Virus record (IMG/VR): IMGVR_UViG_3300046002_005933
Coordinates: 1 to 35,914 of that record
Source: a virus
Reading direction: 5' to 3' (one strand)
Length of the DNA stretch: 35,914 nucleotides
Shown piece by piece: positions 1-35,914 of the stretch; position 1 is the first letter of the stretch; each line of letters opens with the position of its first letter. Below the pieces are notes generated by a model. The model had not been told where the DNA came from and ran no database searches. It saw nothing but the letters and a program-made list of their open reading frames with translations. The position numbers and the translations under genes were made by a program.

Positions 1-95
1 GATTGCACGCGGTAGCGGAATGCCTCGCCGGGGACTTCCTCAACCCACAGCGATTCATACTCCTGCCACGGTAGGTCTTTTGGTTTCGCGCTCAT
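1..95 (-). CDS. Unknown phage protein, C-terminus beyond the window
   Basis: This is the last gene of the leftward early operon and only its first 31 codons are inside the window. The ATG is on the complement of 93-95 and overlaps the TGA of the methyltransferase gene (ATGA, 4-nt overlap), the same coupling used throughout this operon. The visible N-terminus begins MSAKPKDLPWQEYESL and is acidic and aromatic-rich. There is no recognisable domain in this fragment, so no function can be assigned. Confidence 0.7.
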   Translation of the reverse strand, partial: MSAKPKDLPWQEYESLWVEEVPGEAFRYRVQ

Positions 96-1159
96 GCCAG
101 TTGTTCGGTTGCTTGCTTGTCCCAGAATGGCAGCACGTCTTGCGCAAGGCGGCTGGCTGCGATCTCGCAATACCTCTCTTCGCGCTCGATCATCACGCAC
201 TTCCTGCCGAGGTTCTTGGCGGCGTGTCCCGTGGTTCCTGATCCAGCGAATGGGTCGATGATCGTTCCACCGGGACGAACGCTTATCCTCACCATGAACT
301 GAATCAGCGCGAGCGGCTTGGTGGTCGGGTGACCCAATCGCTCGGATGGTCCACTGCATGGGAAGTTCCACAGTTCAGTTTTCGGGTCGCGTGGGTCAAG
401 CTCGAAGTATCTCCGCAACTCCTCGTAGTCCTTCCGCAACTCCTCGTAGTCCTTCCGCAACTCCTCGTAGTCCTTCCGCAACTCCTCGTAGTCCTTCCGC
501 AAGCGTCCATTAGCCGCTGCCTGGAGCTTTTTGTAATGCTCCTCGGTCGGAAGACACCACTGCGACCGTGCTGTATAGTGTCGCCCCGCCATGCTGGCGG
601 TCCCGCAGATTTCGTTCAGCTTGTCACCGTTCCACCCAAGGGCTTGAAACTCTTCCGCCAAATACGCTCGGATTGGCTCGAAAACCATCCCTTTTGCTTT
701 ATCGCACTCTGCCGCGTACCCGCTTTCCCCAAGCGCCATGTTGTCAGAACCGTAGTGTTCAGCCATTAGGATTCTTTCGGACTCATGGGCTGGCGAGCGT
801 AGAATCTTCGGGCTGTGCTTTTGGGCGTGCGGCGCTGGCTTTTTCCAGACTACATGAGCTAACGGATTCAGCTTTTCAGCAATGATTGATTCTATCCGTC
901 CAGCGAGCGACGGCCACGCAAACCACCACAGCGTAGCGTTCGACTTCATAGTTGGAACAATCAGGTTTAGCCACTCCTTGCAATCTTCCAGCATGTGCTT
1001 TCTCTGCTTCCATTCGTTGTCAAATTCTCCTTTGACTTTGCCGTACGGCGGGTCGGTTAAAACGCAGTCGAATCGGCCAAGCATCGGTAGAATATGGCGG
1101 CAGTCCCCGTGGTAGATCGTGATTCCGTCGTGGTCGTAGTATGGTGTCGGTAGTTTCAT
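92..1159 (-). CDS. Site-specific DNA methyltransferase (N4/N6-type, beta-like motif order)
   Basis: 355 aa, predicted to transfer a methyl group from S-adenosylmethionine to the exocyclic amino group of adenine or cytosine. The catalytic motif IV, DPPYG, is at residues 36-40, and the SAM-binding motif I, DPFAGSGTTG, is near the C-terminus at 302-311. This IV-before-I order is that of beta-class enzymes. A motif pair TTKPLALI just before motif I is also typical. No restriction endonuclease gene is adjacent, so it probably acts as an orphan phage methylase that protects phage DNA from host restriction or modifies replication and packaging sites. The predicted target-recognition/linker region (about residues 221-252) carries a run of perfect KDYEELR heptads encoded by a 21-bp tandem repeat. 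It overlaps both neighbours by 4 nt. The specificity cannot be read from the sequence. Confidence 0.93.
   Translation of the reverse strand: MKLPTPYYDHDGITIYHGDCRHILPMLGRFDCVLTDPPYGKVKGEFDNEWKQRKHMLEDCKEWLNLIVPTMKSNATLWWFAWPSLAGRIESIIAEKLNPLAHVVWKKPAPHAQKHSPKILRSPAHESERILMAEHYGSDNMALGESGYAAECDKAKGMVFEPIRAYLAEEFQALGWNGDKLNEICGTASMAGRHYTARSQWCLPTEEHYKKLQAAANGRLRKDYEELRKDYEELRKDYEELRKDYEELRRYFELDPRDPKTELWNFPCSGPSERLGHPTTKPLALIQFMVRISVRPGGTIIDPFAGSGTTGHAAKNLGRKCVMIEREERYCEIAASRLAQDVLPFWDKQATEQLA
414..497. repeat. Perfect 21-bp tandem repeat (4 copies) inside the methyltransferase gene
   Basis: Four exact copies of a 21-bp unit (plus-strand 414-434, 435-455, 456-476, 477-497), followed by a 5-bp partial copy. 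On the coding (minus) strand each unit encodes the heptad KDYEELR, giving a charged, probably coiled-coil or single-helix segment. Exact identity at the DNA level, including third positions, indicates recent expansion by slippage or unequal recombination. The unit is a multiple of three, so copy-number change lengthens or shortens the protein without shifting the frame. Confidence 0.97.
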
Positions 1160-1569
1160 AAGCTGCCAAGGGGTAGAAATTCAGCGAGTCGGGCGTGTGC
1201 CTTCTCCAGTTCGTCGGCGAGGTCGGTCAAGAACTCCATTTGCACTGCCGGCCAACCTTTCGGAGTGTGGTCGATCTCGAAAGTCCTCACGCGGGCCACC
1301 AGTTGCGCCCACGCTGGCGGTGGGGCGGGTTTCGGCTTCCTTGTGCGCTTTGGTGCCGTAGCGGGTGCCTCTGGCTTCTGGCGCGGTTTTAGCGGCGGCT
1401 TTTCCTTCCCTGCCTCGATCTCGTCTTGGGTGAGCCAGATTGCTGCCCATCCTGGGTGACTCGGCCAAACTTTAGTCATGCCTCCTTCGCGCATGATGAG
1501 CGTTCCGCCTGCTCGCTTGACCCTGCCCCGGCGCAGGTAGGTGATGATCTCGGGTGGTGTGAATTTCAT
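1156..1569 (-). CDS. Hypothetical protein, basic Pro/Lys-rich linker, 137 aa
   Basis: I place the start at the ATG on the complement of 1567-1569 (protein begins MKFTPPEIITYLRRG) because it overlaps the TGA of the upstream gene by 4 nt. The open frame extends further upstream, but that part is a shadow of the preceding gene. The N-terminal 50 residues look folded, with a GGTLIMREGG turn and the WPSHPGWAAIWLTQDEI segment. A Lys/Pro/Ala-rich linker follows (about residues 58-85), and then a C-terminal helical segment. I do not recognise the family. It lies between a 134-aa hypothetical gene and the methyltransferase in a tightly overlapped operon. Confidence 0.75.
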   Translation of the reverse strand: MKFTPPEIITYLRRGRVKRAGGTLIMREGGMTKVWPSHPGWAAIWLTQDEIEAGKEKPPLKPRQKPEAPATAPKRTRKPKPAPPPAWAQLVARVRTFEIDHTPKGWPAVQMEFLTDLADELEKAHARLAEFLPLGSL

Positions 1570-1970
1570 GGTTTCAGTCGTGGATTTTTCAGGCACTCTT
1601 GCACCTTGGCTTTTGATATCAGCGCATTCAGATTCGAGATTGCTTCGGTCACCTCGGCGCGGCCCTTCTTGGTGAGCACCCATGCGGTGCAGTGGAGGGC
1701 GGCGACATCCGGCGCTTTCTCGCAAAACCCTTTCTTGGCAAGTTCGATCATGACTGCGGTTTGAACCACCCGGCCCGCGTCCTGCGAGATGGTGACTAGT
1801 GGGGCGACTTGGAATCCCCGGTTGGTCACGCGCAGCAAGGAGATAGCGGCGAATGCCTCCATGACCGTGAATCCTCCGATTGATGCTTTGGTGGCGGCCA
1901 GAATGGTTTCGTTGTGAACCTCTTCGTGCAGCCAGCGGAGCCACTTTTGCGGGGTGATTGGTTTGATCAT
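1566..1970 (-). CDS. Hypothetical protein, possible winged-helix fold, 134 aa
   Basis: The start is the ATG on the complement of 1968-1970, overlapping the upstream TGA by 4 nt; the frame stays open upstream but there it shadows the neighbour. The protein (MIKPITPQKWLRWLHEE...) is mostly helical. Its second half contains a pattern reminiscent of winged-helix domains: a helix, the segment AALHCTAWVLTKKGRAEV and another helix. That match is by eye only. No catalytic motif is apparent. It is part of the co-translated chain of small genes downstream of the helicase gene. Confidence 0.75.
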   Translation of the reverse strand: MIKPITPQKWLRWLHEEVHNETILAATKASIGGFTVMEAFAAISLLRVTNRGFQVAPLVTISQDAGRVVQTAVMIELAKKGFCEKAPDVAALHCTAWVLTKKGRAEVTEAISNLNALISKAKVQECLKNPRLKP

Positions 1971-2239
1971 GTGTTTGCTATTTTGATTGCATTGGTAATC
2001 GGGCGAAGGAACTCGCAATCCTCGCAGTTGCATCCTTCGTCGGCATGATGTCCGTACCTATTGATGACATGGTGGCAGGCATCCTGAAGGAATGGCGCGG
2101 CGACAATCAGCTTCTCCCAAATGCACACTACGTCTATCGCATTACCGAGTAGCGTCGGGTCGGTCGGCGGAACATCATCGCTGCCCCTCCGCCATTGGTT
2201 GTGCTGCCGCAGAATCTCGATTGCTTGGGTGGTTGTCAT
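1967..2239 (-). CDS. Small conserved-type phage protein (EILRQHNQWRRG family), 90 aa
   Basis: The N-terminus MTTTQAIEILRQHNQWRRG strongly resembles a widespread small phage protein whose signature is a short helix, then EAIEILRxHNxWRRG. The function of that family is not known to me. The C-terminal half has CxxC-like spacing (GCNCEDC) and a HH pair (CHHVINRYGHH), so metal binding is possible. The ATG overlaps the TGA of the helicase gene by 4 nt and its own TGA overlaps the next ATG, so translation is probably coupled. Confidence 0.85.
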   Translation of the reverse strand: MTTTQAIEILRQHNQWRRGSDDVPPTDPTLLGNAIDVVCIWEKLIVAAPFLQDACHHVINRYGHHADEGCNCEDCEFLRPITNAIKIANT

Positions 2240-3597
2240 GGTTGGAATCGTTGTTTTTTCGCGCCCTTCTTGGCGTCGGTTTCGTCTTGTCCTTCAACAA
2301 ACCGGATTCTTGCCCGGTCGAGAATGAGCGGCACCCTGGTGCCTCCGCTGCCATAGTGGCGGTCCTTGGCGATGAGAATGTACCTGTGCTGCTTGTAGGT
2401 TTCCGAGTCTTTGTTGCGGTCCTGAATGATGGAAAGCACCGCATCCGCGTCTTCCTCGATCACCCGGCCATGCTTCGTGTCCCCGTCCTGGTTGAGTTGG
2501 CTTAGCACGATCAGGGTTATTTGTAGGTCTTGGGCCAGTTCTTGCAGTGCATGGGAAATCTCGCTCACCTCGGCCTCTTTGTTGTCGTGCTTCGATCCCT
2601 TGATTAGTTGGACATAATCGACGGCGGCAATCTTTATCCCAATTTCCCGGTGTGCCTTTCGGATGGCGGCAAGGATGGTTTGCAAGTTTCGGTTGGCTGG
2701 GCGCTGGACTCGCAGCGGGGCGTGACCGATCACAGGGATTGTGCCTTGGATCGCCTTCATCAACCCGGTTGCCACTTCCTCCCCGCCGTTCTCTCTGGCG
2801 TATGCCTTGGGCTCGGTGAATGCTCTGGCCTCGATTCTCGCTTGCTGGACAATCATCCGGTCCATCACGTCCCTCTCTGGCATTTCGAGCGAGAGGAACA
2901 AGCAGGGTGTGCCGTCCGTGGCCGCGTCAAGGATGATCTGGGAGGCGAGCACGCTCTTGCCGCCCTCGGGGTAGGCTCCGATCACCCAAAGCCTGCCTGG
3001 GTGCGCTCCGTGCAAGTGGTAGTCGAGCAGTGGCAGCGTGGCGATTCCGGTCGAGCTTTCCTGACCGCTGGCCCGCCGCGTGAATCGGTCGAAGCACTCC
3101 TTCATGATGTCCTTGGTCGTCAGCGGGGGCGCTGAGTCGGTCATGGCATCGGAAATGGCGGTGATGGGTGCGGCGATGGCATCCGATAAGCTGTCCGCGT
3201 CCTCGGTGGTCGCTGCTTCGATGATCCGGTTTGCGGCGATCACTGCCAAGCGGCGGGCTCGGAACTCTGAGAGGATGGCGACGTTCTGAGCGATGGCGCT
3301 CCCAGACACGTTGTAGGTGTAGAGGTCGGCCAAGGTTGAGGGACCTCCTAGAGCGTCCATCCGCCCGGTGTTGCTGGCCGCGAAAATCAGCGCGTGGATG
3401 TCGAGCGGTTCACCTGGAAACCGGCTGCCAGTCTCGATCTCCTTGCGGACGATAGCAAACCACTCGCGCATGTTGGAATGGAAATGGTCGGCGCAAAGGT
3501 TGGGTGACTCCCAGAATGCCTCGGGGTTGTTGATGATCGTGGATAGCACAAGCTTTTCGTGCATCTCACTGCGGGGCATGGCGGGGGCGATGGTCAT
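2236..3597 (-). CDS. dnaB: Replicative DNA helicase, DnaB-like
   Basis: 453 aa hexameric 5'-3' helicase of the DnaB/RecA superfamily, expected to unwind phage DNA at the fork. The N-terminal domain (residues 1-150) is helical, beginning like DnaB with an EKLVLSTIINNPEAF segment. The ATPase core has Walker A GAYPEGGKS at 207-215, an EMP-containing strand at 234-242, Walker B AAVDYVQL at 324-331 and the sensor VLSQLNQ at 364-370. The Walker A variant is unusual: DnaB normally has GxRPxxGKT. The start is preceded by a C/A-rich leader (ACCAACACCCAGCAA) and not by a Shine-Dalgarno site. No primase or polymerase gene is visible in the window, so priming may depend on the host or on genes outside. 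Confidence 0.95.
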   Translation of the reverse strand: MTIAPAMPRSEMHEKLVLSTIINNPEAFWESPNLCADHFHSNMREWFAIVRKEIETGSRFPGEPLDIHALIFAASNTGRMDALGGPSTLADLYTYNVSGSAIAQNVAILSEFRARRLAVIAANRIIEAATTEDADSLSDAIAAPITAISDAMTDSAPPLTTKDIMKECFDRFTRRASGQESSTGIATLPLLDYHLHGAHPGRLWVIGAYPEGGKSVLASQIILDAATDGTPCLFLSLEMPERDVMDRMIVQQARIEARAFTEPKAYARENGGEEVATGLMKAIQGTIPVIGHAPLRVQRPANRNLQTILAAIRKAHREIGIKIAAVDYVQLIKGSKHDNKEAEVSEISHALQELAQDLQITLIVLSQLNQDGDTKHGRVIEEDADAVLSIIQDRNKDSETYKQHRYILIAKDRHYGSGGTRVPLILDRARIRFVEGQDETDAKKGAKKQRFQP

Positions 3598-3612
3598 TTG
3601 CTGGGTGTTGGT

Positions 3613-4611
3613 TCAGTGTCCGCACATTCCCTCGCATTCCTGCTCAAAGCCGAAATCCATCTGGCCGGGGTTGGTTTCAAATGTCGCTGTGCGCAGCGGG
3701 GCGAATCCTCGCCACACGAAAAGCTGTCCGGTGATGCCAGCGCCACACGTCCGCTTGCCTTGGCTTTCGCGGATTGCTTCGTCATACTGGCAGGCAGCTT
3801 CAAACGCCTCGGGTTCGTCGCGCTTCATCGCCGCCCAGCCTGCATTGCTCCGGTATGGGCAGTACACGCAAGCCGACTTGGCCGCCTTCATTCCGAACTC
3901 TTTCAGCAACCACGCTTCGCAGTCGCGGCGACTCCATCCAAGCTCAAGCAGCGGGTGGGTGTTGGTGATGAACTTCACGCCGCTTGCCCGCTCTCTCTGC
4001 CGCTCGTCGGTGCTGATCCCGATTTGTGAGATGACATGCTTTGCTCCATGTTCCAGCATCAGTTCACGGGTCTTGCGGCGAATCGGCGTGATCTTGTAAT
4101 CCTTGGTGCATTTCCTCCAGAGCATCCCGCCTTGGTCCTGGTTGAGTGCTTTGCGGCGGCGGATGTTCCAAGCGTTCCAAGCGTCGTTGAAGTCGTCACC
4201 GTTGGTATCAAACTCGAACTCTTCCGCTTCCATGGTTTCAAGGTTGGTCACCTTGGCGAAAAACTCGGATCGCTGGGGTTCCGGTTCAAGCAACACCGCT
4301 TCGATCTCATCGGGCGTCAAGTCGCGGTCCTTGACATAGAACGGCGGCTGACTCGCCCGGTTCGTCTCGCCTCGCAGCGCAGCCAAGAAGTCGTTTCCAA
4401 GTCCGTTTCCGAATTTGACCGTGTGGACCGGAAACGATAGCATCGACTTGAGGTTTTCAAGGTGCGCATAGACCGTCGCCGGTTCGTCGCCAGTGTCGGA
4501 AAAGATGGCGGCGATTGGCTTCTCTATCATTCCGCGTTCTGCCATAAGGGCGAGAGCGGTTGATTGAACTCCTGCGCCAAGGGATAGGATTGTGATTGTT
4601 TGATCTGTCAT
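3613..4611 (-). CDS. PP-loop ATPase / phosphoadenosine phosphosulfate reductase-like protein
   Basis: 332 aa. The N-terminal SLGAGVQSTAL (residues 10-20) is the PP-loop (SxGxxS) that binds ATP or PAPS, followed by the IFSDTGDEP strand typical of the PAPS-reductase family. Family members adenylate or reduce sulfur-containing or other substrates and are frequent in phage replication regions, where they are suspected of DNA or RNA modification; the substrate here is unknown. The C-terminal half holds Cys pairs (ACVYCPYRSN and ECEGMCGH) that could ligate an Fe-S cluster or zinc. The ATG overlaps the stop of the upstream 194-aa gene (4 nt). An involvement in base modification alongside the methyltransferase is only an inference. 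Confidence 0.88.
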   Translation of the reverse strand: MTDQTITILSLGAGVQSTALALMAERGMIEKPIAAIFSDTGDEPATVYAHLENLKSMLSFPVHTVKFGNGLGNDFLAALRGETNRASQPPFYVKDRDLTPDEIEAVLLEPEPQRSEFFAKVTNLETMEAEEFEFDTNGDDFNDAWNAWNIRRRKALNQDQGGMLWRKCTKDYKITPIRRKTRELMLEHGAKHVISQIGISTDERQRERASGVKFITNTHPLLELGWSRRDCEAWLLKEFGMKAAKSACVYCPYRSNAGWAAMKRDEPEAFEAACQYDEAIRESQGKRTCGAGITGQLFVWRGFAPLRTATFETNPGQMDFGFEQECEGMCGH

Positions 4612-5192
4612 TTGCTGGCTTGGTAAATTCTGGCCCGGTCGAGTTCGACGTTCCAGTTGTTCAATAAGGTTGCGAGGTCACGGCGGCGGAAGTCTTCGGC
4701 CTGGTCGATCTCGTCAAGGTAATAGGATTCCATCAGGTCAATCTCTTCTGGCTTCGGGTCAACCGTCTTTAGGGCCACTGCCTCGGCCACTGTCCACAGG
4801 GTTCCTTCACGCCGGCCAAGCATCTTGCCGATCCGGTTCATCAGTTTGGAGTTGATGTTGACCCGCGCCTGTTTCCGTTCCATCGCTCCCATCCGCTCCC
4901 ATCCTTTGGGAAGCACGCAGGCGGGGCGCTTCACTGGTTCTGAAACCAACTCCAGTTCTTGTTCTGCTTGGCTTGGCTGGCCTTGCTGGCGGTCCTGTGC
5001 GCTCGCCCTGCAAAGCTCAATCCAGCCGTTCCAGTCGGGTGCCACCGGCATCACATCGAGCTTGGCGGCAATCCGCCCTTGGTTGTCGGTGAATGCCTTG
5101 CCGACCATGAACCGCTTTTCTGTCGGCGCTCCGCCATTCGGGCATTCACCGAAGACCGCAAAAACATTGTGGGTGTGGATTTTTCGGCTCAT
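4608..5192 (-). CDS. Hypothetical protein, 194 aa
   Basis: It begins MSRKIHTHNVFAVFGECPNGG. The N-terminal part (1-65) is probably a beta-rich domain containing VGKAFTDNQGRIAAKLDVMP. A Gln/Glu-rich linker follows, and the C-terminal half is helical and charged (KQARVNINSKLMNRIGKMLGR, then YYLDEIDQAEDFRRRDLATLL). I do not recognise a family. It lies between the SSB and PP-loop genes, and its stop overlaps the next ATG by 4 nt, consistent with a role in early DNA metabolism. That is inference from position only. Confidence 0.8.
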   Translation of the reverse strand: MSRKIHTHNVFAVFGECPNGGAPTEKRFMVGKAFTDNQGRIAAKLDVMPVAPDWNGWIELCRASAQDRQQGQPSQAEQELELVSEPVKRPACVLPKGWERMGAMERKQARVNINSKLMNRIGKMLGRREGTLWTVAEAVALKTVDPKPEEIDLMESYYLDEIDQAEDFRRRDLATLLNNWNVELDRARIYQASK

Positions 5193-5200
5193 GGGGCAGA

Positions 5201-5632
5201 TCAGAATGGTATGTCGTCCGAATCATCAAAATCCTGAGCAGGTTCCGTGGCGGGTGCCGGTGCCGCATTGCGATGCGTCGGCGCTGGCTGCCTGGGCGCT
5301 GGTGCGGGTATCCGCTCGCGTTGTTCGTTCGGCAGCAGGGTCATTTGCTCTGATGTCACCCGAATCTTGCTTTGCTTCTTCCCGGTGGTCTTGTCCTCCC
5401 ATGTGTCTTGCGATAGTCTGCCGGTGATCCCTACCATGTCGCCCTTGTGGATATACTTCTGCGCGACCTCTGCCGCCTTGTCCCAGATCGTGACTGTGAT
5501 CCAAACGACCTTTTTGGATTCTCCGAATCCGTCATCGACGGCCAGGTTCATTTCGGCCACCGCCTTTCCTTGTGGCGTGTAGCGGAGTTCAATGTCAGCG
5601 CCGACGCGCCCGGTGATGTTTACTGAGTTCAT
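5201..5632 (-). CDS. ssb: Single-stranded DNA-binding protein
   Basis: 143 aa. The N-terminal OB fold (about 1-105) has the SSB signature MNSVNITGRVGADIELRYTP, followed by the KVVWITVTIWDKAAE and GITGRLSQDTWED strands. A Pro/Ala-rich linker (110-130) leads to an acidic tip ending DSDDIPF, the standard SSB protein-interaction peptide. It should coat ssDNA during replication and recruit recombination and replication partners such as RecT, RecU and the helicase encoded nearby. The upstream leader is C/A-rich (AACCAACACCACCAACC just before ATG), with no Shine-Dalgarno site. Confidence 0.97.
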   Translation of the reverse strand: MNSVNITGRVGADIELRYTPQGKAVAEMNLAVDDGFGESKKVVWITVTIWDKAAEVAQKYIHKGDMVGITGRLSQDTWEDKTTGKKQSKIRVTSEQMTLLPNEQRERIPAPAPRQPAPTHRNAAPAPATEPAQDFDDSDDIPF

Positions 5633-5666
5633 GGTTGGTGGTGTTGGTTGGAAATTTTGGAACAGA

Positions 5667-6230
5667 TCAGTCGAGCGAACGCTTCGCGTCGCTCACTGGT
5701 GGGTTCAGGAAAGATGATAGATCAGGAAGCGGCTTCCGGCACCCCTTCGGCACCGTCCAAGGCACTATCCTCCCAATGGTGAGGGCGTAGTCGCGTGACA
5801 GGCTGCGAGCTTCGCCGCATTCATAAGCACGCCAAAATTGCATTTGCTCATCCACCGGCACTGCTACTGTCATCGCAGGCTCACTGACTCGCAGGAGGCG
5901 GCGGGCGGCGAAGTGGATCAAGATAAATGACAAGGCACCCAAGCGGGCGCAGCGCGTCATGTGGGAATACTGGCGTTCCCTGAAATGGTCGCTGGCAAGC
6001 GGGAAGCTCGAACCGGCAACGCATTTCGCTTCGATGTTGAAAAGCCGCCCGCCTTGGAGAACACCGCCGAAATCGGGCAGGGATGGATAAAGGATCGTCT
6101 TTCCCCCGAACGTGACTCCTTGCACACCGTAGCGAAACAACATCAATGCTCCGCATGACTCAAGACGTTTTGCCGCTTCGATAGCTAGCTGCTCGAAGTC
6201 TTTTCCTGATAGTTTTTCTGGTACGTTCAT
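5667..6230 (-). CDS. RecU-like Holliday junction resolvase
   Basis: 187 aa. The core matches the RecU/PD-(D/E)XK pattern. Asp53 lies in SLPDFGGVLQGG, and Glu67-Ala-Lys69 lies in FNIEAKC. The following SSFPL ... HFRERQYSHM segment (residues 74-91) closely resembles the FPL...H..QI.HM segment of Bacillus RecU. The Asp, Glu and Lys are the metal and catalytic residues. It is expected to cleave four-way junctions made during RecT-mediated recombination and to debranch DNA before packaging. The ATG overlaps the stop of the HNH endonuclease gene by 4 nt. The assignment rests on motifs recognised by eye. Confidence 0.85.
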   Translation of the reverse strand: MNVPEKLSGKDFEQLAIEAAKRLESCGALMLFRYGVQGVTFGGKTILYPSLPDFGGVLQGGRLFNIEAKCVAGSSFPLASDHFRERQYSHMTRCARLGALSFILIHFAARRLLRVSEPAMTVAVPVDEQMQFWRAYECGEARSLSRDYALTIGRIVPWTVPKGCRKPLPDLSSFLNPPVSDAKRSLD

Positions 6231-6736
6231 TGGTGTCTTGCGTATTCGCCGTGAAGTGATTTTCTGAGGTCTTGGACTGCGTTTCTGGCCGCGCTGATTG
6301 AATCAAAATATCCGGCGTGGTATTGTTTCTTGTTCACTATTACCCTAGCCTTCCATTTTTTCTGCCGTGTCGCCCACCACACTCCTTTTACTCCAGACTT
6401 GTTCCTTGAGGATAACTTCTGATTGCAGAGATTCTGTGATTTTGTGGCCGATCTTAGGTTTTGGATTCTGTTATCAAAACCATCACCATTGATATGATCT
6501 ATGTCATTTTCTGGCCATCTCCCATTTACTAACGCCCACGCAACTCTGTGAACAAAGAATAGCTTGGTACAAATGCGTACTGTTAAATATCCCTTTCCGT
6601 CAGGGCACCCGCAAAGATCACCGACCTTGACTCTAATTGATCTAGGATTCTTCCAAGTTAGCTCTCCTGTTTCTGGATCGTAATTGAAAGAATGCCTTAA
6701 AAGTTCGATGTCTGGTTTGTGTCTTGCTGGTACCAT
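6227..6736 (-). CDS. HNH endonuclease with C-terminal AP2 DNA-binding domain
   Basis: 169 aa. The HNH motif spans about 63-96: VHRVAWAL, then IDHINGDGFDNRIQNLR, with His63, His81 and Asn residues as catalytic candidates. The AP2-type DNA-binding domain is at about 112-150 (SGVKGVWWATRQKKWKA, then GYFDSISAARNA). This architecture is typical of free-standing homing endonucleases. Its DNA is clearly more AT-rich than the flanking genes (many aaa, ttt and att codons), which suggests recent arrival from another source. It has nonetheless been fitted into the operon, with its stop overlapping the RecU-like gene start. The nuclease may cleave a related phage at this locus. Confidence 0.93.
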   Translation of the reverse strand: MVPARHKPDIELLRHSFNYDPETGELTWKNPRSIRVKVGDLCGCPDGKGYLTVRICTKLFFVHRVAWALVNGRWPENDIDHINGDGFDNRIQNLRSATKSQNLCNQKLSSRNKSGVKGVWWATRQKKWKARVIVNKKQYHAGYFDSISAARNAVQDLRKSLHGEYARHQ

Positions 6737-6760
6737 GGCGGGCGGCAGATTGGTTTGGGG

Positions 6761-7345
6761 TTAGTTGGCTTTGCGGTTCTTCTTGGCGGCGGCGAAGTCA
6801 ACAAACTCGCCCTGCCCTTCATCAGCATTCCTGCCCTTCTCGGCCAGGGCGTTGATTCCGGTCACCGCGTCATCAAAGCCAAGCGTGGTTTGCGAGCGTT
6901 CACCGGCTGCGTACCGTTCGGCTTCCGTGAGTGCGTCCATGATGAGTTCCAAGTGGGCCTTGTTGGTCACCTCCACCGATCCGCTCTCACCGTCCGCAGG
7001 CGGATCAATTTGGACGAACGGGCAGTCCATCCGGTGCAGGTAGTCGCTGCGGCTTTCGAGTTGCTTGGTGGCAAACATCTTGACCGATCTGGTCCCCGCC
7101 TTGGTCGTACTTACCGACATGCGGAACACGTTCAAGCCGGTGGCGTATTCCGACCCCAGTTCGAGGATTTCGCAGAACGCGGGAGCGAGGCGGGAGTACG
7201 CATCGGTCAGTTCTGGCAGGGGTGATTCGTGCGCAATGATGTTGCGCTCCTCGGTGGCGACCGTCTCATCCTCGTTGTTCGGATTGTAGGTCACCCCAAA
7301 TTTAATCGCCTTGCGGCCAATGCTTAGGTATCTGAGTTGTGGCAT
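6761..7345 (-). CDS. Hypothetical early phage protein, 194 aa
   Basis: I choose the ATG on the complement of 7343-7345 (MPQLRYLSIGRKAIKFGV). The frame stays open to about 7504, but the upstream part has no protein-like character and the region before this ATG has the C/A-rich leader seen elsewhere (ACCAACAACCAGAAAGCAAC). The protein looks like a compact beta-rich N-terminus followed by a helical C-terminal segment, ending in a basic tail (AAKKNRKAN). The family is not recognised. It lies between the HNH gene and a gene-free stretch of 374 bp, so it may be the first gene of a sub-operon. Confidence 0.8.
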   Translation of the reverse strand: MPQLRYLSIGRKAIKFGVTYNPNNEDETVATEERNIIAHESPLPELTDAYSRLAPAFCEILELGSEYATGLNVFRMSVSTTKAGTRSVKMFATKQLESRSDYLHRMDCPFVQIDPPADGESGSVEVTNKAHLELIMDALTEAERYAAGERSQTTLGFDDAVTGINALAEKGRNADEGQGEFVDFAAAKKNRKAN

Positions 7346-7719
7346 GGTATTGTTGCTTTCTGGTTGTTGGTGTTGTCTTGGTTTGGGGAGAGTGAGGGCG
7401 AAGCAGTCCAGCACGCTACTCTGGTTGGGCGGTTTGGTTCTCCTCTGAGTGCGCACTCGAGGTGTTCTTCCTGCTTCGATTTGCGCCGTCTCTCCGGCTG
7501 CCACGCTATCGCCCGCGTTTGGCGCATGTGTTTTACTAATCCCAACGTGTGACGGGTGAGCCCGAATGCTGTGTGGTTACTTCATGGTGTCGTCCCTCCG
7601 GTTCTGGTTTATTCCTTAGTGGTGGAAAGTGGATACCGCGCCGGTGCTTTTTGTGACTCGTTTCGGGTGATAGGAACACAAGCGGCTATCAGTGTGATCC
7701 GGCGCGGTTTTCTGGTCCG
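7346..7719. other. Gene-poor stretch with nested inverted repeats
   Basis: No convincing gene lies between the 194-aa gene and the DUF7694-like gene. The stretch contains a perfect 10-bp inverted repeat, ACCGCGCCGG at 7635-7644 and CCGGCGCGGT at 7699-7708. Nested inside it is a 6-bp pair, TGATAG at 7668-7673 and CTATCA at 7686-7691, so one strand could fold into a two-stage stem. A four-T run follows the outer stem on the plus strand. It could be a terminator, a processed leader or a small RNA. It does not have tRNA features. Confidence 0.5.
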
Positions 7720-8286
7720 TCACTCGACGGTAGAAAGGGGTTGCGGGTTGCATTCAGGATGTCTGCACATGCCGTCAACTTGGTTTATTTGCGCAGGATC
7801 GCCCCCGTGAAGGTATTGGCATGGCCATTCTGTCTGTTGGGTAACTGGTTCGACCTCCGTTTTCGGTGGCGCTTTCACCCATGCAAAATCCGGTTGTTCC
7901 ACGATCCACAAATGACGAAAATTCGCCACGTTGACCAAGTGACAGTCTGCCGGGAAGATTTCAACGGCCCATTTTTCACCGTAACCACACTCGCGCTTGA
8001 TGCGTTGCAGTTCGTCCCAAGTGATGTCAGCGAGCCACATTCCATTGTTATCAACCTTCGTGCGGCAGATTGACAGGCGGAGCGTGCCGGTCTGCGCGTT
8101 GAGGTAGGACATAGCGAGGAAGTCACGGGACCGCCATACTCCGTGCGGGTCGCTGGTTTCCTGTGGCGCGTGGTCCTGCTTGGTCATCGTGCGCGGCATG
8201 GTGTGGCTTTCGCGTTGCAGTCCTTTGCGGGCTTCGTTGAACCGCTTGCGGTCATGCTTGGCGAGGATTTGGAATGGGGTTTTCAT
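7720..8286 (-). CDS. Hypothetical protein with DUF7694-like domain
   Basis: 188 aa. The central region has a pattern I associate with a phage domain family (DUF7694): a WLADITWDELQRIKRECGYG segment, then WAVEIFPAD and VNVANFRHLWIVEQPDFAW, at about residues 85-145. The biochemical function is unknown. The N-terminus (MKTPFQILAKHDRKRFN) is basic. The C-terminus has CQYLHG ... CRHPEC, a possible zinc-binding cluster. Its ATG shares one base with the TGA of the exonuclease gene upstream, so the two are translationally coupled. Confidence 0.78.
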   Translation of the reverse strand: MKTPFQILAKHDRKRFNEARKGLQRESHTMPRTMTKQDHAPQETSDPHGVWRSRDFLAMSYLNAQTGTLRLSICRTKVDNNGMWLADITWDELQRIKRECGYGEKWAVEIFPADCHLVNVANFRHLWIVEQPDFAWVKAPPKTEVEPVTQQTEWPCQYLHGGDPAQINQVDGMCRHPECNPQPLSTVE

Positions 8287-9443
8287 CAGCGGCGTTTCAA
8301 TGATGGTTCTGGGTTGCTGAGCGTGATTGCGTCGGCGCAGTTCTGTTCAAGGTATTCTTTCGCCACCTTGCCCTTGTAGCCGACCCCTTTAAGCAGTCCC
8401 TCGGCAGCGCCAAGGGTGATGCTCATAGCTCCGAGCGCGTTGTCCACGCTGGCCCCGGCTGCGATGATGACGTTGACCACCTTGCGGGCGTCGGTCACCT
8501 TGCGGCGTGGTGCGGATGCCTCCAGGTGCCAATGCGGACTGGTGTCTCCCCCGCGCAGCCGCTCGGTCATTTCCTCCTTGGCTGCCTTGGCGATGGTTTC
8601 GACCGTCTCGCAGCGCATGAGGAATCGCCCAAGCGTGTCGGTGTCGGCGCTGGCGATCATGCGATATGGGTCGTTCGTGACAACCAAGCTATCGGCAACC
8701 TCCAAGTCATGCAGCAACCTCGGGCAGTGAAGGCGGGAGGGGCAGTAGCGGCAGTTCTCCTCGCTGGCGGAGAACGGCACATCGAAAGGACTCGCAAGGT
8801 TGGCCGGCATTGAAAGCGCCTCCTCGATTGATTCCATGAAGAACACGATTTCTTCGCCTTGGAACGTCGCTTGCTCGACCCTGCGCATGGTCTGCACGAT
8901 CACCGCATGGACCATCTCAACGTCTAGGTTGGCGGCAGCCAGCACGGCACCATGGCGAAGCTGCCAGTTTGCGGCGGGTAATGGCACCTCGTTATGCCCG
9001 GTCTTGTAGTCGAGGATCACGGCCACCGCTGGAGCGGCAGAGCGGTCCACGGCGATCAGGTCAAAGCGGCCCGATGCGATTCTTTCCCCTGCCTCGTCGT
9101 AGTGCCAAAATCGTTCTTCAACGTGAACCTCCAACTCATCGAGAGACTTGCCCATGAGGCGCACAACGGCGGCTTGCGCGGCTTCCCATAGCTCCTTGGC
9201 TTCCTCGATCTGCTCTGGCTCGCCTTCGATGATCTCTCGGCCAAGTGCCAACTCTTCGCAGATGGAGTGAACGATGATACCGTGCGTTGCATAGTTCGTC
9301 TCGATGTCACGCGGCAGCTTTCCGATGGACCGCAGATGCACGGTGAGAGGTAGGCACGCCGCGCAGTCCATGATGCGCTGCATACCGCTGGATGACGGCA
9401 ACCCTTGGCGCTCGTCGGTGGTTTCGATTTGGTGAGTAGTCAT
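8286..9443 (-). CDS. PD-(D/E)XK exonuclease with Fe-S-type cysteines (DUF2800-like)
   Basis: 385 aa. The nuclease core has GRFD at 125-128 and DYKTG at 145-149 (the D...DxK signature), with Gln161 in the following helix. A Cys near the N-terminus (CAAC, 27-30) and a late cluster CRYCPSRLHC (231-240) match the four-cysteine 4Fe-4S arrangement of AddB/Cas4-like nucleases. The protein should resect DNA ends to make the ssDNA substrate used by the RecT-like protein encoded just upstream, forming a Red-like recombination pair. The leader is CACCAAATCCAC immediately before ATG. A strong two-tier hairpin lies between recT and this gene. Confidence 0.88.
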   Translation of the reverse strand: MTTHQIETTDERQGLPSSSGMQRIMDCAACLPLTVHLRSIGKLPRDIETNYATHGIIVHSICEELALGREIIEGEPEQIEEAKELWEAAQAAVVRLMGKSLDELEVHVEERFWHYDEAGERIASGRFDLIAVDRSAAPAVAVILDYKTGHNEVPLPAANWQLRHGAVLAAANLDVEMVHAVIVQTMRRVEQATFQGEEIVFFMESIEEALSMPANLASPFDVPFSASEENCRYCPSRLHCPRLLHDLEVADSLVVTNDPYRMIASADTDTLGRFLMRCETVETIAKAAKEEMTERLRGGDTSPHWHLEASAPRRKVTDARKVVNVIIAAGASVDNALGAMSITLGAAEGLLKGVGYKGKVAKEYLEQNCADAITLSNPEPSLKRR

Positions 9444-9461
9444 GTGGATTTGGTGAGTGGA

Positions 9462-9518
9462 GAGGCAGGGGCAGGACTATGCTTGCGCCCATATCGCAAG
9501 CTCGAACGCCCCTGCCTC
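9462..9518. promoter_or_regulatory. Two-tier perfect stem-loop between recT and the exonuclease gene
   Basis: Outer arms of 11 bp, GAGGCAGGGGC at 9462-9472 and GCCCCTGCCTC at 9508-9518, match perfectly. Inside, a second perfect 7-bp stem GCTTGCG (9481-9487) / CGCAAGC (9495-9501) closes a 7-nt loop. It occupies most of the 83-bp gap, downstream of the recT stop and 18 bp upstream of the exonuclease ATG in the minus-strand transcript. There is no T-run after either arm, so a simple intrinsic terminator is unlikely. Attenuation, RNase processing or mRNA stabilisation would fit. Confidence 0.8.
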
Positions 9519-9526
9519 AAATTGGT

Positions 9527-10606
9527 TCAGTCGGGGTTCTCCTCGGTTGGGAAGTCGAGCAGGGTAGGATTGTCGATCAGGCTTTGCAGTTCTTCGTTGC
9601 TGCACTCGCTGAGCTTGTCGCGGCCAAGCCAACCGATGTTCTTCAACCCGGCTTCGACCGCATCCAGCTTGAGCTTCTTCGCCTTCATCAGTGCGCCGAC
9701 TCCTTTGACGATCCGCTCGCGTAGTTCCTTCGCTGCTGCCAGTTCCTCGGGCGTTGGCTCGATCAGGTTTGGCTCGTCGTCGCTTGGTGGCGCTGGGTCG
9801 ATCTCCTGCGGTGCCTCGGTTGCGGCTGGCTTCGGCGCTGGACGGACCCGCCGTTGCTCGGTAACCACTTCGGCTGTTGCGGTGGTCGTTGCGGCTGGCT
9901 GGCTGTTGGTGAGCGCGCCTGCCAAGGTTTCCTCTGGCGGGGTGACGTTGCGCATGGCTGGCCCGATGTCTTCAAGCTCCTCACGGGTTTGCATCCCGAG
10001 CGTGATGTCGCTGGCGTGGACCTTGGCAAAGAACGCGGCGGCACGATAGCGGAGCATTACTTCGCGCATCTCGGTTTGCCACTTGCTGCCGTCCTTGGCT
10101 ACCCAGCCTTCTTCCAGTGCCATGTCGTAGGACACGGGCGGGCCTTCGACAACCTCGCCGGTTTGCTTGTCCTTGGCCCAGGCAATGCACCTTGTCGGGG
10201 TGTAGGTGTAGGGCTGTTTCTTGACGACCTTCTTGCGGTTCCCTTGTGGACCCTCCCACGCTTCAATATCAAGCGTGATGGTCTTTTGCGCCCCGGTCAC
10301 CTCGATCTTGTATTGCAGCGGAGTGAACCGCCCGCATGAGTTCACCATGCCCATCAGGAAGATGGCAGACCATGACGGGCGACCGTGAACGACATACATA
10401 TTCTGAATGACCGCGAAAGGCGAGGCACCAAGGCGGCTTGCCATTTCGAGGGCGATTGCGCAGTTGGGGACGTTGCCTTGAAACTGCTTGGGGATCAGGT
10501 CGGACGCTGCAATTAGGGTTGCTTGGCGTTGGACCAGGGCGAACAGTTCCGAGTTTGAGAACATCGAGACTGCGGTTGATTGGGTGGTAGCGAGTGCTGT
10601 TGACAT
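9527..10606 (-). CDS. recT: RecT-family single-strand annealing protein
   Basis: 359 aa. Residues about 30-250 match the RecT family as I know it from phages: the segment CAIALEMASRLGASPFAV, then QNMYVVHGRPSWSAIFL and NSCGRFTPLQY, and later YDMALEEGWV with LRYRAAAFFAKVHASD. The C-terminal third is a Pro/Ala/Thr-rich linker followed by a small helical domain (GVGALMKAKKLKLDAVEAGL). It should anneal complementary ssDNA produced by the adjacent exonuclease and cooperate with SSB. The start codon is preceded by a C/A-rich leader with no Shine-Dalgarno site. Confidence 0.92.
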   Translation of the reverse strand: MSTALATTQSTAVSMFSNSELFALVQRQATLIAASDLIPKQFQGNVPNCAIALEMASRLGASPFAVIQNMYVVHGRPSWSAIFLMGMVNSCGRFTPLQYKIEVTGAQKTITLDIEAWEGPQGNRKKVVKKQPYTYTPTRCIAWAKDKQTGEVVEGPPVSYDMALEEGWVAKDGSKWQTEMREVMLRYRAAAFFAKVHASDITLGMQTREELEDIGPAMRNVTPPEETLAGALTNSQPAATTTATAEVVTEQRRVRPAPKPAATEAPQEIDPAPPSDDEPNLIEPTPEELAAAKELRERIVKGVGALMKAKKLKLDAVEAGLKNIGWLGRDKLSECSNEELQSLIDNPTLLDFPTEENPD

Positions 10607-10634
10607 GATATGTTTTCGGTATGGGGTGGGTGGA

Positions 10635-11015
10635 TTATTGGCGTGATTGGTGATACAACTCTTCCGCCATTTGCTGCACCTCAGCGATTGTATCGACTGC
10701 GGCTAGGTGCTTCTCAATGGCGCGGCGTTTGATGAGTCTTGAAATGAAGTCGGGAACGTGGGCCGGGTGGGGCGTGCTTACCGTGAGATAGTATCCCGAG
10801 TAATATCCGCTCCCAAACTGCGGGAGTTCGTGAATCCACTTGGCAATCTCGGCGATTTCTTTCTCGTCTTTGACTGATCCTTTGACGTTATCGTTGGGAT
10901 TCAGCTTTGTCAGAATCGAGCGGATAGCATCGACGTGCGGCGTGATTTCCTTTATGATTTCCTCAAGCTCGCGCTGATATAGAGCGGCTTCCAATGATTC
11001 AAATTTGTTTTGCAT
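10635..11015 (-). CDS. Hypothetical early protein, 126 aa
   Basis: The protein is predicted to be largely helical with an acidic N-terminus (MQNKFESLEAALYQRELEEIIKE begins the chain). A Gly/Tyr-rich turn, FGSGYYSGYYLTV, lies in the middle, and the C-terminal helix is RAIEKHLAAVDTIAEVQQMAEEL. No family is recognised. It lies immediately upstream of recT in the operon. The leader before its ATG reads AATCCACCAACCAGAACACC..., one of the clearest examples of the C/A-rich start context used by this phage. Confidence 0.78.
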   Translation of the reverse strand: MQNKFESLEAALYQRELEEIIKEITPHVDAIRSILTKLNPNDNVKGSVKDEKEIAEIAKWIHELPQFGSGYYSGYYLTVSTPHPAHVPDFISRLIKRRAIEKHLAAVDTIAEVQQMAEELYHQSRQ

Positions 11016-11039
11016 GATATGGGTGTTCTGGTTGGTGGA

Positions 11040-11207
11040 TTAAATCAGGGTGTTCGGCGGGGTGCTGCGGTAGAAGTGGCGGCGTTTGTGTTCCTCACGG
11101 AGTTCTGCTTTCTGCTCGCGCTGGTCGAACATTCGTTGACGGTGGATGGCGTGGCGCTCGGCGGTGGTGAGCTTGTGGGATTCGGCTAGGGTGGCGTGTT
11201 CTGACAT
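11040..11207 (-). CDS. Small basic hypothetical protein, 55 aa
   Basis: The ATG is on the complement of 11205-11207 and the TAA on the complement of 11040-11042. The peptide begins MSEHATLAESHKLTTAERHA and continues as a single charged helix (RQRMFDQREQKAELREEHKRR). The reading frame fills the gap between its neighbours exactly, and the leader before the ATG (CCACCAATAAATCACCATC) matches the phage's start context. No function is recognised. A DNA- or RNA-binding or inhibitor peptide is possible, but this is a guess from its charge. Confidence 0.7.
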   Translation of the reverse strand: MSEHATLAESHKLTTAERHAIHRQRMFDQREQKAELREEHKRRHFYRSTPPNTLI

Positions 11208-11233
11208 GATGGTGATTTATTGGTGGTAGCGAT

Positions 11234-11455
11234 TTAGCCTTCCATGCTCATTTGGTGATGGGCACCGCACTGAGCGGAACACGTTGTCGCGGTGTAGGTC
11301 CACAATCCGCGATCCTTGTCCCTGCCTGACGATGGACGGAAGCTTCCACCTTCGATTCTTTGGTATCTCATCCCTCGGCGAACAATTCTTTGCTGATGGC
11401 CGATGCCTTCGATTGGCTTGCCGCATTGAGGACATTTTTTCGTTTCTTCTGACAT
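11234..11455 (-). CDS. Small zinc-ribbon protein, 73 aa
   Basis: Cys8 and Cys11 (KKCPQCGKPIEG) pair with Cys59 and Cys63 (TTCSAQCGAHH), a likely four-cysteine zinc ribbon; His residues nearby could substitute as ligands. Between the pairs is a basic segment (QQRIVRRGMRYQRI). Such small ribbons in phage early operons are usually nucleic-acid or protein adaptors. The specific role is unknown. It starts 7 bp downstream of the coiled-coil gene's stop. Confidence 0.78.
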   Translation of the reverse strand: MSEETKKCPQCGKPIEGIGHQQRIVRRGMRYQRIEGGSFRPSSGRDKDRGLWTYTATTCSAQCGAHHQMSMEG

Positions 11456-11462
11456 GGCGTGC

Positions 11463-12338
11463 TTACTTCGAGATTTTGGCCTTTTGAGTAACGATGATTC
11501 CCGGCAGTCCCGGTTTCATCCCGTGTGCTTGCTGGCCTTTCAGCACAGCAAGAATGTCGGCGCGGCGGGCGGTGAGGGTGACAAGGCTGGAGTCGGCTTG
11601 ATAGAGTTCGTCTAGGTTGGTCACCTCGAAGTCGATCTCGAATTTCACCCCCTCGACCGGAGCGGATGCCTTGGCGGTCAGGGCGGTTTCCAGTGCGATC
11701 TTGCTCGCCTCCTCGGCTGCACGTTGGCGCTCGGCTTCTGCAATGGCAATGTCCTGCTGGCGCTTTTCCATCAGCATGGCTTCGTGTTCGGCGAATGCTT
11801 TCAGCTTATCGGCTTCGGCTTCCTCCTCTTCGCTGGCGGCGTTGAATTGCGCTTCCTCGGCGGCGATGCGGGCGGCTTCGGCGGCGGCGGCTTGTGCGGC
11901 CTTTTCCTCCTCCTCACGCTTGCGCTTGGCTTCTGCGATCAACTCCAGGCGCAGGCGTTCCCGCTCGGCGTCTTGGCGCTCTTTCTCCGCTTTCCTGCGC
12001 TCGGCTTCAATCCTCTCGGCATAGATACCGACGAGGTGAGTGATGCGGCTTTCCTCATCTGATAGCGTGCCTGAGTAGTCCTTCGCTGCCGCGTCGATCT
12101 TCTTTCCAAGATCAAGCACCGGCTCTTTGACTTCCTTCCGGCGCTTCTCAACAGCGATGCGGACCTCTGCCAGCCGACCGATGAAGGCGCGGGCTTGGTT
12201 GGATTCGGCGGGGCTGCTGACTGTCGTAAATGCCTTCGTCTCTGCAAGCAGGTCTTGCTTGAGTTGGATGGCAGATTGGCTGACTTCGATACCATAACCG
12301 TCGCCGGTCAGGACCATTATTTCGTTTGTTGTACTCAT
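11463..12338 (-). CDS. Coiled-coil early protein (DUF1351-like), 291 aa
   Basis: I place the start at the ATG on the complement of 12336-12338 (MSTTNEIMVLTGDGYG). The frame is open further upstream, but that section shadows another gene, and the leader CCAATCCAAATCCAC fits here. Residues about 40-100 form a helical domain (VEKRRKEVKEPVLDLGKKID). Residues about 100-225 are a long Ala/Glu/Arg-rich coiled coil. The C-terminal 65 residues are a small globular domain with KFEIDFEVTNLDELY. Similar phage proteins lie beside recT and exonuclease genes and are suspected of assisting recombination. Confidence 0.82.
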   Translation of the reverse strand: MSTTNEIMVLTGDGYGIEVSQSAIQLKQDLLAETKAFTTVSSPAESNQARAFIGRLAEVRIAVEKRRKEVKEPVLDLGKKIDAAAKDYSGTLSDEESRITHLVGIYAERIEAERRKAEKERQDAERERLRLELIAEAKRKREEEEKAAQAAAAEAARIAAEEAQFNAASEEEEAEADKLKAFAEHEAMLMEKRQQDIAIAEAERQRAAEEASKIALETALTAKASAPVEGVKFEIDFEVTNLDELYQADSSLVTLTARRADILAVLKGQQAHGMKPGLPGIIVTQKAKISK

Positions 12339-12358
12339 GTGGATTTGGATTGGAGATT

Positions 12359-12589
12359 TCAGTTTTCCCAGAATGCCTGAGATGGGGTCTTTTCCCAAAG
12401 CTGGAGCAGCCCGTTTGCCACTCGAACAACTCGGAAAGCCACCCCGAATTTCATGTTTGCGGCCATCAGGTCGGCCAGTTCTTGCCCTGCTGGTAGGCAC
12501 GCTGAGCGAGGTTCCCAACCGATCAGGGCAGGGCTGTCATGGTTCAGGATTTCGTGCTTGGTGATACACCAACCGGCAGACTCGCTCAT
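12359..12589 (-). CDS. Hypothetical protein, 76 aa
   Basis: Begins MSESAGWCITKHEILNHDSP. The ATG overlaps the stop of the upstream HTH gene by 4 nt (ATGA). The peptide shows a mixed hydrophobic pattern ending in FRVVRVANGLLQLWEKTPSQ, suggesting a small beta-sheet domain. No recognisable motif. The overlap and the leader-sized gap before the coiled-coil gene support it being a real gene. Confidence 0.68.
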   Translation of the reverse strand: MSESAGWCITKHEILNHDSPALIGWEPRSACLPAGQELADLMAANMKFGVAFRVVRVANGLLQLWEKTPSQAFWEN

Positions 12590-12879
12590 GACTTCTTGGC
12601 CTTTCTCTTGGCCTTGGCGGCGGTGGATACCTTGCGGGCTTCGATGATGCGCTCGATGGTGGCGAGACTGACCTTGTGGCTGCCTGGGCCGAACTGGACC
12701 GTCTCGGTGAGGATCGAGCGCAACTGCCGCTCGTTGATGTCCACGATTGCGGCGGCACGGGGGATGGACACGCAGGCGACTTCATTCAGCCTGCCTTGCA
12801 CCGTCTGCCATGTCCTCTCTGCCACGATGGCGGCAGCCTCGGAGATCACGCGGGCCTCTTGCTCGGGGGTTAGTGTCAT
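12586..12879 (-). CDS. Small helix-turn-helix-like DNA-binding protein, 97 aa
   Basis: The central segment has VSIPRAAAIVDINERQLRSIL followed by a turn and SHKVSLATIERIIEAR. This is the helix-turn-helix plus wing arrangement seen in excisionase/MerR-like domains: a pick-a-site helix, a recognition helix containing NERQLRSIL, a beta-wing and a closing helix. The C-terminus is a basic tail (KAKRKAKKS). It is probably a transcriptional or recombination-directionality regulator; I cannot tell which. It overlaps genes on both sides by 4 nt. Confidence 0.7.
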   Translation of the reverse strand: MTLTPEQEARVISEAAAIVAERTWQTVQGRLNEVACVSIPRAAAIVDINERQLRSILTETVQFGPGSHKVSLATIERIIEARKVSTAAKAKRKAKKS

Positions 12880-13118
12880 AAGCGGTGGGTTGGCCGGGTT
12901 GCGTCGGCGCGGCGTTGGTTGCGGGTGAAGTCGTGCATGTTGACCGACGCGCCGAAGAAAAAGATCATGGCAAGAACAGCGCAGACGATGGCACCTCCAG
13001 CGGTCCCGTAGAACACGGCTGCGGCAGCTATGCCACCGAACACCAAAGCGGCGATGGCATTGATGATGAGGAACTTTAGCGACCGGCTGGCCTCGGCTAC
13101 ATAATTTTCGTGACTCAT
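12876..13118 (-). CDS. Small two-TM membrane protein, 80 aa
   Basis: Two hydrophobic segments, about residues 15-35 (FLIINAIAALVFGGIAAAAV) and 40-58 (GGAIVCAVLAMIFFFGAS), are separated by a short glycine turn. The N-terminus (MSHENYVAEASRSLK) and basic C-terminus (RNQRRADATRP) are probably cytoplasmic. It resembles small phage membrane proteins of unknown role. Its position in the early operon argues against a holin, and superinfection exclusion is one possibility. The stop overlaps the next ATG. Confidence 0.75.
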   Translation of the reverse strand: MSHENYVAEASRSLKFLIINAIAALVFGGIAAAAVFYGTAGGAIVCAVLAMIFFFGASVNMHDFTRNQRRADATRPTHRL

Positions 13119-13121
13119 GGC

Positions 13122-13280
13122 TCAGAGGGTTGCGTCAATGGTTACGATGAACGAAAGCAGGGCGGTGATAGATGCGCCAAGTCCTTCGATTGTGGCGGTT
13201 TTGCTGAGGTCGATTGCCACCACCACAGCAAGCGCAGTGATCGACCAGCAGGCGATTTTGAGAGCGATGGATTTTTTCAT
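13122..13280 (-). CDS. Small membrane protein, 52 aa
   Basis: MKKSIALKIACWSITALAVV... has two short hydrophobic segments (about 5-23 and 33-48). The start is ambiguous: an in-frame ATG 6 nt upstream (13284-13286) would add Met-Pro. I prefer MKKS because a basic N-terminus followed by a hydrophobic helix is typical. The frame is open upstream, but there it shadows the preceding 135-aa gene. It forms a pair with the adjacent 80-aa membrane protein. The function is unknown. Confidence 0.65.
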   Translation of the reverse strand: MKKSIALKIACWSITALAVVVAIDLSKTATIEGLGASITALLSFIVTIDATL

Positions 13281-13302
13281 GGGCATGGGCGCTCTATGGG
13301 TT

Positions 13303-13710
13303 TCAGATTGCTTCGATGTGGTGGAATGGTCCGTTAAGTGACCAGCAAGCCAGCCAACCCATGTTCTCGCTGAGCCATCTGATTTCTCGGGTTGGGAATT
13401 GGATGGATTCTGATGTTTCGAGGTCTTCTTCTGGGAAGGTTCCAAGGTATGCCCAGCGGAGTTTGCCTTCTGGGAGCGGTGGAAGATCGGGAAGGTCGGT
13501 AGGCATTGGAAGCTCTGGCGCGGCGGTCAGCGGCTCGGGCGGATTCATTGGCAAGTCAGCACCGCCAGCGACTTCGGATGATTCGTCACCTTCACCGGCA
13601 ATGAACTTCGCGAGTGCTTCGCTTCTCTTGGTCTTCCGTGCCGCCAGCGTGGCAAGGAGTTCCAGCAGGGCCGGCGCGTGGTCTTCGTGGATTTCGAGGG
13701 TTAGTTTCAT
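13303..13710 (-). CDS. Hypothetical acidic Pro-rich protein, 135 aa
   Basis: The start is the ATG on the complement of 13708-13710 (MKLTLEIHEDHAPALLEL). Residues 1-40 form an alpha/beta N-terminus resembling a short oligomerisation or RHH-like element (TLAARKTKRSEALAKFIAGE). Residues 45-85 are acidic and proline-rich. The C-terminal 50 residues (KLRWAYLGTFPEEDL, then WLACWSLNGPFHHIE) look folded. It is the third gene preceded by the 5-nt repeat leader. The family is not recognised. Confidence 0.75.
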   Translation of the reverse strand: MKLTLEIHEDHAPALLELLATLAARKTKRSEALAKFIAGEGDESSEVAGGADLPMNPPEPLTAAPELPMPTDLPDLPPLPEGKLRWAYLGTFPEEDLETSESIQFPTREIRWLSENMGWLACWSLNGPFHHIEAI

Positions 13711-13712
13711 GG

Positions 13713-13777
13713 GTGGTGCGTTGGGTTGTATTGTGTTGTGACGTGCTGCGGAGTAACGCAATGTGGCGCGAGGCGTG
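13713..13777 (-). repeat. Pentanucleotide NNCRC leader, block C (13 units)
   Basis: Read in steps of five from 13713, the plus strand gives 13 consecutive units of the form GYGNN (NNCRC on the transcribed minus strand), with GYG exact in 9 of 13. The block ends two bases from the ATG of the 135-aa gene. Upstream in the transcript it abuts a spacer-like sequence (GAAAATC... on the plus strand, 13778 onward) that overlaps the stop codon of the previous gene. It is the same design as the two longer leaders at 14371-14682 and 15203-15341. A period of 5 excludes coding constraint. Confidence 0.85.
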
Positions 13778-13782
13778 GAAAA

Positions 13783-14358
13783 TCAGCAATCCTCCCAAGT
13801 CAGATCATCGCCGACCGAGAACCGACCGTAGAATCCGCCATTGCGAGGGCGGAAACGACCGACGCCGATAAACTTGCCAGCCTCGATAAGGTATCGAGTG
13901 AAAACTTCCTTGGTGATAGTTTCGTCCAAGATATAGAAAGTCGCCTTGGCTTCCCATTCATGGATCACCGGGAACTTGCGGGGAACGCGGGTACCGCTGC
14001 CGCGCTTGCCGTCTGCGTGGCATGAAAAGGTTTCGCCTTCGGTTTGGTCCTTGGTGACTCCAAGCATAAGCGGGTCAGTCACAAGGATTCCCGCTGTGAA
14101 ATGCTTCGTCCAAGTGGCGTTGCCCTTGCCTGGGATTTTCTCGCCAAGGTACTGTGCGCATTCCATCAGCGCGTTCTTGAGTGCCATCGGCGGGATATAC
14201 ACTTCGCCGGTCTTGCGGTCGTAGTGCTGATGCTCCCGCCAGTTGCGGGCGTCGTAGTCGGCGCTCGATTCCTTTTCGAGTTTAGGAACGTCGGATGAGT
14301 ATTGCTTGCTTTGCGAGTATGGCGAAGCGCTTGATAATGTAACTACTGCTTTTTTCAT
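13783..14358 (-). CDS. Hypothetical early protein with glycine-rich loop, 191 aa
   Basis: Begins MKKAVVTLSSASPYSQSKQY. The C-terminal half contains IGVGRFRPRNGGFYGRF (about residues 163-179), a glycine/arginine-rich loop that by eye resembles the G-rich loop of RAMP/ferredoxin-like RNA-binding proteins. The middle region has YIPPMALKNALMECAQYLG, a segment common to several phage proteins of unknown function. I do not claim nuclease activity because no catalytic His or Lys set is evident. The gene is preceded by the longest NNCRC repeat leader (14371-14682). Confidence 0.78.
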   Translation of the reverse strand: MKKAVVTLSSASPYSQSKQYSSDVPKLEKESSADYDARNWREHQHYDRKTGEVYIPPMALKNALMECAQYLGEKIPGKGNATWTKHFTAGILVTDPLMLGVTKDQTEGETFSCHADGKRGSGTRVPRKFPVIHEWEAKATFYILDETITKEVFTRYLIEAGKFIGVGRFRPRNGGFYGRFSVGDDLTWEDC

Positions 14359-14370
14359 ATTGTGGATTTG

Positions 14371-14682
14371 GTGGTGTGAAGTGGTGTGAAGTGGTGTAAC
14401 GCTGTGCGGCGTACGGTGTTGCGATGTGTAGCGTGGTGATGCGTGTTGTTGCGTCGGAAAATGGTTGTTGAGTCGTGCTGTGATGTGGGGAGCCGTGGAG
14501 TGTCGTGCCGTGCTGCGGAATGCAGTGGAGCGTTGCGAGGGAGAATGGTCGTTGAGTCGTGGCGTGGCGTGGAGCGATGCGGAGTGCAGTTGAGTGCTGT
14601 GCAGGAGAATGATTGGTGCGTTGTGTTGATTCGTGCCGTGTAGTGGCGCGGTGCGCTGTGGAGCGTTGTGGAGCGTTGTGGT
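14371..14682 (-). repeat. Pentanucleotide NNCRC leader, four blocks with 14-nt spacers
   Basis: The 327-bp gap before the 191-aa gene is almost entirely degenerate 5-nt repeat. In plus-strand GYGNN phase the blocks are 14371-14455 (17 units, 13 exact GYG), 14470-14539 (14 units, 11 exact), 14554-14603 (10 units, 8 exact) and 14618-14682 (13 units, 12 exact). The three separators (14456-14469, 14540-14553, 14604-14617) are each exactly 14 nt and share a GGARAATG core. Local perfect 10-bp duplications (GTGGTGTGAA at 14371 and 14381; TGTGGAGCGT at 14657 and 14667) show expansion in multiples of five. On the transcript the region is C/A-rich and should be largely unstructured. Confidence 0.93.
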
Positions 14683-14685
14683 GAA

Positions 14686-15189
14686 CTATTTGCTGAAAAG
14701 TGAGGCGATATTGCCGATCTTGAGGGTTGCCGAATCCGATGTCCTAGCGGCTTGTTCGGCCAATCCTAACACCCGACGCTCTCCGCTCTTCGACATGATC
14801 CCAAGGATCGTCCCGGTGACAGTGTGCTGGATTTTCAGGTCGGGCGGCAACTTGGCGTAGTCGGCGCAAGCAAGGACTCGCAGCCCTTTCTTGGCGACCT
14901 TCTGCGACCGCTTCACCGCCCCGCTGGCAACCTCTGGGATTTCATCGTTGGACAGGCGGCGAATACCAACACCCATCACAGCGTCAAAGGCGATGCCATC
15001 TTTCAGCAGGCGGCGGCGGGCCGTGTCAAGCTGGCTGCGATGCTCCTGAACGTCGATCTTGGCGACGGTGTTCAATTCGGAGTAGGTGACCACCTGGCCG
15101 ACCTCTACGGATTGAAGATGCTTGGTCAGCAACTCCGCTTCTGCGGACGCTCTGCCGATGGTGTGGGCTGGATTGAGTTCGGTTTGCAT
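14686..15189 (-). CDS. Hypothetical early phage protein, 167 aa
   Basis: Begins MQTELNPAHTIGRASAEAEL. Residues about 20-75 resemble a winged-helix-like module (VGQVVTYSELNTVAKIDV, then TARRRLLKDGIAFDAVMGVG). This is followed by RRLSNDEIPE and a basic helix (KRSQKVAKKGLRVLACADY). The overall pattern recalls a common phage early protein of unknown function with the order helix, YxEL, RRLLK, GIRRL. DNA binding is plausible. The gene is preceded by the NNCRC leader at 15203-15341 and followed by the longer one. Confidence 0.78.
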   Translation of the reverse strand: MQTELNPAHTIGRASAEAELLTKHLQSVEVGQVVTYSELNTVAKIDVQEHRSQLDTARRRLLKDGIAFDAVMGVGIRRLSNDEIPEVASGAVKRSQKVAKKGLRVLACADYAKLPPDLKIQHTVTGTILGIMSKSGERRVLGLAEQAARTSDSATLKIGNIASLFSK

Positions 15190-15202
15190 GGTGTGGATTG
15201 TT

Positions 15203-15341
15203 GCGTCGAGTTGCGAGGTGCGGCGGGGTGTTGTGACGTGCCAAGTCGCGCTGCGAAGAAAAGGGGATGGCGTGTTGAGTTGTGAGGTGCAGCAAAGCGA
15301 AGCGTGGTGCAGTGTAGTATCGTGCGGTGCCGTGGAGCGTC
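15203..15341 (-). repeat. Pentanucleotide NNCRC leader, two blocks with a 14-nt spacer
   Basis: In plus-strand GYGNN phase, 15203-15257 holds 11 units (9 exact GYG) and 15272-15341 holds 14 units (11 exact). They are separated by exactly 14 nt (15258-15271, GAAAAGGGGATGGC). The upstream edge continues as GGAAAGTG at 15342, again like the spacer, and runs into the stop codon of the RHH-like gene. The downstream edge lies 13 bp before the ATG of the 167-aa gene, with the start context CAATCCACACC. The sequence differs from the other leaders except for this periodic pattern, so the period and the CRC triplet appear to be what is conserved. Confidence 0.92.
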
Positions 15342-15350
15342 GGAAAGTGA

Positions 15351-15557
15351 TTAGGATGGTTGGGTGGTGTTGGAGGTTGTCGCAAGAATTTCTTCAGCGA
15401 CCCGTCCGAGGTGGTGGCGGGCAAAACTGCTTTCGCTCCGGTTCTCCACCACGGAAGCCGCTTTGATGCGGTCGCGGAGTGCTTTCGATACTTTGAAACC
15501 GAGGGTGCTGAACTCCTCCTGTTTCCCGTTGGATTTTTTCGGTTGGCGCTTAGGCAT
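15351..15557 (-). CDS. Small ribbon-helix-helix-like regulator, 68 aa
   Basis: Begins MPKRQPKKSNGKQEEF with a basic tail. It then has LGFKVSKALRDRIKAASVVENRSESSFARHHLGRVAEEIL, a beta-strand plus two helices typical of Arc/MetJ or CopG-type DNA-binding proteins (FKVSKALRDRIKA strand-helix, then an N-capped second helix starting at SESSFARHH). It is the first gene of the leftward operon, next to an AT-rich region containing a palindrome, so autoregulation of the early promoter is plausible. It could also be the protein that reads the repeat leaders downstream, but that is speculative. Confidence 0.78.
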   Translation of the reverse strand: MPKRQPKKSNGKQEEFSTLGFKVSKALRDRIKAASVVENRSESSFARHHLGRVAEEILATTSNTTQPS

Positions 15558-16253
15558 GTGCGAAAGATGGCGATTTTAACAACCTTTGCAATATAAATTT
15601 TCATTTTATTGAAAATAGTTTGTATTTCGTTGGAATATCAATGGATTATAGCTCCATCACGGATTCATTCGCTTTGCGCCAGTTGCGCCGCGACTGGAGT
15701 GTCGTTCCCATCTCGAAAAACCGTCTATCTTGCACCGTGTTAGAAACTTTCTCCCTTAGAGCCATCAGCATCTCTCACATTTGCTGTTTGAGAATCGGGC
15801 GGTTAGAGGTATCTCTTGCCGCGACGAGAAAGTGCAATTTCATACGTCAAGCATCTCGGGACCCTGCCCTAGAAAGGCCATCGTTGGTACTGCACTTTCC
15901 CAGCGATGGCCTTCTCCTTTGGAACATTGGCGGTGGCTTAAATCGGGAGGGAAACTTCCCTATGGAGGCAAAGGGCGGCCCTGCAAGCCGTTCACCAGTC
16001 TAGGAACTTCGTCCGGCTCTGATTCCAACCTATCAACCGGGGTTGCGTAAATGGCTCATCCCATTCCGCAAGGAAGAGAGGAGTATCCGAAATCCCCACC
16101 CGGTAGCTGACTTGGACTCTGACCAAATATCCTGAAAAACTCAGGGTAAGAGGTTGGTCTGGTCTAAACCCTTCCGAAGGAAGTTACACTGACTGCCGAG
16201 CGAAGCGAGAGTGAGCAAAGCGAACTTCTGACTAACGACAAACAATCCACCGA
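15558..16253. other. Gene-free divergent region with potential structured RNA
   Basis: About 700 bp between the leftward and rightward early genes hold no convincing gene on either strand. Several foldable elements are present on the plus strand. A 14-bp stem with one G-U pair lies at 15874-15887 / 15900-15913; its 12-nt loop contains TGCACTTTC (15891-15899), which is the exact complement of GAAAGTGCA at 15828-15836, allowing a pseudoknot or switch. AGGGA/TCCCT hairpin arms are at 15948-15961. A nested pair GACCAA (16121-16126)/TTGGTC (16154-16159) encloses CCTGA (16131-16135)/TCAGG (16141-16145), followed by CTTCC-GAA-GGAAG at 16171-16183. These could form a structured leader or a small RNA. 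Confidence 0.5.
15560..15650 (-). promoter_or_regulatory. AT-rich early promoter region with palindromic operator candidate
   Basis: The region upstream of the first leftward gene is strikingly AT-rich compared with the rest of the window. It contains a perfect 7-bp inverted repeat, ATTTTCA at 15597-15603 and TGAAAAT at 15610-15616, with a 6-bp spacer, suitable for a dimeric or RHH-type repressor. On the minus strand a TATAAT hexamer lies at 15650-15645 and a TATATT near 15593. I could not find a convincing -35 for either, so the exact promoter is uncertain. Confidence 0.5.
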
Positions 16254-16793
16254 ATGAATCCACCAACCAAGATCGAACTAACCGAGGCCAAGCTACTTGC
16301 AGGGATGCGAGGCGGGGCCGGACTCAAACAAGCTCAGGCGACATTGCTTGGCGTTTCGTGGCCCCCAAGTGGCGGGTGGAAAAGGTCGTTGATTGGCAAG
16401 CTGATTGACGAAGACAGGTACGAGTTGTTCCTGTCGCTCAAGGAGCAGATGGGGGCGAGAGAAGCATTCAGCCGAATCAAGTCGGTGGTCGCTGAAAACC
16501 AAACGACTGCCAGGAGGCGGCGGAAGAGGGCCCGCAAGGAAAGAAAGCGCATGGGTGAATCTCAACAGGCGGATCAAGTCGAGGTTCAAGCGGTGACAGT
16601 AGAATCACCCCCAGCGACCGACGATCAAACCTTGGGCCTGCTCGCCGCCCGCACCGCCGAGGTCAAGGAACTGCGGCACCTGCTTTCCGTGCTGATTCCG
16701 GTCGTTGAGGATGCCGGGTTGATTACCGACCTTTCCTATGATGACCGGGCGCGGCTGGAGCGGGTCATGAGCAAGATTCCGCTTTCCGCCTGA
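16254..16793 (+). CDS. Hypothetical basic protein, 179 aa
   Basis: Begins MNPPTKIELTEAKLLAGMRG. Residues about 20-65 contain LLGVSWPPSGGWKRSLIGKLI, a module resembling short DNA-interacting domains in phage proteins, though I cannot name it. A strongly basic stretch (RRRRKRARKERKR, around 85-100) follows, then an acidic/polar linker and a C-terminal helical region (ARTAEVKELRHLLSVLI). The gene is preceded by the start context ACAATCCACCGA. It is the first of three rightward genes, probably transcribed from the 15558-16253 region. Confidence 0.78.
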   Translation: MNPPTKIELTEAKLLAGMRGGAGLKQAQATLLGVSWPPSGGWKRSLIGKLIDEDRYELFLSLKEQMGAREAFSRIKSVVAENQTTARRRRKRARKERKRMGESQQADQVEVQAVTVESPPATDDQTLGLLAARTAEVKELRHLLSVLIPVVEDAGLITDLSYDDRARLERVMSKIPLSA

Positions 16794-16815
16794 TTCACCC
16801 CAACAAGAACAATCC

Positions 16816-17106
16816 ATGAGCACCACCAAAACACCGTTCTACCTCCTATCCAGCAAGATTTCCAACTTGCGCCATCGAATGATCTGCAAGGGCTTCGATC
16901 CTACCGAGGTTTGGCTTGGACCCAAGGAAGCGAAAATCATCGAAGACTGGTTCAAGAATGAGGAGAAGATGAACCGAATCAGGTACACGGAAAAGATGAT
17001 GGTCGAAGGAAAGCCCGGTATCGAGCACGCAATCTTCATGGGCCTGACCATCCGCCTGATGGTGAGCGATGGCGTGCGAGTCGGAACCACAATCACACAC
17101 CTATGA
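16816..17106 (+). CDS. Hypothetical protein, 96 aa
   Basis: Begins MSTTKTPFYLLSSKISNLRH. It contains VWLGPKEAKIIEDWFKNEE and EGKPGIEHAIFMGLTIRLM, a pattern seen in small phage proteins that may contain a beta-hairpin and helix. The function is unknown. The leader CCCCAACAAGAACAATCC before ATG matches the phage's C/A-rich start context on this strand too. Its TGA overlaps the next gene's ATG by 4 nt. Confidence 0.75.
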   Translation: MSTTKTPFYLLSSKISNLRHRMICKGFDPTEVWLGPKEAKIIEDWFKNEEKMNRIRYTEKMMVEGKPGIEHAIFMGLTIRLMVSDGVRVGTTITHL

Positions 17107-17339
17107 TCCCCACCCCTGAAACCGACGCGAACCTTCACGAATACCATCATGCTTTCGAGTCGATGCAGCCGAACAAGAACGGCGACTGGGTTCATTCTGA
17201 CTTCGCTCGCAGGCTCGAACGCCAGCGCGACACCATGGCCGCTGCCCTGCGCGAACTCTCGGAACTACCGCTACCCGGCGCGGCTGATGAAATAATCGAA
17301 GCTGCGCTTGCTGCCGCAACTTCTCCGCAGTCTTCGTAA
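17103..17339 (+). CDS. Hypothetical phage protein, 78 aa
   Basis: Begins MIPTPETDANLHEYHHAFES. The sequence PETDAN...WVHSDFARRLERQRD is a familiar pattern of small phage proteins with a conserved TPETDA start and an ARxLERERD helix; their function is unknown to me. The rest is an Ala/Leu-rich helical tail. It is the last gene of the rightward trio and converges on the leftward virion operon 70 bp away. Confidence 0.8.
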   Translation: MIPTPETDANLHEYHHAFESMQPNKNGDWVHSDFARRLERQRDTMAAALRELSELPLPGAADEIIEAALAAATSPQSS

Positions 17340-17371
17340 AATCGCGCTTGTTTCCGTCATTCTGCTTCGCT

Positions 17372-17406
17372 GTGTTCTTGGCAGCGTGAGAACATTATGG
17401 GAACAC
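17372..17406. terminator. Weak hairpin between convergent operons
   Basis: In the 70-bp gap between convergent transcripts, TGTTCT (17373-17378) can pair with AGAACA (17389-17394). Alternatively GTGTTC (17372-17377) can pair with GAACAC (17401-17406). Neither stem is followed by a clear T-run, so this is at best a weak bidirectional terminator. Confidence 0.25.
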
Positions 17407-17409
17407 GGG

Positions 17410-18750
17410 TCAGCGGATTTCCTTCCACTTGACCGAAGCCAAAACCGACGCCCCTGCCGAAGCGGTTGCTTGGGCTGTAACCGTCAGGATGTCCCCTGCG
17501 GCAGTAGCGAGGTGGCGATAAGCGAGAACCGTCTTGCCGGATAGCCCGCGCTCAGCCGTTGACCGAATCGAATTGCTTGCTGGTAGATAGAAGGACTCAA
17601 TGACCCGCCCACCAGTAACAGCCGTTGCCGCCGTGTCCTTGTTCATTACGGATTCAGTTGCCGACACCGCCGCGAATGAAGCGCCTGTGAGCGTGGCGTT
17701 ACGCCGGACCCGAACAACGATTGGCTCAGTGGCAACCGACACGTCGATTCCAATAGGGATGATGACCGCGTGCTGGTTCACTCCGTTGAGTTGGGCTGCT
17801 GCCTGAATCGAAATCAACGGCAGTTCAGTAGTTCCAACGGACAATTCAGTAACGCCCATGTCTGCCGCGAACTCCCGCCCGGCCATGTTTTGAAGGTCGT
17901 TCCCTCCTTCCGAAATGACGCTCGCGCAGACCGCCCGCATGGTGACCGCCGCGCTGGACGATGCGGCCTCGTAATAGACCGGCAGCGATGCTTCTTGGAT
18001 GTAAGGAAATGCCTCCTCGTTTGCGCAGTCGAAGGCGTGAACCGGGATGATCTCGCCGCCGATGTCAAACGCCAGTGTCAACCTTCCGACGTAGAGCGCC
18101 TGCATTTGAACCACAAGAATCTGCATCTTGGTAAGGTCGAGCGTCTTTCCAGATGGGTTGAGCGCACCCGCGCCGAGGGTGTCGATGTTCCAGCTTGCCT
18201 GCGCAACCGACTCGTTGCCCTTTGAAGTGCCGCTGGAGAGAACCAGACTCACGCCAGATGCCGCCTGCTCCAGATATACCCCGTTGGTGCCGTCGTAGTA
18301 ACCCGCCTTGCGGACAGCCCCGGTGCCGGGTGTTGAGCCGAAAAGGAAAGTGACGAAGGCAAGCTGGCCGCGCCCTGGGGTGTACGGGGCGTAGTAGTGG
18401 CTTTGCAGCTTCGAGCTTCCAACGCCAGCGTTGACAACCAAGCTGGCCCATCGCTCGGTTGCGCTGAATGCTGCCGCTACTCCGGTGCCGCTGGCGAGCG
18501 AGTCCCACAGGTCAGAGTCGATTCCGTAGGTCAACTGAGAATCGAAGCGGTAGCCGGGGGCGCTCACCCGCAGGCGGGAGAATGCGTCGGTCGAGGTGGC
18601 CGGTAGGGTAAGCGGCAGGCTACCAACGACGGTGACCGGAGCGGTGATGCTATCAACGATGTGATGCGGGGCCAGCACGCCGCCGCCAACGTCGGTTGCT
18701 TTGACGGTCTGGATGTTGGAGTCTGCGTCGGTGATTCGGAGGTTGCTCAT
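17410..18750 (-). CDS. Virion structural protein, probably tail-associated, 446 aa
   Basis: Begins MSNLRITDADSNIQTVKATD. The segment DAFSRLRVSAPGYRFDSQL (about residues 55-73) matches a family of phage structural proteins I know from many tailed phages by its DAFGRLRVSxPxxLFD signature. The rest is beta-rich, with long Ser/Ala/Gly/Thr stretches typical of fibres or baseplate components. It is the last gene of the leftward virion operon and overlaps the preceding gene by 4 nt. An adsorption or tail-adaptor role is likely, but the exact place in the virion is unknown. Confidence 0.75.
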   Translation of the reverse strand: MSNLRITDADSNIQTVKATDVGGGVLAPHHIVDSITAPVTVVGSLPLTLPATSTDAFSRLRVSAPGYRFDSQLTYGIDSDLWDSLASGTGVAAAFSATERWASLVVNAGVGSSKLQSHYYAPYTPGRGQLAFVTFLFGSTPGTGAVRKAGYYDGTNGVYLEQAASGVSLVLSSGTSKGNESVAQASWNIDTLGAGALNPSGKTLDLTKMQILVVQMQALYVGRLTLAFDIGGEIIPVHAFDCANEEAFPYIQEASLPVYYEAASSSAAVTMRAVCASVISEGGNDLQNMAGREFAADMGVTELSVGTTELPLISIQAAAQLNGVNQHAVIIPIGIDVSVATEPIVVRVRRNATLTGASFAAVSATESVMNKDTAATAVTGGRVIESFYLPASNSIRSTAERGLSGKTVLAYRHLATAAGDILTVTAQATASAGASVLASVKWKEIR

Positions 18751-20015
18751 AGGATTACGATGGATTGGGAGTTTGCGGAGTCTGAGAAGTCAACTTGGCT
18801 GTCACGGTCAAGCACCCATATTGTTTGAGTGTCGAGAGTTTCCGGTGGGTCGCCGATGGCCGGGGTTGGCGCTCCGTCGTAGAACGTCCCGACGTAGAGC
18901 CCTTTCCGCCAGCAAAGCGTGTAGAAGCTGGAGTTTGCCACGGTGACCGGCGCTTGCGGGACTTGGATCGTGGTTGTCAGCGTCTCGGCGGGGATCGTGA
19001 AGCTGTGCGAGTGCGCTCCGTCTGGATTCGGCAGAGTCCCGCCGCTGGGTGTCCCTGTGTAGCCAAAGGTTCCGTACGCAGAACCGGCTTCGTCGTTGAA
19101 GAAGTGAGAGTGTGGCCCGCTCGCTGGAATCTCGATGGTCTTCTCTGCGACGTTGAGATAAATGTCGATGTCCAAGTCGGGCCGCGATTCGAGCCGATAC
19201 GACTTCACGGTGAAATCCAGATTCTTCACTCCGCTTCCAAGCGCAATTTCGATGTTCTTGCCAACGATGGCGGCGGTGATCGGGTCGATTCCCTTGATTC
19301 CGAGATAGCGGTACTCGCCAGTCTCTCGGTCGAACTCGTCAAAGATGTCAACGTCGGCTCCGTCCGCTTTGGTGAATCCCGGAAGATCGTGGTAGTGCGG
19401 CCAGTTGCTTCCGCCATGCTTGATCGTCAGTCGCTCGCTGTCCCCGGTGCCGGTGAGAACTGCGAGGATCACAAACACATCGCCAGCCGTCCCGGCAGTG
19501 GGCCCCACCTTGGGCGCGTAGTGGAGTGACTTTTGATCTGCCCCAACGTCGCGTATCTCGATCATGCCGTTGCTGGTGATGAATCCCGCCGCGTCCACAT
19601 CGAAGGCGATCCCGACTGCCTGGTTCTCGGTGATCGGCCCATGCTCGGTGAGTAGGTTGCCGGTCCAGATGTTGTCGATCTGCCATTCCTTGATTCCATC
19701 AACTGTCCCCCCGCCGCCAGCATCGCTTTTGGGGTTGATTTCGGTAACGCACCCTTCGGAGACTGTGACTGCGCGGGTTCCGTCACTTTTGCGGATAAGC
19801 GTGGTGAACAGCGGGGGAACATCGTTTGCCTCGCGTGGACGCACCGTGCTTTGCACAGGCTGGGGCGTGGCTGCGCCGGGAGCGAACTCGCGGGGCTTTG
19901 GGAAGGGCAGACCGTCCCGGCGCTCAGGAGGGCTCACAGCGCCCATTTCCTGCCCAGTGCCGGGGTTCATCGGCATGGCGAAGTTCTTCTCGAAGATTCG
20001 CGGGTCTGGCTTCAC
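18747..20015 (-). CDS. Tail fibre-like protein with His-rich HxH motifs, 422 aa
   Basis: I place the start at a GTG on the complement of 20013-20015 (GTGA overlap with the preceding gene's stop), giving the N-terminus (M)KPDPRIFEKNFAMP. An internal ATG a few codons later (MPMNPG) is an alternative. The C-terminal third has SGPHSHFFND and DGAHSHSFTIPAE, HxH motifs that in fibre proteins such as T4 gp37 bind metal along the shaft. The sequence is otherwise beta-rich with Gly/Thr-rich loops. It is probably a receptor-binding fibre or base component. Confidence 0.75.
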   Translation of the reverse strand: MKPDPRIFEKNFAMPMNPGTGQEMGAVSPPERRDGLPFPKPREFAPGAATPQPVQSTVRPREANDVPPLFTTLIRKSDGTRAVTVSEGCVTEINPKSDAGGGGTVDGIKEWQIDNIWTGNLLTEHGPITENQAVGIAFDVDAAGFITSNGMIEIRDVGADQKSLHYAPKVGPTAGTAGDVFVILAVLTGTGDSERLTIKHGGSNWPHYHDLPGFTKADGADVDIFDEFDRETGEYRYLGIKGIDPITAAIVGKNIEIALGSGVKNLDFTVKSYRLESRPDLDIDIYLNVAEKTIEIPASGPHSHFFNDEAGSAYGTFGYTGTPSGGTLPNPDGAHSHSFTIPAETLTTTIQVPQAPVTVANSSFYTLCWRKGLYVGTFYDGAPTPAIGDPPETLDTQTIWVLDRDSQVDFSDSANSQSIVIL

Positions 20016-21532
20016 GGGGCAGCGGTGGTGTTGGTGATCGCCGCGCAAGGTGCGCTCAGGTGGATTCCCTTGAGCGTGCTCACCCGCGCATAGTAGGTCG
20101 TGGACGGCTGCAAACCGGTCACCGTGTCGGATTCGAGGTTGGCGGCCCGCTGGTATGCCACAAGGTTCAGGAAGTCTTCATCGAGAGCGACTTCTACGAG
20201 GTGGTCGGTGGCTCCTGCTGCTGCTGTCCAGTCCAGATCAAAGTAATCCGTGCCGGTGGCTGGCGGGTCGAGGTCGGTCGGTGGATCAACAAGAACCACA
20301 GCGGCACCACCACCAGTTCCTTCGGGCGAGTACACCTTGACCGTCGTTCTGAGGAATCCGCCTCGATACTGTTCTTGGTCGTCGTGGGCGATGATGCTTG
20401 CGGGCCAGTCGGTGAAGTTGGTCGCCTCAAACACCCTCAGAGAGCCGGTGTTCTGGGTGTAAGTCGGATCGTCGCTGCCAATGTCGCACTGGCAAACAAC
20501 CCGGCCATGAAGGCAAGGCGGGATGTTGTAGGTGAAAAACGGGCTGGCATAGTTCACATTGTTTTCAAGAAGCTGCTCAACAACCGGAATAACGAATTGC
20601 GACTTGGACCAAGTGCGGGTCGTCTCGGTCTTGCATGGACCGTCGTATCTCTCATGCTTGAACACCAGTAGATTGAAGGTGTCGGCCCCGCCTTGGCGCT
20701 TCGTCCAGTCGAGGATGTCAACGTACTGAAGGACTGCCGGCCAAGTGTAGCGATCATTGCTTGGAACGTCGGCGACCACTGCCACCACCCCGCCCGTGAT
20801 CGTGCCGGCCACCACCTGAGTTGAACGGAACTGATACCATTCAGCGGTCAGCATCCCGCCAGTGTTCTCGAAGCCGGTTGCCTGCACGCCCCAAAACGTG
20901 TTGGTCGGCTGGGTGACCAGTTGGGCGGCGGTGGCACTCGGGGAAGTTCCAGGCACCGTCTCTGACCCGTGGTAAAGCGTGGTGGTGTCAAAAAGTGGCT
21001 TTCCGTTCAGCGGGTCGATTCCGACGCTCACCAGTGGCACCCGCTTGACGTACTGCCGGTTCTCAACCTTGAAGGTCGGCTCAAGCTGCATCCCTGCCCG
21101 ACCCGCGCTGCGAGCAATCAGGATGAATCCATCACCGCTGAAAAGGTTGTCCGAACCGATTGGCATTGCCGACGCCGGGGCGGGTGACGACTTGGAAAAG
21201 CTGCTCGCCGGGTAGATCACCGTGCGGGAAATCGAATCGAAGTTCTGCCCGCCGATGGAACACTTCGACCATTCCCAGTTCGAGAGTAGCTGTACCTCTT
21301 CGCTCGGGATTCTGGCGTGAATGAGCGTCTGGACCTTCTTGTTGTCCTGGGGAGTCTCGTAAGCGTCGATGATCAGGGAATCTGACCAAGTGCTTCCAAG
21401 CTCAAGCGCCATGTTCCCGCCGATGGCCGGGAGAGTCTTTTCGGCGGCGACAGTGCGCCGGGTGGTGTAGATCGTGCCGTTGAGCGGAAGGCTCAGCTTT
21501 TGGGAAGTGGTAATTGAGCTGTATGCGTCCAT
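20012..21532 (-). CDS. Virion protein with C-terminal fibronectin type III domain, 506 aa
   Basis: Begins MDAYSSITTSQKLSLPLNGT. Residues 1-410 are beta-rich with no named domain, including VFKHERYDGPCKTETTRTW and CLHGRVVCQCDIGSDDP. The last 90 residues form a recognisable fibronectin type III repeat (PPTDLDPPATGTDYFDLDW, then GLQPSTTYYARVSTLK), a fold often carried by phage tail proteins for surface or carbohydrate contacts. It is placed between connector-like proteins and the fibre gene, so a tail or baseplate role is likely. Confidence 0.78.
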   Translation of the reverse strand: MDAYSSITTSQKLSLPLNGTIYTTRRTVAAEKTLPAIGGNMALELGSTWSDSLIIDAYETPQDNKKVQTLIHARIPSEEVQLLSNWEWSKCSIGGQNFDSISRTVIYPASSFSKSSPAPASAMPIGSDNLFSGDGFILIARSAGRAGMQLEPTFKVENRQYVKRVPLVSVGIDPLNGKPLFDTTTLYHGSETVPGTSPSATAAQLVTQPTNTFWGVQATGFENTGGMLTAEWYQFRSTQVVAGTITGGVVAVVADVPSNDRYTWPAVLQYVDILDWTKRQGGADTFNLLVFKHERYDGPCKTETTRTWSKSQFVIPVVEQLLENNVNYASPFFTYNIPPCLHGRVVCQCDIGSDDPTYTQNTGSLRVFEATNFTDWPASIIAHDDQEQYRGGFLRTTVKVYSPEGTGGGAAVVLVDPPTDLDPPATGTDYFDLDWTAAAGATDHLVEVALDEDFLNLVAYQRAANLESDTVTGLQPSTTYYARVSTLKGIHLSAPCAAITNTTAAP

Positions 21533-21533
21533 T

Positions 21534-22442
21534 TCACAGGCGGGAAATCATGCGCGTGCCGCTGGCCTTGCGCGGGTTGAGTGAGGCGAGGAGTGAGATT
21601 GCCGTCTGGTAGGCCCGCCCGATTTCCTCGGGATTGCCACCGCCACGGGCGAAGTCACAGGCAAGCAGGCGTTGGCGGGCGACCGGGTAGAAGATCGACT
21701 GCACCCACTGAAGCGGGATTGGCAGCGTGTCGTTGCTGCTCAGGTCGGTGATGACCATGGGAACGACCATGGCGGAGTATTCGAGGAAGCTGTTGACGGT
21801 CGGCGCGGCGGTGAGGCGCAAGCGGTAGGATGGCGCTGCGGTCCCGCTCGGGTTCCATGTTTCGACCAAGTAGCCGCAAGGAGCCCCGCGCAGGTCGGTA
21901 GCCGCGTCAACGTGCCGGTTGAATCCGAAATCCTCCTGCTCGGTTCGCTGGATGTTGGGCGATACAACCGGGGGAATCGGTTTTCCGTTGATAAGCACCT
22001 CGCCGGATACCTCCATCACGTCCGATGGCAGGTCAAGCGACGTGTGCCAAACGGTTGCCGTGGTGGTTCCGGTCACTCCGTCATGCGGAAACTTCAACTC
22101 GACCACCCGCGATGCGTTCTTGATCCGGTTTTCCACGCTGGCCCCGTCGATCTGGATTTGGCAGCCAGTGAACCAGCTTTGCCAAGTTCCTTCGCTGATG
22201 GTGGCTACTGTGCTGCCATTGGTCACCGAGATTGATACACCGCTCACCGGGGCTTTCAGGATCGCCCCGCGCTCGTCGTAGCGGACCCATGGCGAGGACT
22301 TGCCGAACACCTCCTGCAATGCCCCATTCATCGCCAGCAACACCGCCCCGTTTCTGCCGGGGTAGTCGGCGGAATCTGGGATGCTCCGCTCCTCGGGGGA
22401 AAAGAGCGTCATGAGTTGGGTTGCGATGGCGTGAATGGTCAT
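21534..22442 (-). CDS. Probable head-tail connector / adaptor protein, 302 aa
   Basis: Begins MTIHAIATQLMTLFSPEERS. The N-terminal half is helical (RNGAVLLAMNGALQEVFGKS), and the C-terminal half contains WVQSIFYPVARQRLLACDF and EEIGRAYQTAISLLASLNPRKA, a pattern seen in tail-tubular or adaptor proteins of short-tailed phages. It lies between capsid-region genes and tail genes, as expected for a connector. The assignment comes from gene order and general shape, not from a diagnostic motif. Confidence 0.55.
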   Translation of the reverse strand: MTIHAIATQLMTLFSPEERSIPDSADYPGRNGAVLLAMNGALQEVFGKSSPWVRYDERGAILKAPVSGVSISVTNGSTVATISEGTWQSWFTGCQIQIDGASVENRIKNASRVVELKFPHDGVTGTTTATVWHTSLDLPSDVMEVSGEVLINGKPIPPVVSPNIQRTEQEDFGFNRHVDAATDLRGAPCGYLVETWNPSGTAAPSYRLRLTAAPTVNSFLEYSAMVVPMVITDLSSNDTLPIPLQWVQSIFYPVARQRLLACDFARGGGNPEEIGRAYQTAISLLASLNPRKASGTRMISRL

Positions 22443-22454
22443 TGGGAGGGAGGA

Positions 22455-23027
22455 TTATTGCAGGATGGTCCAGTCTTTCGCCAGAATATCGGTTTGTGAA
22501 GCGAGCCATCCGGTCAGGATTTTCTTGTCGGCGGTGAACATGCGGATGCTTCCAAGCGCGTCAAAGGTGTCGCCGCCAACTTCCGATTCGATCACCGCAC
22601 GAAGCGCCGGGTCGTGAATGACTTTGGTTGGGATGCCGTCACTTGCCGGGAGCAAGAAAAGGAACATGCCTTTTCCGTTCCATCCTTCGCGGGCTACGCG
22701 GTGACCACCCTCCAAGGCTTCGATGGCTTGTCCGAACGACAGGCCGGATTGAGCGAATCGAGAATAGGTTTTCTCGAAGATGTCGGGTTTACATGGGTAG
22801 AACTCGCCTTGAACTCCTTTGATGATCCAGTCGCCTTCGGTGGCAGTCATTACGCCTTCGAGAGTCTGGATTTTCAGGTATGCTTTCCCGGCGTTGTCCC
22901 AACCGACCGCCAGCGGCTCTTCGGCGTTGATGAACGCTGAAATGTTGCTGATGGTGTCCGCGTCGTCGGCAAACTGGATTGCTTCAATCGTGACGGGCTT
23001 CTTGGTGAATTTACTGATTAGTTTCAT
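22455..23027 (-). CDS. tad2: Tad2-like (DUF2829) anti-defence protein fused to a phage N-terminal domain
   Basis: 190 aa. Residues 95-190 match DUF2829/Tad2 closely: SFGQAIEALEGGHRVAREGW, then NGKGMFLFLLPAS, a middle helix, and the terminal IRMFTADKKILTGWLASQTD followed by ILAKDWTIL. Tad2 sequesters the cyclic ADP-ribose-type signal of Thoeris defence, and some homologues bind CBASS dinucleotides, so this phage probably blocks such signalling. Residues 1-90 are a different, common phage domain (VTIEAIQF ... EGDWIIKGVQGEFYPC ... PDIFEKTY) of unknown function. The fusion and the location among late virion genes are unusual. Ligand specificity cannot be read from the sequence. Confidence 0.85.
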   Translation of the reverse strand: MKLISKFTKKPVTIEAIQFADDADTISNISAFINAEEPLAVGWDNAGKAYLKIQTLEGVMTATEGDWIIKGVQGEFYPCKPDIFEKTYSRFAQSGLSFGQAIEALEGGHRVAREGWNGKGMFLFLLPASDGIPTKVIHDPALRAVIESEVGGDTFDALGSIRMFTADKKILTGWLASQTDILAKDWTILQ

Positions 23028-23046
23028 TGTGGTTTCGTGGTGATGA

Positions 23047-23730
23047 TTATGCTGGCTGGAGTGCTGCCTTTTTCGCCGCCTGCTTGGCTGCCCGTGCTTC
23101 GCGCATCGCCTTCATGCGGTCGAGGGTCGGCGTGGCGGTCTTGGGCGTCTCGGCGACTGGCGCGGGGGCCTCGTTGGCGGGCTCGTCGGGTGGGCCTTCG
23201 TCGTCAGGTCCATAAAGCGTCTCCGCCTTGATCCGGTCTGTGGTCTGGTCGAGAGCAAGGCAGGTTTGTTTGGATGGGTTTCCGCGTGCAACGAGGTCGA
23301 TTGCATCAATCATGATCCCTGGGGCGTGAAGCTCAACAGCGAGTCGGCGAAGCGAGGCGATAGTTTCCAGATACGGGAAAGGGTTTTCCATTTGGTGACC
23401 GAACGCGGCCACCTTACCACCCCACGGCACCGGCAGCAGGATCAGGCTTTCCGCGTGTCCTGAGTTCGCCTGAATATCATGAGCGACGCTCTGGTTGTCC
23501 TCGTAGGGCTTGGCGCAGTCGATCCCAAAGGACCAAGCAGCGAGCGGGATGTCGATGAAGTGGCAGCGCATCTCGGGCGAGTAGTCCAGCACGTAGGAAC
23601 GGCGCTTGCCACGAAGGCGGTAGAGCGATTGGTTGGCGACCCGGCGAACAATGACACGGATTGCAATGGTGTCGGTCGGTGCTGCAAGCAGGTTGGCTTG
23701 CGCCTGGGTCATTTCAGAAGGGAAATTCAT
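23047..23730 (-). CDS. Hypothetical virion-region protein, 227 aa
   Basis: Begins MNFPSEMTQAQANLLAAPTD. Residues 1-150 look like a folded alpha/beta domain (YRLRGKRRSYVLDYSPEMRC, then LILLPVPWGGKVAAFGHQM). The C-terminal 60 residues are Pro/Glu-rich with a basic Ala/Lys tail (MREARAAKQAAKKAAL). Located just downstream of the capsid gene and its terminator, it may be a head-completion or minor virion protein. No motif confirms this. Confidence 0.7.
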   Translation of the reverse strand: MNFPSEMTQAQANLLAAPTDTIAIRVIVRRVANQSLYRLRGKRRSYVLDYSPEMRCHFIDIPLAAWSFGIDCAKPYEDNQSVAHDIQANSGHAESLILLPVPWGGKVAAFGHQMENPFPYLETIASLRRLAVELHAPGIMIDAIDLVARGNPSKQTCLALDQTTDRIKAETLYGPDDEGPPDEPANEAPAPVAETPKTATPTLDRMKAMREARAAKQAAKKAALQPA

Positions 23731-23785
23731 AAAGGAAAAGGAGTTGGGATTTCAAAAGTGAGGGGTGGACTTCAAAAGGAGGAAA

Positions 23786-23817
23786 GCCGGGTGGGGAAAT
23801 CCACTAACCCACCCGGC
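23786..23817 (-). terminator. Intrinsic terminator downstream of the major capsid gene
   Basis: A perfect 10-bp stem, GCCGGGTGGG (23786-23795) and CCCACCCGGC (23808-23817), closes a 12-nt loop. In the minus-strand transcript it starts 11 bp after the capsid stop codon and is followed by the T-rich tract TTTCCTCCTTTT. This fits an intrinsic terminator that would raise capsid mRNA relative to downstream genes. Confidence 0.75.
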
Positions 23818-23828
23818 CCCTCAGTTCA

Positions 23829-25436
23829 TCAGGCTACATAGGGGGTTGGATACCCCTCATGTTCCACGACGTGTTCCAGCACGAGGTAGCCAGCAGGAAC
23901 CTTGTTCGGGTTCTTGGTGACACCTGCGCCAAGGATGGTTTCAAAGCCGCGACCGATGGTGAAACCAAAGTCACGGGTTTGCTCGATTGGGTTCATCGCA
24001 ATGCGACCGTTCGCATAGCAGGCTGCCATGCTGCCGAAGACGAATCCGCGACCGATGACGTTCCCGTTCTTGTTGGCTTGAAGCACGATGGCCCCAACGT
24101 CAACCCGGTCGGTGAGACGAACACCAGTTGGAAGCGTGATCGTGCCGCCCGTGCCGGTGTTGTCGATGATCCGGTCAGTGCCGGTGCCAGCGATTGCAGC
24201 GGTATTGCCAAGGACCAAGTTGCCAACGGTGGTTGCGTCAATGGCGGTGGTGCCGCTGGCAGGCGCAAGCAAGTTGGTGATCTTGATGCGGGTGCCGATG
24301 TTGTCGCTTCCGACGTAGGACACAAACGCGCAGTCGCCATTCGGGTTCACGATCCAAGCGTAGTACACGCCAGAATCCGTCACGGCTGCTTCATCGTCGG
24401 TGCTTTGAACAAACCGATAATCGTAGCCGTTGAAGAACTGGAAGTAGCGAGGCGTGCCGACTCCGAAGCTGGTCACTGCGGCAGGGCTGGCGATCAGGTG
24501 ATAACCCGAGTCCGAACCTTGCGGAGACGCCCAAGCAGCGGTTGCGCTGTTGAATGCCTTCGTGATCTTGGCCTTGGCGAGCATCGGATTGCCGATGTAA
24601 TCATCCCACGATTCGTCAATGATTGGGAACTCATACCAAGGCATTCCGCCCCAGTTGAGTAATTCACCAGTGAAGTTTGCGTTGGATTCCCCGCGACTGT
24701 CAGCGTTGGCCTTGACCGTGTTGAAGGTCGAGTCATTGCGAATCGGCAGCATGGCTTGGTCAGTCGCCATGATGAGGTAACCGTCGATAGGCGATCCGCT
24801 ACCGCTCAGGCGATGGCTGATTGGCTTGCCGCCCAACGTCCGCAGGCGAGAGCGCGAGGAGTGCGCAACGCTCAGGGCAAGGGTGTCGGTGTGAAGCAGG
24901 GCGTCAGTCGAACCACGATTGCCGGCGCGATAGATGTTCCCGCTGGCACTCTTAATCAAGCGCATCATCATCAGGTTTTGACGAAGGATGCCCATTTTCT
25001 GAGCGAGCAAGTCCACGGTGGTTTGCACCAAGGAACGACCGGCGCTCAAGAACTCGACCTGTTCACGGTCAAGCTCGAATCCGTCACGATGCCACCCGAC
25101 GCGCACGCCATAGGTTGCCATGATCGACTTGCTGGTGTTGCCGGTGAGTTCCTGATTCCCCATCACGCCGGGACCGCCAGGGGTTCCGATGACGTTGAAG
25201 TTGACGACCGAAGAACCGCCCGCAGCGAGGTCGGTTTTCTTCGCGAAGATCGAGCGAACTCCGCCGTGCATCCCGCTCTTGGGATTCATGGACGAACTGA
25301 ATTGCTCGAACGCATTGTGTTGGACGCTGGCCTCTTCAAGCACGCGGGAGTACATTTCTCCCTTGAGCTTCGAGTCCATGGCGACCGCATCACTGAGTGC
25401 CTGCACGGTGGCATTGGCATTGAAGGTGTTAGGCAT
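23829..25436 (-). CDS. Major capsid protein (DUF4043 / N4-gp56-like)
   Basis: 535 aa. The region around residues 70-160 fits the N4 gp56/DUF4043 capsid family as I know it: VVNFNVIGTPGGPGVMGNQE, then LTGNTSKSIMATYGVRVGW and HRDGFELDREQVEFLSAGRS. The rest is rich in Gly/Ala/Thr loops and beta-strands expected of an HK97-type fold with insertions. It is preceded by the scaffold gene and followed by an intrinsic terminator, the standard arrangement for the most abundant virion protein. The leader ACCAACCATTTAGAACACC precedes the ATG. Confidence 0.85.
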   Translation of the reverse strand: MPNTFNANATVQALSDAVAMDSKLKGEMYSRVLEEASVQHNAFEQFSSSMNPKSGMHGGVRSIFAKKTDLAAGGSSVVNFNVIGTPGGPGVMGNQELTGNTSKSIMATYGVRVGWHRDGFELDREQVEFLSAGRSLVQTTVDLLAQKMGILRQNLMMMRLIKSASGNIYRAGNRGSTDALLHTDTLALSVAHSSRSRLRTLGGKPISHRLSGSGSPIDGYLIMATDQAMLPIRNDSTFNTVKANADSRGESNANFTGELLNWGGMPWYEFPIIDESWDDYIGNPMLAKAKITKAFNSATAAWASPQGSDSGYHLIASPAAVTSFGVGTPRYFQFFNGYDYRFVQSTDDEAAVTDSGVYYAWIVNPNGDCAFVSYVGSDNIGTRIKITNLLAPASGTTAIDATTVGNLVLGNTAAIAGTGTDRIIDNTGTGGTITLPTGVRLTDRVDVGAIVLQANKNGNVIGRGFVFGSMAACYANGRIAMNPIEQTRDFGFTIGRGFETILGAGVTKNPNKVPAGYLVLEHVVEHEGYPTPYVA

Positions 25437-25478
25437 GGTATTGGTGTTCTAAATGGTTGGTGTGTGATTGGCCGTGCG

Positions 25479-26555
25479 TCACTCGGTAAAAAGAGCGGCC
25501 CGCACGTCTTCGATTGGGGCAGTTGCAACCAGCGCTCTTGCGTCTTGCAGGCTCATCCGTTTTGCCGTAGCCGCTCCCGGTGCCAGTGATGTGCCGACCG
25601 GGCGCGAGGCGCGGGCGGGTGGCTGTTGGAACTGCTTTGGTGCCTCCTTTTGGCCTAGCATCTCCGCGACTTCATCCGCAAACGCGATGATGAAGCGAGG
25701 GTCCGCTAACGATGGGTCGCGCCTTGCCTTGGCTGCCGCAACCTTGTCGTCAAGGATGCGAGAGAAAGGCGACGTGTCATCGGTGCTTTCGGGATACTTG
25801 CTTTCAACCGCTTCAACCGCTGAAACAAAGTCTGCCTGGTAGGATTGCGCGGACTGCTTCGCGGCCTTTTCGGCCATCTCGGCACGCAGCAATTCAATGC
25901 TCGCAGCTTCAATCTCCTCAGTAATCCTGATTTGGACATCTGGAGCTTGGTAATCAAGGGCAGCTTGGCGGCGTTCTTCACGCAACGCTTCGATTCTGGC
26001 CCTGATTTCAGCAACGCTTTGCGAGGGAGCTTCCTCCTGTGCTTCGGCTTGGTGCTGTTCGATTCCGTCTTGTCCTTCTTGGAGGGGGATGGCGGCAACG
26101 GGTGTTTCTCCTTCTGGGGTTGCGGGCTTTCCTGTAAGTTTCAGGATGGCTTCGGCAATTCCTTTGGATTCTCCCTTGCGAACCATGTCAATCGCGGTGG
26201 CAAGTGTGGCTTGGTCGTCTTCCGGCAGTGCGCGGACTGACAGGCGGCCTTTCGGTTTGGTGCCTGCTGGTTGCTCCTGCGTGCCGTCGCCTTGGTCCCT
26301 ATCCTGCGGCTGTTCGCTCGCTGGGTCTGGTTGCTCGGTAGTGGTGGCAGGCGCTTCTTGGCGCTGCTGGATTGTCGGTTGTCTATCGGATGGGACTGCG
26401 CCCCCTTCCAGCATGTCAATCAAGGTAGCTGAATCGAGGTTGGCAATCGCGGCGTGTGCATCGAACGCTGGCTGCTCGCCTTGCGTGGATGCTGCGACGT
26501 TAGCCGCTGGCTGTTCGCCTAGCTGGGTGCCGTCGTTTTGGTTGGTGGTGCTCAT
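25479..26555 (-). CDS. Scaffold-like protein, 358 aa
   Basis: I place the start at the ATG on the complement of 26553-26555 (MSTTNQNDGTQLGE). An upstream in-frame TTG is less likely. The protein is highly charged, Gln/Glu/Ala-rich and mostly helical, with low-complexity linkers in the N-terminal third (EQPDPASEQPQDRDQG) and coiled-coil stretches (RARIEALREERRQAALD). It lies directly upstream of the major capsid gene. This composition and position are typical of an internal scaffold that directs procapsid assembly. One 18-bp late motif lies 28 nt from its ATG. Confidence 0.78.
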   Translation of the reverse strand: MSTTNQNDGTQLGEQPAANVAASTQGEQPAFDAHAAIANLDSATLIDMLEGGAVPSDRQPTIQQRQEAPATTTEQPDPASEQPQDRDQGDGTQEQPAGTKPKGRLSVRALPEDDQATLATAIDMVRKGESKGIAEAILKLTGKPATPEGETPVAAIPLQEGQDGIEQHQAEAQEEAPSQSVAEIRARIEALREERRQAALDYQAPDVQIRITEEIEAASIELLRAEMAEKAAKQSAQSYQADFVSAVEAVESKYPESTDDTSPFSRILDDKVAAAKARRDPSLADPRFIIAFADEVAEMLGQKEAPKQFQQPPARASRPVGTSLAPGAATAKRMSLQDARALVATAPIEDVRAALFTE

Positions 26556-26582
26556 CAGCGGCAAGTGTGCCGCCGTGCCGTC

Positions 26583-26600
26583 CTAGAGAAACGGGCGCAA
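26583..26600 (-). promoter_or_regulatory. 18-bp late motif, copy 1 (upstream of scaffold)
   Basis: The minus strand reads TTGCGCCCGTTTCTCTAG, identical over 18 bp to copies at 32710-32727 and 34805-34822. It ends 28 nt upstream of the scaffold ATG, in the gap after the endolysin stop. Copy 1 alone has a hairpin partner: GCGCAA (26595-26600) and TTGCGC (26605-26610) are complementary. It probably marks a late promoter or a transcript processing site. Confidence 0.75.
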
Positions 26601-26611
26601 CTGATTGCGCG

Positions 26612-27172
26612 TTATCGCGTAGCCTGTGCGTGCATCGCGTCCCTGCCCCAGAAAGCACCCGCCGAAAGCCAGCCGTAGCGAGCGAATGTTTCCATGACCT
26701 CAAGTGGCATGGTGGCAGCTTGCGGCCAGTGGGTGAGGTTGCCGTTGAGTTCAGGCCAGAAGTCGATTGCGGCACCTCGGGCGTGGAGGCTTGGAAGTGA
26801 CCCGCCGCGCATGGGTCTGTTGTTGAAGCACCCGGCGAACTTCAGCAGAATCTCAGGATGAGACTCGGATAGCTCCGCGATGATCCGGCCAAGAGAATCA
26901 GCTACCTTGGCATGGCAGCGGATGGTTTTGACCCGCTTGCCATCATAGCGAACGTCGAAGTCAGCGACTGGCATGTTGACCAGCTTTGATTCATCTCCCG
27001 ACGCGCCATAGAACTTCGTGAGACTGGCTTGGTCGGTCGCTGGCCACGGGTTAGGCTTTGGCATGAGCGAGCGAAGATGCGCTTGGCAGGCGGCGATTGA
27101 CTTAGGGCCAAAGAAGCCATCCGGCACGGTGCCGATCTTCGCTTGGATCGCTTTGATTTGGTCGGAGGTCAT
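26612..27172 (-). CDS. Endolysin: peptidoglycan-binding domain plus M15-type peptidase
   Basis: 186 aa, starting at the ATG on the complement of 27170-27172 (MTSDQIKAIQAKIGTVPDGF); upstream frame is shadow. Residues 1-35 are a short peptidoglycan-binding repeat (DGFFGPKSIAACQAHL). Residues 110-186 match M15C/VanY-like metallopeptidases: SLHARGAAIDFW has His130 and Asp137, and WGRDAMHAQA has Asp178 and His181, the expected zinc and catalytic residues. It should cleave peptide bonds in the host murein at lysis. It is the last gene of the lysis cassette. Confidence 0.9.
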   Translation of the reverse strand: MTSDQIKAIQAKIGTVPDGFFGPKSIAACQAHLRSLMPKPNPWPATDQASLTKFYGASGDESKLVNMPVADFDVRYDGKRVKTIRCHAKVADSLGRIIAELSESHPEILLKFAGCFNNRPMRGGSLPSLHARGAAIDFWPELNGNLTHWPQAATMPLEVMETFARYGWLSAGAFWGRDAMHAQATR

Positions 27173-27174
27173 GG

Positions 27175-27300
27175 CTATTCGATGATTGCTAGGAAAATGA
27201 TGGAGATGATTAGCGATGTCCACACAAGCAGCATTTCAGGGTGCCTCTTGTGAAACAACCATTCGGCCTTGGCTCCTTCTTTCAATGCCTGCCAGTTCAC
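27175..27300 (-). CDS. 41-aa single-TM lysis-region peptide
   Basis: A GTG start on the complement of 27298-27300 overlaps the lipoprotein gene stop by 4 nt (GTGA), and the TAG stop lies 2 bp before the endolysin ATG. The peptide is (M)NWQALKEGAKAEWLFHKR followed by a single hydrophobic segment (MLLVWTSLIISIIFLAIIE). The precise fit between the lipoprotein and endolysin genes and the GTGA coupling argue it is real. It may be a small holin or an inner-membrane lysis factor. Confidence 0.72.
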   Translation of the reverse strand: MNWQALKEGAKAEWLFHKRHPEMLLVWTSLIISIIFLAIIE

Positions 27301-27479
27301 TTCTCGTCAATGATTTGAGCCACTTCTACGGCAGCATTTACGCTGGCAGCGTCCGGACCGCTGGTTTTGGTGACCGTCACGGTGCCGTCAGGAGAGGTGA
27401 CGGTGGTTTCGGTGGTGACGCAACTGGTCATCGAGTAGGCAAGACAGGCGATGGCGAATAACAGGACGGTGGTTTTCAT
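27297..27479 (-). CDS. Small lipoprotein, Rz1-like spanin candidate, 60 aa
   Basis: The start is the ATG on the complement of 27477-27479 (MKTTVLLFAIACLAYSMTSC). The N-terminal 20 residues form a signal peptide ending in a lipobox-like MTSC with Cys20 as the lipidation site. The mature peptide is short and Thr/Val-rich. Position between a membrane coiled-coil protein and the endolysin suggests an outer-membrane spanin subunit, but its coding frame does not nest in a larger Rz-like gene. It overlaps genes on both sides by 4 nt. Confidence 0.72.
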   Translation of the reverse strand: MKTTVLLFAIACLAYSMTSCVTTETTVTSPDGTVTVTKTSGPDAASVNAAVEVAQIIDEK

Positions 27480-27823
27480 AGAGTTTGTTTTCTTCGTTGG
27501 CATTCTGTCATGGCGTCTTCAACCCGCTCTAGCAGTTTTGAGTTTTGCTCAATCACCATTCGGGTTGCGACGTTGTTGGCGACGATCTCTTGGATCAGCG
27601 ACTCGTACCTATCGGTTCGCTTTGTTGCTTGATCGTCTGATTTCCCTAGCCTGACAACAAGCCAAGTCATGGCCCCGCCTCCGAATGCAAGAAACGTCGC
27701 TATGCCTCCCCATCCAGCTAGCGGGTCGGTTCCGGTTGCGGCGGCATCGGCTAACTGCTGACCAGCAATGGCGCTGCAAACTGTGGCTAGGACGAAAAAT
27801 GCGATTGCTATAATGTGGTTCAT
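27476..27823 (-). CDS. Membrane coiled-coil protein of the lysis cassette, 115 aa
   Basis: The start is the ATG on the complement of 27821-27823 (MNHIIAIAFFVLATVCSAIA). Two hydrophobic segments (about 3-21 and 38-58, the second GGIATFLAFGGGAMTWLVV) are followed by a charged helical tail (DRYESLIQEIVANNVATRMV, then SKLLERVEDAM). This resembles holin-like or inner-membrane spanin-like proteins. It overlaps both neighbours by 4 nt (ATGA), so its output is coupled to the lipoprotein and endolysin. The exact role is uncertain. Confidence 0.72.
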   Translation of the reverse strand: MNHIIAIAFFVLATVCSAIAGQQLADAAATGTDPLAGWGGIATFLAFGGGAMTWLVVRLGKSDDQATKRTDRYESLIQEIVANNVATRMVIEQNSKLLERVEDAMTECQRRKQTL

Positions 27824-28206
27824 TCGGCGGGGTCTTGTGCGGGTTCTGGTTGCGGTTCTGGTGTTGGTAAATCTACAACCGCCCCGTTCACGATGGCGCG
27901 GTTTTGGGCGGCGAGTTTCGCATCCACGCTGCGCAAGTCGCACGGTTCGGTTACTGGTTGCCCGAGCTGCCGTTGGATAGGCGCAATCGCGGCGTGTAGC
28001 GCGGTTCCGACTGCGTAGTGGTCGCTGAATTGCGCGGTGCGATTTTTGGCTTGCAGCCATGCGGTCAGTTCACCGGTCGGCATCGCGAGCGTTCTTGCGG
28101 CCATCGCATTTAGCCCGTCGCACGCGGCTAGGATGAATCCAAGAATCCGCTGCGCGTCGGCAGCGTTGTCTGCGTCGAGTTTTTCGGTGGTGGTTAGTAG
28201 ACTCAT
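27820..28206 (-). CDS. Hypothetical protein upstream of the lysis cassette, 128 aa
   Basis: The start is the ATG on the complement of 28204-28206 (MSLLTTTEKLDADNAADAQR). Mostly helical and Ala/Leu-rich, with an acidic Pro-rich C-terminus (TPEPQPEPAQDPAE). The family is not recognised. Its start and stop overlap neighbours by 4 nt. It sits between a fibre gene and lysis genes, so it may be a fibre-assembly or lysis accessory factor. No motif supports either. Confidence 0.72.
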   Translation of the reverse strand: MSLLTTTEKLDADNAADAQRILGFILAACDGLNAMAARTLAMPTGELTAWLQAKNRTAQFSDHYAVGTALHAAIAPIQRQLGQPVTEPCDLRSVDAKLAAQNRAIVNGAVVDLPTPEPQPEPAQDPAE

Positions 28207-29192
28207 GGTGAGAGTTTGGTGATAGACGCGGAGATTTTTCCAGACGCGATTTCGATTGTGACGCCGCTGGTTGCTGTCCACTGCGCGGCTACGATCTTCG
28301 CCGTTCCTCCAGTCGCGCCTGTTCGGAAAATCGCGTAGCCTCCGATTGGTCTTGGCCCGGTTGCAAGCGTGATTCTGGCGTATAAAGCAAGGTCCAAGGC
28401 GGCGATCCAGTAAGCCGATTGCGGCGTTGTATCGGCGGCAAATACTATCCCTGATCCGTTTGTTGATGTCGAGTTAAAGTCGCTGCTCGGAACTCTCAAA
28501 TACATCCTTAGCCCGCCTGATCCGCTGGAGTTAACGATGGCGGTCCATTCTATTTTGTAATCAGTATTTGCTTCGAGAGTGAAACTCATGCCGGTAACAT
28601 CAGTGACAGCGTTTGAGTTCGTCACTGACCAAGTTCCAGTTGATTTCTTTCGTTCGGTTCCAAGATAGTTTCTAACCGCTTCAGGAGTCCCAAGTGGCAC
28701 AATCGCCAAACCAGCGGCACCGAATCCTAGCGCGGTCAAGTGCGCGGTTTGCGCGGTAGCGTCGGCATAGCTCCAAGTCGTTCCGCTGGCGATGGTCGTT
28801 ACGCCGGAGATTGTTCCGGTGGCGAGCGATGCGGTTGATTCAGCGGTTCCGGCGTAAAGCGCGTTTGTGGCGGTTGCGACTGTTGCCGTTGCCAAGTCTC
28901 CAGGCTGCACGGCTGATGCTGCCAGCGCCCCTTGTGCTGCTGTTGCTGCTCCTACGTCCGCTGCGCTTGGCATTGCGTGAACGTGATCGCTGCGACTCGC
29001 TGTCGTCGCCACGCCTGCCGCTGCCGTGCCGAGTGCTGCCGGCGTCGCGTCTGACAGGTCAGCGCCACCGCCACTTTCCGCCACGCGGTAACGAGCCCAG
29101 CGGGTCTTCGTGGCGTTGTAAATCCACTGGATGCCGTTGGGGTCGGTCCACGGGTTGAACTGGTATTGATTCGGATTGTTTGGCCAGGTCAT
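28203..29192 (-). CDS. Tail fibre protein, 329 aa
   Basis: Begins MTWPNNPNQYQFNPWTDPNG. An early segment (WIYNATKTRWARYRV) is followed by DLSDATPAALGTAAAGVATT and SRSDHVHAMPSAADVG, a repeat-like pattern common in tail fibre shafts. The C-terminal half is beta-rich with a YKIEWTAIVNSSGSGGLRMYL region similar to fibre tips. It is likely a receptor-binding fibre. Overlaps neighbours by 4 nt. Confidence 0.8.
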   Translation of the reverse strand: MTWPNNPNQYQFNPWTDPNGIQWIYNATKTRWARYRVAESGGGADLSDATPAALGTAAAGVATTASRSDHVHAMPSAADVGAATAAQGALAASAVQPGDLATATVATATNALYAGTAESTASLATGTISGVTTIASGTTWSYADATAQTAHLTALGFGAAGLAIVPLGTPEAVRNYLGTERKKSTGTWSVTNSNAVTDVTGMSFTLEANTDYKIEWTAIVNSSGSGGLRMYLRVPSSDFNSTSTNGSGIVFAADTTPQSAYWIAALDLALYARITLATGPRPIGGYAIFRTGATGGTAKIVAAQWTATSGVTIEIASGKISASITKLSP

Positions 29193-30772
29193 GCTTTTAG
29201 TATCCCCGCTTTTTGAAATTCAAAGATTCCGGTGCCGCGTCCAGGCGTGATGAGAATCCAGATTTGAGTTGTTCCGGCAGGCACGGTGAACGGGTCACAG
29301 TAGATGGTTGCGTCAAACTCACTGATCGGTGAGACGGTAGTTTGGTAAGGGCACCATGCGTTGTAAGTCCAATCTTCCACGCCGGTAGCGCCCACGCATT
29401 GCACGGAGATCCCGACGCCTGCGAGGTTCTGACCAGTTGGAATACGGATACGAGCGGTTGGCCTAATTTGTGTCCCGATCAGTGCCGTGACGCCCGATCC
29501 AGTCAAGCGGTCGTAAACCCCATTCGTAGCCGATGAGCTTGGCGAGTCGGTTTCGGTCACGATTTCCACCCGTTGCCAATCGCCGTCTGAATCGCTGACC
29601 TTTGAAAAGATAGCGTCTGTTCCGACGTTTTGCAGGTAGTTGTTAGCCCATCCGGTTGCGAGCGTGGTTCCGCCTGCGACGTATGCGTTAGGAGTCACCC
29701 ACGATGCGCTTCCGTTGGCTGGAATAGTCGGTGGTGTTCCTGTCCATTTGTCGGCAAGAAACGTCTTCAAGTCATCAGCCATGAGGTATGCAAGCGCGGT
29801 GCCGGGGTGGATTCCGTCAGGGTTTGGTCCGTTGGTGTTGTCTGGGTACCAAACCGGATCGGCATAGCCGTTGCCATCTTTTGTGATCAGGTCATCCCAT
29901 TGGCGGTAACTCCACAGCCCGTCCTCTTCCCACGCCAAGCGCAAAGCGGCGTTGATGGCGATTATCTTGTCTCTGGTGGTCGTGCTGTTCTGCGAGCTTG
30001 CCCGTTGCAATATGTCGGTGCCAATAACCGGCTTGCCGGTCGCAACCAGCGCAGCCCACACGGCGCGAACGCGAGCAATGGTTGTTGGAGCATCCTGATC
30101 CGGCACATCGTTGGTGCCGATGTGGACGATGTAGAAATCAGGATCAGCCGCGATGGCGTCGTCAATCGGGAGCAGATCACCATAGACAACCCCGCCATTG
30201 ACGTAGGTGTAAGCGGTGATTCCTGAATAGCCGTGATCGCGATCAATCAGCGTGCCGACTTTGTAGGTGTTTGCGGCGGTCGGCCCAACTCCAACAACCT
30301 GTCGATTCGCGATTTGCTCAAGCACCGCCGCCCATCCGCGCTGGTCGAAGTTGATTGAAACGCGACCTGCTGGGTTGTTGCTCAGTGTGCTTCTGTCGGT
30401 GATGCTATCACCAACGGCGGCGAAGGTGGCAACGGATGGGATCTGTGGATCTTCCTCATGACTCACCTGCACCCACACACCATCAGGCGCGGTGCCTTCG
30501 TAGCAGTTGAGCGTTCCATCCGTCGTGTCGCGCCAAAACGGATGCTCGGAAGGATCGGGAGCGGTGGCGCTGGCGTAGGGCTCGCCGGTGCCGGTTCCTC
30601 CCGCTGCGGCCCATTCCTCCTCGGTCATCGGCGGGTCGTCCGTGGTGGTGTCGAGGTAGGATTGATAGGCGGATTTCCCATCATCTCCAGCGGGTCCGAC
30701 ATGGCCAAGCGTGATCGGTGCGGTGATGTTGACCGAGGTGATAGTGACTGGCGCTGTGATCTCGGTTGCCAT
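29189..30772 (-). CDS. Tail spike/fibre with SGNH (GDSL) hydrolase domain
   Basis: 527 aa. The N-terminal 110 residues form a virion-attachment segment with a collagen-like GPAGDDG and WRDTTDGTLNCYEG. The SGNH hydrolase spans about 112-345: block I GDSIT (121-125, Ser123), a block II glycine in GYSG (181-184), block III HIGTND (217-222, Asn221) and block V DGIHPG (319-324, Asp319 and His322). The catalytic Ser-Asp-His set is complete. Such spikes remove acetyl groups from host surface polysaccharides. The C-terminal 180 residues are beta-rich, perhaps a carbohydrate-binding tip. Confidence 0.88.
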   Translation of the reverse strand: MATEITAPVTITSVNITAPITLGHVGPAGDDGKSAYQSYLDTTTDDPPMTEEEWAAAGGTGTGEPYASATAPDPSEHPFWRDTTDGTLNCYEGTAPDGVWVQVSHEEDPQIPSVATFAAVGDSITDRSTLSNNPAGRVSINFDQRGWAAVLEQIANRQVVGVGPTAANTYKVGTLIDRDHGYSGITAYTYVNGGVVYGDLLPIDDAIAADPDFYIVHIGTNDVPDQDAPTTIARVRAVWAALVATGKPVIGTDILQRASSQNSTTTRDKIIAINAALRLAWEEDGLWSYRQWDDLITKDGNGYADPVWYPDNTNGPNPDGIHPGTALAYLMADDLKTFLADKWTGTPPTIPANGSASWVTPNAYVAGGTTLATGWANNYLQNVGTDAIFSKVSDSDGDWQRVEIVTETDSPSSSATNGVYDRLTGSGVTALIGTQIRPTARIRIPTGQNLAGVGISVQCVGATGVEDWTYNAWCPYQTTVSPISEFDATIYCDPFTVPAGTTQIWILITPGRGTGIFEFQKAGILKA

Positions 30773-30775
30773 GGA

Positions 30776-31147
30776 TTAGCGGGTGGTGTCGGCGTAAGCC
30801 GTGATGACTCCTTTGTAGAGGGTGAGTGGGTTACTGTCTCCGGTGGCATAAAACTCCATGTCCCAAGTCCAGTCGCCCGCCAGCGGCAGGAATCCTTGGG
30901 TTTCTGGAATGCTTGCGGCCCAGGTTGTCGCGTTGCTGATGGTGATTGGTCCGTCGCGCTCTGCCGTGCTGTCAGAGTCGAGCTTGAAGACAAGACCGCT
31001 CGGGTGCAGGAAGTGCATCTTGATCCGCGCAAGCGTGGCCGCTGGTTGGGCCGAGTTGATTAGAACCGGCCCGATGACAGGGATTCCAACCCACTTGTCG
31101 CCTCGCTTGACTGGCTCAAGGTCGATGTTGACGGTGTAATCTGCCAT
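30776..31147 (-). CDS. Hypothetical virion protein, 123 aa
   Basis: Begins MADYTVNIDLEPVKRGDKWV. The sequence is an all-beta pattern with strands such as IKMHFLHPSGLVFKL and DWTWDMEFYATG, resembling small decoration or baseplate proteins. No family is named. It sits between two structural genes with gaps of 3 bp on each side. Confidence 0.75.
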   Translation of the reverse strand: MADYTVNIDLEPVKRGDKWVGIPVIGPVLINSAQPAATLARIKMHFLHPSGLVFKLDSDSTAERDGPITISNATTWAASIPETQGFLPLAGDWTWDMEFYATGDSNPLTLYKGVITAYADTTR

Positions 31148-31150
31148 GGC

Positions 31151-32677
31151 TTACGGGGTAGCGGTGAAGGTCTTAACCCATCCGTCTTGCGTGGTTGTAG
31201 GGTCGTTTTTCAAGGCGGTCCAAACGTCGGTTCCGTCAGTAGCAAGACGCCCTAGAGTGGCCGGGGTGCCTAGCACCTCGTCAACTCCGCTGTCATCCCA
31301 CACCAGAACGTCGCCGCCAATCGGAACAACGTCAGTTCCGTCGCCTGCGGTGATCTCCAGCGTGAATTGATGGTCCAAGGCTGGCAGTGCCTCGATGGCT
31401 GCGATGATCTCGTTGACGGTCGATGTCGAGGCGTAATTCAAGCCGCCACCCGCGAATGTCTCTGTGTTCGCTCCTGAGACATGCCCGGTGCCATCCGTTG
31501 TCACGTCGAACTTGTCACCAGACGGAGGCAGCGCCTCCAGCGCCGTCTTGAGGAACGCAACCGCGTTGGCGGTATTGTCTGCCAGCGCATCGACGCCCGC
31601 CGTATTGCTGCCGGTGCCGTCGCCCATCGTGACAGGCGGGTTTGGGCTGGAGAAAATCTTTGATCCGTCACTCAATCGGGTGCAAAGCAGTGCGGTTCCG
31701 AGCTTGGTCGCTGCCCCGATGTTGAAGTTGTGAGCGTCCATCGCGGCCTGCACGGCTGCAACAACTGCTGTGTCGGTGTTGGCCGCCGCGTCGGGCGCTC
31801 CCTCGCCGGTTGTCGCCAGGTTGATGACGATTTGCTGACCGGAGATTGCCACGCTCAAAGGCGTCGAGGTGCCAGCAAGCGCCACCGAGCATGAGAGCTT
31901 GGTGTTGGCCCATGTCCCGATATACCCGGCCCGCTGCTCGATCTTGAGTTGCCCGCCAGATGCGCCGACGCTTTCGGTCAAGGTTAGCTTGGCGGCTGTA
32001 ACCCCGGCTGCGGTGCCAAGGGCAACTGCCACGTTCTTGGTCTGGGCGTCGTAAGTGGCTGAGAGTGCTTGCGATGGCAGGACGACCGTGCCGCCGCCGA
32101 AAGATGCATCTAGCGGTAGTTTAGCGAGAGCGAATGTGATCGTCCGTCCGTTGCCCTCGTTGGATGGCAAGCAGTGCTTTACAACCATTGCGGTGCCGCT
32201 GGTCGTGATCTCAGCCGCTGCCGTGTCGCCTGCGCTGGTGGCCGGGTAAGCGTCGATCTCGTTGGCGTTCGGGATGACCTCAATCGGCGAGTTCGGCCCC
32301 TCGGGGTCTTTGATGTTCAGGACCGTGATGTTGCCAGCCGCTCCAATCGGGATCGCGGTAGCGGCTACGGTGGTAGCGCCAACCACCCAATCGCACGTCG
32401 CCTGCACGGCTGCGGAGTAGTTGACCGGCTCGCCATCGTAAGGCGGCATGTTTACCCCTTCGATCCTTCCGATAAGCTCGTCGGCTGAGTAGGCTTTGCG
32501 GGTTTCGTTGTCGATTACCCGGTGGGCGAAATGAGAAACGGCACCTTCTGGCACCGCTCCTTTTGGCATCCACTCCTTGCAGGCTTTCTCAAGGTCGCGT
32601 TGTGAGGTTTCCCCGGCGCGTGACTCGCGGAGCCATTCGGCGGATGGGGACGGGATTTGGTGAACTGTGTTTGACAT
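31151..32677 (-). CDS. Virion structural protein, 508 aa
   Basis: Begins MSNTVHQIPSPSAEWLRESR. A helical N-terminal segment (QRDLEKACKEWMPKGAV) is followed by a long beta-rich, Ala/Thr/Gly-rich body with repeated hydrophobic strands, as in phage structural or tail proteins. It is the first gene after the portal and starts 33 nt downstream of one copy of the 18-bp late motif. No catalytic or known domain is evident, so this is a structural protein of unknown position. Confidence 0.68.
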   Translation of the reverse strand: MSNTVHQIPSPSAEWLRESRAGETSQRDLEKACKEWMPKGAVPEGAVSHFAHRVIDNETRKAYSADELIGRIEGVNMPPYDGEPVNYSAAVQATCDWVVGATTVAATAIPIGAAGNITVLNIKDPEGPNSPIEVIPNANEIDAYPATSAGDTAAAEITTSGTAMVVKHCLPSNEGNGRTITFALAKLPLDASFGGGTVVLPSQALSATYDAQTKNVAVALGTAAGVTAAKLTLTESVGASGGQLKIEQRAGYIGTWANTKLSCSVALAGTSTPLSVAISGQQIVINLATTGEGAPDAAANTDTAVVAAVQAAMDAHNFNIGAATKLGTALLCTRLSDGSKIFSSPNPPVTMGDGTGSNTAGVDALADNTANAVAFLKTALEALPPSGDKFDVTTDGTGHVSGANTETFAGGGLNYASTSTVNEIIAAIEALPALDHQFTLEITAGDGTDVVPIGGDVLVWDDSGVDEVLGTPATLGRLATDGTDVWTALKNDPTTTQDGWVKTFTATP

Positions 32678-32686
32678 GGCGGTTGG

Positions 32687-34777
32687 TCAGATAGTGGGTT
32701 GAGGGGTGGCTAGAGAAACGGGCGCAACAGGATCGGCGGATGGCGGCATCTCGCCTCCTGGTGCCACTGCCTGCGACTGGATGAACGCTTGGAATGCTGC
32801 TTGCATCTCGGGCGGGAGCAGCGCCATGACCGCCTCTGGCGTGACGGCAGCCTCGCGGATAACGCGGTCGGCATCGTTGAATCCAAGGCTGGCGAGCGCC
32901 TGAATGAATAGGCGGCGTTGGGATGCTTTCTCGGTTTCCGGCAGCATGGCGTATTGGCCGGCAATCCCGATTCCGGTTGTGGCGGCGGCTAGTTTGTCCT
33001 GCGACTGGCTTTGCGTCATGGTCAAAGTGACGTTGGCGGTGAGGTTCTTCGCGTCCGCTGCTTTCAGTTCCAGAAGCTCCGCGTCCTGACCTTCGCCCCA
33101 TGTGAAAACCTCGTCGTGGTTGTGGTTGGCGTAGTGGAGATGCACCGAGAACGAGACAAACTTGGTGATGTCCGTTTTCATCTGGGAGATCGGCACCTTT
33201 ACCAGCACCGCCCCGCGTGAGATGATCTGATTTACTCCGGTGGCCGTGTTGCTCTGCGGGGCTCCTTTCAATTCGCCCTGGGCCGCGCTGGATATACCCG
33301 ACTTCATCTGCATCATCTGCGTCATCTGACCAAGCAACTCGATTGAGCGGTTGTCGTTGTCGGGCATCGCCAAGAACTCGAAAGCGTCGGTGATCTTGAA
33401 GCCGTCGTTAAGCTCGTAGGTTGTATCTGGGTCGATCACGAAATCCTTGCCCTGGTGTTCATCGGCAAGAGCGTTTCGGTGAAACCCTTTCAGCACGTCC
33501 GATGATTTCCGGTTGTGGTAGGTGACGTTGTTGTACTGCCCGTCCACCGCATCGTTGGCATCCTCGTATTTCTCGAAGTACCCTTTGCCGGTGATCCGGC
33601 CCGCCGTCTTGAAGCACCGCACCGGGAACACGGGGAGCATTCCCTTGGGGGTGACGTTGGCGAGGTACTCGCACTCAAACAGAATGCTCAGCTTTGGGGA
33701 AAAGATCACGTTGACCCGCACCGTCTTGCCATTTCCCAACGGGGCGCAGCGGATGAATCCCTCGACCAGCTTGATTTTCGGGTTGGCTCCTTCGTCAAAG
33801 CGGTATGGGTCGGCGGTGGTGGCGTTGGTTTCTCCCCGGTGATCCCGTGCCGCGTCGTTCCCTGATTCATCGGCCAGCAACAGAAGCTCGCGGCGGGTGT
33901 CCTCGCCTAGTCCGTAGTGGTTACAGATGTCATGCACGCCCATCTCGAACTGATGGAAGAAGTCGGTGTAGCGCAAATCAAGCTCGGGAGCGGTGTCATC
34001 AAAGGCGATGTTCCGGTAATCCAGCAAGCTCGCCTCGGCGTTCTCATAGACCATCTGGACATTCTGGACAAGAAGCTCGCGCCATTCCACGTCTGCCGGG
34101 TCCAGTCCTTCGGGAAGGTGTTCAACGTCGCGGATGTAATCGTTGGTATTCTGGTCAAGAATCGGCTGCCCGGTGGAAATCGAGTGGGCGCAATCTTCGA
34201 GCGTTTCATACTCCTCGGGGTCTTCCAGCCAGCGGACTTTGACGAACTGGGTTCCAAGGTCACAGGCTGCGCGGAGCGTGTCGATCCCGACGCTCTCGAT
34301 GTTGCTCTGGTTGAGCTTCCAGTTGGCGTTCTTGGTGATGATGTCGGCCAGTTGAATCTTACTCGGCCCCTCGGGGGTGGCCGCAAGCCAAGGGCGGGTG
34401 CCGAAAATGTCGTCCCGCGCTTGGGCATAAACGAAGTCGGCAAATCCTGCCGTCATGCCAAGGGTGAAATTCTGGCGGGCGAAGATTGATTCGGTGGCGT
34501 TGGTGATGTCCTCCTTGGGGATTTTCCGGTCGGTGTAATCGTCATCCGAAAGGCGCTCATACCGGGCCATCCGGTTACGCCAGAAGCTCAGCCCATTGTG
34601 GAGCGAGGTCCATCGAGAGTCCGCGTAATCCAGCAACCATGACTCCTGCTGCTCGGTCATTGCCTTTGAAAGCACCGAGTTTGACCGTGAAAACAACCGC
34701 CCCGGCTTCTTGTCTCCCTTGTCGCCAGGCTTGCGCTTGGTGGGTGGATTGCCGGGAGCTTCAAAATGCAGGTTCAT
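32687..34777 (-). CDS. Portal protein, about 696 aa
   Basis: Assigned as the dodecameric head-vertex ring through which DNA is packaged. Supporting features are its large size (about 696 aa), long alpha-helical stretches (DITNATESIFARQNFTLG, then TQFVKVRWLEDPEEYETLED), the mid-body TTADPYRFDEG ... EGFIRCAPL, and a C-terminal SSAAQGELKGAPQSNTATGV. It is the first gene of the virion operon, as portals usually are. I choose the ATG on the complement of 34775-34777 over upstream in-frame ATGs (34801 and 34786) because its distance from the 18-bp motif (28 nt) equals that at the scaffold gene; using 34801 would add 8 residues. Confidence 0.8.
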   Translation of the reverse strand: MNLHFEAPGNPPTKRKPGDKGDKKPGRLFSRSNSVLSKAMTEQQESWLLDYADSRWTSLHNGLSFWRNRMARYERLSDDDYTDRKIPKEDITNATESIFARQNFTLGMTAGFADFVYAQARDDIFGTRPWLAATPEGPSKIQLADIITKNANWKLNQSNIESVGIDTLRAACDLGTQFVKVRWLEDPEEYETLEDCAHSISTGQPILDQNTNDYIRDVEHLPEGLDPADVEWRELLVQNVQMVYENAEASLLDYRNIAFDDTAPELDLRYTDFFHQFEMGVHDICNHYGLGEDTRRELLLLADESGNDAARDHRGETNATTADPYRFDEGANPKIKLVEGFIRCAPLGNGKTVRVNVIFSPKLSILFECEYLANVTPKGMLPVFPVRCFKTAGRITGKGYFEKYEDANDAVDGQYNNVTYHNRKSSDVLKGFHRNALADEHQGKDFVIDPDTTYELNDGFKITDAFEFLAMPDNDNRSIELLGQMTQMMQMKSGISSAAQGELKGAPQSNTATGVNQIISRGAVLVKVPISQMKTDITKFVSFSVHLHYANHNHDEVFTWGEGQDAELLELKAADAKNLTANVTLTMTQSQSQDKLAAATTGIGIAGQYAMLPETEKASQRRLFIQALASLGFNDADRVIREAAVTPEAVMALLPPEMQAAFQAFIQSQAVAPGGEMPPSADPVAPVSLATPQPTI
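32710..32727 (-). promoter_or_regulatory. 18-bp late motif, copy 2 (inside portal 3' end)
   Basis: Identical to the copies at 26583 and 34805 (TTGCGCCCGTTTCTCTAG on the minus strand). It lies within the last codons of the portal gene, where it encodes APVSLA, and 33 nt before the start of the next structural gene. The same 18 bp is kept inside coding sequence, which argues that the motif itself is selected. Confidence 0.75.
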
Positions 34778-34804
34778 GCCGCGCATGGTGCCACCAGCCA
34801 TCCC

Positions 34805-34822
34805 CTAGAGAAACGGGCGCAA
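34805..34822 (-). promoter_or_regulatory. 18-bp late motif, copy 3 (upstream of portal)
   Basis: The third identical copy of TTGCGCCCGTTTCTCTAG, at the head of the leftward virion operon. It ends 28 nt before the chosen portal start. The 3' end CTCTAG followed by GGG recalls single-subunit RNA polymerase promoters, whose initiating bases are GG, but no phage RNA polymerase gene is visible in this window. Confidence 0.75.
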
Positions 34823-34860
34823 TTTGTTGTTGCTGGTGCGTTAGAAATGCGCTATCGCCT

Positions 34861-35175
34861 ATGGGCGTGAAATCCTCAACCACAAAAGCTGCCGTTCTCC
34901 CTCCGAAACAGGTCCGCAGGCAATGCACCGAACTGGTCATCGCTGCCGCCAAGAAATACGATGTTCCGCCCGCGATGATCGTTGCCCACTGCCGGATGAA
35001 ACGGGTTTGCGCGGCTCGCATCGAGGTCATGCGCCAGATGTTCGAGCTTGGCTTGAAGCGGGCTCAGATCGCCTTTGCCTTCGGTCGTGACTTGCGGCGG
35101 GTCCGCTCCTCCATCATCGGGGGTCCTCCTCGCAATCCGAATCGACTCAAGCTCAACTTCCGCACCGTGCCATGA
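34861..35175 (+). CDS. Stand-alone DnaA domain IV-like DNA-binding protein
   Basis: 104 aa, starting at the ATG at 34861 (MGVKSSTTKAAVLPPKQVRR); the open frame runs upstream but that part shadows the portal gene. Residues 20-85 resemble DnaA domain IV: a helix (TELVIAAAKKYDVPPAMIV), then HCRMKRVCAARIEVMRQMFE, a turn and LKRAQIAFAFGRDLRRVRSSI, corresponding to the helix-turn-helix that reads DnaA boxes. It lacks ATPase domains. It could bind host or phage DnaA-box-like sites to affect replication or regulation. It starts the rightward gene cluster opposite the portal gene. Confidence 0.72.
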   Translation: MGVKSSTTKAAVLPPKQVRRQCTELVIAAAKKYDVPPAMIVAHCRMKRVCAARIEVMRQMFELGLKRAQIAFAFGRDLRRVRSSIIGGPPRNPNRLKLNFRTVP

Positions 35176-35837
35176 ATCCACTTCCGTTGATGACGCTGGA
35201 TGATTCGCTTCCAAGGAATCGACCTTATCCAATTCACCCAGAAACTGGATTGCTGTGGACCGAGAAAGACGATGAGCTTAGGAGTCTCGCCCTTGATCTA
35301 TCCTTTGATCTTGGAGACGATGACAAACTCGACAAATCGGAATACGGGAAGGCGACTGAAGGACTGAAGTTCGCCGAGGTTCCCGTCGTCATGAAAACCG
35401 TCTTGGTCTATGGGTCTGCCGTCAAAGGAGTTGCGTCTAGTCGCGAAATGTTCTCCTGCCACCCTGAAACATGGGAAGGCTTTTCGGAAGAACTCAAAGC
35501 GCAGTACGAGCCGAGAGAGCAACCTAAGTATCAATTTCTGTCAAAACCCATAGAATCATTCCCATCATTCGAGACTAAAGGACCGGAAGAAAGCTTTGTT
35601 GGGGCGGATGGAGTTGATCGTTCCTCCATCCTCAATGACGTTGACGATGACGGCGAGGTTGTCCGCGCTGGCGACCATATCACCTTCGCCTATGGCATTC
35701 CGCCCGTGCATGTCGTTGCCAGAATCGAATCAATCAACCGGGTTCTCTACGCCATGACGCCGGAACACAACCCAAAGCGGTGCCGTCTCTCGAAGCTGAG
35801 AGAGTGCGTCGGCGCTTGGTGGAAACATTTGCCATGA
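35172..35837 (+). CDS. Hypothetical protein, 221 aa
   Basis: Begins MNPLPLMTLDDSLPRNRPYP. The sequence is acidic and lower in GC than neighbours. A C-terminal segment, RAGDHITFAYGIPPVHVVAR, followed by SKLRECVGAWWKHLP, could form a beta-barrel-like domain. No family is recognised. The start overlaps the previous stop by 4 nt and the gene's TGA overlaps the next ATG, so it belongs to the rightward operon. Confidence 0.7.
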   Translation: MNPLPLMTLDDSLPRNRPYPIHPETGLLWTEKDDELRSLALDLSFDLGDDDKLDKSEYGKATEGLKFAEVPVVMKTVLVYGSAVKGVASSREMFSCHPETWEGFSEELKAQYEPREQPKYQFLSKPIESFPSFETKGPEESFVGADGVDRSSILNDVDDDGEVVRAGDHITFAYGIPPVHVVARIESINRVLYAMTPEHNPKRCRLSKLRECVGAWWKHLP

Positions 35838-35914
35838 ACAAGCAACTCACTATCAAGCCAGCATTCCGCCCAAAGCAGATTGTTTTGCATGTTGCCGACC
35901 CTGCGGCGCGTCTA
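35834..35914 (+). CDS. Partial gene at the right edge, function not visible
   Basis: Only 27 codons are present, starting at the ATG at 35834 (MNKQLTIKPAFRPKQIVLHV). The 4-nt overlap with the upstream stop supports the start. A terminase large subunit would be expected near the portal in this kind of phage, and KPAFRPKQ is compatible with such an N-terminus, but the fragment is too short to prove it. Confidence 0.7.
   Translation, partial: MNKQLTIKPAFRPKQIVLHVADPAARL

What the first reader, a model, noticed from the sequence alone, without database searches (positions are those of the whole stretch)
13711..15350. Degenerate pentanucleotide (NNCRC)n leaders before three consecutive early genes, in blocks separated by exact 14-nt spacers
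Seen directly: the gaps before the genes starting at 13710, 14358 and 15189 are almost wholly made of 5-nt units matching NNCRC on the transcribed strand (GYGNN on the plus strand). By hand I count seven in-phase blocks (11, 14, 17, 14, 10, 13 and 13 units, 92 in all), with GYG exact in 73 of 92. Blocks inside a leader are separated by four spacers, each exactly 14 nt long; on the transcript strand three have the form ACC/AAC...CATTYTCC (e.g. AACAACCATTTTCC), while 15258-15271 reads GCCATCCCCTTTTC. The leaders have different sequences but the same period and triplet, so periodicity seems to be what is selected. A period of 5 rules out coding. A protein ring that reads one triplet every five nucleotides (the geometry of TRAP bound to NAGNN repeats) would fit, as would a DNA-level array or a C/A-rich translational enhancer. 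I know of no described phage system of this kind, but I could not search.
Basis: partly seen in the sequence, partly recalled or inferred. Interest (0 to 1): 0.88.

Follow-up and report, generated by a model that had tools for sequence, protein, structure and literature searches.

The report
Phage VIPR guide-RNA arrays, CRC type
The odd five-letter repeats are guide-RNA arrays of VIPR, a recently described CRISPR-like weapon that phages use against rival phages; this copy uses a different fixed triplet from the published one, and a related copy of this type could be decoded to show which rival genes it aims at.

Summary
Seven in-phase (NNCRC)n blocks lie on the minus strand (94 units, 74 exact), with four spacers of exactly 14 nt.

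They are not TRAP-like leaders. The gene between the leaders (13783-14358) encodes Vipr, a Cas7/RAMP-fold protein, and its neighbour (14686-15189) encodes a Vap1-like winged-helix protein. Both are homologous to vipr and vap1 of phage SUSP1, the VIPR (Viral Interference Programmable Repeat) system described in a 2026 preprint (PMC13142463). The blocks are vrRNA guide arrays: the fixed triplet is scaffold and the variable NN dinucleotides are the guide. Among IMG/VR loci fetched by the DNA pattern alone, 66 of 82 with degenerate arrays also encode Vipr.

The window differs from the published GGY/NN type in its fixed triplet (CAC/CGC) and short 14-nt constant linkers.

I tested the published 1-nt-skip code on a CGC-type relative in Paracoccus. 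One guide matched 20/20 nt at about 100 places (0 control hits), in a serine recombinase wherever read. Another matched 20/20 in phage terminase. The skipped base fell at codon wobble positions. For the window itself the host is unknown and only one candidate target (block B, SSB-like gene) was found. Across the family, Vipr residue 168 (Arg/Gln) tracks CGC/CAC.

The parts
13783..14358 (-). vipr gene, 191 aa, Cas7/RAMP-fold RNA-binding protein (PHROG 4652, unknown function)
   Evidence: Its only PDB sequence hit is SUSP1 Vipr (36pp): E=5e-4 alone, 9.5e-7 with profile A2, 5e-11 with A1. AlphaFold pLDDT 95. Foldseek: type VII CRISPR effector subunits and Csm3-type subunits, E 1e-9, prob 1.0.
14686..15189 (-). 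vap1-like accessory gene, 167 aa, predicted winged-helix DNA-binding protein
   Evidence: Profile A3 hits SUSP1 28031-28471 as the only hit among 247 ORFs, E=1.6e-8. Homologues in 65 of 82 Vipr loci, next to vipr. AlphaFold pLDDT 89 with wHTH-like order of elements; weak Foldseek hits to wHTH regulators.
15272..15341 (-). vrRNA block A, 14 units; NN guide GA TC GG CG GA TA TG CA TT TT TG CT (+AA AA)
   Evidence: Sequence. Target scan: chance-level hits only.
15258..15271 (-). 14-nt constant spacer GCCATCCCCTTTTC
   Evidence: comparable spacers in relatives.
15193..15257 (-). vrRNA block B, 13 units; NN guide TT AG GA GG GT AA CC CG CT (+AA GA AA TC)
   Evidence: All nine variable NN match an SSB-like phage gene with 1-nt skip at wobble positions. 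Candidate target, not proven.
14618..14682 (-). vrRNA block C, 13 units
   Evidence: no target found.
14604..14617 (-). 14-nt constant spacer ACCAATCATTCTCC
14554..14603 (-). vrRNA block D, 10 units
   Evidence: not scanned for targets.
14540..14553 (-). 14-nt constant spacer AACGACCATTCTCC
14470..14539 (-). vrRNA block E, 14 units
   Evidence: chance-level hits only.
14456..14469 (-). 14-nt constant spacer AACAACCATTTTCC
   Evidence: close relatives have RACAACNNTTTTCC.
14371..14455 (-). vrRNA block F, 17 units, directly upstream of vipr
   Evidence: partial 1-nt-skip match to vipr start regions, 9/17 own, 10/17 in L132 and L134; suggestive only.
13713..13777 (-). vrRNA block G, 13 units, downstream of vipr
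   Evidence: not scanned for targets.
15351..15557 (-). 68-aa Arc/RHH-like protein upstream of the arrays; possible regulator, not shown to be part of the system
   Evidence: PHROG 3431 Arc-like repressor, E=0.0057.

Best explanation
The locus is a phage-borne VIPR system: a Vap1-like gene, a vipr gene and seven vrRNA guide blocks placed before, between and after them. The blocks are transcribed with the operon (inferred). Vipr subunits polymerise along each block, each holding one CRC triplet (inferred from the homologous published system and from period 5). The NN dinucleotides left exposed then pair with DNA of a rival phage, two bases read and one skipped, with the skipped base usually at a codon wobble position, and repress the gene under them. 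Shown here: the arrays, the Vipr and Vap1 homology, their genomic co-occurrence, and in a CGC-type relative that decoded guides hit rival-phage genes under the 1-nt-skip rule. Inferred for the window: transcription, processing at the constant TTTTCC-type linkers, RNP formation, and repression.
For: Arrays real and unique in the window. Loci fetched by the DNA pattern (NNCRC)8 alone encode Vipr in 66 of 82 degenerate-array cases, against 6 of 38 simple-repeat or other loci. The window Vipr's only PDB sequence hit is SUSP1 Vipr and its fold is Cas7/Csm3. A Vap1 homologue sits beside vipr in 65 of 82 loci and matches SUSP1 Vap1. SUSP1's own GGY arrays are found by the same period-5 detector. Decoded guides of the CGC-type Paracoccus relative: vrRNA1 20/20 nt at about 100 places, 63 of 125 genomes with a match, 0 control hits, serine-recombinase ORFs at every site read; vrRNA4 18/20 in 22 genomes, 213 bp away in the same gene in the three loci checked; vrRNA3 20/20 in two genomes in terminase GpA, E 7e-88; 2-nt-skip control 0 hits. 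Skip base falls on wobble positions. Published mechanism: PMC13142463.
Against: The published triplet is GGY, here CRC. The 14-nt linkers are shorter than the structured SUSP1 tail. No RNA data. The window's host is unknown, and of five guides scanned (A, B, C, E, F) only B gave a candidate target, of moderate significance. Devosia and Roseomonas guides gave nothing that I accept.
Confidence: 0.92

Rival explanations
1. Vipr binds the arrays in its own mRNA leaders and so regulates vap and vipr translation or processing (autoregulation), with guide function secondary or lost.
For: Blocks lie directly before vap, vipr and the next gene. Block F partially matches the vipr start region under the 1-nt skip only (9/17 units, p=1e-4 before multiple testing).
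Against: NN are hypervariable and not shared between blocks. Own-locus targeting is not above shuffles over 213 vrRNAs. The ATVTLT-coding motif matched by block F is common in unrelated genes.
Confidence: 0.12
2. TRAP-like leader control: a ring protein reads CRC triplets to control attenuation or translation of early genes.
For: One triplet per five nucleotides, located in leaders.
Against: No TRAP-like protein found. The co-occurring protein is Cas7/RAMP-like and homologous to SUSP1 Vipr. Guide content decodes to rival-phage genes in a relative.
Confidence: 0.02
3. DNA-level iteron or partition array, or a C/A-rich translational enhancer with no guide role.
For: Repetitive, intergenic, near gene starts.
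Against: Triplet identity changes with the Vipr lineage (GAC, GRC, GTT, CTC/GTC, CGC, CAC); arrays co-occur with Vipr; targets decode in Paracoccus.
Confidence: 0.02

Closest known systems
VIPR, Escherichia phage SUSP1 (vipr + vap1 + GGY/NN vrRNAs), PMC13142463
   Same: Homologous Vipr and Vap1, minimal two-gene phage locus, tandem pentanucleotide arrays in flanking intergenic DNA, hypervariable NN; the 1-nt skip with wobble-aligned prophage targets holds in a CGC-type relative.
   Different: Fixed triplet CRC (CAC 47, CGC 27) instead of GGY; blocks joined by 14-nt constant linkers of TTTTCC type instead of a structured pseudoknot tail; blocks embedded before, between and after the genes; gene order vap-vipr here, vipr-vap in SUSP1.
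Class 1 CRISPR-Cas backbone (Cas7/Csm3, type VII effector subunits)
   Same: RAMP fold of the protein; RNA-guided recognition inferred.
   Different: No CRISPR repeats or spacers; one small RAMP; noncontiguous guide with 5-nt period.
TRAP-trp leader (NAGNN repeats)
   Same: One triplet per about five nucleotides in a leader RNA.
   Different: Different fold, different triplet, and the spacer nucleotides carry information here.

Membership tests
VIPR | Vipr: small single-domain RAMP protein homologous to SUSP1 Vipr | tested here: met
VIPR | vap accessory gene next to vipr | tested here: met
   Vap1 homology E=1.6e-8 among 247 SUSP1 ORFs; 65 of 82 loci
VIPR | vrRNA of about 9-16 pentanucleotide units with fixed triplet and hypervariable NN | tested here: met
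   10-17 units per block
VIPR | Fixed triplet GGY | tested here: not met
   CRC in the window. The preprint allows a 'related consensus' (its fig. S17, not readable here), so this bars the GGY class, not VIPR
VIPR | Constant 3' tail after the repeats | tested here: inconclusive
   Only a 14-nt constant linker (RACAACNNTTTTCC in close relatives), no Rfam hit
VIPR | 1-nt-skip noncontiguous targeting of other mobile elements | tested here: inconclusive
   Met in a CGC-type relative in Paracoccus. For the window's own guides only one candidate target; Devosia and Roseomonas guides gave none accepted
VIPR | vrRNA transcribed and bound by Vipr | not testable with these tools
   Needs sRNA-seq and pull-down
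CRISPR-Cas Class 1 | CRISPR repeat-spacer array and cas operon | tested here: not met
   No such repeats among the window's tandem repeats; only one RAMP gene recognised
TRAP | TRAP fold and NAG triplets | tested here: not met
   Cas7/RAMP fold; CRC triplets

The most novel reading that the evidence does not exclude
The fixed triplet of vrRNAs is itself a readable, evolvable protein-RNA code. Vipr lineages read different triplets (CAC, CGC, GRC, GTY, GGY), and in part of the family G-loop residue 168 sets the middle base (Gln with A, Arg with G), so different VIPRs would be orthogonal. CRC-type VIPRs would then be a separate, widespread branch in environmental phages that targets rival integrases, terminases and replication genes.
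Probability: 0.5. Interest if true: 0.78.

Novelty: new variant of a known kind. Interest (0 to 1): 0.62.

Why it matters
It gives independent, sequence-only support for a very recent claim (VIPR) and extends it to a different triplet class found in phages and genomes of many bacterial groups. It shows that the targeting code can be decoded from genomes: in Paracoccus, two guides of one VIPR locus converge on the same serine recombinase and a third hits a terminase. It also yields a concrete specificity hypothesis (residue 168) that site-directed mutants could test.

Tried and rejected
Target scans of window blocks A, C, E and F in IMG/VR gave only 8-10 unit matches at chance level. All-vs-all target search among fetched loci showed no bulk excess for the 1-nt skip; only L089 to L015 stood out. 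Own-locus targeting is not above shuffles over 213 vrRNAs. Block F as a rival-vipr guide: a dedicated scan found no perfect vipr allele, and the ATVTLT-coding motif is common, so this stays a suggestion. Devosia guides: none, and two 2-mismatch hits at about chance level. Roseomonas guides: four identical 2-mismatch hits not followed up, and none. No Rfam family, so no evidence of hammerhead-interspersed arrays. Phage GenBank collection: no match to the leader region, Vipr or portal. The host could not be assigned. TRAP, iteron and translational-enhancer readings rejected as above.

Full report
OBSERVATION. The minus strand of 13713-15341 holds seven in-phase (NNCRC)n blocks of 14, 13, 13, 10, 14, 17 and 13 units, with 74 of 94 triplets exact and four spacers of exactly 14 nt. 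Lag-5 identity is 0.47-0.53 against 0.30-0.31 in Markov surrogates. The two longer leaders exceed all 2000 surrogates and the short one equals the highest; nothing else in the window reaches the threshold on either strand. The finding is confirmed, with trivial differences in unit count.

SURROUNDINGS. The window is an IMG/VR virus record. Neither the leader region nor the Vipr or portal proteins match any GenBank phage in the collection searched. A scan of IMG/VR for the DNA pattern alone, (CRC NN)x8, returned 120 stretches before stopping at its limit; many carry several degenerate arrays, each phage with its own CAC/CGC bias. Loci fetched by this pattern also encode homologues of the 191-aa product of 13783-14358. 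Counting whole records where I looked, 66 of 82 degenerate-array loci have it, against 6 of 38 simple-repeat or other loci. So array and protein go together.

WHAT THE PROTEIN IS. Its only PDB sequence match is the Vipr protein of phage SUSP1: E=5e-4 alone, 9.5e-7 with a 12-member profile, 5e-11 with the 53-member profile (that profile includes one distant paralogue closer to SUSP1, and without the paralogue SUSP1 Vipr is still the only hit among 247 SUSP1 ORFs, 37.6 bits). The AlphaFold model is confident (pLDDT 95) and matches type VII CRISPR effector and Csm3-type subunits. The gene upstream, 14686-15189, has homologues beside vipr in 65 of 82 loci. Its profile finds SUSP1 28031-28471, the gene next to SUSP1 vipr, as the only hit (E=1.6e-8), and its model has winged-helix-like elements.

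KNOWN SYSTEM. The preprint PMC13142463 describes VIPR: Vipr forms a complex with vrRNAs made of 9-16 YNNGG repeats; the NN dinucleotides pair with double-stranded DNA with one skipped base between pairs, usually the codon wobble; targets are competing phages and satellites; seven types exist, with GGY 'or a related consensus'. My period-5 detector finds the SUSP1 GGY arrays too. The window has the same two genes and the same array logic, with CRC as the fixed triplet and 14-nt constant linkers (RACAACNNTTTTCC in close relatives). Genome-borne relatives carry other triplets: GAC in Geobacteraceae, GRC in Accumulibacter, GTT in Porticoccaceae, CTC/GTC in Iningainema, CGC in Paracoccus and others.

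DOES THE CODE HOLD FOR CRC-TYPE ARRAYS? I decoded three guides of the CGC-type VIPR in Paracoccus litorisediminis (L157) and searched 125 Paracoccus genomes with 10 NN units (20 nt). vrRNA1 matched exactly at about 100 places (63 genomes with a match of up to 2 mismatches; 0 control hits). At every site I read it lies in the coding frame of a large serine recombinase (DVVVVYKIDRLSR), with the skip base at wobble. vrRNA4 matched at 18/20 in 22 genomes, exactly 213 bp away in the same gene in the three loci checked. vrRNA3 matched exactly in two genomes, against about 0.001 expected (my estimate from 4.9e8 bases, two strands, 4^20), in the terminase large subunit GpA, again at wobble. The same guide with a 2-nt skip gave no hit. 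Guides of Devosia and Roseomonas relatives gave no hit that I accept. So the 1-nt-skip rule and anti-prophage targeting hold in one CRC-type system.

TARGETS OF THE WINDOW. The host is unknown, which limits this. Of five guides scanned (A, B, C, E, F), block B matches with all nine variable NN units in about a dozen phage contigs, and with eight of nine in one more (L246), in one gene family (SSB-like, PHROG 378 E=0.0014; motif SRGFTPSLNEKA), antisense, with the skip at wobble. The targeted phages lack Vipr, and 13 of their fetched stretches share one gene (11463-12485) with the window. I estimate about 0.3 chance families per nine-unit pattern, so this is a candidate only. Block F partly matches vipr start regions (p=1e-4 at 1-nt skip only, before correction for about 65 guides). 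A dedicated scan did not resolve it.

A SPECIFICITY SIGNAL. Across 50 Vipr proteins, G-loop residue 168 is Gln in ten, all CAC-type (CAC fraction 0.85-1.0), and Arg in forty. Arg/Gln changes about seven times on the best tree, at least three on supported branches, and array type follows in nearly every pairing and never goes the other way. The supported pairs are too few for the sign test to reach 0.05. The window's clade is an exception (Arg168 with mixed or CAC arrays), so other residues matter too.

VERDICT. A VIPR locus of a CRC/NN class: a variant of a kind described only months ago. Whether the preprint's supplement already lists this class could not be checked. Shown: arrays, homology, co-occurrence, and the code in one relative. 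Inferred for this phage: transcription, linker processing, RNP formation, and repression of a rival.

Noticed in passing
Vipr alignment, residue 168 (window 13783-14358 -): Arg/Gln at the G-loop position covaries with CGC/CAC array type across the family; SUSP1 Vipr has Asp there and uses GGY.
   Followed up: partly
L157 (Paracoccus litorisediminis): Two guides of one VIPR locus converge on the same large serine recombinase 213 bp apart; the genome's own copy has one mismatch to vrRNA1 (G051:C45:183394), which may reflect self-avoidance.
   Followed up: partly
L089 to L015: CGC-type vrRNAs of one viral contig match a VIPR-bearing viral contig with 10 and 8 consecutive NN at 1-nt skip; the second site is aligned to codon wobble.
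   Followed up: partly
L108 (G031:C1:1514-1879): A Vipr-like domain lies inside a 495-aa open frame beside CGC arrays; possibly a fused or larger Vipr.
   Followed up: no
L059:5095-5694 +: A second, distant Vipr paralogue (GDYRP motif, closer to SUSP1) about 5 kb from a CRC-type vipr in the same phage.
   Followed up: no
window 412-502: Perfect 21-nt tandem repeat, 4.3 copies, inside the 92-1159 methyltransferase-like ORF (RKDYEEL repeats).
   Followed up: no
L159: Vipr homologue in a contig binned as a Euryarchaeota MAG, with no period-5 array detected in the stretch held.
   Followed up: no
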